Below are positions 1 to 64,000 of a stretch of 64,000 nucleotides of DNA, piece after piece. The DNA is from Chthoniobacteraceae bacterium. GTDB taxonomy: Bacteria > Verrucomicrobiota > Verrucomicrobiia > Chthoniobacterales > Chthoniobacteraceae. A program made the position numbers and the translations under genes. The stretch is taken from positions 1 to 64,000 of the forward strand of contig JAQGOL010000029.1 in the NCBI GenBank assembly GCA_028293625.1, read 5' to 3'. The notes beneath the pieces are model-generated. The model was not told the DNA's origin. It did not search any database and was given only the letters and a program-made list of their open reading frames with translations. How positions within the stretch are numbered: the first letter of the stretch is position 1; each line of letters starts with the position of its first letter.

Positions 1-270
1 GGGATGTTGTCCGCCGGGTTGCTGTCCGCCGGGATGAGGTCCGCCGGGTTGCTGTCCACCGGGTTGCTGGCCGCCGGGTTGCGGGCCGCCGGGTTGTTGT
101 CCGCCGGGTTGCTGTCCGCCGGGTTGCTGTCCGCCGGGTTGCTGTCCGCCGGGCTGCTGACCACCAGGCTGCTGTCCGCCGGGTTGCTGTCCGCCGGGTT
201 GTTGTCCGCCGGGTTGCTGTCCGCCGGGTTGTTGTCCGCCGGGTTGTTGTCCGCCGGGTTGTTCAGGTCC
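1..270 (-). repeat. 15-bp tandem repeat encoding (GGQQP)n
   Basis: Eighteen consecutive 15-base units are visible; the last (256-270) is degenerate and the array continues past the left edge. On the minus strand each unit codes for Gly-Gly-Gln-Gln-Pro, with variants such as GGPQP, GGPHP and GGQHP. Variation is mostly at third positions (ctg/ttg), so the array looks selected as protein. It forms the C-terminal tail of the DUF4175-like protein. Slippage could change copy number between strains. Confidence 0.95.
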
Positions 271-3198
271 GCGACCCATCGCAAGTTCCTGGTTGAGTTG
301 CTTCGACAAAGCGTCGAGTTCGGCGCGCGCCTGGCGCAACGCTTCGGCCTCGTCTCCAAGCACACTCTCCGCCGCGCGCTCCACCCCGCTTTTCAGCTCC
401 TGAATTTCTTCGCGCGCTTTTTGTTCAAACTGTTGCGCTTGGGAAGTTGATCCGCGCTGGGCAAGGCGTTGCGCGATTTGAAGCGTGTCGCCGGTGCCTG
501 ACTGCGCGGTTTTTCTGAGGGTATCGTAAAGTTCCTTTGCAAGGAGCGGCTCGGCGGCTTCGGCCTGCTCGCTCATCGCTTTCATTTTTTCTGTGATGGC
601 TGAAAGATCGCCCTGCTGCTTTTCAAATTGGCTGGCCAGTTTGTCGCGTTCGCCATCTCCTCCCAGGGTGCGTTGCTCGGGCTTGCCGGTTTCGGGTTTC
701 AGTTTCTCGGCGATCTGCTCCTGGTTTTGTGCCAGTTGCCTCGCTTCAGTCCGCATCTCGCGCATTCCTTCATTAAACTGGCCGCTGGTTTTTTTGCGGA
801 ATTCCTCCCGCATTTTCTGGAGATCCTGCGCCGCCCGGGTACCGCTTGCGAGTGCTTGAGTGGCCTCGTTATTCTTCATCGACTCGGAAGCCTGTTGTGC
901 TTTGGAACGCGTCTCCTCGAGCTGTTTGCGTTCTTCGGCGAGCTGCGCCTGCTGCGGCGACTGCTCCATTTTCTCTCTCGCTTCATCGAGGTCGGCGATC
1001 ATCTGTTGTTCCTCTTCCCTCAACCGTTTCAGCTGCCGCTTGATCTCTTCCTTCTCGGGTTCTGTTTTGGCCGCCTCGAGTGAATTTTGAAATTCCTTCA
1101 GCCGTTCATTGATGTCCTGCTGGCGCTGGGCGAGTTCCTTGAGCCGGTTTAAAATGGCCAGTTCAGCGCGCTGTTCCTCGTTCTTCTGCGGCTCGGCTTC
1201 GCTTTTGGTTTCATACCGCTGTTTCTCGTCCTTGATTTCGAGTTCATCGAGCTGCTGCTGCTGATCCTGGCTTTGCTGGCTCGCCTGACCTTTGCCGCTC
1301 TGCTTTTGTTTGCTGACGGTAAATTCATGGGCCGCAAGTTTAAGCAGCGCATTGTAAGCGGCCTGTTCAGCGCTCAATGCATCGGGCAGGGGAGCGCTGC
1401 TTTTCTCCGCCTTGATCAGATGTTCAGACGCCGCCTGCATCTCTTTGGTGACATTGGCAATTAACGCGGCCGCTTTTGGATCTTCCCCGTCCTTGGCAAG
1501 CGCCCCGGCTTTCGTTAAGGCCTCGGACTGCGAATCGCGCACGACAAGCTCGTCCTTGATATATTTCTCGCTGAGCTTTTCCGGCGTCGTGTTGCCGTCC
1601 TCAGAGCGTTTGAGATTCCACGTCGCCTGAATGATCTGTTTTTGAAGCTCAGCCAGCTTGGTCGCCGCCTGTTGTTTGCCTCCCGCCGCGCCCTCTTTTT
1701 GCTCGTCGTTTTGCGCTTCTTCACTCCCGTCGCCCGCGCGGAATATTTCCTCAAACGGGCGCACCTCGCCAAAAAACATGTCGGTGGAAGTGCGGCGCGA
1801 TTTACCGTCGGGACCGATATCTTCGGCCCAGATAAACCATGAAACGAGTTCATCGGGTTTGGATCCGAGTTCCTCCAGTTTCAGCAAATGCGCGAGTGCC
1901 CTGCGTTCATCGGGCAACGTGGCGGCGCCAAGCTCGATCTCTTTTTCCCCGGTGCCGGCCACGTTAAAAGCAATGCCGTATCGGATGAGCCCGAAATCGT
2001 CCCACGCCTCTCCTTTAAAAGCGATTTCCTCAAGTGGTGAAACGCGCCGGTCGCCCTTTGGCGCGAGAAACTTCAACTCCGGACGCCGGTTCGCCAATGC
2101 CTCGATCCGGAATTGCTCGGGCACCTTGTTTGTCCGTCCTTCGGCGTCGACCAGCTTGAGTTCATAGGTCTGGCTCGTACGGATCGCGAATTTCCGCAGA
2201 CTCGCCGTGCCCGCATCGAGATGAAGCGGAATCGCGGTGCCATCCTTTGTAACGAGCGCGGCGGATTTAACCGGTTTATTGAGCTGAAAAGAGACATCAA
2301 GCCGGGAGCCTTCCACTGCGCTAGCCCGGTGCGTGTCGTTGATGGTTTTGTCAGGCAGTTTGGTGTAATCGGGAAAGTGAAGGGTCGCATCAGCGCGATC
2401 GAGGCGCGGATACTCAAAGACGTTCACCGTGAAATCGCGAGTTGTCTGGCCCGCGTATTCGATCCGGTAAGTGAGGTCCGCGTTGACTTCGGGCAGGCCG
2501 CCGCCGAAGACCGGGTCTTCAAAGTTTTTCACCAGGTTGATCCGTTGGGCCGGTTGATTTGCCCCTTCAATCACCAGCGCCGCTTCGCTTGGCAAAAGAG
2601 CGGGATTAAATTTGGCTAGAATCACCAGGCCATGGCCGCGTTCAAGTGAAACGTCGCCCGGCGTGATCTCGACGCCTTCGACCGTCTCGGGCGCAAACAA
2701 GGCAGCGCGCTGGACCGGACGCCGAAATCCGTAACCGGCAGTCAACAGGCCGGCGATTGCGAATGCCAGCAATGCCCAGTGGCCGGCCAGTTTCCCGCGC
2801 GGCACCGCATCGATCCATTGCTCTTTTTGTGCCAGCCCGGCCGCCTCGGCCAGGACGCGCAGTTGAAGGAAATTGAGGGTGCCGGTCGCAGGATCCGGCC
2901 GTTGCTCCACCGCGGTAAGCAGAATGTCGTGAAGCGCGGGATGCTTCGATTCAATGCGCCGCGCGATTTCGGTGTAATCGGGCTGCCAGGCGTTGCCGTG
3001 CCAGAGCCCAAGCCGGATGGCGATCAGCGCCAGTAAAATCACGAGCGAACCAGGCATCCGCCATTCTGTCAGGAAGCGGCATGCCAATACCGTGAGCAGG
3101 GCGCCGATCAGGAAAACGATGCACCAGAAGAGCTGATGCAATAAGCGATGCCGCCCGACAGCGGGCTCCAGCGCGGATTGAAGCAACGGAGTGATCAT
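1..3198 (-). CDS. DUF4175-like membrane coiled-coil protein, partial (C-terminus off left edge)
   Basis: The last visible gene of the MoxR/Bat operon. Its ATG overlaps the stop of the upstream BatA/VWA gene by four bases (ATGA), which fixes the start and implies translational coupling. The visible 1066 residues begin with two membrane segments (about residues 20-42 and 48-66) and a third near 143-162. A beta-rich central region follows (about 170-480), then a long Glu/Gln/Lys-rich coiled coil (about 550-970), then a Gly-Gly-Gln-Gln-Pro tail that runs off the window. This matches the DUF4175-type proteins that end MoxR-DUF58-BatA operons in Planctomycetes and Verrucomicrobia. The molecular role is unknown; a scaffold at the inner membrane facing the periplasm is an inference. 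Confidence 0.85.
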   Translation of the reverse strand, partial: MITPLLQSALEPAVGRHRLLHQLFWCIVFLIGALLTVLACRFLTEWRMPGSLVILLALIAIRLGLWHGNAWQPDYTEIARRIESKHPALHDILLTAVEQRPDPATGTLNFLQLRVLAEAAGLAQKEQWIDAVPRGKLAGHWALLAFAIAGLLTAGYGFRRPVQRAALFAPETVEGVEITPGDVSLERGHGLVILAKFNPALLPSEAALVIEGANQPAQRINLVKNFEDPVFGGGLPEVNADLTYRIEYAGQTTRDFTVNVFEYPRLDRADATLHFPDYTKLPDKTINDTHRASAVEGSRLDVSFQLNKPVKSAALVTKDGTAIPLHLDAGTASLRKFAIRTSQTYELKLVDAEGRTNKVPEQFRIEALANRRPELKFLAPKGDRRVSPLEEIAFKGEAWDDFGLIRYGIAFNVAGTGEKEIELGAATLPDERRALAHLLKLEELGSKPDELVSWFIWAEDIGPDGKSRRTSTDMFFGEVRPFEEIFRAGDGSEEAQNDEQKEGAAGGKQQAATKLAELQKQIIQATWNLKRSEDGNTTPEKLSEKYIKDELVVRDSQSEALTKAGALAKDGEDPKAAALIANVTKEMQAASEHLIKAEKSSAPLPDALSAEQAAYNALLKLAAHEFTVSKQKQSGKGQASQQSQDQQQQLDELEIKDEKQRYETKSEAEPQKNEEQRAELAILNRLKELAQRQQDINERLKEFQNSLEAAKTEPEKEEIKRQLKRLREEEQQMIADLDEAREKMEQSPQQAQLAEERKQLEETRSKAQQASESMKNNEATQALASGTRAAQDLQKMREEFRKKTSGQFNEGMREMRTEARQLAQNQEQIAEKLKPETGKPEQRTLGGDGERDKLASQFEKQQGDLSAITEKMKAMSEQAEAAEPLLAKELYDTLRKTAQSGTGDTLQIAQRLAQRGSTSQAQQFEQKAREEIQELKSGVERAAESVLGDEAEALRQARAELDALSKQLNQELAMGRGPEQPGGQQPGGQQPGGQQPGGQQPGGQQPGGQQPGGQQPGGQQPGGQQPGGQQPGGQQPGGPQPGGQQPGGQQPGGPHPGGQQPGGQHP

Positions 3199-5249
3199 AG
3201 GTTCGAGACGTTGCCGGAGCTGGCGACCCCGGACAGTTTGGCGGCGAAAACGGTTTCAAAAATAAGCACGCCAAGCGCGGCAACGATGAGCCAGCGCCAG
3301 AGTTTCTGGCTGGCTTCGAGCTCGATCGCCTGGGTTGCCGCCACCTGCCGGACGGTTTTTTTCGGGGTCTCGACGGCGCTCTTGTGCAAAGGAATCCCAA
3401 GCGTGGTGAAACGCTCATTGCTCAGCGGCACCGTGCGGCTTTCTTCAACAGGAAGATTCACCGCGTAACGCAGCGTCCCTGGCATCACCGTATAAATGCC
3501 CGGTTCATCCGTCTCAGTAAACCGTGCGGCGGCCTCCTCCACTCTTTTTCCATCCGGCTTGATGACAGCCTGCGTTCCCGGCGGCAGCGCGATTTCGTCT
3601 CCGACAAAATACTGGGCCTTTTGAGCCGGCATCCGGCTGCTCTGTTCGAGCAGCGCATTCATCAACGGCACAAACTTTGTGGAAAGGGCGAGCTGGCTAT
3701 CGACCGGCCTCCAGCTGCTTGTGAAAATAACAACGTTTCCCTTGCCCAATGGCGCTTGTACGATCGCCGGATCGCCGTCATCAAAAGCCGCGACGACTTT
3801 TGCCCCGGCAAGATTTCCGGCATTCATCCGCCGATGTTTCCAAAAATGGATTTTGGTAAAATCGCTGAATCGCGGATCGGCAAACGGTGCGAAAATCGGA
3901 TGCTGAAAATCGATCTGTGCCAGCAGCGCGTAATCCTTGGGAGCCGCTTCGGATGCGGTAAACCCGGGCAGATCAAATAGCTTTGCGATGGTTTGGGCAT
4001 CGGCTGCGGCAGTCAGTGCGATCACAGCGGTTTTCCCATTACGCACAAACGCCTTCACCGAATCGAGCACCGTGTCCGGGACGTCATTGCCAAGGACAAT
4101 CATCTCCATTTTTTGGAGATCGACGCCCGGTGTGCGTTGTGTCGCGATCTCAACGATCTGCCGGCCGCTCTTCGGAAAAGCCCGGCGCACATAATAAAGA
4201 GAACCGCGCGGATCATCCTCGGCGTCCTGACCGGCGAAAAGGATCGGGACGGTAACTGTTTGGGGAGGAAGGGCAAAAAGGGTGTTATCAAACTCCACGT
4301 CATCGCCGCTCAGGAGAAGGGAAGTCGCCGCGCCATCCTGTTTTTGCGCGCGCGCCATCCGGCTTTGGCCGGCGGGAACGTAAACATCCTGCCGATCCGC
4401 GCTGCCGGCCCATTGGATCGTATACTGGTCGCGTTTCGACTCAGCCGCGTTTGTGACCTTCAGCCGCACCTGTGCAACTCCATCGGGTTTGCCCACCGAG
4501 TCGTCACTTTCCGGGATCCAGGCAGCGCTCGCGTTTTGAACCTGATGCGCCGTTACCGGCTCCAGAACCACTTCGATGCCGCGTCCCCATTCATATCCCT
4601 GCACGCCATCGAGCCGTGTTCCTTCCTGCAAATCGCTGATCACCACGATCTCTTTGCGCCGCGGCTCCTCCTCTCCTGGTCGATCAAGCAGCTCGGCGGC
4701 TTTAATCAATGCGGCATCAAGACGGGTCCCGCTCCATCCAGGCTTCAAATCAGCCAATCGCTGAATCGTGCTGGCAATGCGTTGTTCGGTATCCAGCGTT
4801 TTCCATTCCTCGAAACTGACAACGGTGCGGACGCTCTGATCAAAGGTAAGCACGGCGATCTCATCCGCCGGAGTTGCGGTGCGGAGCCGCTCCTCCACTT
4901 TGGCCCGGGCATCGTCCCAAAGCTTTTCCCTCCGCATGCTTGCGCTTGTATCGATCAAAAAAACGGTGCGCCCGCCCATGCCGGTTGCCGGCGGGGTGGA
5001 CGTGGCGGCGCGTTGAAAGAAAGGACGGCCAAACCCCACGGCAAGCAGCGCCAGCACCAGGCAGCGCAGCAGGAGCAGCCATAAATTTTCCAGCCGGCTC
5101 CGACGCGTGATCCGCGGCGGAGTCGGCTGCAGAAACATCAGTGTGCTAAAAGGCGTCACGTCGCGTGTCGTCCGGCGGATCAGGTGGAAAAGGATCGGCG
5201 CCGCAATCGCCAGTCCGCCCACAAGAAACAAAGGAGCCACAAAATTCAT
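3195..5249 (-). CDS. BatA/VWA-domain membrane protein
   Basis: 684 residues. An N-terminal BatA-type (aerotolerance regulator N-terminal) segment has two membrane helices, about 4-23 and 56-76, joined by a short basic loop. A von Willebrand factor A domain starts near residue 93 with an intact metal-ion-dependent adhesion site DTSAS at 100-104. A further domain of the type that checks a chamber for glutamine-amidotransferase-like folds follows, and a last membrane helix lies near 650-672. The start overlaps the end of the DUF58 gene (ATGA) and its stop overlaps the DUF4175-like start. VWA proteins of this kind work with a MoxR ATPase in assembling or inserting membrane or periplasmic complexes; the client here is unknown. 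Confidence 0.88.
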   Translation of the reverse strand: MNFVAPLFLVGGLAIAAPILFHLIRRTTRDVTPFSTLMFLQPTPPRITRRSRLENLWLLLLRCLVLALLAVGFGRPFFQRAATSTPPATGMGGRTVFLIDTSASMRREKLWDDARAKVEERLRTATPADEIAVLTFDQSVRTVVSFEEWKTLDTEQRIASTIQRLADLKPGWSGTRLDAALIKAAELLDRPGEEEPRRKEIVVISDLQEGTRLDGVQGYEWGRGIEVVLEPVTAHQVQNASAAWIPESDDSVGKPDGVAQVRLKVTNAAESKRDQYTIQWAGSADRQDVYVPAGQSRMARAQKQDGAATSLLLSGDDVEFDNTLFALPPQTVTVPILFAGQDAEDDPRGSLYYVRRAFPKSGRQIVEIATQRTPGVDLQKMEMIVLGNDVPDTVLDSVKAFVRNGKTAVIALTAAADAQTIAKLFDLPGFTASEAAPKDYALLAQIDFQHPIFAPFADPRFSDFTKIHFWKHRRMNAGNLAGAKVVAAFDDGDPAIVQAPLGKGNVVIFTSSWRPVDSQLALSTKFVPLMNALLEQSSRMPAQKAQYFVGDEIALPPGTQAVIKPDGKRVEEAAARFTETDEPGIYTVMPGTLRYAVNLPVEESRTVPLSNERFTTLGIPLHKSAVETPKKTVRQVAATQAIELEASQKLWRWLIVAALGVLIFETVFAAKLSGVASSGNVSNL

Positions 5250-6175
5250 GAGGCCGCTCCTTTGCGCCGGATCAGTTTGCCGCGGGAAGAACGCGCTTTT
5301 AAAAAGTCAAAGAGCGCAATCTCCAGCGGTTGCGAAGTAGGCAGCTGCAAATGCGTGATCCCAAGCCGCTCGCAAAGCGCTCGCACTCCGGCCAGATGCG
5401 CATCGATCCGCGCCCGGTAATCAATCCGCGCGGCCGCCGGATCAAGAAACAAATCGCGCCCCGTTTCCATGTCGAGAAACCGGGATGCGGTCTCAAAATC
5501 AAACGTTAGCTCCGCCGGGTCGAGGATCTGGAAAACAATCACTTCGTGCCGGGCCGCGGTGAGCAGGGCCAGCGGGCCTTCAAGCGATTCGAGCGGCGCG
5601 AGCAGATCGCTCAGCAGCACAATCAGACCGCGTTTGCGGGTCAGTTCTGCGACGCGTTTTAATGGCGCGGCCAAATCGGTGGAACGGCCGGCCGCCGGTT
5701 TTTCCAATGCGAGCATCAAGTGGCGCAAATGGCCGGGGCGATGTTTGGCGGGAAGATATTCGCGCACCTGTTCATCGAAAGTCAGCAGGCCGGTGGCATC
5801 GCCTTGTTGAGCCAGAAAATAGGCGAGTGTGGCGGCGAGTGTCCGCGCGTAATCGGCTTTGGTCACTCCCCGCGAGCCGAATGTCATTGAAAGGCTTTGA
5901 TCGACCAGCAAATGACAGCGCAGGTTGGTTTCGTCCTCGAATTTCTTGATGAAATAGCGATCCGTGCGCCCCACAAGCCGCCAGTCGAGATGCCGCGGAT
6001 CATCGCCCGGCGTGTAAGCGCGGTATTCGGTGAACTCCACCGAAAAACCATGATACGGGCTGCGATGAAGCCCATGTGAAAACCCTTCTACAACCGTCCT
6101 CGCGCGCAGTTCGAGATTGCGGATGCTCATGAGCGCAGCCGGATCGAGGAAACTGCTCGGGGAAGAAACCGTCAT
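5246..6175 (-). CDS. DUF58 domain protein (VWA-like)
   Basis: 309 residues, full length for the family. The DUF58 signature is clear at residues 54-82 (YTPGDDPRHLDWR, then F-x-KKFEDE), followed by a VWA-like metal site DQSLS at 92-96. No membrane helix is evident, so it is probably cytosolic and acts with the MoxR ATPase encoded 82 bases upstream. It shares a four-base overlap with the BatA/VWA gene downstream. An internal ATG at residue 16 (MSIRNLELRAR) is a plausible alternative start, since most family members begin close to that motif. Confidence 0.9.
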   Translation of the reverse strand: MTVSSPSSFLDPAALMSIRNLELRARTVVEGFSHGLHRSPYHGFSVEFTEYRAYTPGDDPRHLDWRLVGRTDRYFIKKFEDETNLRCHLLVDQSLSMTFGSRGVTKADYARTLAATLAYFLAQQGDATGLLTFDEQVREYLPAKHRPGHLRHLMLALEKPAAGRSTDLAAPLKRVAELTRKRGLIVLLSDLLAPLESLEGPLALLTAARHEVIVFQILDPAELTFDFETASRFLDMETGRDLFLDPAAARIDYRARIDAHLAGVRALCERLGITHLQLPTSQPLEIALFDFLKARSSRGKLIRRKGAAS

Positions 6176-6257
6176 CTCCAGGAAGGCATCGTTCTGTGTC
6201 GGGCGGTGTTAAGAAAGCCGGATCGAACTTCCGATTGTGCGAATGGATTGGAGCCGG

Positions 6258-7265
6258 TCATTTGCGGCTCACAGTTTCCAACACCCGCTCGATTACTTTG
6301 CCCACGCTGATCCCCTCCGCCTCGGCCCGGTAATTGATCAGCACCCGATGCCGCAGCACAGGGGAGACCAGCGCCACGATGTCTTCCTTGGTCACGTGCG
6401 CGCGGCCGTGCAGGAGTGCGCGCGCCTTCGCCCCCAGGATCAGGAACTGCGCGGCGCGGGTGCCTGCGCCCCAGCTCACCCAATTGGTGACAAAATCGGG
6501 CGTGTTGGCCTGGTTGGGACGCGTCGCCGCGGCGATCCGCACCGCGAACCGGACGAGATCCTCGGCGATCGGCACCTTTTTCACCAAGGCATGAAAACCG
6601 AGCACATCTTCGCCGGTAAAAAGCGGTTCGATCGCTTCCCTTGCCGGCGCCGTGGTGCGCTGGACGACTTCCACTTCGTCGTCTTCAGGCAAGTAATCGA
6701 TCACCACGTTGAACATGAAACGGTCGAGCTGCGCCTCGGGCAGCGGATACGTCCCTTCCATTTCAATCGGGTTTTGAGTCGCGAGAACAAAAAACGGTTC
6801 CGGCAATGCATACCGCCGTCCGCTCGCCGTCACCTGATGTTCCTGCATCGCTTCCAGCAACGCCGCCTGTGTCTTGGGCGGGGTCCGGTTGATTTCATCA
6901 GCGAGCACCATGTTGCCGAAGATCGGGCCGGGAACAAAAACCAGCGCGCGTCCATCGGAGGTATCCTGAAGAATTTCCACGCCGGTGATGTCGGTCGGCA
7001 TCAGGTCGGGCGTGAACTGGATGCGCCGGAATTCGAGATGGAAAATCTGCGCGATCGATTTGACCAGCAACGTTTTGGCCAGGCCCGGCGCGCCGGTGAT
7101 CAGGCAATGGCCGCCCGCAAAGAGTGCGATCAGGATTTGCTCAATGACATCGTGCTGGCCGACAATCGCTTTGCTGAGTTCGGCGGCGATCCGCGGCCGC
7201 GCGGCCTGGAGTTGATCGAAAACTTTGGCGTCGGCGTCGAGAAGGGGAGGCTTGGGGATTTGCAC
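6258..7265 (-). CDS. MoxR-family AAA+ ATPase
   Basis: 335 residues. Walker A is GAPGLAKT at 58-65; the Walker B/sensor region contains LADEINRTPPKTQAALLEAM, and the FVLATQNPIE sensor-1 segment follows. These are hallmark MoxR sequences. MoxR ATPases act as chaperones for VWA partner proteins, and DUF58 and BatA partners are encoded directly downstream. The gene follows the DUF4159 gene by 21 bases, so it is likely co-transcribed with it. Confidence 0.95.
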   Translation of the reverse strand: MQIPKPPLLDADAKVFDQLQAARPRIAAELSKAIVGQHDVIEQILIALFAGGHCLITGAPGLAKTLLVKSIAQIFHLEFRRIQFTPDLMPTDITGVEILQDTSDGRALVFVPGPIFGNMVLADEINRTPPKTQAALLEAMQEHQVTASGRRYALPEPFFVLATQNPIEMEGTYPLPEAQLDRFMFNVVIDYLPEDDEVEVVQRTTAPAREAIEPLFTGEDVLGFHALVKKVPIAEDLVRFAVRIAAATRPNQANTPDFVTNWVSWGAGTRAAQFLILGAKARALLHGRAHVTKEDIVALVSPVLRHRVLINYRAEAEGISVGKVIERVLETVSRK

Positions 7266-7286
7266 AGGGTTTAAAGGGCGGAACGC

Positions 7287-8120
7287 CTAATGCGTCATGG
7301 AATAAAAAATGATATTGATGCCAAGCGGGTAGGCTTTTTTTTCCGAGAACTCGCGAAAATAATAGGCGCTTTCCCCTTCGCGCTCCCAGCCGTCGCCATT
7401 GTCGGTGTTATGACAGATCACCACGCAGAGGCGGTTTTTGTCGTCGTAAATGCCGCGGATATGGGTGTCGTGCGCATCCGGCCGCTCCCAGGTAACTCCC
7501 GTAAACTCGCTGCGCGCTCCCAGACGGATATTCGGCACCTGAAGGTTCAAGGTTTCCGGCAGCACAAACACATTATGGAAAATCTCGTGGTCACGCGGCA
7601 GGTCGACAATCGGCCGGTCGGGAAAGACTCTTTTTAATTCACCAGCCAGATTGTCCCATTCCTCTTCGCCCCAAAAATCGTCCACCATCAGAAAGCCGCC
7701 ATTAAGCAGGTAACGGCGGAGAATCGGCACTTCGGGCTCGGTGAATTCCAGGTTGCCCGGTTCAACGATGTAAATGAAGGGGTATCGAAATAGTTCGGGA
7801 TCGCCAATTTCCAATTGCCGGCCTTCGCGGACGACCTTCATGGAAGTCATCTGTTGCAAGCGAAAAGCCAGGTTGTAATCCGCGTCCGGGAAATCGGTGG
7901 ACCACTTCGCGCCGCCATCGCCGAAGCCGCCCCAGTTGCGACCCGAGCGCGAGCTGTAAATGATTCGCACAAACGTGAAGACGTCCTTTTCGAATCCGGC
8001 GGCATTGGTCCATTGCGGCGTATCCTCGTCACGCGAGCCTCGGCCGAATCCGCGCTGCGCAAAGACGGTGCTCCCAGGCAAAAGAGCAAGACCGGCCAGA
8101 ACGCACGTGAGCAACTTCAT
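7287..8120 (-). CDS. DUF4159 domain exported protein
   Basis: 277 residues from an ATG that lies one base after the stop of the upstream gene; an upstream in-frame ATG would place 45 residues inside that gene and was not used. The protein starts with a signal peptide (about residues 1-21, cleavage near VFA-QR). The rest is a DUF4159 domain, with the motif LLNGGFLMVDDFWGEEEW and a C-terminal segment ending GINIIFYSMTH. DUF4159 genes are regular members of MoxR/Bat operons. No catalytic function is established; the fold is thought to resemble glutamine-amidotransferase-like domains. Confidence 0.87.
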   Translation of the reverse strand: MKLLTCVLAGLALLPGSTVFAQRGFGRGSRDEDTPQWTNAAGFEKDVFTFVRIIYSSRSGRNWGGFGDGGAKWSTDFPDADYNLAFRLQQMTSMKVVREGRQLEIGDPELFRYPFIYIVEPGNLEFTEPEVPILRRYLLNGGFLMVDDFWGEEEWDNLAGELKRVFPDRPIVDLPRDHEIFHNVFVLPETLNLQVPNIRLGARSEFTGVTWERPDAHDTHIRGIYDDKNRLCVVICHNTDNGDGWEREGESAYYFREFSEKKAYPLGINIIFYSMTH

Positions 8121-8121
8121 G

Positions 8122-10680
8122 TCAGGGTGTAACCCGTGATTTCGGGGAAGGTTTGTCGTTAATTTGCAAAAGCAGTTCATGGGCGGCGCGGAATCGCGGA
8201 GCCTCTTCAAGCGCCATGAGCAGATGCCGTTTGGCCGCCGGATCGCCACCTTCATGCATCAGGCGGGCAAGTCGATAATGAATCTCGGGTGGGTCGGGCG
8301 GATCGAGTTTTAATAAGGTCCGGTAAGCGGCGATGGCGGCTGAGTTGTTCCCAAGCGCTTCATTGGCTTCGCCGGTAAAACGATGCGGTGCCGGTTGCAT
8401 CGGATCGACGGCTGAAAAGCCCGAGGCTTGCGCAATCACCTTCGCCCACTCTTTTCGATCGGCCGAGAGTTGCATCAGACGTTGAAAGGCATCGGTGGCA
8501 TCGGGCGTCAGCTCGGTAAGGCGGGTGAGCGCCGCAATTTCCTCCTCCGTTTCGCCCAGTTCCCGATGCGCCTTCGCCAGCTGCGCATGGGCGCCTTCCG
8601 GATTGTGTTCGTCGGGATAAAGCTCAATCAAACGCTGAAGCGGCGCCTTGGCTTCCATCCATTTTTTCTCCTGAAGCAGCCGTTTGCTTAGCTCGGTGAG
8701 CGCCGTGTAGTTGTCCGGATTCTCTTTGATGAATTCGGACGCCGCTTTTTCGTTGGCGAAATCAGATGGCTTCGGTTTGTCCCAATTGAGTTTTGGACCG
8801 GTGTTGTTTGCGAGTTGCCGGGCATGCTCGGCGAATTCCGCGTCGAGCTTTTCAATCGGCTCGAAGTGATTGGCGAGAGCCCTGTTGATCGGCACACCGC
8901 GCGCGAGATCGGCCAGGGCGCTCTTCATCTTCTCCAGGCCCCAGCGCTGCGTAAGCCATTCCACCACCAAGGAAGATTCGTAATAGGCAAACCCGAGGTG
9001 GAACGGCGTTTTGGGTTGCAGAAACGCGCCGCTCAATTGGCTCACCGGAGTGAGATCCTCTCCCAAAATCATCGCCCGATACCGCGGCTTCATCTGTTCA
9101 CCCCACGAAGCGCGCGCCTGGCGTTCCTCATAAACGCTGATCCCTTCGCTTAGCCAGCGCGGCATCTTGTTTTTGGTCAGGGTCAAAGTCACCACATGGG
9201 TAAATTCATGCCAGAGCACGGCTTCCCAATTGGAAGGCGAACCCGGATGCGCCGCGGGACTGTTGGCCGTGATCACTCCACCGAAACAAACTCCCAGATA
9301 ACCGCTTCCACCCGGCAGCCCGAACGTGCGGATCGCGAAATCCTTCTGGTTTGGAAAAATCTCGACGATGGTCTTTTGCCTGAGCTGCAAACCGTATTTT
9401 TTGGTGATCGCCGCATACGCGCGATCGAGCAGGGCGAGCACTTCATTGCCGTAGATGTCCGCTTCCAACGGATCCATGCGCACAGTGAAATGATCGTTTG
9501 TCAGGGTGCGGAAATGCGAGATCGCCTCCCGCAGCGTCGTCAGGTTGTAAGCCACCACATCATACGGATCAGCTTTCTGGACTTCTTCAGCCAGCTTCCA
9601 TCCTTCCTCATCCTTGCCGAGGCGAAGCAGGTCATTGGCAAGCTGTGCCGCCGCCGGCACAAATCCCTGGTCATAACGCAGCGCTTCCTTTTGAAGCTCC
9701 GCTCCTTCGGCAAACCGGTATTTTTGTGAAAGCTTGCGGCCGATCAGGTGAGGCACCTCGGGGTTTTTCGGCCAGCTCTTCAGCGCCGCCGCCCGGGCCT
9801 CTTTTTCCGCCGCATCATCGGCGCGCAGGTTGGCCAGCACGGCGCGGTAGGCGTGGGCGAGGGGATGAAACGGGTTGATCTGAAGCGCTGTCTCAAGCTC
9901 CTTGCCGGCTTCCTGATAAGCTTCCGCGTCAATATAATGATCGGCCAAAAGGAGATGCGCGCCCACATGGTTTGCATTGGCTTTTAAAGCCTTATCGAGC
10001 GCGCTCTTCATCGCTTCACCATCACTTGGCGCATACGCCCTCGCCAATCCAAACTGGATGTCGGCGTCCCCAGGAAATTTCTTCGCCGCAGCGATAAACG
10101 ATTTGGCCGCAAGCGCGAAATCATTCTTCTCAAGCGCAAGTTCGCCGCTGGCCAGATAACTTTCCCTATACTCGGGTTTTTCTTTTCTTACCGGATCGAA
10201 AAACTGTTCGAGCACCTTTTTAGGATCGAGATTAAATAAAAGCGCCACCCGGCCCAGCGCCACGCGTTCAGCAGGCGACCGGTAGGCCCACGCGCGATTT
10301 GAAGCGAGGCGTTCCAGCTCCTCAAGCTGCGCGCCCGCTTCCTTCTCCGATCCCGAGTGTTTGGCTGCCTCATACGCCGCCAGCCGGATTTCCAGGTTGA
10401 GGGGCCACTCCTTGGTCGCTTTTAAAAGGACATCGCGTGCCTCCTCGTAACCGCCTACTTCACCAAGTCCTTGCGCCAGCAGCAACGGCCACTCCGGACT
10501 TTTCGTCTCCCCGGCAATGCCCGAGGATGCGGCGGCGATCGCTTCCTTGTGTTTGCCGGCAATCAAGAGGAGCCGCGCCGCTTCGATATCGATAGCTGCC
10601 GCCGCCGCGGGGAGTGCTGCCGACAGGCAAATCGCGAGCCAAAGCGCGCGTGTCCCAAACTTGATGATGGAGGAGATCAT
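8122..10680 (-). CDS. TPR protein with gluzincin (peptidase MA-like) metalloprotease domain
   Basis: 852 residues, first gene of the operon. The ATG at 10680 begins a signal peptide (to about residue 28, LPAAAAA). TPR-like helical repeats fill about 30-380, then a zinc-protease domain carries HEFTH at 491-495 and the third-ligand glutamate in LSEGIS (about 512). More TPR repeats occupy about 640-840. The order repeat-protease-repeat suggests a periplasmic protein-processing or scaffold role for the downstream MoxR/Bat system. The zinc site looks intact. The gene ends one base before the DUF4159 start, so co-transcription is very likely. Confidence 0.85.
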   Translation of the reverse strand: MISSIIKFGTRALWLAICLSAALPAAAAAIDIEAARLLLIAGKHKEAIAAASSGIAGETKSPEWPLLLAQGLGEVGGYEEARDVLLKATKEWPLNLEIRLAAYEAAKHSGSEKEAGAQLEELERLASNRAWAYRSPAERVALGRVALLFNLDPKKVLEQFFDPVRKEKPEYRESYLASGELALEKNDFALAAKSFIAAAKKFPGDADIQFGLARAYAPSDGEAMKSALDKALKANANHVGAHLLLADHYIDAEAYQEAGKELETALQINPFHPLAHAYRAVLANLRADDAAEKEARAAALKSWPKNPEVPHLIGRKLSQKYRFAEGAELQKEALRYDQGFVPAAAQLANDLLRLGKDEEGWKLAEEVQKADPYDVVAYNLTTLREAISHFRTLTNDHFTVRMDPLEADIYGNEVLALLDRAYAAITKKYGLQLRQKTIVEIFPNQKDFAIRTFGLPGGSGYLGVCFGGVITANSPAAHPGSPSNWEAVLWHEFTHVVTLTLTKNKMPRWLSEGISVYEERQARASWGEQMKPRYRAMILGEDLTPVSQLSGAFLQPKTPFHLGFAYYESSLVVEWLTQRWGLEKMKSALADLARGVPINRALANHFEPIEKLDAEFAEHARQLANNTGPKLNWDKPKPSDFANEKAASEFIKENPDNYTALTELSKRLLQEKKWMEAKAPLQRLIELYPDEHNPEGAHAQLAKAHRELGETEEEIAALTRLTELTPDATDAFQRLMQLSADRKEWAKVIAQASGFSAVDPMQPAPHRFTGEANEALGNNSAAIAAYRTLLKLDPPDPPEIHYRLARLMHEGGDPAAKRHLLMALEEAPRFRAAHELLLQINDKPSPKSRVTP

Positions 10681-10971
10681 CGGCGAGCAGCCTCGCCATT
10701 GAAACCATTCTTGCAAGAGCAAAGGGGGAAAACCCACTCGCGAACATGGGGATGCGAGCGCGCGAAAAAGCAGCAGGCAGCCCGCTAATTGCGAATTATC
10801 CGTCGTTTATAGAGATGCAACCTGAAAAATATTTGTCCACACGTATTTTATGAAACAATAGTAAAAAAGAACGGCGCCGATAGCCACGGCCTTGGAGGCA
10901 GATCATACGTACTGCCAAGCGCGCACGGAATCCGGCGATTTGGAAACAGCCGCTCCTTGGCGGCCCCGGGC

Positions 10972-12267
10972 TTAACCCCAGAGTCCTTGCAGCTTCTCTT
11001 TTTCCGGCACCACGAGCGGGAACTGTTTGCTCATCGAGTGGGCGTCAATGCCTGCAAACTCCCGGAGTGCCGTATGGAGATGCTCGGGTCGAACTCGAAC
11101 ACCGCTTTCTTTATCCAATTGAAGAGTGCCGGCGTCGATCGGGACACTGAACTGCTTCTCATCGGTGGCGCCAATGACCCGGTTGCCTCGGATCCCGGCT
11201 CCCATAAACATGATTGAACCGATCGACCAATGATCTTTCCCGTTCCCTTTGTTATAGGTCGGCGTCCGGCCCATTTCGCTTTGAACAATGATGACGAGCT
11301 TATCGCGAATATTGAGTTCCTCCGCGCGTCTAACCAAGTAGGTTATCCCTTCGAGAAACTCAGGGAGCAGTTTCATTTGATCCGCGTCGTTATTGGCGTG
11401 GCTGTCGAATTGACCGATGCTTAGGTTCGCTGAGACACAGACTCCTGCTTTGAACGAGGCAAGCGCAATCTCCGCCTGCTGGGAGAGGCGCGCCTTCGGG
11501 ATTTCCTTTGGAATATAAGGTGTGACGCGCTGAAGCGCCTTGGAGTTGAGCTGCGCCGCGTAGAGCATACTTTCGGCCCGTTCGATCCGCGGCAGCACCA
11601 TTTTTGATAGCTCTGCGTCGGTTTGCTCTTTTAGCGCGCGCTCGATTCGATCGACCACAAAATCGTCGTGGTAAGGGCTCCGCATTTGTCCCTCTATACT
11701 GTCGGCGTTGGCGATTTTTTGCAACGAAGGCAGATAGGGAATCCGCGACATCGCCACGAGATTGCCGGTATTCGAGTAGTTGCCGAAGGTAAGGAAGGAG
11801 AGCGGGCATCCGGGGCCTTTGCAGGCTGCCACCAGGGCGGCGAAAGTTGGATATGCGAGGCTGTCGAGCTTGCCGGTCGCCATGTAGCGCGCCCCGGGAG
11901 AATGATTGTTAACCGAATAATCAATTCCATTGACGACAAGGAGTTCGCTGCCGAATTCAGTGAAGAAGGCTTCATTGCTCATCCCTGCCTGAATGTGGGC
12001 GGCTGTCGGGGCGAACTTATGGTTTCCCTTGGTTAGGATATCGCCCTCCTTATAGAGCCGGTTGATTTCGCCGACTCCCTTTGGGTCCATCAGATAAGTC
12101 GTATCCCAGCCGCCCGACGCGTTGAACACGACGTAATACGGTCCTTCATAGGGATGTTCCTCCCCGGCTTGCGCCACGTCAGGCCACCAGATCGGGGCCG
12201 CGACACCAAGCCCGGCCATTCCGCATAATCGAAGGAAATCGCGTCTTGATTGGAAGTTCTTACTCAT
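10972..12267 (-). CDS. DUF1501 family protein, Tat-exported
   Basis: 431 residues from the ATG at 12267, which overlaps the end of the upstream gene by eight bases. The N-terminus has a twin-arginine signal (SRRDFLRLCGMAGLG) followed by a hydrophobic run and ending near AQA. The body shows DUF1501 marks: an SxMGRTP block and a KDHW block near the C-terminus, as in sulfatase/alkaline-phosphatase-like folds. It is a divergent member, shorter than the second DUF1501 protein in this window (27049-28497). The family is always paired with a cytochrome-c-domain protein and this pair keeps that arrangement. Function unknown. Confidence 0.85.
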   Translation of the reverse strand: MSKNFQSRRDFLRLCGMAGLGVAAPIWWPDVAQAGEEHPYEGPYYVVFNASGGWDTTYLMDPKGVGEINRLYKEGDILTKGNHKFAPTAAHIQAGMSNEAFFTEFGSELLVVNGIDYSVNNHSPGARYMATGKLDSLAYPTFAALVAACKGPGCPLSFLTFGNYSNTGNLVAMSRIPYLPSLQKIANADSIEGQMRSPYHDDFVVDRIERALKEQTDAELSKMVLPRIERAESMLYAAQLNSKALQRVTPYIPKEIPKARLSQQAEIALASFKAGVCVSANLSIGQFDSHANNDADQMKLLPEFLEGITYLVRRAEELNIRDKLVIIVQSEMGRTPTYNKGNGKDHWSIGSIMFMGAGIRGNRVIGATDEKQFSVPIDAGTLQLDKESGVRVRPEHLHTALREFAGIDAHSMSKQFPLVVPEKEKLQGLWG

Positions 12268-14512
12268 ACAAAAAATCGCGCTGGCGCAGCAGATAGGTGA
12301 CGACACCGCGCCACGCCCGCACGGTGTAATGGGAGTCTTTGACGCGCTCTTCGCCGGCACCACGGCACGAGTAGTTTTCCACAGTCTCAATGCCAAAGCG
12401 TTCCTCGGCATCGCTTAGAATTCCCGCAAACAAACTATAAGTGCGTTCCACTTCAGGGCTTTCAATTGACTCGTAACGGCCAAGAATAAGCTCGTGCAAA
12501 TGGATGATCGTCTCGCGAATGCGCTCGTCGGATTCAGGCGATTCGCCCGGAAGCACGTCCGGTTCGATCCCCGGGAAAAGCTTCCGTTTGCTCGCTTCCA
12601 TCGCAAAGTCCGAAGGGACATTTTTGCAGGCAACATCGTTGGCCAGGGTTCGCTGGATTGCCCCCATCGCGCCGCTTGGATCGGCGGCGCGCTCGGTGAC
12701 TTCCTTTGAATCAATGCCGCCATAAAGCAGCGCATACTCCGGGTCATTCAAATGGCCCCACGGTTTCCCGAAAATGGCGTTTACTTTCCGTTCCAACTGT
12801 TCGGGAATCAGCATCCGTGCCAGGCCGATGTCAGCAAGTTCCGCCCGTCGTTCCGGGTTCGCGGCGGTGGTGCTATTGCCGTCGGCGCGGTAGAAGGCGG
12901 AAATGATCCACTCCTTGAAAACCGCTTTCAGGTTAAAGTTCGTTTCTGTAAATCGCGCGGCGATGCGCTCAACTTCCCTGTGTTGTGCTTGATAGGCCCG
13001 TTGCCTGGCTTCAAACAAAGGATCATCAATCGCTTTAGGCGGCAGCAGCGTTTTGCGGCCAGTCACGATATAATAGACGTGCTCGACCATCGTCGTCGCG
13101 AATCGCGGATCCTGGGCCGTTCGTTCCCCGAGCCATTGCAAGGCGCGCCACCGTTGGCTGGCCGGCAGCTCCTCGCCTTCGAACCCGGGGCTGAACATAT
13201 CTTTGAACCATCCCTCTTTGCGCGGTCCGTATACTCCTTCCAGGCTGTAGTAATCCTGGAATAGGCCGGCCACGGGATCGAGCGTTCGATGACAGACCAC
13301 GCACTCCGCGGCTTGCATGGTGGGAATCTCATACTTTGCAGTCACCGCAGCCGCATCCTGAACACGGGCTGCAAGCTCCAGGATATCAACTCCTAAGAAC
13401 TGCTGATAAAACATCCGGGTCCGCAGCCTGTTCCTATTGGTCTCCGTTGTAGGATACCGCCGGAGATACTGAAAGATGCTCAGCATTCCGGCGTGTGGAT
13501 AAAAGCCGGTCTCGGACTGCTGATGATCTCTGCCAGTCCGGTTCTTGAGTGAATCCAAACGAACCGGAATATACTCAAAGGGATCGTCGGGATTAATAAA
13601 GCGCTCACGGAGCTCCTCGTGGTTGCCATATCCACGGGAAGTATAAGGCGACACCATGATATAATCGGCCGTAACGATTTCCGTAAATGGCCGCTCGTTG
13701 CGGACGATGTAATTGATTAATTCAAGCGGCTCCCGGAGCAGCGCCTCCCGATAGTCATCGGCCAGCTTGTAGCGGGCTTTTTGGCGCTCCTTCTCGTCGG
13801 CGATCTGGTTTAGATCATGTTTCTCAGTCCAATGCCGCGTCATGCTGAAGTGCTCGTAGGAGAGCGCGCTCTCGGCGCCATCATCGTAGCCGCGCACCAG
13901 AAAGATGTCGTTGAAAGCCTCCGCGAGCCGTTGGTAGAAAGCTTCCTCTTTCATTAGCGCATCGAGAATCGGACCAAAAGCTGGAAGCCCTTGTTTCTCG
14001 ACCACCACCAGCTCTTCCGACATCGGGAGCCGGGCCGCCAGGGAGAGTGTCACGCGGCGCAGCAGACGCCGGTTGTCGAGCATCGCGATGTTCGCAAAAA
14101 ATGACGGAGCGTCCCGGGCCGGATTCGCTGTTGTAACCTGCGCGTCGGAGCGGCGCACGAATTCCTCCAGGATGCGATAAGCGGTGGAATCGGGCTTGAG
14201 CACCTCCTCGCCACCGTGACCGAGCCCGCCTATTGCTTTTACAAGCAGCCTCGATTGACCGCCCTTGCGCGCGACAGCCATCTTGGTAAACGCAGCCAGG
14301 TTGTACGACACAGCACTGCCGGGCGTCTTTTCCCGCGCGGGATCTTGAAGAAGAAATTTGCTGCTCTCAGCATCCCCGCCGCTTTTATGGCATTCCAGGC
14401 ACGATTGCGCGCCAACCTTGCTCCAGACCTCGCCCTGGAAATAATCGTCAACCGCCGCGCCGCAAAGGCAGGGGATCACGGCGACTACGAGCGCAAGGAG
14501 AAGGCGGTTCAT
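12260..14512 (-). CDS. Divergent PSD1-type protein with cytochrome c-like CxxCH motifs
   Basis: 750 residues from the ATG at 14512, which starts a signal peptide (MNRLLLALVVAVIPCLCGAA). A first heme-binding motif, CLECH, lies near residue 38; a second, CVVCHRTLDPVAG, lies near 403 and resembles the DUF1588 signature. The region after about residue 145 resembles DUF1549 (RRVTLSLAARLP). A secreted redox protein working with the DUF1501 protein is the family-level expectation. It lacks a LamG-type insert and differs strongly from the canonical PSD1 protein at 28511-31618, so the window holds two distinct versions of the same pair. Confidence 0.75.
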   Translation of the reverse strand: MNRLLLALVVAVIPCLCGAAVDDYFQGEVWSKVGAQSCLECHKSGGDAESSKFLLQDPAREKTPGSAVSYNLAAFTKMAVARKGGQSRLLVKAIGGLGHGGEEVLKPDSTAYRILEEFVRRSDAQVTTANPARDAPSFFANIAMLDNRRLLRRVTLSLAARLPMSEELVVVEKQGLPAFGPILDALMKEEAFYQRLAEAFNDIFLVRGYDDGAESALSYEHFSMTRHWTEKHDLNQIADEKERQKARYKLADDYREALLREPLELINYIVRNERPFTEIVTADYIMVSPYTSRGYGNHEELRERFINPDDPFEYIPVRLDSLKNRTGRDHQQSETGFYPHAGMLSIFQYLRRYPTTETNRNRLRTRMFYQQFLGVDILELAARVQDAAAVTAKYEIPTMQAAECVVCHRTLDPVAGLFQDYYSLEGVYGPRKEGWFKDMFSPGFEGEELPASQRWRALQWLGERTAQDPRFATTMVEHVYYIVTGRKTLLPPKAIDDPLFEARQRAYQAQHREVERIAARFTETNFNLKAVFKEWIISAFYRADGNSTTAANPERRAELADIGLARMLIPEQLERKVNAIFGKPWGHLNDPEYALLYGGIDSKEVTERAADPSGAMGAIQRTLANDVACKNVPSDFAMEASKRKLFPGIEPDVLPGESPESDERIRETIIHLHELILGRYESIESPEVERTYSLFAGILSDAEERFGIETVENYSCRGAGEERVKDSHYTVRAWRGVVTYLLRQRDFLYE

Positions 14513-14696
14513 CGGGGTAATGCGATAACCTCTGCGATCGGGCCGCCTTAGAAACAAGTCTCACACGGACGCGCGGAGAATGGGGTGGAAGGCTAAGTTT
14601 TCGTGCATTTCGCGGCTCGATCGCATCACGATTTCTGATGTTGGCTCAAAGGCCACGTCTTTTCACGGATTGATAGATCCGCTCGCCTTCTTTCAA

Positions 14697-16079
14697 ATGC
14701 CCCTCCTCACTAAAAATTTTGGTCCGCGTTGCCTCGCAATAAAACTACTTCACGCCGCAACGGTCGTTGCTTTTGCCAGCCCCCTTTTTGCCGCGGAGTT
14801 TTATGTGGCGCCGGCCGGCGACGATGCGAGTGCGGGAACGTTTGAAGCGCCATTTGCAACTATTCAGCGTGGACAGCAGGCTGCTTCTGCGGGCGATACG
14901 GTATGGGTTCGCGGTGGAACCTATCTGGTGACTGAGTTGCAAATTGCCGAGCGACGGCGCGGGCGGGCGTGTGTTACTTTGCTTAATAAAAGCGGCAGTG
15001 AGGCGAAGCCGATCCGCTACTGGGCTTATGAAGGCGAGCAGCCGGTGTTCGATTTTTCGGCAGTCAAACCCGCGAACCTGCGGGTGACTGCGTTTGAAGT
15101 AGATGGCGCATGGCTTTACTTGAAAGGGTTAACTGTCACGGGGGTGCAGGTCACAATCCTTGGGCATACCCAGTCGATTTGTTTCGATAATGAGGGCGAC
15201 AACAATCGCTACGAGCAACTGACCATGCGCGACGGGCAGGCAATCGGTTTCTGGCTTGGCCGCGGCTCAAACAACCTGGTGCTCAACTGCGACGCTTACC
15301 AAAATCACGATTATACTTCGGAAAATCAGCGCGGCGGCAATGTCGACGGCTTCGGGTTTCACGTGCCAAAAGGGAGTGTGAACAATATTTTTCGCGGTTG
15401 CCGCGCCTGGTTTAACAGCGACGACGGGTTTGATTTTATTAACACCGCTGAGCAGGTCACCGTTGAGCAGTGCTGGGCCTTTTACAACGGCTTCAATGCG
15501 AAGTTCGCCAACCTGGCAGACGGCAACGGATTTAAAGCCGGAGGTTACGCGCGCCGGCCAGCCTCGGAGTTGGCCGCCATCATCCCGCGACACGTGGTCC
15601 GCCAATGTCTGGCAGTCGGAAACAAGGCTTCCGGTTTTTATGCCAACCATCAGCCGGGCAGTGGAATCAATTGGATAAATAACACGGCTTATCGCAATGG
15701 AAGCAACTTCAACATGCTTGGTCGAAGTGTTGAAAAAGCAAACGAAGACCTCCCGGGGATCGGACATAAGCTGCGGAACAACCTCGGCTACAAGGGGCGC
15801 ACCGAACTCTCCAACCTAAACGAAACCGCGTCCGATGCCGCCAATAACTACTTTAACCTGCCGGTCCAAGTCGATGCCGCGGATTTTGCAGGGCTGGATG
15901 AAGCCGAGTTAATGAGACCGCGCCAGGCAAATGGTGATCTGCCCGAAATTGCTTTCATGCACCTGGTTAAAGGCAGCGATTTGATCGACCGCGGCCTTGA
16001 TGCGGGCCTGCCTTTTGCCGGCAACGCGCCGGATCTCGGCGCATTCGAGTTTAACGAAGAAAAGCTGCAGGGAAAGTAG
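14697..16079 (+). CDS. Secreted right-handed beta-helix protein (pectate lyase PL9-like)
   Basis: About 460 residues from the ATG at 14697, which gives a signal peptide ending near LFAAEF; the frame is open 39 codons further upstream but that part is basic and not signal-like. The mature N-terminus (FYVAPAGDDASAGTFEAPF) is the usual opening of secreted beta-helix proteins. Repeated short strands with Asn ladders follow (DGFGFH, NSDDGFDF, GFYAN), ending in a NNTAYRNGSNFN segment like polysaccharide lyase family 9. A polysaccharide lyase or polysaccharide-binding role is likely, but the catalytic lysine and calcium site cannot be confirmed by eye. It is divergent from the 12260-14512 gene. Confidence 0.75.
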   Translation: MPLLTKNFGPRCLAIKLLHAATVVAFASPLFAAEFYVAPAGDDASAGTFEAPFATIQRGQQAASAGDTVWVRGGTYLVTELQIAERRRGRACVTLLNKSGSEAKPIRYWAYEGEQPVFDFSAVKPANLRVTAFEVDGAWLYLKGLTVTGVQVTILGHTQSICFDNEGDNNRYEQLTMRDGQAIGFWLGRGSNNLVLNCDAYQNHDYTSENQRGGNVDGFGFHVPKGSVNNIFRGCRAWFNSDDGFDFINTAEQVTVEQCWAFYNGFNAKFANLADGNGFKAGGYARRPASELAAIIPRHVVRQCLAVGNKASGFYANHQPGSGINWINNTAYRNGSNFNMLGRSVEKANEDLPGIGHKLRNNLGYKGRTELSNLNETASDAANNYFNLPVQVDAADFAGLDEAELMRPRQANGDLPEIAFMHLVKGSDLIDRGLDAGLPFAGNAPDLGAFEFNEEKLQGK

Positions 16080-16120
16080 TGCGCCATTGAGCCGGTATGC
16101 ACTTTAATGCATAGGCTGCC

Positions 16121-16861
16121 TCATTCCATTTTAGTGGCCTCAGCTTTGACAATTTCAAGTTGCATGGAGTCGGGCGGATTCGCAATGCGATGGGCGCCTA
16201 CCAAGGTCGGCTGTCCGGTGCGGACCATAAGGCTGGTCGACGTTCCTGTCTTTTCAAATTGCGGTGGCTGGGGCGGGGATTGAGGATTCTCTTTGGGAGT
16301 TGAATCGCCATTTTCAATCAGGCGAACAAATTTCGGATTGTATTGGAGTTCAATCATCCTTCCATTCGCAGCAACCCGCGCCGCGATACTCAGGGTCATT
16401 CCCACTTCTTCAGTCTGAATATCGACCGGGACAACGCCTAATTTGCTCAAATCGAGCCTTGTCGGATTTCCTTTACCCTCGGAGAAGCCTTGATCAAGGT
16501 AAAACCCGATGGAGGGTGCCTGAACCCGGGCCGGGTAGCGGACTTCAGTAACTGAGTTGCTTGAAACCATCGAGTCATCGTGGGTTACAATCATCGACCA
16601 ATCGACCAGGGTGGCTTTTTTCGCGACCATAAGCGCCTCCAGCCGGGCCATTGCGGCAGCCGCTTTCTTTTCGTCGAGCAGCTCTTTGACCAACGGAATT
16701 GCAAGCGGCACAGGCAGCGAAACCAGCTGAAGTTCAATCCGAACATTCCAAACCGGAGCAGATCGATTTTCCTGCATTTGCGGATCATTTTGAGCCAATG
16801 CAACACCTGAAAATCCGATGCCAAGTAATAGTTGAATAAAGAGGAAAGCAGCCGGTTTCAT
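16121..16861 (-). CDS. Tandem secretin-like paralogue 1 (exported, about 250 aa)
   Basis: 246 residues, last gene of a five-member tandem family. The ATG at 16861 lies four bases after the upstream stop and begins a signal peptide ending in GVALAQ. It shares with its neighbours an N-terminal block (W-x-V-x-IELQLVSLP, then L-V-KELLDEKK, then RLEALM), a central EVRYP motif, a VGMTLSIAARV strand block and a C-terminal GQPTLVGAHR...LEIVKAEATK block. That order resembles the C-terminal secretin region of verrucomicrobial GspD-like proteins, without the N-domains that form a secretin gate. A Pro-rich insert lies before the last block. Function unknown. Confidence 0.75.
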   Translation of the reverse strand: MKPAAFLFIQLLLGIGFSGVALAQNDPQMQENRSAPVWNVRIELQLVSLPVPLAIPLVKELLDEKKAAAAMARLEALMVAKKATLVDWSMIVTHDDSMVSSNSVTEVRYPARVQAPSIGFYLDQGFSEGKGNPTRLDLSKLGVVPVDIQTEEVGMTLSIAARVAANGRMIELQYNPKFVRLIENGDSTPKENPQSPPQPPQFEKTGTSTSLMVRTGQPTLVGAHRIANPPDSMQLEIVKAEATKME

Positions 16862-16865
16862 GGTC

Positions 16866-17630
16866 TTAATTTTTCCCCGCACCGGGAGTTTTGGAGGGCC
16901 GGGCCGATACTTGAAGAATCAGCAGCTCGACATGCGGCTCCGGATCCGGCACGAAGATTGAACCCGCCAGAACCCGTTGTCCATTGCGCACACGCAGGGT
17001 GGAACTGAACTGAGTCTCTGTCGACTCAGGGAAATTTGCGCCAAGATAAGAGCGGCTACCGGGAAATTGATGAACTCGCAGTAGCCGGCGGTTGCGTAGA
17101 GCGAATCCAACATCAATGACTTTGCCACCAGCTTCGACGGTGGGGCTGACTTGAATATCCGGCCCAATATCAAGGATGCTGTAGTATAATGGAACCGTTG
17201 CGAGATTAAATCGCGCCTGCGAATAGAGTTCAACCCGAGGAGGCGGAATCGCTGCCGCCATCACGGAGATCGTGGGGATCATTGAAAAGTTTTGTGGAAA
17301 ACTGCGGATTTGCTCCTCTGGATCCGGATACTTGATTTCTTCCACGGATTTTGAATCTGCGCCGGTGCCAGCATGCGACCAGAAAATGGGCCACGCCAGA
17401 AGCAAGGCCTCCTCCTTGGAGATCATATCCTGGAGTCGCTTAAAGCCTTCTTCAATTCTGGCCTCATCCAAAAGTTCCGGAAGCAATGACAAGGCCTGCT
17501 TGGTTGAAATGCTGGTGATTTGAACCTCTGCGCGTACCGTCCACTTAACTCCGTCGGCGTCTGCAAGAGAAGTGAGTCGTGTTGCCAAAAGGACGCCTGC
17601 CGCGATAACTACACGGAACCGGTACCTCAT
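16866..17630 (-). CDS. Tandem secretin-like paralogue 2
   Basis: 254 residues with an N-terminal signal peptide (about 1-24, ending LTSLADA). Shared family blocks are W-x-VRAEVQITSI, LLPELLDEARIEEGF, RLQDMISKEEALLLAW, EEIKYP and C-terminal RVRNGQRVLAGSIFVPDPEPHVELLILQVSA. The region between EEIKYP and the second half is longer and more diverged than in the other copies. Its start overlaps the end of paralogue 3 by four bases (ATGA), so the two are translationally coupled. No catalytic motif is visible; a periplasmic or outer-membrane accessory role is inferred. Confidence 0.75.
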   Translation of the reverse strand: MRYRFRVVIAAGVLLATRLTSLADADGVKWTVRAEVQITSISTKQALSLLPELLDEARIEEGFKRLQDMISKEEALLLAWPIFWSHAGTGADSKSVEEIKYPDPEEQIRSFPQNFSMIPTISVMAAAIPPPRVELYSQARFNLATVPLYYSILDIGPDIQVSPTVEAGGKVIDVGFALRNRRLLRVHQFPGSRSYLGANFPESTETQFSSTLRVRNGQRVLAGSIFVPDPEPHVELLILQVSARPSKTPGAGKN

Positions 17631-18397
17631 TTTACTTTGGTTGCGGTTACGCGCAGAAGGAAAAGTTCATACGTGGCGGCGGGCTCAGTTAGCTTATGGA
17701 AACCAATCAGGATGCGCTGACCATTGACCACCGGCATGGACGAATTGCTGGCAATCACTGAAAATTGTGGTTGCTCAACTTCCAGATGCTCTCCTGAAGG
17801 AAGCAAGCCCGCATCGTATTTGAGCATTTGCGGAAGCCGAACATGTTTGGCCGCAACTTCGACGCTCAGCCAGCTGCCATTGGCGCGAACGGCTGCGGCG
17901 AGCTCGAACATTACGCCGACCTTTCGCATCTCGAACTGGGTTGGCGCAAGGAGCGCGCGCGGGAGTGCTTTGATAACTTCAAGCAGCTGTTCCGGAGATA
18001 ATTTGCCAAGCTCAGTCGGCAACCGCGTCACCTCAAAATCAACCGGATAACGGATTTCCTCGGTTTCCTCGGTTTCCGCTTTTTCACCTTCGAATGTTTT
18101 CACGAGGAGATAAGCGGCCAGTTGGGCTTCCTCCTTTTCAATCATTGCCTCCAGCTGTGAGTAAGCGCCTTCAATTTTTGCAGGATCGTTGAGGTCGGGA
18201 ATCAATTTAAGCGCCGCTTTTTGTCCCAGGACGATCATCTGGCATTCGCCGACTATATTCCAGTGAATGGCATCTGAATCTTCTGCGGGAAGCAGTTGCT
18301 CCCGCGCTGCCAGAGTATTTAAACAGGCAGCAAAAACAGCCATCATCGAAGCGGGCCGCAGCCATTGCAACAGCCGGTTCTTTGTATAGTCGCGCAT
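17627..18397 (-). CDS. Tandem secretin-like paralogue 3
   Basis: 256 residues from the ATG at 18397 (the frame is open 14 codons further up, with no clear signal there). A hydrophobic signal segment covers about residues 14-32. The family blocks are the clearest of the five: GECQMIVLGQKAALKLIPDL, QLEAMIEKEEAQLAAY, EEIRYPVDF, FEMRKVGVMFELAAAV, then QPQFS and VVNGQRILIGFHKLTEP with LFLLRVTATK at the end. It is closest to the frameshifted copy at 19180-19931. The pairing of an RYP-[VT]-x-F motif with FE-x-R-x-VGV and NGQ-x-x-x-x-G matches the secretin-domain layout. Confidence 0.78.
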   Translation of the reverse strand: MRDYTKNRLLQWLRPASMMAVFAACLNTLAAREQLLPAEDSDAIHWNIVGECQMIVLGQKAALKLIPDLNDPAKIEGAYSQLEAMIEKEEAQLAAYLLVKTFEGEKAETEETEEIRYPVDFEVTRLPTELGKLSPEQLLEVIKALPRALLAPTQFEMRKVGVMFELAAAVRANGSWLSVEVAAKHVRLPQMLKYDAGLLPSGEHLEVEQPQFSVIASNSSMPVVNGQRILIGFHKLTEPAATYELFLLRVTATKVK

Positions 18398-18440
18398 ATA
18401 AAATTCAGGAGCTGGTCGAGCGGAGGATGAGATTCGCAAA

Positions 18441-19151
18441 TCAATGCATTTTGATCGCTTCCACTCTGAGGAGTTGGATTTGAATCTGAGGCTCCGAACT
18501 CTTGTGGATGCCTGTCAGAATCCATTGTTTGTTCCGAATATAAAAGTGTCCGTTGTTTTCCATTCTCGTAAACGCCAGCTTTTCCACAGCGGCAGGTGCT
18601 TCCAGGGAAAATTCTTTTTTCCGGACGTGCTTGCTTGTGAGGGCTACGTCAATAAGCTCGCCATTTTTATATACTGTGGCCCTCGCGTTCAGTTCCAATC
18701 CCAGTTTCGCTGACTCGATTTTGGCCGGCGCGCGATCAAATGTGGTAAGTTCAAGTGTTAATCCGCCGTAGGTGTTTGCTACGAGATCGGCGCTTTCAGT
18801 CACGTGGGAAGCCATGTGAAGGTCCTCGTATTCGCTCACATAGTAATCTTCGGTCAGTACAGAGATGGTGGCATTTTGCCCGCTTTTAACCTTGATGGTT
18901 GACCACGCGGTCAGAGCCGCTTTGCCTTCAATAATCAGCGCCTGAAGCCGGGCGTGCGCGGCCTCGGATTTCTTGCCATCGAGCAGATCTTTGATCAGGG
19001 ACCTTGCAATCGGCTCGGGCAGCGCGACGATCTGATGCTCAAATTGGATGTTCCAATCGTCATCCTGCTGCGCGTTTGCCGGGCCGAGTATCAGCGCAAC
19101 CAAAATCAGCACGAATCTGAAGCGGATCAACAAGCCGGTCTTGGAAGCCAT
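18441..19151 (-). CDS. Tandem secretin-like paralogue 4
   Basis: 236 residues with a signal peptide ending near GPANAQ. Shared blocks are W-x-IQFEHQIVALPEPIA, LIKDLLDGKKSEAAHARL and ALTAW, then a weak central region in which the RYP motif is replaced by EDYYVSEYE. LGLELNARATV follows, then SKHVRK, and a final KQWILTGIHKSSEPQIQIQLLRVEAIK. It is closest to paralogue 1, so the array alternates two sub-types (1 and 4; 3 and 5; with 2 between). The gap to paralogue 3 is 43 bases. Confidence 0.75.
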   Translation of the reverse strand: MASKTGLLIRFRFVLILVALILGPANAQQDDDWNIQFEHQIVALPEPIARSLIKDLLDGKKSEAAHARLQALIIEGKAALTAWSTIKVKSGQNATISVLTEDYYVSEYEDLHMASHVTESADLVANTYGGLTLELTTFDRAPAKIESAKLGLELNARATVYKNGELIDVALTSKHVRKKEFSLEAPAAVEKLAFTRMENNGHFYIRNKQWILTGIHKSSEPQIQIQLLRVEAIKMH

Positions 19152-19179
19152 TGAGAGTCAGAATTTTAAGCTTCCGAGT

Positions 19180-19931
19180 TCATTGGAGCCTGGCCGCGGT
19201 GACCCGGAGTAAGATCAGCTCATACTTTGCGGCAGGTTCAATCAGCTTGTGAAATCCAAGAAGGACGCGCTGGCCGTTTGCCATGTTCAGCGATGCCTTG
19301 TTGCTAATCACACTAAAGCGCGCGTGTTCGAACCCGATATGGTCGCCGGTGGGGAGCACGCCGATCTCGTAATCCTTTTGCCCAAAAACCGTGCATGTTT
19401 CGGCTCCGCCACCACGTTGAGCAATTTGCCGCCTTCTTCAACAGAAACCGTCAAATCAAGCGTCGCACCGATCTCGCGCTCTTCAAATTGCCCGGGAATG
19501 ACGCCAAAAAGCGGCCAAGCCTTCGTAATCTCAAGAAGTTTTTCCGGCGGTATGTCGCTTAACGCCGGTGGGAGGGCCGGAGGATTGAACTCTGCGGGAT
19601 AGCGCACCAGTTCCGCATCGCGGGCATTCCCCAATTTCTGATCAAACGATCTGATGATTAAGTATGCGGAAAGTATTGCCTCGTTACTTTCAATCATGGC
19701 ATCAAGCTGAACGCAGGCCGCCTCGATTTTCTCCGCGTCGCGAAGATCGGGCAGTAGCTTAAGCGCCGCTTTTTGTCCGAGAACGATCATCTGGCATTCA
19801 CCGAGCACGCTCCATTGGGTGGCGGGTTCCGCGGCGGCGCGCGTTGAAATGGCGCTCAGAAGGGAGCAGAGTATTGCGATCGCCGTGTGGCTGAAATGTT
19901 TAAACGAGCGCATGCGCCGGAAGCTGCACAT
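19180..19931 (-). pseudogene. Tandem secretin-like paralogue 5, frameshifted
   Basis: The first frame runs from an ATG at 19931 (or 19913) through a signal peptide and the family blocks GECQMIVLGQKAALKLLPDL, ELVRYPAEF and REIGATLDLTV, then breaks after AEPKHARFLG. Reading one base back at about 19374-19390 restores the family C-terminus: DYEIGVLPTGDHIGFEHARF, then MANGQRVLLGFHKLIEP and LILLRVTAARLQ, with a stop at 19180-19182. Without the shift the protein ends at 19308 in an unrelated tail. A single missing base in the short homopolymers there explains it. The rest of the gene shows no decay, so a sequencing indel or a very recent mutation are both possible. Confidence 0.8.
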
Positions 19932-19978
19932 GCTTTTTTGTTAAGTCAACATTTCCAATTGCGGACATGCGCTCTCCG

Positions 19979-20911
19979 TTACGCCAGTCGAACCGTCCAT
20001 TGGTTGTCGATGCGCTTGGTAAAATCAAGCGGGTCGCCTACCGATACCGTCCCTTGCACCACCTGATAGGCCCAGACCTGGAAATAGGTCAGATTGGCTG
20101 CGCCGTAGATCGTTGAGAACGCGCCGTCAACGGCATCCAATCCACACGATACCTTGATCCGGCCGATGCGCGGAGTATTAAAGCGTGCGTCGTAAGTATG
20201 CCATTGGCCGCCAAGATAGATCTCCGCGTAGGCATGGAAATCCATATGGTTCTCCGGGTCGGGAAAACCGATGTCAGGCAAGTGGCCGGTCACGTAGCGC
20301 GCCGGTAAATTAAACGTGCGGCACAACGCAACCAGGGTATGGGCAAAATCGCGGCAGACGCCATAGCGCCGGTCAATGATGTCACCGGCGGAGAGGTCGG
20401 GCCGGCCTGAGCAAAAGCGATACTCGATATTGGTATGCAGCCAGTCGCAGATGGCCTGGACGCGGGGCAGACCGTTCTGGAAATGGCCAAATTGTTGCCA
20501 GGCGAAGTTGCCAAGCTTGTCTGAGTCGCAGTAACGGCTTGGGAGCGTGTAACGCATTAAATGAAGCGGCAAGTCCCCGGGGGCAATGGGCGAGGCGTCG
20601 CTAAACTGATGATTGTCCGGCAGGGAAGAGATGGAGACCAGCGCGTCGTGACGGATCTCCGTGCGCCCCGGCTCAAGGATCACCCGGTAAACAAGATTCC
20701 CATGGCTGTCGGCAAATTCTTCGGAAGGCAGGTTCTGACCAAAGGAAAGCCGCTCTTCCTGCAACGATTGCTGCCAGTCGGTGCGGGGCCGCAGATTAAG
20801 CAACAGCATGGCTGAACTGCTCGCCTCGTAAACCAAGCTGCAACCGATCCGCACCGTGAGATCGAGTTTATGAGGCCGCTTGGGAGAAGAGATTTCAGTG
20901 GGATTGGACAT
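19979..20911 (-). CDS. Transglutaminase-like cysteine protease family protein
   Basis: 310 residues, no signal peptide, so probably cytosolic. An N-terminal beta domain (about 15-125) resembles the bacterial transglutaminase N-terminal region. The catalytic core has Cys186 in YGVCRDFAH, His226 in DFHAYAEIY and Asp241 in TYDARFNTP, so the triad is complete. It lies 47 bases upstream of the first of the five secretin-like paralogues in the same direction and may head their operon. A peptidase or amidase activity is more likely than protein crosslinking for this family; the substrate is unknown. Confidence 0.87.
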   Translation of the reverse strand: MSNPTEISSPKRPHKLDLTVRIGCSLVYEASSSAMLLLNLRPRTDWQQSLQEERLSFGQNLPSEEFADSHGNLVYRVILEPGRTEIRHDALVSISSLPDNHQFSDASPIAPGDLPLHLMRYTLPSRYCDSDKLGNFAWQQFGHFQNGLPRVQAICDWLHTNIEYRFCSGRPDLSAGDIIDRRYGVCRDFAHTLVALCRTFNLPARYVTGHLPDIGFPDPENHMDFHAYAEIYLGGQWHTYDARFNTPRIGRIKVSCGLDAVDGAFSTIYGAANLTYFQVWAYQVVQGTVSVGDPLDFTKRIDNQWTVRLA

Positions 20912-21204
20912 GATGCTGTTTTTTTCCGGATGCCGATAGGGATGGGAATTGGTTCCGCCAGACGACGATGCGGCTGGGTCGATTTGGCCACCACCAGTCT
21001 ATACCAAGAAGTAAAAGTCCGATGAATGCAAGGCATCGCAGGGTAATCAGGAAAGAAAGCATTCGACTGAACGCTAAGTGCTTTACTTCCACGCACCTTG
21101 ATTTCCGTTAAGTGCCACAACCCGGCGCAAGCCATCCCAAACGGGGATCGATTAAATGAGCCAACTTAACCAGTCGTATAGCCAGATCTGATTGCCGCAG
21201 GTAA

Positions 21205-21828
21205 TTAAAAACCAATTCTTCCTGTCCCCTGGTCGATAGTAGCCAGTAACCGGGATTTGACTGTCTGAAATTCTTCAGCTGTGAGAATTCCTTGATCTCG
21301 CAACCGGGCGAATCCTTGAATTTGATTTGGGATCGACACGTTCTCCGCTTCCGCTGTTTCAGCTTGAACCCGTTTGGTTTGCTTGATCAAAGCGGCAATG
21401 AATGGCTTGAAAGCGTCCGGGGTCGGCTTGTCATAAAAAAGATTGAAGACGGCCTGTCCGGAAAAACGGTTAAAGAAAGTCAAGACGTCATAGGAACCCG
21501 CCCACATCCGATGAAGAGCCCATATGAATGGAAATACAAAGAGCACCGAAAATACTCCAAGTGTCACGCGTGACTCCTCGGTACTGGCAAAGAACGCGCC
21601 GCCTAACGAACCAAATAAAAGTAATGAGAACGACCCTATCGCGAAAAGCGACTTCGCAACTCCGTGTTGAGTTCTTGAAGGGGAGTCATCCAATGCGTTG
21701 AGGGCAACAGAGTATTCAGTGTAGGTTCCCTTGTGACGAATTTTAACAAGAACCGAATCGTCAGGGTTAAGGGTAACTTCTCTTGCTCCTTTAAGAAATG
21801 CGCTCTGTTTTAGCGTGGTGTCAGCCAT
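21205..21828 (-). CDS. SHOCT-domain membrane protein
   Basis: 207 residues. Two membrane helices lie at about 60-82 and 88-107, in an otherwise soluble protein. The C-terminus (about 168-198) is a SHOCT motif: an I-x-x-LARLRDQGILTAEEF-like segment followed by KSRLL. SHOCT domains are short oligomerisation modules at the ends of many unrelated bacterial proteins. The N-terminal half (about 12-50) looks like a small beta domain. No operon partner is close: 293 bases separate it from the transglutaminase and 200 from the PEP-CTERM gene. Function unknown. Confidence 0.75.
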   Translation of the reverse strand: MADTTLKQSAFLKGAREVTLNPDDSVLVKIRHKGTYTEYSVALNALDDSPSRTQHGVAKSLFAIGSFSLLLFGSLGGAFFASTEESRVTLGVFSVLFVFPFIWALHRMWAGSYDVLTFFNRFSGQAVFNLFYDKPTPDAFKPFIAALIKQTKRVQAETAEAENVSIPNQIQGFARLRDQGILTAEEFQTVKSRLLATIDQGTGRIGF

Positions 21829-22028
21829 GTTGGAACCGATGGTAAAGTCTGTATGCCGGATTACAATGCGATATGAATTTGTTAAGCTCGGTCATGCATT
21901 CCGTCCTGATTCCCGGACTCAAATAGAAAGGTTGAAATCGGGGTCGCCCAATACCGTCCGTTACACGTAAACAGATCCCAAATTCATGGGAACGGATCCT
22001 CTCGGCGGATCAGTGCGGGCGTAACTAC

Positions 22029-22700
22029 TTAATTTTTGCCCCTCTGCCGTCGGCGCGAAATGCTGGCAACAGAGAGGAGGCAGATGCCAACCAGCGACTG
22101 GGTTGGTTCAGGCACTGAGGAAGAAAAATCCGCGGTGAAGCCGGCGTCGTAAGGAAAAACCGTCCATCGGCGGTCGGTCAGCAGGGCAAAGTCACTTCCA
22201 TTTTGTAAACTGACCAGATTTCCACCTGGGTAAGACTCAAAATTGGAAATCACCAGCGAAGAGATATCCTGGACGCCATTGAAAAAATTTGAAGCGCTAA
22301 GAATTAGCACGTATTGCGAACCCGGAGCGAGGGGAAGACCGCCAGTGGTAAACTTGAATTCCTCGGCGTGTCCGGTGCTGCCGGTTTGCCGCGCCTCACT
22401 GCTATAAAGAATCGGTCCTGTTGCCTTTGCTCCATCCCAAGCCGCGACGTAAGCGGCGAAAGTGACCAGATTAAAGCAGCGATCCAATTTAAAGGAGAAG
22501 CTCTCCAGGACCGTTTCATTGAGCGGCACCGTTACGGTCTGCCCATAAGTGCTGACTCCGAATTCGCCAAACGGGCTGATGAGGCTGTGTGCAAGCGCTT
22601 GTGTATCAATTAAAATAGCCTGGGAGGTAGTGGCATTAAGGAAAAAACCACAAAGGCTGGCGATACCAAAGGCAGGTAAACGAAAAAAGGGTGTTGGCAT
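22029..22700 (-). CDS. PEP-CTERM sorting-domain exported protein
   Basis: 223 residues. A signal peptide (about 1-27) is followed by a beta-rich body of about 165 residues and a C-terminal PEP-CTERM tail: VPEP at 196-199, a hydrophobic stretch (about 200-213) and a basic end RRRQRGKN. The tail marks it as a substrate of an exosortase/archaeosortase-type enzyme, none of which is encoded in this window. The body resembles other PEP-CTERM proteins with a choice-of-anchor type jelly roll. Likely delivered to the cell surface or extracellular matrix. Confidence 0.85.
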   Translation of the reverse strand: MPTPFFRLPAFGIASLCGFFLNATTSQAILIDTQALAHSLISPFGEFGVSTYGQTVTVPLNETVLESFSFKLDRCFNLVTFAAYVAAWDGAKATGPILYSSEARQTGSTGHAEEFKFTTGGLPLAPGSQYVLILSASNFFNGVQDISSLVISNFESYPGGNLVSLQNGSDFALLTDRRWTVFPYDAGFTADFSSSVPEPTQSLVGICLLSVASISRRRQRGKN

Positions 22701-22839
22701 TTAAATCATCCTCCTTTAACGGAGTAAATTTCCTTATCCAAGGCCGGATTATCGAGGAGAAACTGCCACGTGACTGGCGGTTTTCGAAAAAGGTCGTCCC
22801 GTTTTAGCCGATCGCCCGGGAACGCTGATGAAATCAAGG

Positions 22840-22904
22840 TGGCAACGCAGGAATCGAACCTACAGACGGGCTATCATCCGCCAAAGCACCAGCTCCGATT
22901 GCCA
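22840..22904 (-). other. tRNA-like remnant (65 nt)
   Basis: On the minus strand the ends pair as a seven-base acceptor stem (TGGCAAT with GTTGCCA, one G-T pair). The 3' half carries a perfect T-arm: GTAGG, loop TTCGATT, CCTGC. The middle is about eight bases too short for a tRNA, the D-arm is reduced to GAGC-TGGT-GCTT and no five-base anticodon stem forms. The 3' end reads CCT instead of CCA. It could be a decayed tRNA or a tRNA fragment left by an integration event; nothing mobile is seen nearby. Confidence 0.4.
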
Positions 22905-22963
22905 TTTTTTAGAGGGGGCGAGAAGGTGCTTTTGACCGACATGGTTGTCAACGGAAACTTCGA

Positions 22964-24148
22964 TTAATTGGCGACAAATTTCAGTATCCGCGCCGCATGC
23001 CCTGAGTGATTGGTTTTGGTTGAGATTCGCAGGTTCAACACATGGTTGCCGGGGGTGAGTTCCGTGCCAAACAAAACGGTTCTTGGGTAATGCAGGCCGG
23101 CGCTAAAGCTGTGGTACAGATCCACGTCGTGGAACGGTGCGCCATCAATACTGGCCTCCACAATCCCGGCGTCGGGCCCGGCAACTATATAGGCGCCGAT
23201 GGCAGTCCCTTCAAATCGAAGGCTCGCTTCCGCGCCGGGTTCAGTCGCCGCAAGGACCGGCACCGAAGTAAAGCGTTCGCGTTTGCTTCCTGGGATCTGA
23301 CTCCAATCCGGGATACCAAGAGTCCAACCACCCTTAATCTGTGCCTGGGCCGGGTCGATGAATCGTCCCGACTCGTAGTTGAAGGAATCGAGGGGAGTTG
23401 CCGGGTTGATGTGCGCCACCACTTCCTTGGGTGTTTGCCATGCACGGCTGAAAAGCTCATCAATCATCCGCGCGCAGATGGCATTTCCATACGGAGCCGG
23501 ATGCACGCCTCCATACTGTTTCCAAGTCAAAGTTCCCGCGCTGATTTCCCCGGCTACTTCTTTTGCAAGATTGATGGTCGGGACGGCATAATGCTTCGCA
23601 ACGCTCTCATGGGCTTCAATGGTGAGTGGAGTCGCACCGGCTTGCAGCGTGCTCAGCATTCCTTCGTTCACAAAAAATGTGACGACAATATCCACATTCG
23701 GATTGGACCGGCGCGCGTGCCGGATAATGCCTTCAAGCCCCCTGATGCATTCCGCCCGGCTATGCGCGGCGTCCTGATCATCGTTGACGGCGAATTCGAC
23801 AAAGAACAGGTCAACAGGCCCCGCCGCAAGCACATCGGATTCCAGTCGAAATGCGCCTGTGGTTGAGCAGGTCGAAGAAATACCGGCATCGGTGAACTTG
23901 AACTCCGTTTTTGGAAACCGCTTTTTCAGGAACTCGCATACCATCGGGCGGTAACCGTTCATTTCCGTGATGGAACCGCCAATGAAGGCAACGTGCCCTT
24001 TTTTACGGCTTTCAAACTGAGCCTGTGAATTGGTGAGGCTACCGCGTAGTTCCACGTTTTGTCCAAACGCGGTTTCCGCCGCAGCAAGCGGGCGGCAAAG
24101 GGTGGCCAGAAAAAGCGCGGCCTGAAGGAGGAAGACGAAAGGTTTCAT
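22964..24148 (-). CDS. Secreted SGNH/GDSL-family hydrolase
   Basis: 394 residues from the ATG at 24148, which gives a clean signal peptide (MKPFVFLLQAALFLATL to about residue 23). The SGNH blocks are visible: block I IGGSITEMNG (nucleophile Ser), a FAVNDD block with the oxyanion Asn, and block V GGVHPAPYGN with the catalytic His. After about residue 230 a second beta-rich domain follows, consistent with a carbohydrate-binding-like module. An esterase or deacetylase acting on polysaccharide decorations is the likely role; the substrate is unknown. Confidence 0.85.
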   Translation of the reverse strand: MKPFVFLLQAALFLATLCRPLAAAETAFGQNVELRGSLTNSQAQFESRKKGHVAFIGGSITEMNGYRPMVCEFLKKRFPKTEFKFTDAGISSTCSTTGAFRLESDVLAAGPVDLFFVEFAVNDDQDAAHSRAECIRGLEGIIRHARRSNPNVDIVVTFFVNEGMLSTLQAGATPLTIEAHESVAKHYAVPTINLAKEVAGEISAGTLTWKQYGGVHPAPYGNAICARMIDELFSRAWQTPKEVVAHINPATPLDSFNYESGRFIDPAQAQIKGGWTLGIPDWSQIPGSKRERFTSVPVLAATEPGAEASLRFEGTAIGAYIVAGPDAGIVEASIDGAPFHDVDLYHSFSAGLHYPRTVLFGTELTPGNHVLNLRISTKTNHSGHAARILKFVAN

Positions 24149-24218
24149 GACGTTTTTGTCCGGGGACAATCCGTCACGCTGTCAATCCTTGGGTTACTCG
24201 CATTCAGGCATCGGACGA

Positions 24219-24674
24219 TCAGTTCCCGATTTCGGGTGCGTCAATTCCAAGAGCGGAGGCGAGATCGGTCAGGTGCTCCTGTTCCTGGACAATAATCGTG
24301 CGCAGCACCTCGCTCAGGGCAAACTCGCCCATCACCTCGGCCTGGCGAATCCGGTCGCGATAATGGCCGATTGTCTGGCGCTCATTCTCAAGGTCAAAAC
24401 GGAGCATTGCCTCCGAGTCGGACGAAATTTTTACTTCCTTCGGGGTGGAGATCGGTGTGCCGCCCAGATAATCAATCTGATTGGCAATCAGAAGGGCATG
24501 GCTGAGTTCTTCTCCGGCGTGCGCTTCAAGTTCGCGGGCAATGTCGGTATATTTGGCGCCTTTGATCGTCTTGCTATAGATCACGTAAGCAATGATCGCC
24601 TGGTACTCCCGCGCAAGGTCTTCGTTTAGGAGTGCAACCATTTGTTCACGGCTAAGTGGGGTTTCGTTTGTCAT
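24219..24674 (-). CDS. Ferritin-like diiron protein (bacterioferritin type)
   Basis: 151 residues from the ATG at 24674. An in-frame extension to 24788 would read through the terminator hairpin of the next gene, so it was not used. It is a four-helix ferritin-like protein: EYQAIIAY in helix A, EAHAGEELSHA in helix B (E-x-x-H ligand pair), an ENERQTI segment in helix C and QEQEH in helix D. The diiron ligands appear complete. The heme-binding Met typical of classical bacterioferritin is not evident. Iron storage or peroxide detoxification is the family expectation. Confidence 0.82.
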   Translation of the reverse strand: MTNETPLSREQMVALLNEDLAREYQAIIAYVIYSKTIKGAKYTDIARELEAHAGEELSHALLIANQIDYLGGTPISTPKEVKISSDSEAMLRFDLENERQTIGHYRDRIRQAEVMGEFALSEVLRTIIVQEQEHLTDLASALGIDAPEIGN

Positions 24675-24753
24675 GCCCCTGTATCGGATTCGCTCCAGCC
24701 ATTGGCTCCTCAACAGCACCCGATGCATGAAGCATTTCTCCATAAAAACGAAA

Positions 24754-24781
24754 CTGGCGGAACCCTTGCGGATTCCGCCAG
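24754..24781 (-). terminator. Rho-independent terminator of the 24804-25175 lipoprotein gene
   Basis: A nine-base perfect stem (CTGGCGGAA at 24754-24762 with TTCCGCCAG at 24773-24781) with a ten-base loop. On the minus strand it is followed by TTTCGTTTTTATGG. It begins about 23 bases after the stop of the lipoprotein gene. Confidence 0.75.
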
Positions 24782-24803
24782 CCACCACTCAGGAGAAAGG
24801 GGG

Positions 24804-25175
24804 TTACTTTTGGTCGCGGACTTTGTCAGCCTGATTTTCGATCGCTTTGGCTTCCTGGTCGCCTGCCTTCTTGATGCTGTCAGCGGTCTGCTCCGCGCCT
24901 TTTTTCTCGGCTTCGGCGTTATGCTTGGCGGCCCGTTTATTGGCCTCGTCATTTGCTATAGCAGCATCTTTTTCAGCTTCCGCGTTGAGCTTGCCTTGTT
25001 TTTCAACGGCCTTTGCTTGGTCCTTGGTTTCTTTGCGGACCGTGTCGGCTTGGTTTTCAATCGCGTCGGCCTTGCTTTCCAAGGCCTTCTCGCGAGCGTT
25101 TTCTTGTTTGGAGTCGCAGCCAACCAATCCGAGGGTGGCAACGGTGATGAGGGTGAAAATGTGGGAGGTTTTCAT
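24804..25175 (-). CDS. Small lipoprotein with Ala/Lys/Glu helical repeats
   Basis: 123 residues from the ATG at 25175. The N-terminus is a lipoprotein signal with a lipobox-like LVGC ending, so Cys20 or so is the lipidated residue. The mature part is almost entirely Ala, Lys, Glu, Gln and Asp in a heptad-like pattern. A repeated ESKADAIENQADTVRKE motif near residue 35 recurs as KAIENQADKVRDQK at the end. A long amphipathic helix anchored in the outer membrane is expected, comparable to Lpp-like spacers, but there is no homology to Lpp. Its own terminator follows directly. Confidence 0.75.
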   Translation of the reverse strand: MKTSHIFTLITVATLGLVGCDSKQENAREKALESKADAIENQADTVRKETKDQAKAVEKQGKLNAEAEKDAAIANDEANKRAAKHNAEAEKKGAEQTADSIKKAGDQEAKAIENQADKVRDQK

Positions 25176-25235
25176 ATTGGGTCTGTGCCCCCTACATCGT
25201 GATCCGGGCAACCGATGGCCGTGCTTGGATAGCGA

Positions 25236-26108
25236 TCAGGGAAGCCGCTGGAGAATTGCCGTCACAGGATAGTGATCGGAAGGCTGGCGGCTACCCTCGG
25301 ATCGAAGGATCCCGGCATCGAGCGCCTTGTACTGCAGAGTATGGAGGATCCAGTCGATGCGTGAGCCCGCAATGAGAGGTTTGAATCCGTGGAAACTCGC
25401 TTCGTCTGGGGATCGCTCGGCGTGGATTTCGCGATAGCTGTCAGCGAGGGTCAACCCGTCGTCGCGGTGGGTAAGGAGTTTGTAAGCGGCATCGTCTTCG
25501 GTGCAGTTGAAGTCGCCGGTCAGGATCACCGCCGCCTCTTTCCCGGCAAGTTTGGAAAGCCGCTCGCCGATTAATTTGGAGGAATTAATCCGGGCAACGG
25601 TTCCAACGTGATCAAAGTGCGTGTTGGCGTGTAAAAGTTCTCCGCCGGTCAACCGGTCCTTCAACGCTGTCCACGTGCAAATGCGGACACAGGCGGCATC
25701 CCAGGCTTTTTTGCCCGGTTCCTCCGGAGAATCCGAGAGCCAGAAATTGCCCGAACGATGTGGCTCAAAACGGCTGGTGCGATAAAGGATCGCCGACCAT
25801 TCCCCCTGGCGAATCCCGTCATCGCGCGCGACGCCGACCATCGTGTAATCAGGAAACATGGCCTCAATTTCATCATGTTGATCGGCGAGAACCTCCTGCA
25901 GACCGAGAAGATCGGGATCAAATTTGCGGATCGTTTCTTCAAAGAGCGCCTTGCGGGATTTCCAGTCGTTGCCGCCATCCTTGGCGCCGGAGTTGCGCAC
26001 ATTAAAACTCATGACGCGGAGCGCCTCCTTGGGCAGGGTTGGTGGATCGCTTCGGCCGGGGAGACTCAGGGCGCAAAATAAGGCGAGGAGGAGGAAACGA
26101 AGTTTCAT
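25236..26108 (-). CDS. Endonuclease/exonuclease/phosphatase (EEP) family exported protein
   Basis: 290 residues with a signal peptide (about 1-20). All core EEP motifs are present in order: VMSFNVRN, LLGLQEV (metal-binding Glu), ANTHFDHVG, ILTGDFNC (catalytic Asp and Asn), GSRIDWIL and a final SDHYPV (catalytic His). The length is typical of secreted single-domain EEP hydrolases. The substrate (phosphodiester, inositol or sphingomyelin-like) cannot be told from sequence. Another minus-strand gene lies 35 bases upstream. Confidence 0.88.
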   Translation of the reverse strand: MKLRFLLLALFCALSLPGRSDPPTLPKEALRVMSFNVRNSGAKDGGNDWKSRKALFEETIRKFDPDLLGLQEVLADQHDEIEAMFPDYTMVGVARDDGIRQGEWSAILYRTSRFEPHRSGNFWLSDSPEEPGKKAWDAACVRICTWTALKDRLTGGELLHANTHFDHVGTVARINSSKLIGERLSKLAGKEAAVILTGDFNCTEDDAAYKLLTHRDDGLTLADSYREIHAERSPDEASFHGFKPLIAGSRIDWILHTLQYKALDAGILRSEGSRQPSDHYPVTAILQRLP

Positions 26109-26143
26109 ATGTTTTGGGGGAAGAAACGTGCAAGACGGCTTGT

Positions 26144-26911
26144 CTAAGGAAAGCGGGTGATGAAAAGGGCCAGGTACCGGCGAAAATAGAGCTTCTGATC
26201 TTCAGTCATCGACTCCTCGGCTTTTGCCAGATGACTTAAGGCGCGCTTGAGAATCGGATACATCGTCTTGTCGAAATGATCCAGCCGCGAGGGGGCGTTG
26301 GCTTTTCCGATGGCGAGCGCGATTTGCTCAATGAGGACGGGCGTATATTTTGAATCGTCATCCATCCAGGCATTGGCCAGCACGTCGCTTTCTCCAAACT
26401 CCGTGTAGCCGCTGTATTGCTGCGTGGCGGCATGGTAAAGAATCCACTCCAGCTGGCCCGGGATCCGGCTGGAGTAATGTTTGACTCCGTTGTGATGGTG
26501 GATTTCCGCCAGGTATTGGAAGCAGGTCTGAAAACATTCCAGCAGCGCTCCCCGGAACTTCCTGGTGTCGGGAAACTCGCTGTCGGTTTTTTTGGAAAGC
26601 TGTTCGGCATAGACCTCGTAAAAGTGATCCACACATGCGTCGCAGCTGCCGATTCCTTCAGGCACCGGTTCCTGCCGAAGCAACTTGGCCAGCATCGCGT
26701 CGGGCGCCTGCATCGCGCAGCGTTCGGGTAAAAGCTGCGGCAGCTTCGCGATCAGATCGCCGTTTGCCTGGGCGCCGGCATCAATTAATCCGCTTAAAAA
26801 AAGCAGCGTGCATGCGCCCCATTTCCTGAGTGGAAAAGCGAAAAGGAATCCGCGGTTTTTACCGCGCGAGGTGGAAATGAATGCCGTAAAAAATCCGGAA
26901 ACAAAAGTCAT
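26144..26911 (-). CDS. Cys-rich exported hypothetical protein
   Basis: 255 residues from the ATG at 26911. An in-frame start at 26944 adds 11 residues. A hydrophobic segment near residues 30-50 (WGACTLLFLSGLIDAGAQA) looks like a late signal peptide, so a start close to it is also possible. The mature part has spaced cysteines: ERCAMQ, GSCDACVDHF and LECFQTCFQYL. The C-x-x-C and C-x-x-x-C spacing could hold disulfides or a metal. The rest is helical and acidic. I do not recognise the family. It lies between the EEP hydrolase and the DUF1501 gene, all on the minus strand. Confidence 0.65.
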   Translation of the reverse strand: MTFVSGFFTAFISTSRGKNRGFLFAFPLRKWGACTLLFLSGLIDAGAQANGDLIAKLPQLLPERCAMQAPDAMLAKLLRQEPVPEGIGSCDACVDHFYEVYAEQLSKKTDSEFPDTRKFRGALLECFQTCFQYLAEIHHHNGVKHYSSRIPGQLEWILYHAATQQYSGYTEFGESDVLANAWMDDDSKYTPVLIEQIALAIGKANAPSRLDHFDKTMYPILKRALSHLAKAEESMTEDQKLYFRRYLALFITRFP

Positions 26912-27048
26912 TGGGTGGTGCCGTTCAAAAAGCCGCGGCACCATGCCTTAACGCCGCCGTGTCGTCTTCAAGAAAGAGGCAGCCGCCGGATAAACGCGAA
27001 TGGACCGCGAGGCAATACGCCAACGTCTCTGTTTTTCCTTCCAACTGC

Positions 27049-28497
27049 CTATGCCAGAATGCCTTTCACGAGTTTTCCCTCCACATCGGTCAGCCTGTAA
27101 CGGCGGCCCTGGAACTTATAGGTGAGCCGCTCATGATCAATCCCAAGGAGATGCAAAAGGGTGGCGTGGAAGTCATGCACGTGGACCCCGTCGCTTACCA
27201 CGTTGTATCCAAACTCATCGGTTTCCCCAAATACGCTTCCCGGTTTAATCCCGCCGCCTGCCATCCAGATGCTGAAACAGCGCGGATGATGGTCGCGTCC
27301 GAAATTGGTGGAGATTTTGCCCTGGCAATAGTTGGTGCGTCCGAACTCGCCGCCCCAGACTACCAATGTATCCTCGAGCATTCCGCGCTGTTTAAGATCC
27401 TTTATCAGCGCTGCCGCGGGTTGATCGGTTTCCTTGCAAATCGCAGGCAATGCACTTGGCAATCCGCCATGGTGATCCCAGTCCTGATGATAGAGCTGGA
27501 TAAAACGCACCCCTTTTTCGGCCAGTCTCCGCGCCTGAAGGCAATTGGCGGCAAACGTGCCCGGCGTCCTGACATCGGCTCCGTACGAATCGAGTACCTC
27601 GGCCGATTCGCCGGAAAGATCCGCGACTTCCGGAACGCTTGTCTGCATCCGGAACGCCATCTCATATTGATCGATCCGGCTCTGGATTTCGACGTCGGGG
27701 GTTTCCTGCAATTGGTGTTCATGCAATTCGCGCAGCCGATCGAGCATCAGGCGCCGGCTGGTGTCGCTGACTCCGGCAGGATTTCCCAAATAAAGCACCG
27801 GATCTTTTGCCGCTCGCAGAAGAACGGCCTGATGGCGCGCGGGCAGAAATCCGCTCCCCCAGAGATGGGCTCCCAGCGGCTGGCCGCCTTTGTTTTTTGT
27901 AATCAGGACCACAAACGCGGGGAGATTCGCGTTTTCCTGCCCAAGCCCGTAACTAAGCCATGAACCGATGCTTGGGCGGCCGGGAATCTGCGAGCCGGTT
28001 TGCAAAAACGTCACGCCGGGGCCGTGATTGATCGCTTCGCTGAACATGGAGCGCACAACACAGATATCATCGGCGATGGCGGCGGTATGCGGCAGCTGAT
28101 CGCTGAACCATGCGCCCGATTTTCCATGCTGGGAAAATTTGAAAGGCGAACCCACCAGCGGAATGGAAGCCTGATTGCCGGACATGCCGGTCAGCCGCTG
28201 ACTGCCACGGATCGAGTCGGGCAGCTGTTCGCCGTTGCGCTCCTTGAGAAGCGGTTTGTAATCGAACAAATCGAGCTGCGAGGGGCCGCCCGACATAAAA
28301 AGATAAATGATCCGCTTTGCTTTGGGGGCAAAATGCGGCGCGCCCAGGACGCCGTGATCCGATGCCGCTGAAGCGTCGCCTGGAAGCATGTCAGCGAGTG
28401 CGATGGCGCCGAGCCCCATCCCAAAACGGCCGAGAAACTCCCTGCGGTTGAACGGATTCCGGGACGCGCTTTGTGAAGAAATGAGGGGGATGTTCAT
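27049..28497 (-). CDS. DUF1501 family protein, Tat-exported (canonical type)
   Basis: 482 residues. A twin-arginine signal (NRREFLGRFGMGLGAIALA) leads into the DUF1501 body: IYLFMSGGPSQLDLFDYKP at about 64-82, a VRSMFSEAINHGP block, a YHQDWDHHGG block, and the diagnostic GGEFGRTNYCQG and GRDHHPRCF motifs with HDFHATLLHLLGID at the end. These are the standard metal-site-like blocks of the family, whose fold resembles sulfatases. It starts 14 bases after the stop of the PSD1 protein, so the two form a pair. Function is not established for any member as far as I know. Confidence 0.92.
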   Translation of the reverse strand: MNIPLISSQSASRNPFNRREFLGRFGMGLGAIALADMLPGDASAASDHGVLGAPHFAPKAKRIIYLFMSGGPSQLDLFDYKPLLKERNGEQLPDSIRGSQRLTGMSGNQASIPLVGSPFKFSQHGKSGAWFSDQLPHTAAIADDICVVRSMFSEAINHGPGVTFLQTGSQIPGRPSIGSWLSYGLGQENANLPAFVVLITKNKGGQPLGAHLWGSGFLPARHQAVLLRAAKDPVLYLGNPAGVSDTSRRLMLDRLRELHEHQLQETPDVEIQSRIDQYEMAFRMQTSVPEVADLSGESAEVLDSYGADVRTPGTFAANCLQARRLAEKGVRFIQLYHQDWDHHGGLPSALPAICKETDQPAAALIKDLKQRGMLEDTLVVWGGEFGRTNYCQGKISTNFGRDHHPRCFSIWMAGGGIKPGSVFGETDEFGYNVVSDGVHVHDFHATLLHLLGIDHERLTYKFQGRRYRLTDVEGKLVKGILA

Positions 28498-28510
28498 CGC
28501 GAAGGATTGG

Positions 28511-31618
<3,108 letters not shown>

Positions 31619-31678
31619 GGCCGGGGGGAGCATTAACTCATACAATCCGCTTCCTGCCCCGTCTATTGCAGGAAAACC

Positions 31679-31713
31679 AAAAAGCCCCGCGGGCGGTGAG
31701 GCCGGCGGGGCTT
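31679..31713 (-). terminator. Rho-independent terminator of the 31723-32037 gene
   Basis: AAGCCCCGC and GCGGGGCTT pair around a GC-rich loop. On the minus strand the stem is followed by TTTTTGG. It begins ten bases after the stop of the small charged protein. Confidence 0.85.
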
Positions 31714-31722
31714 GAAAACGGC

Positions 31723-32037
31723 TTAAGCCTTGGAGTCGGCCGGGACCGGCTCGACGATTTCAGCAGCGGGTTCCTCCATCGGCTCGGCGACGGGTTCCTC
31801 GTCCTTGGATTTGCGTTTGCGCGTTTTTGGCGCGTCGGAAGGCTTCGCAAGCGGGCTCAGCAAAGTGAGCAGTTCAGGCGGGATCGAACTGGCGATCTTC
31901 TCGTCCAGAGCGGAGAGCTCCGCATCGATCTTCGCTTTTTCCTCCTGCTTTTTTGTGCGCTCTTCAAGGAGCTTTTTAAACGCCGGGTTTTGGGCCGCGG
32001 TAAGGATGGTCAGTAGTTTATCGGTATCAATTGCCAT
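31723..32037 (-). CDS. Small charged coiled-coil hypothetical protein
   Basis: 104 residues. Residues 1-50 form a predicted helix with a coiled-coil pattern (LLEERTKKQEEKAKIDAEL). Residues 66-80 are strongly basic (KTRKRKSKDEE) and the tail is an acidic Pro/Glu/Ala run. There is no signal peptide, so it is cytosolic. I do not recognise the family. The short basic patch between an acidic tail and a helix would suit nucleic-acid binding, but that is a guess. It is independently terminated and separated by 73 bases from the DUF2126 gene. Confidence 0.65.
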   Translation of the reverse strand: MAIDTDKLLTILTAAQNPAFKKLLEERTKKQEEKAKIDAELSALDEKIASSIPPELLTLLSPLAKPSDAPKTRKRKSKDEEPVAEPMEEPAAEIVEPVPADSKA

Positions 32038-32110
32038 GAGTGGGCGGGGAAAATGCGTCGAGGGGCAAGCTCCGTCAATGTCCGTTCTCGCGGTTTGGAT
32101 CAGCCAATGG

Positions 32111-34123
32111 TTACGGCAACCGCAGGTCGCACGTCACCAGCGAGGCGTTGAGCTTTTTGCACGGCCGGCTGTTTTGTGCCGGCGCATCCTCGGTCGTCGG
32201 TTCAAATGTTCGGCTGCCAAAGTCGAGCTTGTAAACAGTCCGGGAACGGCCACGGGTGATCGTTACAAAAAGAGGCATCTGGGCCGGGATACCGGGATGC
32301 AACGAGGGATAAAGCGCCGTGCGACGATATCGCAGGCCGGCACCGAGCTTATTTCCGGGAAACGGCTGCAACTCCAGGCGGCGCCCCTGGACATGAATAC
32401 GGCACGATTCGGCAAATTTTCCATTGGCAAGGAACTCGAGGCGTTCAATGGAAGTATCGACAAAACGGCTCGTGCTTCCGCCTTCCAACGGCGTTTCACA
32501 CAATAGCGGCCACCCTTCGTGTGCCTTTCGGATCGTCAGCGTGGCGCCGGTATCGGCATAATCGAGCATCGTGGGGAACCGCCACGCGGCCAGCTCTTTG
32601 TAGACGGATTCAGAGAGGTTGAACCCCGCTTTTTTGAGATCGCGCAGGATCGATTTAAAATCGGCCCAAAGATGCGACGGAAGAAAAAACCCGTCATGAA
32701 GGGCGTCCGAGTGGTCGATGAGCGGCTTGGTGAAAGGATGTTCGAGCAGATAGGCGGCCAGTGTCTGCCACAGGAGCGCGATGGCAGACATCCATTTGGC
32801 GTGTGGCAATGATTCGATGGCACGAAACTCGATCAGTCCCCGGCAGCCGCCATCAAAGGAGACGTTCCAGAACTTATCAAAGCTGATTTCGCTCCGATGC
32901 GTGTTGCCGGTGCCGTCGGTATGCAGATGCCGCAATGTTTCACTTAGAATCCCGCGGTGATCGCCCGGTGGCAGCTCTTCCAAAAGCCGATACGCCATCT
33001 CCAAATCGTAAAGCGCGCTTGCCGATTCATCGGGCCGCGGCGCCTGCGAGGAGGGGCCGACGTAAACGCCGGTAAAAAGGTAGGAAAGCGCCGGGTGATT
33101 CTGCCAGTAACGCAGGATCGACGTGACCCATTTCGGGTTCGTAAAGAGCGCATTTTCCTCAAGGCTCGGCCCGCCAAAAAGGAGATGGTTGCCGCCACCG
33201 GTGCCGGATTGCTCATCGGCACTGATTTGCTTGAAAGAACGTAATCCGATGGCAGCGCCGGCTTTTTCCAGCGTGGCCATCCAGCGCTCATAATCGCGCC
33301 AGGTGGGGCAGGGCGGTAGATTGATTTCGAGCACGCCGGGATCCGCCGTAATGCCCATTTTGCACCAGATCTCTTCAGTATCGGACGGGAGATAACCGGA
33401 AAAGAGCGGTGTCTGGCACTTTGCCTTGCCGGTGGCAGTTGCAATGTGCGCAAGAAGTTCGACAAAAGCCGGCTGCAGGAGCGGTGGGACAAAGAGATGA
33501 AGCTGTTTGTTGCGAATCTCGATGGTCAGAGCGCGACGGCTGACCTCGGCGGGAACATCGGCCAGTGGCAGGCGCAAACCGGCCGGCCCTTCGGCAAGCA
33601 GAAGCGTGATAGGACCCTTAAACTTCCAATCCGCGCTCTTAAAGCGTTTGCCATCGTGATCGAGGGGAAGGACCCAGACGGCGGGGCGTTTGGGATCAAG
33701 CGGATCCTTGGCGCGCAGCCAAGGCGCTCTCAGTTTGAGTGCGCGAAGAAGCGCCGTTTTCAAAACCTCGACGGCGGCTTCGTCGATCGGATTTGCCGGA
33801 AGAGGCGTGTTTGGAAAAAGGGGGGCGCCATCGGTGCGCCATACCATGTTGATCGTCCAGCGCGGGTTGACTTCCCCGGGATACGTTTTACCCGGCGAAT
33901 AGATCATCGCCGCGTTGGGAATTGCCTCAGCAATGAGCGCCTCGGCCAGCGAATAAGCGTATCCGAGCTTGGTGGGACCGAGCGCCGTGATGCTCCATTC
34001 GGCCCCTGTCGGGTCGACAGGCACATAGGTTGGCTCGCCGCCAAGCGTGAGCTTGACTTTGTGCCGGGCAAAAGTGGCTTCGATCTTTGCAGTGATTTCC
34101 TCGATCGGATCAGACGATTTCAT
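32111..34123 (-). CDS. DUF2126 protein (transglutaminase-associated)
   Basis: 670 residues. The N-terminus carries the DUF2126 mark LTLGGEPTYVPVD, followed by LGPTKLGYAYSLAEALI and the SPGKTYPGEVNPRW segment. A later GTGGGNHLLFGGPSLEEN block is highly conserved in the family. In many bacteria this domain is fused to the C-terminus of a transglutaminase; here it is a separate gene whose start overlaps the end of the transglutaminase gene by 14 bases. The family is tied by gene neighbourhood to ATP-grasp and alpha-E proteins and a peptide-tagging or peptide-ligation pathway has been proposed from comparative genomics. Biochemical role unproven. Confidence 0.9.
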   Translation of the reverse strand: MKSSDPIEEITAKIEATFARHKVKLTLGGEPTYVPVDPTGAEWSITALGPTKLGYAYSLAEALIAEAIPNAAMIYSPGKTYPGEVNPRWTINMVWRTDGAPLFPNTPLPANPIDEAAVEVLKTALLRALKLRAPWLRAKDPLDPKRPAVWVLPLDHDGKRFKSADWKFKGPITLLLAEGPAGLRLPLADVPAEVSRRALTIEIRNKQLHLFVPPLLQPAFVELLAHIATATGKAKCQTPLFSGYLPSDTEEIWCKMGITADPGVLEINLPPCPTWRDYERWMATLEKAGAAIGLRSFKQISADEQSGTGGGNHLLFGGPSLEENALFTNPKWVTSILRYWQNHPALSYLFTGVYVGPSSQAPRPDESASALYDLEMAYRLLEELPPGDHRGILSETLRHLHTDGTGNTHRSEISFDKFWNVSFDGGCRGLIEFRAIESLPHAKWMSAIALLWQTLAAYLLEHPFTKPLIDHSDALHDGFFLPSHLWADFKSILRDLKKAGFNLSESVYKELAAWRFPTMLDYADTGATLTIRKAHEGWPLLCETPLEGGSTSRFVDTSIERLEFLANGKFAESCRIHVQGRRLELQPFPGNKLGAGLRYRRTALYPSLHPGIPAQMPLFVTITRGRSRTVYKLDFGSRTFEPTTEDAPAQNSRPCKKLNASLVTCDLRLP

Positions 34124-34952
34124 TGAGATATAAAGAAGCGTGCATCTGGGCGGGAACGTGCGTGTCGTGGAAGTATCTGCCCAACACCGGAGAGATGTCG
34201 GCCGGAGTCAGTCCGACCGCCGCGGTGATGTGGTTGTGATTGCAGAGCGTGCCGTTGGTCGGATCGAATCCGACCCATCCCGCGCCTGGCAAATACGTTT
34301 CTATCCAGGCATGCAGGGCGCCTTCCGCCCGGCGTTCACCTTCGCCGAACTCGCAGAGGTAGCCGCTCGCCAGCCGCGCGGCGAGACCCATTCCACGCAG
34401 CACTTCGGCCATGAGGAGTGAGAAATCGCGGCACGCGCCGCTGCCCAACGCCAGCGTCTCAGCCGGGGTGCGCGCTTCGCCTTCATCTCGGCGTTCGTAA
34501 GCAAAGTGTTCGTGAATCGCACTGTTAAGCTCCACCAGGACCGATACGGTCGGTTGCGGAGAAATCGGCGGCTTCCAAAATGGGAGATCAATCGGCGCCG
34601 CACTGCTGCAATACGGAGCCAGCACCGCTTGTTCCTCGGGTTTATAGGAAAACGGCAGATTGAGTGCGTAAGTATCGAGCAGGAACCCGAACGCGTTTTT
34701 TTCGCTGATCTCAAGCTCCAGACGAAGTGTTGCGCCGAGGAGCGCGGTTTTGCCGGGATAAAACACCGACGCGACTTCGTTGTCGAAAAGATCGCGACGA
34801 AATCCTATCACGGCACCGATGTTCGTTTGAAAATCTACCTTCCGCACGACGATGTCCCGGTCCGCTTTTGGAAATAAACGGTAGAGATGCGAGGAGAGGC
34901 TGACCGGTTCGGCGTAAGCGTATTGGGTCTGATAGAGGATCTCAATTTTCAT
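34110..34952 (-). CDS. Transglutaminase-like protein (operon copy 2)
   Basis: 280 residues, no signal peptide. An N-terminal bacterial transglutaminase-N domain (about 1-110; IEILYQTQYAY at the start) precedes the catalytic domain. The triad is complete: Cys in GSGACRDFSLL, His in ALHAWIETYL and Asp in VGFDPTNGTL. The start overlaps the upstream transglutaminase by four bases and the end overlaps the DUF2126 gene by 14, so all three are translationally coupled. It is a clear paralogue of the 34949-35824 protein but is diverged enough to suggest a different substrate. Confidence 0.92.
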   Translation of the reverse strand: MKIEILYQTQYAYAEPVSLSSHLYRLFPKADRDIVVRKVDFQTNIGAVIGFRRDLFDNEVASVFYPGKTALLGATLRLELEISEKNAFGFLLDTYALNLPFSYKPEEQAVLAPYCSSAAPIDLPFWKPPISPQPTVSVLVELNSAIHEHFAYERRDEGEARTPAETLALGSGACRDFSLLMAEVLRGMGLAARLASGYLCEFGEGERRAEGALHAWIETYLPGAGWVGFDPTNGTLCNHNHITAAVGLTPADISPVLGRYFHDTHVPAQMHASLYLNEIV

Positions 34953-35824
34953 ACGGCGATTTTCTCCGGACGGCGTTTCATCGTGACACGCACTTTCATG
35001 ATCTGACCGCCGCTTCCTTTGAAGGTGCCGCGCAGCGGGGTCGCATCGCGGAAATCGCGTCCAAAGGAGACGGAGACATAGCGCTCATTGCACCATTGGC
35101 GATTGGTTGGATCGATCGCCACCCAGCGCATTCCGGGCACGAGCACCTCGATCCAGGCGTGCGTCGCCACGGCCCCGGTCATGCGGCTCCCGTTGGCGGG
35201 CGGATCAGTTTCGATATAGCCACATACATAACGGGCCGGAATCCCGGCGGTCCGAAGGATACTCAGGCCGATATGCGCAAAATCCTGGCACACTCCCATC
35301 TTCATTTTCCAGATGGCCGAGAGCGGCGTGCTGTTTTCAGTCGCCCCGGATTTGTATTTAAACTCGTTGTGGATCGCCTCGTTCAGTTGTTGGAGCGCTT
35401 CCCCCAGAGGCGCGCGGCCGGGGAGATATTTTTTGGCCCATTGCACCGCTTCGCGTCCTGTCCCGACGACCGGCGTCGGCTGAAGAAACTCAAAGATATC
35501 GGTGAGTGCGGAGCCGAGGACCTGCTTGGCTTCCTGCACACAGAGCTCAAGACTGTCGGTGGGAAGCTTCGGCGCGTGCGTGCGGACCACGGCCTGGTTT
35601 TGGAGCACGAGATGATGATGCCGGAATGGAAGCGAGAAAAAGTCGACCTGGTTTCCGAAATGATCGGTGTAGGTCGACGATTTTACGTCGGGATCGATGC
35701 TGAGTTTGTGACTGAGCACCGTCTGCGAGGGCAGGGTGGGCGGAGTGAGTCGTGCCTCCCCGTACGCTTCGGCAGCGGGATGACCGTATTTGTATCGGGT
35801 AATGTGGGTGATCTCGAATTCCAT
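34949..35824 (-). CDS. Transglutaminase-like protein (operon copy 1)
   Basis: 291 residues, first gene of the three-gene operon, no signal peptide. The N-terminal transglutaminase-N domain begins FEITHITRYKYG, the usual opening in this family. The catalytic triad is Cys in GVCQDFAH, His in ATHAWIEVLVPG and Asp in VAIDPTNRQW. The C-terminus has the typical GRDFRDATPLRGTF end motif. Proteins of this type usually sit beside a circularly permuted ATP-grasp and an alpha-E protein; here those are fused in one gene 9.5 kb away (45364-47982). Confidence 0.93.
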   Translation of the reverse strand: MEFEITHITRYKYGHPAAEAYGEARLTPPTLPSQTVLSHKLSIDPDVKSSTYTDHFGNQVDFFSLPFRHHHLVLQNQAVVRTHAPKLPTDSLELCVQEAKQVLGSALTDIFEFLQPTPVVGTGREAVQWAKKYLPGRAPLGEALQQLNEAIHNEFKYKSGATENSTPLSAIWKMKMGVCQDFAHIGLSILRTAGIPARYVCGYIETDPPANGSRMTGAVATHAWIEVLVPGMRWVAIDPTNRQWCNERYVSVSFGRDFRDATPLRGTFKGSGGQIMKVRVTMKRRPEKIAV

Positions 35825-35991
35825 CTCAGGCGTGCGGCGGGAGTGGTCCTGCTCGCGGGCGCAGGTGTTAGCCTATGCCAATGCAATGCGCCACTGCGAA
35901 AGCCCTCAATGCGAACCTCAAAGTGGCAAAGCGAATGTCCAAGCACCTCCGCCGCGAACAAGGGCTGAAGGCAAAATGCGAATGAATCCGT

Positions 35992-38622
35992 CTATTTTGC
36001 GTCTGTGAGCCACTGATTGATGGCTGGCAGGAGCACTCTTTTCAGGTCTGCTTTGAAACAGATCTCGTCGACGGTTTTGGCCACGGCGTAGGCGCTGCCG
36101 GATGGTAGACGGTTTCGCGCAAATTCTTTCAGTTCGTCTGCACGGGCCGTTTCATTGAACGCATTAAAGATCCCCGGCACATAACTGTTCGTCCCGAAAG
36201 AGGCGACTTTTGAAAGCAAAACGTCGAGATGCTCTTTGGCAAAGTCCCATGCCACCGCAGTCTGATATCCCGCAACACTTTGGACCAAATGCGCAGCATC
36301 GGCCGGAATGAGTTCATCGGTCAGCGTCAGCGCCAGGGTTTTTGCCGCATCCGCGGGACGCGGCGAGGAAGCCATCGCGTGGCGCAGGTTTCGTTTTTGT
36401 TCAGTCGATGGTTCAGCTTTTAAAAGTGAATGCAGGGTTTCCCAGGTTCCCTCGGTGGCCGTCCGTCCGATCACATCGAGGATCGCGCCGCGCAGGTCGC
36501 CGGTGAGTGTGTCCGGCTTTTCCAAAAATCCGGCAAATCGGGTTCGGGCCTCTTCCAACACACCGGGGTCATTGAACGCGCCCAGGGTTTGAATGAGTGA
36601 GGTGCGCAGAAATCCGGTCAGCGACTCTTCGCCTGAAACCGGTTTTAAGCCGACGCGCGCAAGGTGCGGACGAAGTTGTGCCGAGGCCCAGGCGCGAAAT
36701 TTTTCGCGCAACGGAGAATTCGCGGCGCCATTGGAATCGTCGCGTTGCAATTCATCCATGAACCCGTAGGTGCCAATAATCTGTTGCAGGACCGCGTAGG
36801 AGCTTTCCTCCGCCATGACGGTTTGGGCCAATTGAAGATAAGCGCTGACCGGAACGCTCTCAGCCTGCACCAGCGCCCACGTGTCGTTGAGCAAATTGAG
36901 GCGGTCAGCTTCATTCCATTGATTCACGGTCTTGAGCAACGCGGAAAAGAGGCCCGGTTCATACGAGACACGGTAAAATCCAACGTCCTCGGTGTTGGCC
37001 TTGATAGGCATTCCGGTGGCCGCAAATGTATCGGTCTCTTTTTCCAGCAGGAATCTGGTTTTATTGGCGGTGAGCGAGCCTAAAACAATCGGGATCTTCC
37101 AGCTGCGCACGGCCGGGCTTTTCTGATGAATGGTAAAGGTGCGCTGGCTAAAGCGGAGTCCGTCTGAATCGGAGCTGACATGGACGACAGGGAATCCGGA
37201 TTGCTCAGTCCAGCCGCGGGCCATCTCGGCCACAGGCTGATGAGAGATCTCCTCAAGCGCGGCCCAAAGATCGGCTGTCGTAGTGCTTGAGTAAGCGTGA
37301 CGCTCGAAATATCTGCGGATTCCATCGCGAAACGGTTCTTCGCCAATCCAGCTTTCGAGCATGCGCAAAAATGCCTGACCCTTGGAATAAGTAATGGAAT
37401 CGAATGCATCGCCGGCCTGCGATTCGTTGGCGATGGGCTGCTGGATGGGGTGGGTGGTGGAACGCGCGTCAAGGTGCATTGCGTGTTCCTTGAAACCGGC
37501 CGCGCGCAACCATGGCTTCCATTGCGGATTAAATTGCGCGGTCGCCTTGGTCCCCATCCACGAGGCGAACCCTTCATTGAGCCAAAGATTATCCCACCAC
37601 GCCATTGTCACCAGATCACCAAACCATTGATGCGCAATCTCATGGGCAACGACCTCAAAGACGCGTTCCTTCGTCGACTCGGCGCTCGTGGCCGGATCAA
37701 AAAGAAGCGCGGTTTCATTATAGAGGATCGCGCCCCAGTTTTCCATGCCACTTGCACCGGTGTTGTTAAGGGCAACCTGGTCGAGCTTTGGAAGCGGAAA
37801 ACGTGTGCCGAAATAGTGATGGTAAAAAGGGAGGATCTTTTTGGTCGCTTCCATCGCGTAACGGCCCTGCTCGCGTTTGCCCGGCGTGGTAAGGATCCGC
37901 AATTGGATCCCGTCGACTTCATCCCGCAGTTCTTCAAATTCGGCGGCCGAAAAAAACAACAGGTAACTCGCCATCGGAGGCGTGGTCGCGAAAGCTATTT
38001 CCTTCCTGCCGTCATCGATCGTCTGCTCGCGCTCAATAGGCATGTTTGAAAGAGCGCCCAACGCGCCGGGAATCGTCGCTGTCAGTTGGAAAGTCGCGCG
38101 ATAGACCGGCTCGTCCCAGCACGGAAACATGCGCCGCGCATCGGTGGCTTCCATCTGGGTCGCGAGCGCCCGCTTTTCAACGGCTCCGGATTGGTACCGG
38201 GTAAAGAAAAGGCCTTGCGGGCGTTCGTTGAGTTTGCCGCGAAATTCAAACTCGATCTGATAGCGGCCCGGTGCCAATTCATTCTCCAAAGGCAAAGTCA
38301 CGGTCTGATGTTCCGGGTCGAGAATCGGAACCAGCGCGATTGCGCCTGAGTTCGTGCGCAGCGTCGCTTTGCCGATCTCAAGCTGCAGGGAGTTCAGCAC
38401 GATTTTTCGAACCGGCGCCTTAACCTCCACGTCGATCGTTTCGCTTCCTGAAAAGGCGGCTGCCACGAGATCGGGCATAACACGAATGGCGTAGTGCCGG
38501 GGAATGATATCCTTGGGAAGTTGTCCCGGCGTTTTTTCAAAGGAAAAAGGCTCCTCGGCGCGGGCAGTGAGAGAAAGTGCCGCGGCTGCAAAAAGGAAAA
38601 AGCGTCGAATGGAGGTGCGCAT
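35992..38622 (-). CDS. M1 family aminopeptidase, exported
   Basis: 876 residues from the ATG at 38622, which starts a signal peptide (to about residue 22, SLTARAEE). The M1 catalytic set is complete: the substrate-binding loop reads GASGMENWG at 289-297 in place of the common GAMEN form, the zinc site is HEIAHQWFGD at 327-336 and the third ligand Glu350 lies in WLNEGFAS. A C-terminal ERAP1-like helical domain occupies about 540-870. It removes N-terminal residues from peptides, probably in the periplasm. It lies 167 bases after the transglutaminase operon start and reads in the same direction. Confidence 0.93.
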   Translation of the reverse strand: MRTSIRRFFLFAAAALSLTARAEEPFSFEKTPGQLPKDIIPRHYAIRVMPDLVAAAFSGSETIDVEVKAPVRKIVLNSLQLEIGKATLRTNSGAIALVPILDPEHQTVTLPLENELAPGRYQIEFEFRGKLNERPQGLFFTRYQSGAVEKRALATQMEATDARRMFPCWDEPVYRATFQLTATIPGALGALSNMPIEREQTIDDGRKEIAFATTPPMASYLLFFSAAEFEELRDEVDGIQLRILTTPGKREQGRYAMEATKKILPFYHHYFGTRFPLPKLDQVALNNTGASGMENWGAILYNETALLFDPATSAESTKERVFEVVAHEIAHQWFGDLVTMAWWDNLWLNEGFASWMGTKATAQFNPQWKPWLRAAGFKEHAMHLDARSTTHPIQQPIANESQAGDAFDSITYSKGQAFLRMLESWIGEEPFRDGIRRYFERHAYSSTTTADLWAALEEISHQPVAEMARGWTEQSGFPVVHVSSDSDGLRFSQRTFTIHQKSPAVRSWKIPIVLGSLTANKTRFLLEKETDTFAATGMPIKANTEDVGFYRVSYEPGLFSALLKTVNQWNEADRLNLLNDTWALVQAESVPVSAYLQLAQTVMAEESSYAVLQQIIGTYGFMDELQRDDSNGAANSPLREKFRAWASAQLRPHLARVGLKPVSGEESLTGFLRTSLIQTLGAFNDPGVLEEARTRFAGFLEKPDTLTGDLRGAILDVIGRTATEGTWETLHSLLKAEPSTEQKRNLRHAMASSPRPADAAKTLALTLTDELIPADAAHLVQSVAGYQTAVAWDFAKEHLDVLLSKVASFGTNSYVPGIFNAFNETARADELKEFARNRLPSGSAYAVAKTVDEICFKADLKRVLLPAINQWLTDAK

Positions 38623-38753
38623 TTGAAGGGTGCCGTTTGTATGCACTGATCGCGCATCGCGGAACACCGAATTTTCACGGGAACCAAATACGTTGGCAAG
38701 ATGCTCCCTGATTTTTGACGCAGGCCCGAGGGAGGGGATCGGTTAAAACGCAC

Positions 38754-38783
38754 AATGCCCCGGCCTGTGAGGGCCGGGGCATT
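38754..38783 (-). terminator. Terminator hairpin downstream of the SdrD-repeat gene
   Basis: A perfect 12-base stem (AATGCCCCGGCC with GGCCGGGGCATT) around a six-base loop, 36 bases after the stop of the SdrD-repeat gene. The T-rich run on the minus strand is short and interrupted (GTGCGTTTTAA). Confidence 0.75.
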
Positions 38784-38818
38784 GGATCTATGCTCCCACT
38801 GCTGGGCGTTTGTGTTGT

Positions 38819-41800
38819 TTACCGGTAAAGGTTGCCGCAGTTGCGGCCGCCATCGAAGTTGTCGTTAACCACCGCGCAGGCAGCGCTTAGGTCGTTGCAG
38901 CTGATCCCGGAAGGAAGCGGAGCACCGCCAAGCACAGACTCACAAAGTGTGAGGAGCTGGCCGACTGTTTTGCCAGCGCACTTGCCGGTTTTTAGCTTGT
39001 AGCTTGAGAGACCGCTTCCGGTGATTGCCGCATTGGAGAAGTCTACTCCGATGCGCAGGGTGACAACCTGGCCGGCGAAGGCGCCAAGCCGGACGGTGGG
39101 ATTGACATATTGCTGCCGGATGGCGCAGGAGGTTCCACTGGTCGGCAGGAAGTTCTCAATCGCTTTGGCGCAGGTAAAGGTGAGCGAGCAAGCGCCGCCT
39201 ACCTTCAGGCCGTTGGGATAGACTTTGGAGAAGTTTTTCGCAAGGCATCCCTGATCGCGATCATAGCGTGAGAAGCAGTAGTTCCGGTCCCGATCGTCGT
39301 CGCAATCGCGGTCGTTGTTATGATCGCAGTCGCGGTCATCGTCCCGGTCGCAGCTGCGGTAGTCATCGCAGCGTCCGTCGTCATACCCGCAGCGGCTATC
39401 CCAGCCTGAGGCAGGCTTCGTGCCCCAGTTGCACTTGTTGTAAGTGGTGCAAGGGCGGTAGCAGGTTGGCGTGCGATAGCCGAAGTCGATCGTGAGGTTC
39501 GAAGCGCTGTTGCTTGCGAGGATGACCGATGCCGGGTTGGCATTGCTATCATTGCTGACAGTGGAGCCCGACGCGTTGATGGTCGTCGATGTAAGGCCAT
39601 TGAGTGCCGATGAGGAACTCACCACGCTGACTGTGTAAGTGCCGGCGCCCAGGCCAGTGAAGAGGTAGCTGCCGTTGCTGGTCGTTACCTTCGTGGCAAT
39701 CAGGGCGTTGTTGGCTCCGAACAGCTTCACGGTTACTCCGCAGATGCCGGGTTCGCCCGCATCCTGAATTCCGTTGCGATTGGTATCTTTCCAAACCAGG
39801 TCTCCGATCGTTCCGGTGCAAGGAGGCGGCGTCACCGCGATCCGGCAGCCATCAGCAAGCGAGTAGCTGATCGCGCCAAGGAGCACTTCGCAACGCGAGG
39901 CCCTCAGCGACACGTAGCGATAGGTCGGCACGCTCGGGATCGTGAAGAACGTATTGCCAAGTGTCCGGTTGGAGGCACCCAGCAGCGTTCCAATGTTGCC
40001 GAGAGTATTGGAACCATAGACATTATAGCTCGTTGTCGACTGCACGCTGTTCACGAGCATTTGGATGTTTGATCCGCCTGCGGCGATGAGGTTCGCCAAA
40101 TCGAGCTGCACGAATGTGCATGTATCGATTTCATTGTCGCAGTTCGACCCATAGATGCCGAGGCCGTTCAGGTCGCCGCCTTGATTGCGGCCATAGAGCG
40201 CCCTGCTCGAGCCTGTGCTGTTGAATCCATACGCAGTCACGCTAATTCCATTAACTGTATAAGCGCGGGAATTTCCCAGCACGCCGGAGGGCGAATTGAA
40301 GGTCCATGTTACAGTGCCTCCGCCGCAGCAGCCGCTATCCGATGAAGTTGCAGTGACTCCGACCGCATCGGTTACCCGGATGACGAAGTTGTAGCTTCCC
40401 GCAACGGTTGGCGTTCCGGTGATGGCTCCAGTCGTGGTGTTCAACGTCAGGCCGGTTGGCAGGGTGCCCGAGGCGAGTGCAAAGCGGTATGGCTTTACTC
40501 CGCCCGAAGCGATCGGTCCCGAGGAATAACTGGTCCCGGTGATTCCCGTGTTTGCCGGGCATGTCAGGGTAAGCGGCGCGGGTTTGAAGTAACCAAAATC
40601 GATCGTCAGGTTGGACGAAGAGTTGGTTCCAAGCGTTACGACCGAATTATTGGCATTGCTGTCGGTAGTCGAATCGCTGCCCGATGCGCCGATGACGGTT
40701 GGCATAAATCCGGCCAGGGCCGCGGAGGTGGTATCCAATACCACTGTATAGGAGCCGGCGGCCAATCCCGTGAAGAGGTAATTGCCGCTCGTGCCAGTCA
40801 CAACCGTGCGAATTGGAACGGTGGTTGAACCCGATCCGTAGAGGCGCACGGTGACACCGCTAATTCCGTTTTCAAGCGCGCCATGAATTCCGTTCCCATC
40901 GGAGTCGTTCCACACGGAGTCACCAATTGATCCGGCTGGAGTTGGGATGAATCCGAAGTCGACGCTTGTATCGCTCGAGTTATTGGCTGCCAAAACCACA
41001 GTGACGGGAGTCGTGCTGCTGTCGTTATTCGCGTTGCCTGCCACGGAGTTCGGTGTGGTGGGAATGAGACTACTGAGTGCGGTGGCGTTGCCATCCGACA
41101 AACTGACCTTGTAGGTGCCTGCCTGCAGACCGCTGAAGAGATAGGCGCCGTTGCCGGCGGTCAACGTTGTCCCAATCAACTGCTGAACGTCGGAAGCGGT
41201 GACCAGATAGAGCTTCACAGTCACTCCGTTGATCCCGGGCTCGCCGGCATCCTGGAGACCGTTCTGGTTGCTGTCTTTCCAAACAAAATTACCAATCGAG
41301 CCGCATGGGACAATGTAGCCGAAATCAATCGTGTCGTCGGTCGCGATGTTGCTGGCGAGGGTGACGATGACCGGAACCGAGCTGCCGTTGCTGTCATTGG
41401 CCTCGTTGCTGCCCGAAGCGGTTGCAACCGTGGGAAGATAGCCAGGAGTTGTTTGCGGAAGTGTTGTCTCGTTGACCACCACCGTGTAAGTGCCCTTGCG
41501 CAGGCCGCCAAAGCTATACGCTCCCGTGGAAGAGGTGATTTTCGGGGCGCCGACCGGGTTGCCATCGGAATCAATCAGTATCACGCTCACTCCGGCGATG
41601 CCGGGTTCGCCAGCGTCCTGAATGCCATTCTGATTGGTGTCCTTCCAGATGAAGTCGCCGATTGAACCGCGCGGCACAACGTAGCCGAAGTCGAGGCTGT
41701 TATCGGTGAAAGTATTGCTTGGAAGGGTGACGCTGAGCACGTTCGGATTAACGCCGGCAGTCGTAACGCGTGTTGGGATAAAACCAGCAGGCAACGTGCT

Positions 41801-43582
41801 TGGGTCCACTTCCACGCTGTAGTTGCCCGCAAGCAGCTTGATGAACGAGTAGGCGCCGCCGCCCGAGGTCACTGTCGTGGCAACCACGTCGGTGCCGCTC
41901 TTGAGCGTGACAGTCACCCCATCAATGCCGGGCTCGCCGGGATCCTGGATGCCGTTATCGTTAAGATCGTTCCAAACGAAATCACCAATGCGGCTTGCCG
42001 CCACGGGCGAGTAGCCGAAGTCGATGCTCGTATCAACCGACGTATTTAAGGGGAGCGTGACAGTTGCGACGATGGCGGTGTTGTCGCCATTTGGAATCCC
42101 GTTGCTATCATTGGCGCTGTCAGCCGCATTGGCCGTTGTCGGCGCATAAACGTAGCCGCCGATCGTCTGGGTGCTGGCGACTTTGACCGTGTAGGTCCCG
42201 GCGCTCAGTTCAGTGAAAAGGTAATATCCGTCGGTGCCAGTTGTCTGGGTGCCCTTCAATACATTGCCCTGATAAAGTTCGACAACGGCGCCGGGAATGC
42301 CGGGTTCATTAACGCTTGAATCCTGGATGCCGTCTCCATCAAGGTCCATCCAGAGATAGTCACCGATGGAGCCTGCCGGAGCAGGGATGAATCCGAAGTC
42401 AACGCTCAGATCCGAGGAGTTGTTATTTGCGAGTGTTACCGAGAATGGTCCCGCATTACTATCAAGCTCCGTGCTGCTGCCGGGAGCGTTTTCAAAAGTA
42501 GGAATGAAACCGTGAAGCGTTTCAGAGGCAGTGTCGACTTGGATCACATAAGTGCCGGCGATCAACTTGTCGAAGAGGTAGGAGCCGTCGGCGCCGGTTA
42601 CTTTCGAAGAAAGCACGTTGCGGGCGCTATCAAGCAGCTTAACGGTCACGTTGGGGATGCCGGGTTCGCCATCATCCTGAACGCCGTTTTGATTGCTGTC
42701 TTTCCAAACGTAGTTGCCGATCTGGCCGCTCGGAGGCAGAGGAGCATAAAAGCCAAAGTCAACGGTGCGATCCGTTGAATTGTCAGTAGCCAGGAAAACC
42801 GGCAGAAGCGACGAATTGCTGTCCGTGTCCGATGCTGCAGCGCCTGTGTTCGAGGGCAGCAAGCCAGCCAGGGGTGCGGAAGCTGTGTCGACGACTACAT
42901 AATATGTATCGGCAAATAGCTGAATGAACTCATAGTAACCGCCGTTTTTCGTGATGGTCTGATCATACAAATTGCCCAGGCTATCGAGCAGCATGACTGT
43001 TACTCCATCAATGCCGGGTTCGCCGCTATCCTGAACACCGTTCCGATTGGAGTCACTCCAAACGTAATCACCGATTAATCCGGTGGGTGCTACTGCCGTG
43101 CTGCTCGCTGAAAAGGTAAACGTCGTGCGTCCCTGCATCGAGTAAGTCCAGGTGCCGGGCGTATCTTCGTGGCCGGTCATGTGGGCGACTCCGGTGCCGC
43201 TTAGAAAGAGCGTTCTGGTGCTGCGGATGCCGATGGTAGATGTGTTAAGGTCAAAGCTATAGGTAACGTCCCCTTTTTTGAAGGTCCATAACGGGGTGAT
43301 TGGCGACGAAAATGGCGCGAATGTGAAAGGACTAATCGTAACAGGGATCAGCGTCGTTCCGCTGTAATCTCCGGTAGGAGAAGCGCCGACAGTCACTGCG
43401 GTGAAACTTGTTACCCGGGTTGCAAGGGAAAGGTTGGTTTGATCAACCGTTGCGGTTCCGGCGAAGGAAATCTCGCCGGCAATAGGAGCGGAGGAAGCCG
43501 TCAAAGGCCTCCAACTCAATAAAGCCAGGCAGACCGCCAAGGCGGCCTGTATGGCTTTAAATTTGATGGAATAGGAACTCAT
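38819..43582 (-). CDS. Giant SdrD_B-repeat surface protein with D/R/C-rich segment
   Basis: 1587 residues with a signal peptide (about 1-31). After an N-terminal beta domain (about 35-165) come seven SdrD B-type units, each opening with an IG-[DN]-x-[VIL]-W-x-D block and an acidic D-x-N-x-[ND]-G calcium-like loop. A putative Ig-fold (He_PIG type, TGTPTVAGSYNF) and a region with choice-of-anchor character follow, then an eighth unit. Next is an unusual Asp/Arg/Cys-rich segment (about 1400-1450) and a last domain with further cysteines. No LPXTG or CTERM sorting tail is seen. Adhesion or matrix formation is likely; the anchoring mechanism is unclear. Confidence 0.85.
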   Translation of the reverse strand: MSSYSIKFKAIQAALAVCLALLSWRPLTASSAPIAGEISFAGTATVDQTNLSLATRVTSFTAVTVGASPTGDYSGTTLIPVTISPFTFAPFSSPITPLWTFKKGDVTYSFDLNTSTIGIRSTRTLFLSGTGVAHMTGHEDTPGTWTYSMQGRTTFTFSASSTAVAPTGLIGDYVWSDSNRNGVQDSGEPGIDGVTVMLLDSLGNLYDQTITKNGGYYEFIQLFADTYYVVVDTASAPLAGLLPSNTGAAASDTDSNSSLLPVFLATDNSTDRTVDFGFYAPLPPSGQIGNYVWKDSNQNGVQDDGEPGIPNVTVKLLDSARNVLSSKVTGADGSYLFDKLIAGTYVIQVDTASETLHGFIPTFENAPGSSTELDSNAGPFSVTLANNNSSDLSVDFGFIPAPAGSIGDYLWMDLDGDGIQDSSVNEPGIPGAVVELYQGNVLKGTQTTGTDGYYLFTELSAGTYTVKVASTQTIGGYVYAPTTANAADSANDSNGIPNGDNTAIVATVTLPLNTSVDTSIDFGYSPVAASRIGDFVWNDLNDNGIQDPGEPGIDGVTVTLKSGTDVVATTVTSGGGAYSFIKLLAGNYSVEVDPSTLPAGFIPTRVTTAGVNPNVLSVTLPSNTFTDNSLDFGYVVPRGSIGDFIWKDTNQNGIQDAGEPGIAGVSVILIDSDGNPVGAPKITSSTGAYSFGGLRKGTYTVVVNETTLPQTTPGYLPTVATASGSNEANDSNGSSVPVIVTLASNIATDDTIDFGYIVPCGSIGNFVWKDSNQNGLQDAGEPGINGVTVKLYLVTASDVQQLIGTTLTAGNGAYLFSGLQAGTYKVSLSDGNATALSSLIPTTPNSVAGNANNDSSTTPVTVVLAANNSSDTSVDFGFIPTPAGSIGDSVWNDSDGNGIHGALENGISGVTVRLYGSGSTTVPIRTVVTGTSGNYLFTGLAAGSYTVVLDTTSAALAGFMPTVIGASGSDSTTDSNANNSVVTLGTNSSSNLTIDFGYFKPAPLTLTCPANTGITGTSYSSGPIASGGVKPYRFALASGTLPTGLTLNTTTGAITGTPTVAGSYNFVIRVTDAVGVTATSSDSGCCGGGTVTWTFNSPSGVLGNSRAYTVNGISVTAYGFNSTGSSRALYGRNQGGDLNGLGIYGSNCDNEIDTCTFVQLDLANLIAAGGSNIQMLVNSVQSTTSYNVYGSNTLGNIGTLLGASNRTLGNTFFTIPSVPTYRYVSLRASRCEVLLGAISYSLADGCRIAVTPPPCTGTIGDLVWKDTNRNGIQDAGEPGICGVTVKLFGANNALIATKVTTSNGSYLFTGLGAGTYTVSVVSSSSALNGLTSTTINASGSTVSNDSNANPASVILASNSASNLTIDFGYRTPTCYRPCTTYNKCNWGTKPASGWDSRCGYDDGRCDDYRSCDRDDDRDCDHNNDRDCDDDRDRNYCFSRYDRDQGCLAKNFSKVYPNGLKVGGACSLTFTCAKAIENFLPTSGTSCAIRQQYVNPTVRLGAFAGQVVTLRIGVDFSNAAITGSGLSSYKLKTGKCAGKTVGQLLTLCESVLGGAPLPSGISCNDLSAACAVVNDNFDGGRNCGNLYR
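39470..43086 (-). repeat. Eight diverged SdrD_B repeats (about 330-370 bp each)
   Basis: Eight units of about 110-120 codons each are read on the minus strand. The first starts near 43086 (IGDYVWSDSNRNG) and the eighth near 39815 (IGDLVWKDTNRNG). Units 1-7 are adjacent; unit 8 is separated from them by the Ig-like and middle domains at about 39830-40580. The DNA has diverged too far for exact repeats, so slippage is unlikely. Unit 7 has lost the usual EPGI motif (it reads ENGIS) and unit 3 carries a short insertion (SSVNEPGIPG). Confidence 0.85.
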
Positions 43583-44260
43583 TTGGTTGGGTTGCGGTTT
43601 TGCGTCCGACTAAGACGTGGCGACTGACGTTGATTCCGCCGATTTTTTGCTCGGCGAGGATGGCATGATTGCAAAAAAGAAGCGCTGCGGACTCTCGTTT
43701 GTGAGAAAGCCATTCCTAATTATGGGAATCAGGATTTTTCGGTGCGGGTTATTTCGTTTCCCTGGGTGCAAGCCCGCGGAAAACATAAATGCCCTTCACT
43801 GGCGCGTTTTATGCATTCCCAAAATTGAGAAGTAAAGTCTTTCTTTTAAGAATTCGAACAATGATTTTGGGCGGTTTTTGGCCAAATCGCCCTATTTTAT
43901 GCCTATTTTAGGGGTATTTGAAAGAGTGGCATGGTTTATGAACTTTCGACTAAAGTTCAAATAAGTATCCCGGTATTAACAGATTGCAATATATCAGTAA
44001 CATATTCATTCTGAGGCAGATCTGAGCACGCCGATCTTAATTCGTGTTGAACGTGATTCGTTCTGACCCAGAAATATAACGCGCTGGCCTGCTTCTTGTT
44101 TGACCGGCGTGAATGCCGGTCAAAGTGCTCTCCTGGCTGATTTGTGAAGAGCTGCTGCTCTCCTCGTCTGGCATTTTCACGCTCCGAAATGCGTGATTCT
44201 AAGATCAATTTCTTAGAATCGCCGTCGTTCTGCCGATTAAGCCCACCGGGACAAAAAAAA
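43583..44260. other. Hairpin-rich intergenic region
   Basis: No convincing gene: the one open frame (43957-44289, minus) runs through a terminator and has no recognisable features. Four strong inverted repeats are present: 43869-43892 (nine pairs, one G-T, six-base loop), 43939-43959 (eight pairs, five-base loop), 44099-44124 (ten perfect pairs, six-base loop) and 44195-44220 (ten perfect pairs, six-base loop). A shared upstream element lies at about 43733-43837. The region could be a long structured leader of the SdrD-repeat gene or contain a small RNA. Confidence 0.6.
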
Positions 44261-44286
44261 TGCTCCGGCCTTGAAAGGCCGGAGCA
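44261..44286 (-). terminator. Rho-independent terminator of the VPDSG-CTERM gene
   Basis: Eleven-base perfect stem (TGCTCCGGCCT with AGGCCGGAGCA) with a four-base loop. On the minus strand it is followed by eight T residues. It starts 46 bases after the gene's stop. Confidence 0.92.
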
Positions 44287-44332
44287 CAAATGTCGCAGGC
44301 GCGTTAACGGCGCCCGTTACTGTTGAGATTGT

Positions 44333-44998
44333 TTATAAGGCAGGAAAAAACTTCCGGCGGGCGGCTGCCATTCCGGCAACGGTGGCACCCAGAAGGGCAA
44401 CCGTCGAGCCGCTGTCAGGCACGCTGGCGGGTTCCAACTGGTAATAGGCGAAGGTAGCCGAGAACGTTGTCCCGGTTTGGAGGGTCCAGTCAAAGCTATC
44501 GGCTTCCGTGGATGAATTAAACCGCGTGCCTGAGGCTGTCGAAGTTCCGGTAAATGCGAGCCCGCCTTCGTCGTCGGCTGTTACGGAACCGATTGAATTG
44601 ATCTGAATCGAATAGTTGTAAGTGCCATCCGAGAACGTAAACGTCCCGGCGCCTGCTCCCCCTGAGAGGTTTAATTCAGGATTGTACGGATGAGCGCTTG
44701 GAGGAGTGGCGAGGGGCTCGGCATAAGTAAAAAAGTTAGTGCCTCCCGTAAAATTAACCACATAAGGAGCCGTGGCGATGCTCTTTCCGGCAGTTCCTGA
44801 GAAAAGTCCCTGCGTGTTCCCGCCAACCTTCACTCCGCTAATAGAATCAAATCCTGTGCTGTCTGCGTTGAGGACATAATTACCTGTGATGGAGATCTCG
44901 CTATAGACCGGAACGGCCAGTGCGGAACTTGAGAAGAGGCCAATCGCGGAGACTCCGATAGTCAGGGCGGCGACGGTGTTTTTGAGGCTAAAAATCAT
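44333..44998 (-). CDS. VPDSG-CTERM exported protein
   Basis: 221 residues. A signal peptide (about 1-29, ending SSALAVP) precedes a beta-rich body of about 160 residues with no recognised domain. The tail is VPDSGSTVALLGATVAGMAAARRKFFPAL: VPDSG at 193-197, a hydrophobic run and a basic end. This is the VPDSG variant of the PEP-CTERM sorting signal found in Verrucomicrobia, so it differs from the VPEP form at 22029-22700 in the same window. No sorting enzyme is encoded here. A shared upstream element with the SdrD-repeat gene suggests joint control. Confidence 0.85.
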   Translation of the reverse strand: MIFSLKNTVAALTIGVSAIGLFSSSALAVPVYSEISITGNYVLNADSTGFDSISGVKVGGNTQGLFSGTAGKSIATAPYVVNFTGGTNFFTYAEPLATPPSAHPYNPELNLSGGAGAGTFTFSDGTYNYSIQINSIGSVTADDEGGLAFTGTSTASGTRFNSSTEADSFDWTLQTGTTFSATFAYYQLEPASVPDSGSTVALLGATVAGMAAARRKFFPAL

Positions 44999-45363
44999 GG
45001 GCAGGATAATAGGTTGGCAGGTGTTGGTGAGCGGTACGAACGATCAGAAAGCGGCCTATTCTCATGGAGACGTCTTGTTCCCCATAGTAAGAGATTTGAG
45101 TCCTCTTTTTCGAATATTCGACTTCCTTGGGTGAAAACCTTTGGAATTGGCCGCATTTGTGCGTCCGGGGGCGGTTTATGGTTAGGCGATAGTAAGAAGT
45201 AAAGGACTTATTTCGTTAAAAATTTCACGCACAATCCTTTGTGTATCACTACTTAAATCTAATGTTTTCCACTTAATCGGCGTCTAAAAACATTCAGCTA
45301 TTTTATATATTGCCGCCTGTAAAGCATCCCGCCTTCCTTCCCCTGGAAGAGCCGCTGACGTAT
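44999..45363. other. Intergenic region upstream of the VPDSG-CTERM gene
   Basis: No gene is supported here. It holds a 12-base perfect palindrome, TCGAATATTCGA, at 45110-45121. Three blocks are shared in order and near-equal spacing with the region upstream of the SdrD-repeat gene: TTCCTTGGGTG near 45123-45133, GGCGGTTTATG at 45170-45180 and GAAGTAAAG at 45196-45204. The rest is AT-rich. Confidence 0.6.
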
Positions 45364-47982
45364 CTAAATACCTTTGAACCGCGGCTGAGTAACTTGCGCG
45401 ATTCTGGCCTGATGATTGAGAAAGCTGTCGGCCAGAAGGGTGTGGAGTTCGAGTGTGCTTCCAAGGAACTGCCTGAGCAACGGCTCGAGTTCGCCGATCG
45501 AAGCAGCAGGTTCCAAGGAAAATCCGGGCAGCGTGCCGGCAGGCGGTTGCGGTGCTGGAATGGCGATCTCCTCATCCCCGGACATTTTTACATAAGCGCG
45601 CCACTCAGTGCGGCGGAGCCGGTGGATAAGATCTTCCATGGCGGCGGGCGCTTTTGCTCCCGGGAGCGTTTCAGGCGCGACGGATTGGCAAAGGAGTTCA
45701 CGGCACCGTTCCAGGCAATGCAACAAGCTGCGCGGAACCTGCGGATGCTGGTAAAGCAATTCAAGCACATGGATCGGCTCGGCGCGCATCTGGTAGATGC
45801 GGCGGTAGGCGTCGCGTGAACCGAGTAATCGCAAGAACACACTCAGTTCAATCTCTGAGCCATGCAGTGAAGTGGTTTGTTTGTTTGCGGCAAGGGAGCC
45901 GCTGATTGAAATCAACGAATTGGCTGTGATAACCGCCCTTTCAAGCATTTTGCCTATCTCGCAAAAACGCCATCCGTCATCGGCCAGCATTGTATTGGCG
46001 GCGATGGCGAAAAATTGCGGGATAAGCTGGATGGCCGAATCGGCAACGCGCCGGGTGACCCGAACGGCCGCAACTTCGGAAAGCCCTTCCCGGAAACGGC
46101 TGCGATGGAGCCGGCTGCGCAGATTATTGATGGTCGCCCACGCTTCGGGGCTGAGACTGTCCTGGATCGACTCGGCATTGGTAACCGCTCGCAAAAAGGT
46201 GTTAAGCATCGAGCCCGGTTCCGGCAGGACGGCGAGACGGTAACGGTCAATTGGATTGGAGATGCTGCGCCGGCTGGTTCCCGCGCTTTTTTCAATCGGC
46301 GGCAAAAGTTTGCTCCACATGGGGCGATAGTGTTTTCGCTCCGCGGAATTCAGTTCCTCGGTTTCCAGGGTCTCAACAACCGAAAGGAGGTAAGCCTGGT
46401 GATGCGCGCGCTCCAGGTAGCGGCCCATCCAATAGAACGATTCGGCTGCGCGGCTTGTAACCTGGCGGGGCGGCAGATGGATGTCGGGCACGCGGGTCGC
46501 CAGGCGGGGCAGAAGCTCGGTGGTGATTTCGTCGTTTAAGATCCAGGTATCCTTGCTCGTCCAGCCCGTGCCAAAATCGCCGGCGGCATCCGAGCGGGAA
46601 TGGACCCGGGTCAAGGCGCCGGGAATCACGTCGAAGCCGGGGCCTGTGCGCACGGCGAAAACGAGATGATCCTGAGGATATTCAACGAGCTTTCCGTTTG
46701 AAAAGCAGACTGTGGCGGCGCCCTGTTCCCTCGGCTGGGCGATGAAGAGGTTGGGCTGCTTAAGCACCTCGACTAAAATGGAGGCTTCGTTCTCGCTATT
46801 GGCGCCGAGGTCGCGCGCCGAGGAAACATCGCTGCGCCAATCGCTGACAATCGGCCGGATCCGCCAGTCATCGAGGTTTTCAAAAACGTGTTCCCTTTGG
46901 TCGATGTCGGCCATGCAGAGTGTTGCCACGGTCGGCAGGATCGGATTTTCTCCCAGATAAAAGCGGATGATTTGCTGGGAGAACGCCAGAAGGGAGCGAT
47001 CGTCGGCAAGCTGGCTGCCGACCCCGTTGACCAGGGCAACCGTCCCTTTTCTTAAGCAATGCACCAGCCCGGGCACACCGAGCATGGAATTGCGGCTGAA
47101 TACCAACGGATCGAGCATTGAATCCGCAATCCGGTTGCAGATGACTTCCACCCGCTCCAAGCCGCGCACGGTTTTAAGATACACACGATCATTGAGGACC
47201 AGCAGATCGCCCCCTTCCACCATCGGAATGCCCATCCGCCGGGCCAGAAAACTCTGTTCAAAAGAAGCGGTCCGGTCTTCTCCGGGGGAGAGGAGAACGA
47301 CAGTCGGCTCGCCATCAAAGGAAGCGGCCGCGTCGCGTAATTGCTCCAAAATAAGGAGCGGCGATTCGGCCAGGGACTGGATGGAGGCGTCCCCAAAAAG
47401 CTCCGGCGCAATCCGGGCCAGCGCGCGCCGGTTCTGGAGCATGTAAGAGATGCCGGTGCTGTGGGCAAAATGTTGTTGTTTGACCTGCAACGCGCCGTGG
47501 GCATCGCGTGCCACGCAAAGACCGCTCAGGTGCAGATAAGCGCCCCGAGGGCGGGGAATGCCGATTGAGGCATTCTGATAATGTGGGCTGCCGAGGACAA
47601 TCTGCACCGGTATCGCGCCGGCTCGCAGGATTTCGCGTTTGCCATAAACGTCATCCAAAAAGAGTTCAAATGCATTGAGCCGCTGGCGAAATCCGCGGAC
47701 GATGAGTTCCCATTCCGCCCCGGCGAAAATGTGTGGCAAAAGATCGCAAGTCCACGGCTGGCGCCCCCACGGCTCATTGCGGGTAATGTCAAAAGTAACC
47801 CCCATCTCCCGCAGCGTGGCCGACATTCGGTCCTCGAGATTCCGGATCACGGGCGGCGTCATGCCGCAAAGATTTTCAAGCAACTTGGCGTAAAGCGGCC
47901 GAGGTTTGCCGTCCGGCCCAAGCACTTCGTGCCATCGACTACCGGATTGCGTGTTGGAAGGAGATAAATCGACGGACGGCAT
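45364..47982 (-). CDS. Circularly permuted ATP-grasp + alpha-E (DUF403) fusion protein
   Basis: 872 residues. The first part (about 1-480) is the circularly permuted ATP-grasp domain with characteristic segments: GVTFDITRNEPWGRQPWTCD, VLLSPGEDRTASFEQSFLAR, a VNGVGSQLADDRSLL block and a LGENPILP block. The second part (about 505-870) is the alpha-E helical domain, opening SRAAESFYWMGRYLERAHH. The two are separate neighbouring genes in many bacteria; here they are fused. They act, by gene neighbourhood, with transglutaminases and DUF2126, which lie at 32-36 kb. A peptide ligase making small peptide tags or modifying proteins is the proposed but unproven role. Confidence 0.92.
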   Translation of the reverse strand: MPSVDLSPSNTQSGSRWHEVLGPDGKPRPLYAKLLENLCGMTPPVIRNLEDRMSATLREMGVTFDITRNEPWGRQPWTCDLLPHIFAGAEWELIVRGFRQRLNAFELFLDDVYGKREILRAGAIPVQIVLGSPHYQNASIGIPRPRGAYLHLSGLCVARDAHGALQVKQQHFAHSTGISYMLQNRRALARIAPELFGDASIQSLAESPLLILEQLRDAAASFDGEPTVVLLSPGEDRTASFEQSFLARRMGIPMVEGGDLLVLNDRVYLKTVRGLERVEVICNRIADSMLDPLVFSRNSMLGVPGLVHCLRKGTVALVNGVGSQLADDRSLLAFSQQIIRFYLGENPILPTVATLCMADIDQREHVFENLDDWRIRPIVSDWRSDVSSARDLGANSENEASILVEVLKQPNLFIAQPREQGAATVCFSNGKLVEYPQDHLVFAVRTGPGFDVIPGALTRVHSRSDAAGDFGTGWTSKDTWILNDEITTELLPRLATRVPDIHLPPRQVTSRAAESFYWMGRYLERAHHQAYLLSVVETLETEELNSAERKHYRPMWSKLLPPIEKSAGTSRRSISNPIDRYRLAVLPEPGSMLNTFLRAVTNAESIQDSLSPEAWATINNLRSRLHRSRFREGLSEVAAVRVTRRVADSAIQLIPQFFAIAANTMLADDGWRFCEIGKMLERAVITANSLISISGSLAANKQTTSLHGSEIELSVFLRLLGSRDAYRRIYQMRAEPIHVLELLYQHPQVPRSLLHCLERCRELLCQSVAPETLPGAKAPAAMEDLIHRLRRTEWRAYVKMSGDEEIAIPAPQPPAGTLPGFSLEPAASIGELEPLLRQFLGSTLELHTLLADSFLNHQARIAQVTQPRFKGI

Positions 47983-48115
47983 GACTTTGCCCAGAGTCCG
48001 CGCCGGAGGCGCACCGGGTCAAGTGGCAACTCCCGGCGGCGAAGTGGATTCCGTCAATTGGCGCCGTGGCTTCCTGCTTTTCTTTGGGGGATCGGTTTTG
48101 CATTCTCGCGCGCTT

Positions 48116-49102
48116 ATGCCCGCAGTTATTACTTTTGGAGAAATCATGCTTCGGCTCACCTCGCCAGGGCATCAACGTTTTGCGCAGGCACCTGGCTTTG
48201 AAATCACTTTTGGCGGGGCGGAAGCAAACGTGGCGGTCATGATCGCGCAGTTGGGAGGACGGGCAGAGTACATCACGCGGTTGCCCGACAACGACATTGC
48301 CCAGCGCGCCATCGATGAGCTGCGCGGACTTCGGGTGGGGGTCGATGGGATTGTGCGGGGCGGCGATCGAATCGGTGTCTATTACCTTGAGCAGGGTGCC
48401 AGTCAGCGGGCTGGGAAAGTCATTTATGACCGTGCCCACAGCGCCATCGCCGAAGCGCGCCCGGGAGATTTTGATTGGAAAAAGATTTTCAGCGGTGCGG
48501 GCTGGTTCCATTGGTCGGGAATTACACCGGCGCTTTCGGCTGCCGCGGCGGCGCTTTCAGCTGAGGCTTGCGAGGCGGCACGGGCGGAAGGAATGACGAT
48601 TAGTTTTGATATGAACTATCGGACCAAGCTTTGGACTCAAGCCGAGGCCGGCGCGGTGCTTACTCCCTTGATGCAACATGTCGATCTCTGCGTGTGTGGC
48701 CTTGAGGAAGCGCGTGGCGTGCTCGGAATTGAAGGCGAGTCTGAAGCGGAGGTTGCCGCGCGGCTTAAGGAGCGCTTCGGATTCCGCATGGTGGCGATGA
48801 CTCAGCGCCACGCGGATAGCGCCAACCAAACGCGCTGGGGCGCCATGTTGTTTACAGAAACCGGCGTCTTTACTTCAGCCCGGCACGATATCGCAATCGT
48901 CGACCGCGTCGGAGCGGGCGACAGCTTTACCGGGGCGCTCATCTTTTCGCTATCGCGCGGAGACGATCCGCAGCGCGCCATTGAGTTTGCCGTCGCTGCC
49001 AGCGCTCTCAAGCACACGGTACCTGGCGATTATAATCGAGTGACACTTGGCGAGGTTGAAACGCTTGCAGCCGGAGGGCACGGCGGCCGGGTTCAACGCT
49101 AA
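48116..49102 (+). CDS. kdgK: 2-dehydro-3-deoxygluconokinase (PfkB family)
   Basis: 328 residues from the ATG at 48116; an open frame continues 70 codons further upstream but overlaps the divergent ATP-grasp gene and has no family similarity. PfkB marks are GEIMLRL at the start, FGGAEANVA near 32-40 and DRVGAGDSFTGAL near 263-275, with the catalytic Asp269. The family context (YYLEQGASQRAGKVIYDR-like substrate loop) fits KDG kinase: phosphorylation of 2-keto-3-deoxygluconate in uronate or pectin breakdown. The beta-helix lyase-like gene at 14.7 kb is a possible source of substrate, but the two are far apart. Confidence 0.8.
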   Translation: MPAVITFGEIMLRLTSPGHQRFAQAPGFEITFGGAEANVAVMIAQLGGRAEYITRLPDNDIAQRAIDELRGLRVGVDGIVRGGDRIGVYYLEQGASQRAGKVIYDRAHSAIAEARPGDFDWKKIFSGAGWFHWSGITPALSAAAAALSAEACEAARAEGMTISFDMNYRTKLWTQAEAGAVLTPLMQHVDLCVCGLEEARGVLGIEGESEAEVAARLKERFGFRMVAMTQRHADSANQTRWGAMLFTETGVFTSARHDIAIVDRVGAGDSFTGALIFSLSRGDDPQRAIEFAVAASALKHTVPGDYNRVTLGEVETLAAGGHGGRVQR

Positions 49103-49222
49103 AAATCCGCCTGAAGCCAACGGCCGGGAGCTGGGGGCAGCCACTTATTTTTTCAAAACCGAGATTCGAGGAAAAAATGTTTTGCAATGCGGCGCAAGCT
49201 CACTATTTTCCACGCCCTTCGT

Positions 49223-49492
49223 ATGGCAAAAACTAGCTCGTTAGAAAAAGAGAAAACCAAAACAGCCACCGTGGCCAAGTATGCGGCTGTCCGCGCTGAA
49301 ATGAAGGCCAAGGGTGACTATATTGGCCTTTCGCTTCTGCCTCGCAATGCGAGTCCTGTGCGCCTGAGCCGCCGCTGCCAGGTGACTGGCCGCAAACGCG
49401 CTTTCATCAGCCGCTTTAAACTTTCCCGTATTGCATTCCGTGAATTGGCCCTAAACGGCTTTATTCCCGGCGTGACCAAGTCGAGCTGGTAA
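49223..49492 (+). CDS. rpsN: 30S ribosomal protein S14 (zinc-independent form)
   Basis: 89 residues from the ATG at 49223 (MAKTSSLEKEK). The C-terminal half has the S14 signature: LSRRCQVTGRKRAFISRFKLSR, the invariant FRELALNG and IPGVTKSSW end. It lacks the CxxC...CxxC zinc ribbon, so it is the C-minus form. It stands alone, not in an S10/spc ribosomal operon, with a terminator 22 bases after its stop. Single-copy status cannot be told from this window. Confidence 0.97.
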   Translation: MAKTSSLEKEKTKTATVAKYAAVRAEMKAKGDYIGLSLLPRNASPVRLSRRCQVTGRKRAFISRFKLSRIAFRELALNGFIPGVTKSSW

Positions 49493-49513
49493 CTGCCCGA
49501 TCTTCAACTTTTG

Positions 49514-49554
49514 ATCGAGTCGCGGGGTATTACTCCGCGACTCGATTTATTTTG
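49514..49554 (+). terminator. Rho-independent terminator of rpsN
   Basis: A perfect 12-base stem (ATCGAGTCGCGG at 49514-49525 with CCGCGACTCGAT at 49535-49546), nine-base loop, then TTATTTTG on the plus strand. Confidence 0.93.
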
Positions 49555-49565
49555 TCTTCATCACT

Positions 49566-50921
49566 GTGAATTCCCTTCTTATGCTGGCATCCGCGGAAGG
49601 CGTGGCTGCCCATTGGGAGGCGCCGGGAGTCATCGGGCTTAAAATCCTGGGCATTCTGGTTTTGGTATTTCTAAACGGGTTTTTCGTCGCGGCGGAATTC
49701 GCGCTGGTCAAGATCCGAGGCAGCCAGCTTGAGGCATTGGCGGAGGAAGGAAGCAAATCAGCGGTGCGCGCCAAGCTGATCACGCAGAACCTGGAAGCCT
49801 ATCTTTCGGCCTGCCAGCTTGGAATTACCCTGGCGAGTCTGGGATTGGGTTGGGTGGGCGAGCCGTTTCTGGCGCAGATGATCCAGCCTGCATTTATGCA
49901 GATAGGTGTGACGTCTGAAGCCGTCGTCCGCTCAGTCTCCTTCGCGTTTGCCTTTTCGGGCATTACTTTCCTGCACATCGTGCTTGGGGAACAGGCGCCG
50001 AAGATTTTCGCGATCCGTCGCGCCCTTGCCGCCACGCTGGCTGTCAGCGGCCCGCTAGTATTCTTCTACACTATCTTCAAACCAGCCATCTGGTTTTTGA
50101 ACGTTTCCTCCAATACCCTGCTGCGCAAGGCATTCCAAATCGAGCCTGTCAGCGAGCACGAACTCGCTCATAGCGAAGAGGAGTTGCGGCTGATCCTGGC
50201 TGAAAATGCCAGCGCCGAGGAAGTCACTCCGATCGGCAAAGAGATCCTTATTAACGCGCTCGATATGCGGCGGCGAGTTGTGCGCGATATCACCACGCCT
50301 CGTGGGGAAGTAACTTTTCTCAATACCGACGAGTCGTTTGAAGAAAACTTCAAAGTCGCCCAGGAATCGCAGCACACACGCTTTCCACTCTGTCAGGGAC
50401 ATCTCGATAACACGGTCGGCTCCGTCCACATCAAGGATCTGCTGACTCTGATGCGCGAGCCGCAACCCGACCTGCATAAGATCAAGCGGGATATTTTTCC
50501 GGTGCCGGAAATGATGCCGCTTGAAAAGCTGCTTTCCCTTTTTCTAAGCAAGCACGGGCATCTCGCGCTGGTGGTCGATGAATACGGCGGCACGGTTGGT
50601 ATCGTGACCCTCGATAATATTCTCGCTGAACTTGTCGGCGATATTCAGGACGAGTTTGATGCCGATAAACCTGAGTTGCGCCGTGTCAGCGAAGGCGAGT
50701 TTATCGTGGAAGGCTCGCTGGGCCTTTATGAACTAAATGATCTTATCGGACTCGATCTCGAAAGCGCCGATGTGAGCACTGTTGGCGGCTATGTCACCCA
50801 CCTTATCGGGCATCTTCCAAAGCAGGGTGAGCAGACACGCATTGAGGATTATCTGGTAACCATTACCCAAACAGACGGCCGCCGCGTGGTGCAACTTCAC
50901 TTCAAGCGCCAGCCCGAGTAG
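49566..50921 (+). CDS. CNNM/HlyC-CorC family membrane protein with CBS pair
   Basis: 451 residues from a GTG at 49566; an ATG five codons later (49581) is an equal candidate. The N-terminal CNNM domain (about 20-205) has four membrane-associated helices, with [15 protein letters not shown] and [18 protein letters not shown], the conserved Asn/Gly blocks. A CBS pair (about 235-355) and a CorC/HlyC transporter-associated domain (about 370-445) follow. The family is linked to magnesium or cobalt transport and often labelled hemolysin without evidence of hemolysis. The gene follows rpsN but a strong terminator separates them. Confidence 0.92.
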
Positions 50922-50961
50922 CCTCGGATATGCCGCCAGGGAAATCCGTTTCCTTCGTTTT

Positions 50962-51564
50962 TTAAATCGCTGTTTTCTTTTTAGCCGCTTTCGGCACCGG
51001 CTGGGATTTAAGAAGCTCCGCCAAAAATCCGCCCTCGGGATTCTCTTCGGCAAACGTCGGATCCCCGGCAACCGTTGGAGTCGGAGCCATCAGTTTTTGG
51101 AGGATAAACGGCATTGGAATCCCGTCGCGCTTCAATTTACGCAACGTGATTTCGACGATGTCCGCCAGATTATAGCGATCAAGGATGCGAGCGATGGCAT
51201 TTCGCACATCGAGCATCAGCATGCGCAGCCCGCAATGCTCCTCATCCGGGCATGTGCATCGTTCATACGCGGTCTGGCTCACACAGGCGATCGGAGCGAG
51301 CGGGCCGTCGATCAGGCGGATCACCTTTCCAAGGCTGATATCGATGGGCGCCTTGGCCAGAAAATAGCCGCCTTCTTTCCCTCGCTTGGTATTGATGTAA
51401 CCGGCGGCTTTTAATTGTCCCAGGATCTGTTCCAAAAACTTGAGTGGCAGCCGTTCTTTTTCCACCAGTTCGCTGACTTTCAGCAGGGGACGTCCCAGTT
51501 CATGGGCAATGCCAAAATCGATCAGCGCGCGCAGCGCATATTCTCCGCGTTTTGAAAGCTTCAT
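50962..51564 (-). CDS. Rrf2 family transcriptional regulator (cysteine-containing)
   Basis: 200 residues from the ATG at 51564 (MKLSKRGEYALRALIDFG, the usual Rrf2 opening). The winged helix-turn-helix covers about 1-75, with the LPLKFLEQILGQLK recognition region. A dimerisation helix and a cysteine cluster, CVSQTAYERCTCPDEEHC (about 93-110), resemble the iron-sulfur-binding region of IscR or NsrR but with four cysteines and different spacing. The C-terminal 50 residues are a longer Pro/Lys-rich tail. No isc or suf genes are nearby, so its targets are unknown. It is divergent from the lipoprotein gene. Confidence 0.9.
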   Translation of the reverse strand: MKLSKRGEYALRALIDFGIAHELGRPLLKVSELVEKERLPLKFLEQILGQLKAAGYINTKRGKEGGYFLAKAPIDISLGKVIRLIDGPLAPIACVSQTAYERCTCPDEEHCGLRMLMLDVRNAIARILDRYNLADIVEITLRKLKRDGIPMPFILQKLMAPTPTVAGDPTFAEENPEGGFLAELLKSQPVPKAAKKKTAI

Positions 51565-51708
51565 TCTATACCTCCATCTCTTCCCGACTTGAACGCTAGA
51601 CTCAAGTGCCAAATTCAGCGATCCATTGGGAAAAGAATGCAAAAGACCCTTTTTTTGAAATGCCGGGCCTCACTTGACGAAAGCTTCTCCCGTTGCTCAG
51701 GGTGCGGA

Positions 51709-52095
51709 ATGAATCTTCTTCGCGTGGCGGTGCCGGTTGCTGCAATCGCTTTTCTTTCCGCATGTGCCAGTGTCGTTTCCGGCACGCAAAAGAGTCTCCG
51801 CGTTCTAAGCGAGCCATCCGGAGCACTCGTCAAGCTTGACGGTGAAACCCGTGCCATTACTCCGGCCATACTGCATCCCTCTACACGTTCGGATCACGAC
51901 ATCACGGTGGAACTTGCCGGTTATGCGCCTTACCACGTCCGCTTGACCCGCAGACTCAGCGCATGGGAAGTGGGCAACGTGGCGACCGGAATTGTACCAG
52001 GCATCGCGTTCGATGCCGCGACAGGCGCCATCTATAAATTCCAGACCGACGTGATTAATGCCAAATTGCGTCCCCTCGGCAGCCGCGTCCGTTAG
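51709..52095 (+). CDS. PEGA-like domain lipoprotein
   Basis: 128 residues from the ATG at 51709, chosen because it begins a lipoprotein signal with lipobox LSAC (cleavage before the Cys near residue 19). The mature part follows the pattern of PEGA-type lipoproteins: SVVSGTQKSLRVLSEPSGALVKLDG, then an HDITVELAGYAPYHVRL strand. A hydrophobic GNVATGIVPGIAFDAATGA segment near the end may insert in or lie along a membrane. Function unknown; the PEGA fold is thought to bind cell-wall or surface-layer glycans. The upstream open frame to 51589 has no support. Confidence 0.78.
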   Translation: MNLLRVAVPVAAIAFLSACASVVSGTQKSLRVLSEPSGALVKLDGETRAITPAILHPSTRSDHDITVELAGYAPYHVRLTRRLSAWEVGNVATGIVPGIAFDAATGAIYKFQTDVINAKLRPLGSRVR

Positions 52096-52107
52096 AAGAG
52101 ACCATTT

Positions 52108-53499
52108 TTATCTTGGCGGCGAGAGTCGATAGTACGCGCGTGGAAAAGTGATCGCATCCGCGTCGGTAAACTCAGTCAAAGCGCCCGCGCCACCGACTGC
52201 CCCGATGATTTCCCATTGCGGAGCCTGTAGTTGAAGCGAGCGCTCAACGAGATAGCTTTGAGTTAATCCGGCACTCCAGTTTAACTTCAATCCATTCGCG
52301 TCCCGGCGCGCCGCGGTGAGATTCGTCGGCAACGTTTTGGGCAGGATATTATTGACCGCAAAAACAAATCCGCTGTCGTTGCTGACTCCTATCAGCGTGC
52401 CATTTGGAGCAATTGTCACGGCGCGTGGTTGCGAGAAATAATCATTTCCAACCAAAGGCGGATGCTGCCCGTTAGGAAGGCTATAAGTATCCTTGGTTCC
52501 TTTGCCTTGCAGATACTTGTGAAGCACACCGGCCGTGTCGACATACCAAATGCTCCCCTCGGTATGCGCGCATAGGAAATACGAGCCATCCGCCAAAAAC
52601 GCGACGCCGCGCACACCATCAATAAAGCTGGCAATGGCCAGTCGTCCATCTGCAGCAGGGAATTGCGAGATGTTTCCCGTCATCCGGGTGCGTTGTTCAG
52701 GGCCGTCTATCCGCCAGAGCCCCGTCTTAAGTTTGTTGGCGCTGTCATCCTCGGCGCGATCGGTTACATAAAGTTTGCCGTCGATAGGATTGACGGCAAT
52801 GTTGCCTGGATTGCTAAATCCGACTGCGCGGCTGCATACAATTTCGATTCCGCCAAAAGGCGTCCATTTTTTGACGGTGGCACCATCGGTCGTGGTGCTT
52901 GGAGCAAAGATATACTCGTGAGTGTAGTAGATAAGCTGTTCGTCATTGCTTACCCACAATGCGCGTCCTGAAGAATGCCAGTTCGGATCCCGATCATTGA
53001 CGACAGTCGTCATGATCCCACTGGTATCCACTCGGCGGATCCGGTGGTTGCCCGGATCAAGAATGTAAACTACGCCATTGGGCAATACATAAAGCCCATT
53101 TGGGCCATCGAGGTGAAGTGTCGTAGCCAATGCCGGTCCGTCCCCGTTGTTGCCTTCCATGTGCGTGCCCGCAAAAGTATGGATTCGGCCATCGGTGGTT
53201 ACTTTTAAAACCGAGTGGCTGGCTTTATCGGCAATGTAGATATTCCCAAACGCATCGGCCGCCGCAATGTGAGGGTTGGAAAGGGTCACAGAAGAGGCGA
53301 GCGCGCCTTCAAAGGCTGGAACCCAAAAATTGATCGCATTGCCACTGCCATCCTTTGTTTCAGACTGGCGCACGCCCGCGATCGTTGTCGTCGTGCCGTA
53401 ACCGGCCGTAAAATCCTGAAACGTGGTGGCAATCGCAACTGCGCCAGTCAGTCCAAACAGGGCTGCAGCAAGGAGGGTTTTAAAGAAAAGTCCGATCAT
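52108..53499 (-). CDS. Exported NHL-repeat beta-propeller protein, copy 1
   Basis: 463 residues with a signal peptide (about 1-24). NHL-type blades recur through about 60-380, for example FGNIYIADKASHSVLKV, NGVVYILDPGNHRIRRVD and DGKLYVTDRAED. The C-terminal 80 residues form a fibronectin-like or autotransporter-free end module closing on YYRLSPP, common in verrucomicrobial exported proteins. Copy 2 lies upstream at 53602-54987 with the same architecture and high similarity, so this is a tandem duplication. Likely a periplasmic or secreted sensor or binding protein; no catalytic site is visible. Confidence 0.82.
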   Translation of the reverse strand: MIGLFFKTLLAAALFGLTGAVAIATTFQDFTAGYGTTTTIAGVRQSETKDGSGNAINFWVPAFEGALASSVTLSNPHIAAADAFGNIYIADKASHSVLKVTTDGRIHTFAGTHMEGNNGDGPALATTLHLDGPNGLYVLPNGVVYILDPGNHRIRRVDTSGIMTTVVNDRDPNWHSSGRALWVSNDEQLIYYTHEYIFAPSTTTDGATVKKWTPFGGIEIVCSRAVGFSNPGNIAVNPIDGKLYVTDRAEDDSANKLKTGLWRIDGPEQRTRMTGNISQFPAADGRLAIASFIDGVRGVAFLADGSYFLCAHTEGSIWYVDTAGVLHKYLQGKGTKDTYSLPNGQHPPLVGNDYFSQPRAVTIAPNGTLIGVSNDSGFVFAVNNILPKTLPTNLTAARRDANGLKLNWSAGLTQSYLVERSLQLQAPQWEIIGAVGGAGALTEFTDADAITFPRAYYRLSPPR

Positions 53500-53601
53500 T
53501 TGCGGCGGGGGGATGTCAGCTGGGTGACTATTTTATCATATCGACGATGGTTCGCCATCGCCAAATATGGCCTCCTTCCCCTACAGGTCTGCACACCCGC
53601 C

Positions 53602-54987
53602 TTATCGGGGCCGAGAAAGCCGATAAAAAGTGTGCCCAAGCGTTCCTGCGGTCTGATCAATGAACTCTGTCACACCACCATTCCCCGATGTCGCGCCCAC
53701 GATTTCCCACGGGCTCGACTGGAGATTTTGTGTGCGTTCCACCACATACGCCTGATTGAGGGCGCCCTTCCAATTCAGATGGAGCCCTTCCGGATCCCGG
53801 CGCACGGCTTTCAAGTCGAGAGGCAGAAGCTGTGAAAGAATATTTTTGACCTCAAAAACGTAACCACTGTCATTGCAAACGCCCAAAAGACTGCCGTTCG
53901 GAGCGAGGGTGACTGCGCGAGGTTGGCAAAGATAATCCTGAGCCGCGATTGGGGGATGCTGCCCGTTTCCGAGAAGGTAAGTGTCTTTGGATCCCTTCCC
54001 TCGGATATAGCGATGTAATACTCCGCCGCTGTCTACATACCAGATATTCCCGTCCTTGTGGCCGCATAGGAAGTAAGCGCCATTGGAAAGAAATGCGATT
54101 CCCCGAACGCCGTCGATGTAGGAGTTGAGCGCCAATTGTCCATCAAGGGGGAGTGGTTGCGTAATGTTGCCGGTCACGCGCGTGCGCTGGTCGATTCCGT
54201 CTATCCGCCATACCCCGGTCGCCATTTTGGATGAATCGTCCTCGGCTCGATCAGTGACGTAAAGCTTGCCGTCGATCGGATTGACGGCAATATTTCCGGG
54301 ATTACGGAAGCCGACGGATTTACTGCAGACAATCTCGATCCCTCCCCCAGGTGTCCATTTTTTAACGGTGGCTCCATCCGCGATGATACTTGGCGGCACG
54401 GGAGCAAATTCATTGGTATAATAGATAAGCTGTTCATCGCGGCTAACCCAAAGAGCGCGTCCAGACGGATACCAATTCGGATCAGGATCGGTAACGACGG
54501 TAGTCATTATTCCGTTCTTATCTACCCGCCGGATACGATGATTGCCCGGATCAAGCAAGTAGACCGTTCCGTCAGGAAAAACATAGAGGCCATTCGGGCT
54601 GAAAATTTGCAGGGTAGTAGCGGGAGCGGGTCCGTCGCCGTTGAATCCGGCAGCATGCGTTCCGGCAAAGGTATGGATTTTTCCATCTGTGGTAATTTCA
54701 AGAATCGCATGGCTGGCTTTGTCAGCGATGTAGATATTGCCAAATGCGTCCGCAGCCGCCATGTGCGGGTTGGATAGCGATGTGATGCTGGCCTGAGCGC
54801 CTTCAGAGGAGGTGTTCCAGAAATTAATGGAGGTGCCGTCGCTATTGGTGGTGCTGGAGTGGGCAATGCCGGCAAGCGTTGTGGCGGTGCCAAAACCGGT
54901 TGCCAGATCCTGAAACTCATCTGCGAACGCCGCGGGGGTATACAATGCAACCAGGAAAGTAACAATTAACGAGCTGAGCTTGTGCAT
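53602..54987 (-). CDS. Exported NHL-repeat beta-propeller protein, copy 2
   Basis: 461 residues from the ATG at 54987. A signal peptide (about 1-22, ending AAFADE) is followed by the same blade series as copy 1 (for example NPHMAAADAFGNIYIADKAS and DGTVYLLDPGNHRIRRVD) and the same end module (FYRLSRP). The two proteins are collinear over their full length with most blade cores identical and loops diverged. The gap between them is 102 bases. The duplication is probably old enough for the copies to have separated in ligand choice. Confidence 0.82.
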   Translation of the reverse strand: MHKLSSLIVTFLVALYTPAAFADEFQDLATGFGTATTLAGIAHSSTTNSDGTSINFWNTSSEGAQASITSLSNPHMAAADAFGNIYIADKASHAILEITTDGKIHTFAGTHAAGFNGDGPAPATTLQIFSPNGLYVFPDGTVYLLDPGNHRIRRVDKNGIMTTVVTDPDPNWYPSGRALWVSRDEQLIYYTNEFAPVPPSIIADGATVKKWTPGGGIEIVCSKSVGFRNPGNIAVNPIDGKLYVTDRAEDDSSKMATGVWRIDGIDQRTRVTGNITQPLPLDGQLALNSYIDGVRGIAFLSNGAYFLCGHKDGNIWYVDSGGVLHRYIRGKGSKDTYLLGNGQHPPIAAQDYLCQPRAVTLAPNGSLLGVCNDSGYVFEVKNILSQLLPLDLKAVRRDPEGLHLNWKGALNQAYVVERTQNLQSSPWEIVGATSGNGGVTEFIDQTAGTLGHTFYRLSRPR

Positions 54988-55164
54988 ATAAGACGGCAAA
55001 CGTGTGGCGTTTGCGTCACGCTAACGGCCGCGTTGCCTGTGTCAATGTGCGCTCTATGACGGTTTTGACATGTGACTTCCACAGGCCATTTTGTTACATC
55101 CAGTTGTCCCTGGCATGTTCCGTTACGAACATGGCCTGGCCTGATATCGTTTGGTTTCCTCATT

Positions 55165-56148
55165 ATGACTCTTCTCCGCCCGCTCGCCATCCTTTGGATC
55201 CCATGCATGGTATTTGCCACATCGGTCTATGGCGCACCTTCGCCGCTAACGGCCGGGGTGCCTATCCAGGTCGCAGATTCCAAAGGCGGATTTGATTTTT
55301 TAGAGGTTGATCCGGTGCATCGGCGCCTTTTAGCGGATCACACAGGCAACGGGACGCTTGATATATTCGACCTGGATTCGGGAAAACTCCTTAAGCAGGT
55401 GCCCACGGGAGCGGCTCAGGGAGTTGCCATTGATCTCGCGAATGACAAATATTATGTGAGTGTGAGCAAGGAAAAACTCATGGTCATTGTCGATGGGAAA
55501 TCGATGGAGAAAACCGGGGAGGTAAAGCTTTCGGGGCCTGGAGATGCGCTCGTTTTTAATTCAAAAAACCGCATGGTGTATGTCGGGCACGATGATGGAA
55601 GCGAGTTATGGGTCATCGATCCCGCGGCGCAAAAGGTAGTTGGCTCCATCTCAATATCTGAAGCGCCCGAGTATGCTATTTACGATGAAGCAACGGATCG
55701 TCTATTCCAGAATATTAAATCCAATGATTCTTTGCTTGTCATCGATCCGGTCACCAACGCCGTAAAAGAGAGGTGGCCGACCGCTCCCGCCAAGAGTCCT
55801 CACGGCCTTGCTTTTGATGGGAAATCGCACCGGCTCTTTTGCGCGGGTGGCAACGGGATACTTGCCGCGATCGATTCCACCACCGGTAAGCTTGTCGGCT
55901 CAGTGAATATCGCCCCGGGAGTAGATCAAATCGCGTTTGATCCTGAAACCAAACGAATCTACTGCGCAAGCCGCACTGGAGTGCTCTCCATTGTTGAAGA
56001 GAAATCCGACGGCGGGATAGCTGCCTTGGCCGATGTGAAAACTGCTGTCGGCGCAAAGACACTGGCTATAGATCCAAAGACCCATTCGGTATGGGTGGCT
56101 TACGCTGACGAGGAGCAGAGTTATATTTTACAGCTCTCCGCCAGGTAA
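55165..56148 (+). CDS. YncE-like exported beta-propeller protein
   Basis: 327 residues from the ATG at 55165, which gives a signal peptide (MTLLRPLAILWIPCMVFATSVYGA). Seven short propeller blades follow with YncE/LVIVD-like repeats, for example FLEVDPVHRRLLADHTGNGT, GVAIDLANDKYYVSVS and LAIDPKTHSVWVAYAD. The family includes putative nucleic-acid or metal-related periplasmic proteins. Its end is 30 bases from the convergent histidine kinase end. Whether it belongs to the adjacent metal region is unclear; no CusR-type box was seen upstream. Confidence 0.8.
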   Translation: MTLLRPLAILWIPCMVFATSVYGAPSPLTAGVPIQVADSKGGFDFLEVDPVHRRLLADHTGNGTLDIFDLDSGKLLKQVPTGAAQGVAIDLANDKYYVSVSKEKLMVIVDGKSMEKTGEVKLSGPGDALVFNSKNRMVYVGHDDGSELWVIDPAAQKVVGSISISEAPEYAIYDEATDRLFQNIKSNDSLLVIDPVTNAVKERWPTAPAKSPHGLAFDGKSHRLFCAGGNGILAAIDSTTGKLVGSVNIAPGVDQIAFDPETKRIYCASRTGVLSIVEEKSDGGIAALADVKTAVGAKTLAIDPKTHSVWVAYADEEQSYILQLSAR

Positions 56149-56178
56149 TAAATCAGACTCCTGGACGGTAAACACAGG

Positions 56179-57534
56179 TTACAATTCCACGGCGGTCAAA
56201 CGGACACTGAAAACGGTCCATTCCGCGTCCGACTCAAGCAGATCCAAATCGCCTCCATCGTGTGCTCTTGCGAGTTCACGCGCCAAGCTCAATCCGAGAC
56301 CCCGGCCTGGAATGCCCGCGTTTAAGTTGGCGCGAAAGAAGCGTTGGAAAAGCTGCGGGCCGTGTTCAGGAGAAATGCCCGGCCCGGTATTAGCCACTGT
56401 GATATTGACCGCATCGCCGCGGCGCTTTGCGGAAATCTTAACTTGTCCTCCGGCGTGGTTATACTTGATCGCATTATCGAGCAGGTTGAGAAGGATCTGC
56501 GTCAGGCGTCCTCCATCCACCTTCCCATAAAGCGTGTCCGGCAGATCGGATTCGATCAAAATGTCATGTTTTTCCGCCATGATGCTGGCGTCGTCGGCGC
56601 ATGCGCGAACGATCTCGACGATATTGGTTTCGGAGAAGTCGAGCCGGAGCTGGCCTGCGTCGGCGCGTGAAAGTAGAAGAAGGCTTTCTGTAATCGACGT
56701 TAATTGCCTGGTTTGTTCAAGCAACGCGGCTACGGCGATTTGATCGCACGGCTGGAGTCCGGGCGATTCGATGAGATTTTCAATTCCGATACGCAACAGG
56801 GTCAGGGGTGTTTTGAGTTCATGAGAGGCGTCTGCGCTAAATCGCATCGCCTGTTTAAAGCTCACGTCAAGCCGATCAAGCATCGCGTTTAGCACCGTGC
56901 TGAGGCGTCGTATCTCATCAGGAGGAACGGGCACAGGCAGGCGTCGATCAAGACGCTCGGCGGTAATCTCTTCCGCCGCGCTCGTAATGGCGCTTACCGG
57001 CGCAAGCGCTTTTTTGGAAAGCCACCAACCGCCGCAGATCACTGTCGCGATCAACAGGGGAGATCCGGCCAGGAACCCAATCAGGATGCGGCCGGTATCC
57101 TCGTCTATTTCATCAAGGTCGGCTGCCAGGTAAAGGACCAGCCCTTTATCCTTAAAAACACCGAGCCGAACCGCATCGTTGGCGATCTCCACGTTGCTGA
57201 ATCCGCGGGGAGCACCGCGCACGGCATCGTTCCCCATGTTGGTGGAGCGATATAGAATGCTTCCGCTGGCACTGGCGATTTCGACATACCTTTCGGTAAG
57301 AGTTAGCGGCAGCATCTCTTTGACGTGGCCGGAAACGGTCCAATCAACGGGTGCATGCCGCCGTGAATACTCGCCAAAAAAGATATGCGCCTCATTTTGA
57401 AGCTGTTCATCCAGCGCTTCAAACTGTTCGTGCCTAACAAAAAGACCGGCGGCCACTCCGCATAATAACAATGCAGCGCCAACCGTTAGTGCCGACCAAA
57501 CGGCCAGTTTTATTCGGAGAGGCCAGTGTTTCAT
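56179..57534 (-). CDS. CusS-like sensor histidine kinase
   Basis: 451 residues. Two membrane helices (about 9-33 and 149-171) enclose a periplasmic sensor of about 115 residues. A HAMP domain (about 172-225), the H-box with His238 in SADASHELKTPL, the N-box LLNLLDNAIKYN and G-boxes GPGISPEHG and GRGLGLSLA complete a class I kinase. The layout and helix pattern fit heavy-metal sensor kinases of the CusS/CopS type. It overlaps the response regulator gene by four bases, so it is translated as a pair with it. Confidence 0.9.
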   Translation of the reverse strand: MKHWPLRIKLAVWSALTVGAALLLCGVAAGLFVRHEQFEALDEQLQNEAHIFFGEYSRRHAPVDWTVSGHVKEMLPLTLTERYVEIASASGSILYRSTNMGNDAVRGAPRGFSNVEIANDAVRLGVFKDKGLVLYLAADLDEIDEDTGRILIGFLAGSPLLIATVICGGWWLSKKALAPVSAITSAAEEITAERLDRRLPVPVPPDEIRRLSTVLNAMLDRLDVSFKQAMRFSADASHELKTPLTLLRIGIENLIESPGLQPCDQIAVAALLEQTRQLTSITESLLLLSRADAGQLRLDFSETNIVEIVRACADDASIMAEKHDILIESDLPDTLYGKVDGGRLTQILLNLLDNAIKYNHAGGQVKISAKRRGDAVNITVANTGPGISPEHGPQLFQRFFRANLNAGIPGRGLGLSLARELARAHDGGDLDLLESDAEWTVFSVRLTAVEL

Positions 57535-58205
57535 TCAGGTGCTTTCATCATGTAACCAACACCGCGGGAAGTATGTAGCAATCGGACTTCGTAACCCGCA
57601 TCAACCTTTTCCCGGAGCCGCTTGATGTAAACATCAACAACGTTGGTGCCCGTATCAAAGTGATAGTTCCAAACATGTTCGCACAGACTCGTCCTCGAAT
57701 GCACGATTCCCGGCGCGCGCATAAAGAACTCCAGCAACGCGAACTCGCGCAGAGCAAGATTGATTGGTTGTCCCGCGCGGATGACCTCTCTTGTAAGCAC
57801 GTTCATCGTCAGATCAGCAACCTTCAGCAGCGTGCTTCGTTCGGGCGAGGTGCGTCGCGTCAACGCCGCGATACGCGCGAGCAATTCGCGCATCGAAAAT
57901 GGTTTGGCCATGTAGTCGTCCGCGCCCAGTTCCAATCCTTCGATCCGTTCGGAGACTTCACCGCGGGCCGTCAGAATCAAAACGGCGGTAAAGATCCGGT
58001 TGGCTCGCAGAAGTTTAAGAACGCTCAGCCCGTCACGGCCCGGCATCATGACATCCAGGATGATGGCATCATATGGTTCCGACGAAGCGAGATGCAACGC
58101 GCTCTCGCCATCGTATACCTCGTCCACCACATAGCCGGCTTCGCAAAGCGCTTTTCGGATAAAATTGGAAACTTTCTTTTCGTCTTCGGCAAGCAGGACA
58201 CGCAT
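57531..58205 (-). CDS. CusR/CopR-like response regulator (OmpR family)
   Basis: 224 residues from the ATG at 58205 (MRVLLAEDEKKVSNF). The receiver has the acidic pair in the LAEDE segment, phospho-acceptor Asp51 in IILDVMMP, Thr78 in LTAR and Lys100 in AKPF. The C-terminal winged helix (about 130-222) ends with the usual VDVYIKRLREKV and TSRGVGYM strand. The sequence fits the CusR/CopR group. A 16-base operator-like palindrome of the CusR type lies in its divergent promoter region at 58517-58532, with related sites ahead of two nearby genes. Confidence 0.92.
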   Translation of the reverse strand: MRVLLAEDEKKVSNFIRKALCEAGYVVDEVYDGESALHLASSEPYDAIILDVMMPGRDGLSVLKLLRANRIFTAVLILTARGEVSERIEGLELGADDYMAKPFSMRELLARIAALTRRTSPERSTLLKVADLTMNVLTREVIRAGQPINLALREFALLEFFMRAPGIVHSRTSLCEHVWNYHFDTGTNVVDVYIKRLREKVDAGYEVRLLHTSRGVGYMMKAPE

Positions 58206-58693
58206 GGCAGGGGTGGGATCGGGCGAATATGACAGGTCTTTCGGGCATCGCCAGTTCGCAGAAAGTTGCGGGCTCAAACTAATGAAATCGGCCTGCTTGG
58301 TGTAGAACAAAAAATTGGAAGTAAACGATGAATGGACGGTGTCTGAAGTTGTAGCGTAGGTTTGCGTCGAGCTGCATTACTGATTTGCAAGATGAGCAGC
58401 CGCCATCGGAGGCACGGTCGTGCATAGCGTCAGCGATATTTGGCACTGATAAACGGGGAAGGATGCCGAGTGCTCAAGCTTTAGCACTTGAGATATGACA
58501 GAATCAGTTCATCCCAATGACAGATCTGTCAGAGTTCGTCGCCACGAAGTGCCTTCCATTTTGCTCACTTGAAAGTTGCTGATTGGCGGCGACGATTTAT
58601 TTTGACGCCACTGACCGCGGCAGCGATGAACGGGCGCAATTTTCAGCGACTCGCAATCTGTCACTGTTTTCAGATCTGCCATCCACCCCTTCA
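58206..58693. other. Divergent intergenic region, response regulator / methyltransferase
   Basis: 488 bases without a convincing gene. It contains the perfect CusR-type palindrome at 58517-58532, an extra half-site TGACAGA at 58496-58502 in the same phase, and a CTCAAG...CTTGAG inverted repeat at 58473-58492. No clear -35/-10 pair could be fixed by eye. Confidence 0.6.
58517..58532. promoter_or_regulatory. Putative CusR/CopR box 1
   Basis: ATGACAGATCTGTCAG contains a perfect 14-base palindrome, TGACAGATCTGTCA. The layout matches the CusR/CopR consensus ATGACA-N4-TGTCAT. It lies 161 bases upstream of the methyltransferase start and 311 from the response regulator start. Confidence 0.7.
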
Positions 58694-59338
58694 ATGCTAA
58701 AACTTGACTCCGCTCCAAGGGCGGAAACGCAATCGATCAGTCCGAAGCTGGAACGCCTCGGACGCAGTTTTTTCCCGCGGAGGCTTCTTATTGGGCTGTT
58801 CGCGGTGGTGCCGGCGGCCTTTATTGTGCAGCCGGGGAATTACTTTGGTGAGTACCAGGCTGTCGGCATCGCAACCTCATTACTGCTTGTCATCGGAGGG
58901 CTCGGATTGCGCGCGTGGGCAGCATCGAGGGCAGGGGACCACACGCGCACGATTCATATTGAGGCTCCGGCGCTCGTCACTGGCGGACCTTATTCTATGG
59001 TGCGGAATCCGATCTACTTGGGAACTATCATTCTGGGACTTGGAATGGTCGGATTGATTGGTGACCCTCGGATGCTTTTTCTGTGCGCGATCACATTTGC
59101 GGCGCTCTACTTCGGGATCATCCCTGCGGAAGAGCAATTTTTACGGCAGAAGTTCGGGGCTGAGTATATTCGCTATTGCTTTGCCGTGCCTAGACTTCTT
59201 CCCCGGTTGCAACCGTGGTCCGAGGCACGCGTTGGAAGAGTAAATTGGGAGCCTGCGCGTGGTGAATTGTATTTGGCTTTGCTCTTGGTGGCAATCTATG
59301 GATTTCTGCGGTTGGCGGCATGGTTGCGTGGTTTTTAG
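58694..59338 (+). CDS. ICMT/PEMT-like membrane methyltransferase (CzcN-like)
   Basis: 214 residues from the ATG at 58694; the frame is open 37 codons upstream but without a matching start context. Four or five membrane helices are visible. The SAM-binding signature of the isoprenylcysteine/phospholipid methyltransferase group is GGPYSMVRNPIYLGTI at about 98-113, with E-x-x-FLRQKFGAEYIRY and VPRLLPR near the end. Proteins of this fold (CzcN, NccN) occur in heavy-metal efflux determinants of Cupriavidus, which fits the setting next to a two-component pair and an RND pump. The acceptor substrate is unknown. Confidence 0.85.
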   Translation: MLKLDSAPRAETQSISPKLERLGRSFFPRRLLIGLFAVVPAAFIVQPGNYFGEYQAVGIATSLLLVIGGLGLRAWAASRAGDHTRTIHIEAPALVTGGPYSMVRNPIYLGTIILGLGMVGLIGDPRMLFLCAITFAALYFGIIPAEEQFLRQKFGAEYIRYCFAVPRLLPRLQPWSEARVGRVNWEPARGELYLALLLVAIYGFLRLAAWLRGF

Positions 59339-59436
59339 CAGGTTGGAACCATTCCCTGGGGGGTGGGGGGGCGGATGAAGTTCTGCGCATGCAGAGAGTT
59401 CAACTCTTGCGTTGCATGGAATCCAATTGGTTGATT

Positions 59437-59452
59437 CTGACAGAAATTTCAT
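59437..59452. promoter_or_regulatory. Putative CusR/CopR box 2
   Basis: CTGACAGAAATTTCAT keeps the TGACA-N4-TGTCAT layout with one changed base in the second half-site (TTTCAT). It lies 110 bases upstream of the PepSY-like gene. The neighbouring sequence 59355-59372 is a G-run (tgggggg, tggggggg) that could form a quadruplex. Confidence 0.55.
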
Positions 59453-59562
59453 GCTGCCAGAGTGGCTATTGTTCCCCCTAACTGCTTGTTTTTAAGGTTA
59501 CGCCACATCCCGGCTTCGGCCTTTTGTTGCCAGGCTGTATGCGCTCTCCAATTTAAATCCTC

Positions 59563-60030
59563 ATGAAAACCTTATTTTTTGCTGTAGCTGCATTAGCCGT
59601 TTCCAGCCTGTTTTTGCATGCTGATGACGCTGCTGTGGCCGCTAAAATGGCCAGGATCCCGGCTCCGGCCGCCGAAGCGCTGAAAAAAGCAGCGGGAAGC
59701 GCGAAGATAGAAACCTTGGCCATCGAAAAGGACGGTAAAGTTACAATCTACGAAGTGGAACTTGTGGAGGCTGGCCAGCCTAACCGCGAGGTTTCTGTCA
59801 AGGCAGATGGCTCCATTAATGCCGAGGAGGAAACCGTGCCGATGGAAAAAGTTCCGGAGGCTGTCCGCAAGGCGATTGAAGCCGGCGCAAAGGAGAGCAA
59901 GATTGAACGGGTTCAGAAGATTAAACGTGCGGGGGGTGTGGTGACGTTTGAGGCTCTTTACGTTAAGAAAGGAAAGAAGACAGAGGTGGAGTATCTTGAG
60001 GACGGCAAGCTAAAGCCCGAAGAGAAGTAA
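59563..60030 (+). CDS. PepSY-like periplasmic protein
   Basis: 155 residues with a signal peptide (MKTLFFAVAALAVSSLFLHA). The mature part has two related halves of PepSY character: an AAEALKKAAGSAKIETLAIEKDG unit near 36-58 and VPEAVRKAIEAGAKESKIERV near 101-121, each followed by beta strands with an EVELVE or EALYVK sequence. Such small proteins often accompany two-component systems and metal efflux operons and may bind metal or modulate a protease or kinase. It is preceded by CusR-type box 2. Confidence 0.75.
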   Translation: MKTLFFAVAALAVSSLFLHADDAAVAAKMARIPAPAAEALKKAAGSAKIETLAIEKDGKVTIYEVELVEAGQPNREVSVKADGSINAEEETVPMEKVPEAVRKAIEAGAKESKIERVQKIKRAGGVVTFEALYVKKGKKTEVEYLEDGKLKPEEK

Positions 60031-60115
60031 TGACTGGTTGTCTGAATCGGGAGTCAGTGCATCTTTGAGAGCATTCTGACGGCTGGCAGGTAGATGGATG
60101 CATCGCACGATGCGA

Positions 60116-60131
60116 ATGACGCGAATGTCAT
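60116..60131. promoter_or_regulatory. Putative CusR/CopR box 3
   Basis: ATGACGCGAATGTCAT matches ATGACA-N4-TGTCAT with one changed base (G for A at the sixth position). It lies 49 bases upstream of the outer-membrane beta-barrel gene, the best placed of the three for direct promoter control. Confidence 0.65.
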
Positions 60132-60180
60132 CCTAAATCGGCCGCTTTGTTAGCAGGTACACGATTTACTCTGTGCCAAG

Positions 60181-60936
60181 ATGTATCGCACCCCTTCCAA
60201 ACTCCCGGGCTTTCTGGTCGCTCTTTTTCTGACTTCAACCTTCCTGATGCCAGTCCGAGCGGATCTGGTTCTTGAAACCGAGACTGCCGAGCTTGGCCAT
60301 AAAGGCGAGGGGCTTTTCAGCATGGCACTGCAATTTGAGAAGGAGAAAGACGGCAGCCGGACGATTTTCACCCTCAACCAGTTTGAGTATGCAGTTACCG
60401 ACCGTGGCGAAATTCTAATCGAACCCTTTTTTAAGGAGTGGGATCGGCCAAAAGGTGAAGCGCGGTTTAGCGGGATGGGAGATCTGGAGATCACACCTTC
60501 TTACATGGTGGTCCTGGAGAAGCCGTACGTGCCAGCTATCGTACTGGCGTTTAAGTTGAAGGTGCCGACTGCTAAAAACCGCAACATCGGAACAGGCAGA
60601 TTTGACTATCAGCCCTATGTCATCTTCGGGAAGAGCTATGGGCACTGGGTGTTCAACGCGAACTTTGGCTATGATATCATCACTTCTCCGGCTGGGGAGG
60701 GATTGAAGAACCAATTTATCTACGATTTTTCTGTGGAATACAAAATCACTGAAAGCTGGAGTGTCTTTGCGGAAGTATTTGCCAACAGCAAACCGACCGT
60801 AGAAGAAAAGGGGACATTCGCCGGCGCTATCGCCACGGAATATCAGTTCGGGAAGCATTTTAATGCTTTTGCGAGCGTTGGTTATGACAGCGATCACCTC
60901 CTTAATTTCCGGCCCGGAATTAATATTCCTTTTTAG
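60181..60936 (+). CDS. Outer-membrane beta-barrel protein (MetA-pathway-like)
   Basis: 251 residues. A signal peptide (about 1-27, ending PVRA-DL) precedes alternating amphipathic strands; a terminal aromatic residue (NIPF) suits Bam-dependent insertion. The layout resembles the Phenol_MetA_deg or transporter-like outer-membrane family seen beside metal-efflux genes. Characteristic pieces are GDLEITPSYMVV near 100 and FNANFGYDI near 160. It is preceded by CusR-type box 3 and followed 81 bases later by the TolC gene, so the efflux genes may share its transcript. Confidence 0.75.
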   Translation: MYRTPSKLPGFLVALFLTSTFLMPVRADLVLETETAELGHKGEGLFSMALQFEKEKDGSRTIFTLNQFEYAVTDRGEILIEPFFKEWDRPKGEARFSGMGDLEITPSYMVVLEKPYVPAIVLAFKLKVPTAKNRNIGTGRFDYQPYVIFGKSYGHWVFNANFGYDIITSPAGEGLKNQFIYDFSVEYKITESWSVFAEVFANSKPTVEEKGTFAGAIATEYQFGKHFNAFASVGYDSDHLLNFRPGINIPF

Positions 60937-61017
60937 CCAAATCTGTCCATCCCGCTTGGGTGCGTTTCATATTTGACTCACCTCGGCGCGCCATCCTCTT
61001 GCATACTCTCCCACTTG

Positions 61018-62301
61018 ATGAACCGCCGACATTTTACGACTCTGTTATTGGCTCTCGGATGTGCCGGATGCGTGCCATTTATGCCGCATCCTGTGGATCC
61101 TTTGGCGAGTGCCGCGCGGCTGAGTTCAAGCCGGCTTGCAGAGAGAGTCTGGACTTTGGAGGCGCTTGAGAAAGAGGCAACACGCACTCATCCTACCGTC
61201 CAACTGGCCGAGGCGCGGTATGAGACGGCACGGGCGGCAATCCGCACCGCGCGTGAGATGCCCAACCCGACCATTGCCCTGACTCCACAAATTGTGACCC
61301 CGTATACAAGCTTGATGGCGGGCACGTATGGGGTGGACTTTGATTGGACCATTGAAACGGCGGGCAAACGTAATCGGCGTTCCGAAATCGCGCATGCGAA
61401 CGCCCGGGCGTCGGCGGCGAACGTCGTGGAAGCCGTATGGAGCGTTCGCGCCGCGGTGCGAAAAGCTTTTCTCGAACTTTACGCCGCTGAACAGCGTTCC
61501 AGGCTGCTCTCTGATGCGGTGACCAGGCAGGACGACTTGCTGAAGGTTTTGGAGCAACGAATTCTCGCGGGAGAAGAAGCGCGTGGTGTCATGGCGCAAC
61601 CGCGCCTTTTGCAGGCGCAGTTGAGGTTACAGGCGTCGGATGTATCAAGAAGCCTGGCGCTGGCCCGGGTGTCGCTTGCCGAGGCGCTTGGGATGGGCGT
61701 GAACGGTCTGGCGGGTGCGCGGTTTTCGTATTTTGCTTTTGAAAAACAACCATCCATTCCCTCCTCGGCACGGCGCGAAGCATTGACGCATCGGGCCGAT
61801 GTGCTGGCGGCATTGGCAGAGTATGCTTCGGCCGAAGGGGCGTTGCGGCTTGAAATAGCCAGGCAATATCCCGATCTGCACCTCAATCCCGGCTATCAGC
61901 TTGATCAGGGGGTTAACAAATGGACGCTCGGACTGGGATTCACACTTCCTATCCTCAATCAAAACCGTGGCGCGATTGGGGAAGCCGAAGCAAAGCGCAA
62001 GGAGGCGGAGGTGAAGTTTTATGGCGTCCAGGCGAAGGTGCTTGCTGACTGCGATCGCGCGGTGGCCTCGCTCAAAGCCGCGCGGGCCAAGGTGGCTGTC
62101 ACTGAGACCCTGCTCGCCGAGCAGGCTCGCCAGATTTCTTCGGAAGAGCGCATGGTGGCCGCGGGCGAAGGCGACAAGCTCGCCCTGTTAAGCGCCCAAG
62201 TGGAACGCGCGACAACTTTAACTTCACGCCTCGATGCCCTTGTTGAACTTCAGTCCGCTTTGGGCGCGCTGGAAGAAGCAACGCAAACACCCCTTAAATG
62301 A
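61018..62301 (+). CDS. TolC-family outer membrane efflux protein
   Basis: 427 residues from the ATG at 61018, whose N-terminus is a lipoprotein signal with lipobox LGCAGC. Two outer-membrane-efflux repeats (about 50-240 and 250-425) carry long coiled helices and beta segments, with the conserved NPTIALTP and LGLGFTLPILNQNRGAIGEAEAKR motifs. This is the outer-membrane channel of a CusCBA/CzcCBA-type tripartite pump. Its stop overlaps the start of the adaptor gene by four bases (ATGA). Confidence 0.93.
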   Translation: MNRRHFTTLLLALGCAGCVPFMPHPVDPLASAARLSSSRLAERVWTLEALEKEATRTHPTVQLAEARYETARAAIRTAREMPNPTIALTPQIVTPYTSLMAGTYGVDFDWTIETAGKRNRRSEIAHANARASAANVVEAVWSVRAAVRKAFLELYAAEQRSRLLSDAVTRQDDLLKVLEQRILAGEEARGVMAQPRLLQAQLRLQASDVSRSLALARVSLAEALGMGVNGLAGARFSYFAFEKQPSIPSSARREALTHRADVLAALAEYASAEGALRLEIARQYPDLHLNPGYQLDQGVNKWTLGLGFTLPILNQNRGAIGEAEAKRKEAEVKFYGVQAKVLADCDRAVASLKAARAKVAVTETLLAEQARQISSEERMVAAGEGDKLALLSAQVERATTLTSRLDALVELQSALGALEEATQTPLK

Positions 62302-63326
62302 AGAAAATCGCTCATTTTTTACTCACGTTTTGTGTCCTGGCCGCACTTGGCTGGACGCTTTGGGTGGGCGTGAGAAAACAAAAGGAAAAACCCGGAATCG
62401 AAGAAGTCGCGCCCGAAGAGGCGGGCAAGGAGGAGGAAAAACCGGAGGATTTTGTTGTTAAGCTTGAAAAGGAAAAATGGGTGGCGCTCGATATCGATAA
62501 GGCCGAGCCCGAGAAGGCCATGCTCAGACCGCAACGCATCGCATTTGGGCGCGTGCTCGATCCCTCGCCGATTGTCACCCTTGACGGCGAACTGGCTGCC
62601 GCCGACGCCGCGCTTGCCGCCTCCAAATCTGAATTTGAGCGCACGCAGGGACTCTTTAAAACCGGGGAAAATGTTGCCCGCAAGGTCCTGGAAACCGCGC
62701 AGGCGCAGTTCCGCGCGGATGAAATCAAGGTAAGCGGTCTGCGGCGTAGCGCCCTGATGACATGGGGTCCCGATTTTGCGGCCTTCGACGCCGCGGCTCG
62801 ACATGAGTATGTGGAACGATTTGTGCGGGGTGAACGGGCTTTGGTTCGCGTCGATATTCTTCCGGGCGATGTGCTCGCCGAACAGCCAAAAAGCGCGCGA
62901 CTGGTAGTGCTGGGACGCGAGGATCAACCCATTGAGACCAAGGCAATTACCACGGCCTCCGACGTCGATATCAAAACACAGGCGCAAGGCTTTATTCTTG
63001 AGGTCGACAAACCGCCCTTTCCTTTACGACCCGGCATGGCGCTTACCGCCTGGCTTGAACTCGCCGAGGAGCCGCATCCGGGCTTTGCCATTCCGCGTTC
63101 GGCCATTCTCCGCCACGATGGCCGCGCCTGGGTATATGTGCAGGAAGAGGAGGAGAAATTTGTGCGCAAGCCGGTCACGCTTGGCTCTCCGTTGGACGGA
63201 GAAAAAGGATGGTTTGTCGCCGAAAAAGGAGGCGGGATCAAACCAGACGACTTGATTGTCGTTACAGGATCGCAATCGCTTTTATCGGAAGAATTGAAAG
63301 CGCAGGGCGGAGGGGAACCGGACTGA
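62298..63326 (+). CDS. RND-pump periplasmic adaptor (membrane fusion protein)
   Basis: 342 residues. A single N-terminal membrane helix (about 5-22) and an acidic linker are followed by a short helical hairpin (about 95-140, ELAAADAALAASKSEFERT and GENVARKVLETAQAQF), then beta-barrel and membrane-proximal domains. The protein is shorter than CusB-type adaptors and has no visible Met or His metal ligands of CusB type. It shares overlaps with both neighbours (TolC and RND), typical of a tripartite pump operon. Confidence 0.85.
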   Translation: MKKIAHFLLTFCVLAALGWTLWVGVRKQKEKPGIEEVAPEEAGKEEEKPEDFVVKLEKEKWVALDIDKAEPEKAMLRPQRIAFGRVLDPSPIVTLDGELAAADAALAASKSEFERTQGLFKTGENVARKVLETAQAQFRADEIKVSGLRRSALMTWGPDFAAFDAAARHEYVERFVRGERALVRVDILPGDVLAEQPKSARLVVLGREDQPIETKAITTASDVDIKTQAQGFILEVDKPPFPLRPGMALTAWLELAEEPHPGFAIPRSAILRHDGRAWVYVQEEEEKFVRKPVTLGSPLDGEKGWFVAEKGGGIKPDDLIVVTGSQSLLSEELKAQGGGEPD

Positions 63327-64000
63327 TGCTCTCCTCGATTGTCAGAGTATCCTTGAGGCACCGCGGGATAGTGATGGTGCTGGCCGTTGCGTTGCTGGTT
63401 TGGGGCAGTTACGTCGCTTCGCGTGCGCCGCTCGATGTATTTCCGGAATTTGTCCAGCCGCAGGTAACCATCCAGACCGAGGCCCCTGGTCTCTCTGCGG
63501 AGCAAGTCGAAGTGCTCGTCACGCGACCCGTGGAAAGCTCAATCAACGGCGCGGCGGCCCTTGATTCAGTCCGCTCGGAGAGCATTCAGGGACTTAGCGT
63601 CGTGACAGCGGTTTTTAAAGAAAACACCAATATTTATACGGCCCGCCAGGCGATGGCTGAAAAGCTCGGCACCCTGACGCGCCAGCTCCCCGACGGAGTA
63701 CGCGCACCGACTCTTTCCCCATTAACCTCGTCCACGATGGATCTCCTCAAGATCGGCCTGGTCTCAAAAACGATGTCTGGCCGCGACTTGCGCACGTTTG
63801 TTGATTGGACGCTCAAGCCGCGTTTGCTGGCGGTGTCGGGAGTGGCGCATGCCAATGTATTTGGAGGTGAAATTGAACAACTCCAGGTGCAGGTGAGTCC
63901 TGAAAAACTCGCCGCGTTCGACCTGACGCTGACCGATATTCTTGAGTCGGCCAAGGCGGCAACCGGTGTGCGCGGAGCCGGGTTTATTGACACGCCCGCC
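63326..64000 (+). CDS. HME-RND heavy-metal efflux pump (CusA/CzcA family), partial
   Basis: 225 residues visible, cut by the right edge. The start overlaps the adaptor stop (TGATG). The first membrane helix (about 13-30) is followed by the porter-domain opening DVFPEFVQPQVTIQTEAPGL and a VTRPVESSINGAA and SIQGLSVVTAVF block, which are signatures of CusA/CzcA proteins. The proton-relay helix and metal-binding residues lie beyond the window, so the metal cannot be assigned. Confidence 0.93.
   Translation, partial: MLSSIVRVSLRHRGIVMVLAVALLVWGSYVASRAPLDVFPEFVQPQVTIQTEAPGLSAEQVEVLVTRPVESSINGAAALDSVRSESIQGLSVVTAVFKENTNIYTARQAMAEKLGTLTRQLPDGVRAPTLSPLTSSTMDLLKIGLVSKTMSGRDLRTFVDWTLKPRLLAVSGVAHANVFGGEIEQLQVQVSPEKLAAFDLTLTDILESAKAATGVRGAGFIDTPA

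Follow-up and report, generated by a model that had tools for sequence, protein, structure and literature searches.

The response regulator encoded at one end of a short gene set in a Chthoniobacteraceae genome is fairly likely to bind palindromic boxes of the form TGACR-N4-TKTMA, through which it would switch on a PepSY gene and the genes of an outer-membrane barrel and RND efflux pump, as judged from the sequence of the window (the whole 64,000-nucleotide stretch of DNA that was analysed) and of related loci. Under this scheme the neighbouring kinase would phosphorylate the regulator, which would bind the boxes as a dimer; box 2 would serve to activate the PepSY gene on the opposite strand, box 3 the genes for the barrel, TolC-type channel, adaptor and RND pump, presumably as an operon, and box 1 the methyltransferase gene, the regulator gene itself or both. 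The PepSY protein is probably periplasmic, where it could bind metal or modulate the kinase, the latter role being borrowed from the DbfQ/DbfS model of PMC12714742. The features concerned are collected in Table 1.

Table 1. Genes and candidate operator sites of the putative box-controlled set, in window coordinates
Feature	Position	Strand	Basis or remark
Sensor histidine kinase (HAMP, HisKA, HATPase_c)	56179..57534	-	domain matches
OmpR/CusR-type response regulator	57531..58205	-	family matches; 45% identical to E. coli CusR
Weak box-like site, 8/10	58230..58243	+	24 bases before regulator ATG
Box 1, perfect TGACA-GATC-TGTCA	58518..58531	.	between regulator and methyltransferase genes
PEMT/ICMT-family membrane methyltransferase	58694..59338	+	family match; upstream start 58583 also possible
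Box 2, TGACAGAAATTTCA	59438..59451	+	upstream of PepSY gene; 1 mismatch
Protein with two PepSY/BLIP-like repeats, signal-like N-terminus (by eye)	59563..60030	+	predicted fold, Pfam match below cut-off
Box 3, TGACGCGAATGTCA	60117..60130	+	upstream of barrel gene; 1 mismatch; conserved in three relatives
Outer-membrane beta-barrel, Phenol_MetA_deg family	60181..60936	+	50.6 bits, cut-off 22
TolC-type outer-membrane channel	61018..62301	+	OEP, 113.5 bits
Periplasmic adaptor	62298..63326	+	TIGR01730 58 bits, below cut-off 94.9; no Pfam match
RND pump	63326..64000	+	runs beyond window end; 1033 aa on contig from start taken at 63326

The three sites, one perfect and two with a single mismatch, lie exactly where an earlier note on this DNA had placed them. 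Their ends fall 162, 111 and 50 bases ahead of the ATGs at 58694, 59563 and 60181, and they stand beside a CusR/CzcR-like two-component system. Allowing up to one mismatch to TGACANNNNTGTCA, the window contains four sites, boxes 1-3 and one at 22937-22950, against a mean of 0.98 in dinucleotide shuffles of the window, of which 3 in 100 reached four. Across the genome (6.83 Mb) there are 139 such sites, or one per 49 kb, somewhat rarer than the estimate of one per 34 kb on which the earlier note had relied, while a reversed-pattern control gave 45. When 139 sites were placed at random, a trio within 1.6 kb arose in 6.6% of simulations, and clustering alone is therefore weaker evidence than had been held when three sites in 1.6 kb were taken as unlikely to be chance. 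The positional part of that argument is stronger: the three 250-bp promoters contain three sites of at least 9/10, whereas 400 column-permuted motifs averaged 0.065 and never exceeded 2. The clustering is suggestive and the position of the boxes at promoters is strong evidence, and it is the promoter position together with conservation in relatives that makes the cluster convincing. A chance cluster, for which the simulated frequency of such trios leaves some room, and with which a count of intergenic sites not far above expectation also agrees (12 against about 6.6 for the relaxed pattern TGACRNNNNTKTMA), is nevertheless very unlikely, given that the boxes are conserved in relatives and that the simulated trio chance for the relaxed pattern is 0.75%, though this pattern was widened to fit, after the relatives had been inspected. 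The three boxes are, on these comparisons, probably real operators. The weaker site ahead of the regulator may reflect autoregulation or chance.

The relaxed pattern fits 67 places genome-wide, 55 of them in coding frames and the remainder intergenic, of which three are boxes 1-3; the chance expectation given above is based on an intergenic share of 9.9% in the examined loci. No metal families were seen near the other intergenic sites, at least one neighbour having been Pfam-scanned for eight of the nine (all except C31:865419). The scanned neighbours comprised a glycosyltransferase, a LuxR-type regulator, DUF7133, CotH, lipase, hydroxyacid dehydrogenase, metallo-beta-lactamase fold and ABC ATPase proteins, and one neighbour had no Pfam match. 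Of the five exact TGACANNNNTGTCA sites, four are outside the locus; codon-scored gene calls put three of these in coding frames and the last, C9:152205, between genes and close to one of CotH type. As no metal gene was seen at the scanned intergenic sites elsewhere, the box-controlled set looks local, and the wider metal regulon that the earlier note had envisaged, with a genome-wide motif scan as its check, is rejected for now. A scan for sigma-70 promoters gave three against 2.1 expected, none of them useful.

Conservation of the boxes was most apparent at loci that carry the barrel. A barrel at least 60% identical to that of the window occurs in three of the 39 other genomes of the family, at loci L068 (genome G028), L069 (G017) and L070 (G018), and a search of the order (213 genomes, E 1e-15) added no other. 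All three relatives have a box ahead of the barrel gene, reading TGAGCGATGTGTCA in L068 (8/10; p 0.11, not significant alone), TGACCGAACTGTAA in L069 and TGACGAGAATGTAA in L070, with the box centre 55, 44 and 54 bp, respectively, from the ATG as compared with 57 bp in the window. The cores of these boxes are identical between genomes at 7-9 of 10 positions, as against only 10-20 of 56 in the flanks. A pattern derived solely from the literature, TGACANNNNTGTMA, was built from the boxes of CusR (E. coli) and CopR (P. aeruginosa) quoted in PMC11195947. It found seven sites of at least 8/10 in ten promoter regions of relatives, whose bounds were set by hand after some of the sequences had been inspected, where shuffles gave 0.97 with a maximum of 5 in 500; with uniform 250-bp promoters it found eight, where 400 permuted motifs averaged 1.9 and 0.25% reached eight. 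The spacer between the regulator and PepSY genes of L068 has two TGACGAG...GTTCA elements, only 7/10, and the best site in the barrel promoter of L071 is likewise 7/10. There is no site of at least 8/10 before the PepSY gene in L080 (G032), L081 (G003, same genus) or L083 (G026), at which the PepSY, TolC and adaptor genes are kept and no barrel match was found. The comparison of intergenic regions among relatives, put forward earlier as a check, bears out a box at each relative with a barrel at least 60% identical but not at these three loci, and since none of the three barrel-less pump loci tested has boxes, these appear to go with the barrel-bearing version. Searches of the phylum with the barrel (E 1e-20) and the adaptor (E 1e-40), each over 387 genomes drawn from a larger group, returned the own genome only, and a scan of genome contigs gave one weak locus.

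The regulator groups with the heavy-metal response regulators, as supported by family comparison and by the presence of a TGACA-type operator sequence near its gene, a feature by which membership in this group was judged. Its earlier description as CusR-like stands in so far as its best NCBIfam model is TIGR01387 (CusR/CopR/CzcR), it has the identity to CusR given in Table 1 and its recognition-helix stretch, TNVVDVYIKRLREK, is similar to TNAIDVAVKRLRGK in E. coli CusR, but its score of 245.4 bits is below the cut-off of 279.2. The best NCBIfam match of the kinase is the heavy-metal sensor kinase model TIGR01386 (189 bits, below the cut-off of 292.55). None of the TIGR01387 matches in the own genome exceeds the cut-off; there are 140 of these in its 6.8 Mb, mostly covering the receiver part and many in long frames. 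Published boxes of CusR and P. aeruginosa CopR (TGACAAnnTTGTCA and CTGACAn5GTAAT), as given in PMC11195947, match the core of the boxes studied here. One palindrome serves CusR, CopR and CzcR in P. paraeruginosa according to the same text, and the box therefore does not name the metal. Near the kinase lie two tandem NHL-propeller paralogues (52108-53499 and 53602-54999, both on the minus strand), and the frame directly upstream of the PepSY gene in L080 (983-2440) ends in an NHL-propeller-like sequence by eye; with such sequences at both loci, the NHL-propeller family may travel with the pump.

Boxes were also sought at other loci of this regulator family. From 43 regulator matches in the family, 32 further loci were examined, that is, all but the window, L068, L071 and eight of the lowest-scoring ones. 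Sites of at least 9/10 were as numerous in 21.2 kb of intergenic sequence as in 273.6 kb of coding sequence, at four each (Fisher p 0.0015). The 300 bp upstream of the 32 regulators show no significant enrichment (nine sites against 5.6, p 0.10), with two sites against 0.41 at the threshold of 9/10 (p 0.06). One of the four intergenic sites is TGACAATTCTGTAA, 104 bp upstream of the regulator in L138, where a regulator 55% identical to that of the window is followed by a kinase and by TolC, adaptor and RND matches; the others precede the L152 regulator, a further L152 gene (site at 8014) and a PepSY-like gene in L139. The regulator of L139, L140 and L143 is in each case preceded by a gene judged PepSY-like by eye from its translation, and this gene in turn by a TGACAG box (8-9/10), although the box of L140 and L143 may lie in a coding frame; the PepSY-like gene of L143 has an NCBIfam PepSY match of 31.6 bits, below the cut-off of 60. 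L140 and L143 share an identical 21-base block, AATGACAGCATCTTCATTCTC, ahead of the PepSY-like gene and between flanks that differ; it could be either an operator or a short piece of coding sequence. Of the two regulator paralogues that rank next, L063 lacks a site of at least 9/10 and L064 has one, inside an open frame. In L127-L137, with regulators 55-65% identical, other TGAC/TTCA/TTAC elements can be seen by eye in the promoters, and those upstream of the regulators in L130-L137 include TKAC...TTCATTAC-like elements, unlike the studied box, which are perhaps another operator type of the regulator family.

The PepSY identity assigned in the earlier note is sustained by a predicted fold and by synteny. 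The sole Pfam match of the window protein is PepSY_like, below cut-off, and six of eight aligned homologues match this family at E 0.01. An AlphaFold2 model (pLDDT 86.5) contains two repeats and is matched by Foldseek to BLIP-like/DUF2874 periplasmic proteins, which supports a PepSY fold. Homologues occur at the pump loci of G028, G017, G018, G003, G032 and G026, that is, in six of the seven relatives with an adaptor match, in G026 at about 4.5 kb from TolC; in the seventh, G023, the contig begins inside TolC. PepSY genes lie near two-component systems far more often than expected by chance, and DbfQ acts on its own kinase DbfS, as reported in PMC12714742. Together with czcN under CzcR, described in PMC10127602, such pairing of a PepSY gene with a two-component system is known, contrary to the earlier impression that PepSY and methyltransferase members of a regulon of this kind were little described.

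The methyltransferase is, on sequence comparison, the weakest member of the putative set. Its likeness to CzcN amounts to 32% identity over 173 aa with CzcN of pMOL30, but a tblastn search found no match in ten pump-related or regulator-related loci, and Cupriavidus is absent among the 23 plasmid records returned by tblastn at 1e-5. Relatives of the methyltransferase occur in five of the 39 other family genomes; the only one of the five with an adaptor match of this pump is G017, where it lies on a different contig. Three of the five relatives adjoin a PnpS/PhoR-like kinase (below model cut-offs; 2-4 kb of flank). Membership is possible, since czcN depends on CzcR in Cupriavidus, where its promoter carries a regulator site (PMC10127602). 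Box 1 may instead act on the regulator gene, or may be the remnant of an older regulator/PepSY spacer. A scheme in which only boxes 2 and 3 drive their neighbours, box 1 being an autoregulatory site or spacer remnant and the methyltransferase an unrelated insertion, falls just short of an even chance: the divergent regulator and PepSY genes of L068, with no methyltransferase match between them, and the distribution of the methyltransferase relatives are as this scheme would have them, whereas box 1 is the sole perfect palindrome of the three and lies 312 bp from the regulator as against 162 bp from the methyltransferase, and czcN is under CzcR control in Cupriavidus (PMC10127602). In G017, a SAM-dependent methyltransferase-like frame (by eye; L069 2410-3030, plus strand) lies between the PepSY and barrel genes, and this spot thus seems to accept insertions. 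Under the preferred reading, in which all three boxes are operators of the regulator, the earlier proposal that the regulator controls this set and the pump retains the CusR-like regulator and the conserved barrel box, but is weakened as regards the methyltransferase and a wider metal regulon.

The beta-barrel recognised earlier is a Phenol_MetA_deg protein well above the cut-off (Table 1). Two relatives encode a small protein without a Pfam match next to the barrel: in L070 (297-632, minus strand) the two genes are divergent, and in L071 (867-1181, minus strand) the small gene separates the barrel gene from that of the regulator. The full-length pump has TIGR00914 (CusA/CzcA heavy-metal RND) as its best model, at 676.1 bits and below the cut-off of 701.45, and the best multidrug model reaches 485 bits. 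Of its solved relatives, the zinc pump ZneA ranks first (450 bits), followed by CusA at about 373, with the best multidrug chains at about 269. At the aligned columns of CusA M573, M623 and M672, which we take to be the methionine triad of that pump, it has G, Q and E and no methionine. Several acidic columns among what we presume to be the zinc-binding residues of ZneA look kept in a hand-read alignment, and these were not counted. The fourth transmembrane segment reads AIGVVVDDAI, rather than DFG or AVG with a single D. By the rule given in PMC10127602, DFG marks divalent pumps, AVG monovalent pumps and AIG with a double D organic substrates, and DFGX3DGAX3VEN is given for HME1/HME2 in PMC3637150. 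Without the CusA triad and with AIG...DD in TM4, a copper or silver pump is unlikely.

The same features raise the possibility that envelope stress or an organic compound, rather than a metal, is the signal for the system, the pump exporting an organic or metal-organic substrate. This account is tentative and the less probable one: the TM4 motif has the organic-substrate form (PMC10127602), methionine is missing from the three CusA columns, and none of regulator, kinase and pump reaches the heavy-metal cut-offs, yet the pump scores higher with TIGR00914 than with the best multidrug model, and ZneA ranks ahead of CusA and the multidrug chains. A divalent metal or metal complex would be a little more likely than a purely organic substrate. 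It is doubtful, though conceivable, that the box array under a CusR/CzcR-type system controls a hybrid pump together with the PepSY protein and a dedicated barrel, the exported species being a metal complex and not the free ion; such a pump would, if this is true, be a heavy-metal RND by family with an organic-type proton relay motif in TM4.

Among known systems, CusRS-CusCFBA of E. coli is similar in having a CusR-type regulator with the kinase gene beside it, divergent pump genes and a TGACA-N4-TGTCA core in the cusR-cusC spacer, but here there are three boxes in three spacers as well as PepSY, barrel and methyltransferase genes, and the pump, 27% identical to CusA, lacks the methionine triad of the latter. 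The CzcRS system of Cupriavidus metallidurans, with czcN and czcP, offers in czcN a relative of the methyltransferase with a regulator site in its promoter (PMC10127602), but the czc cluster includes czcI, czcD and czcE, whereas the genes here match other families, and the pump is 31% identical to CzcA. In DbfQRS and BqsRS/PA2658-type modules a small PepSY gene likewise stands beside kinase and regulator genes (PMC12714742), whereas the PepSY gene here stands with an RND pump, has its own box and encodes two repeats. ZneA has DFG...DGA in TM4, by alignment, where the pump here has AIG...DD. AgrA of C. metallidurans shares organic/metal hybrid features and the DD motif, as described in PMC10127602, although by motif description it has AVG rather than AIG. 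Among the matches listed by a literature search naming Verrucomicrobiota, as judged from titles and the beginnings of abstracts in a source that leaves subscription papers largely uncovered, none was on such boxes.

The boxes provide a candidate operator, open to experimental test, for a two-component system of metal type in Verrucomicrobiota. Their conservation would link the putative pump operon with a PepSY protein and an outer-membrane barrel by more than gene order, and the mismatch between the type of regulator and the motif of the pump is relevant to the assignment of substrate classes among RND pumps.
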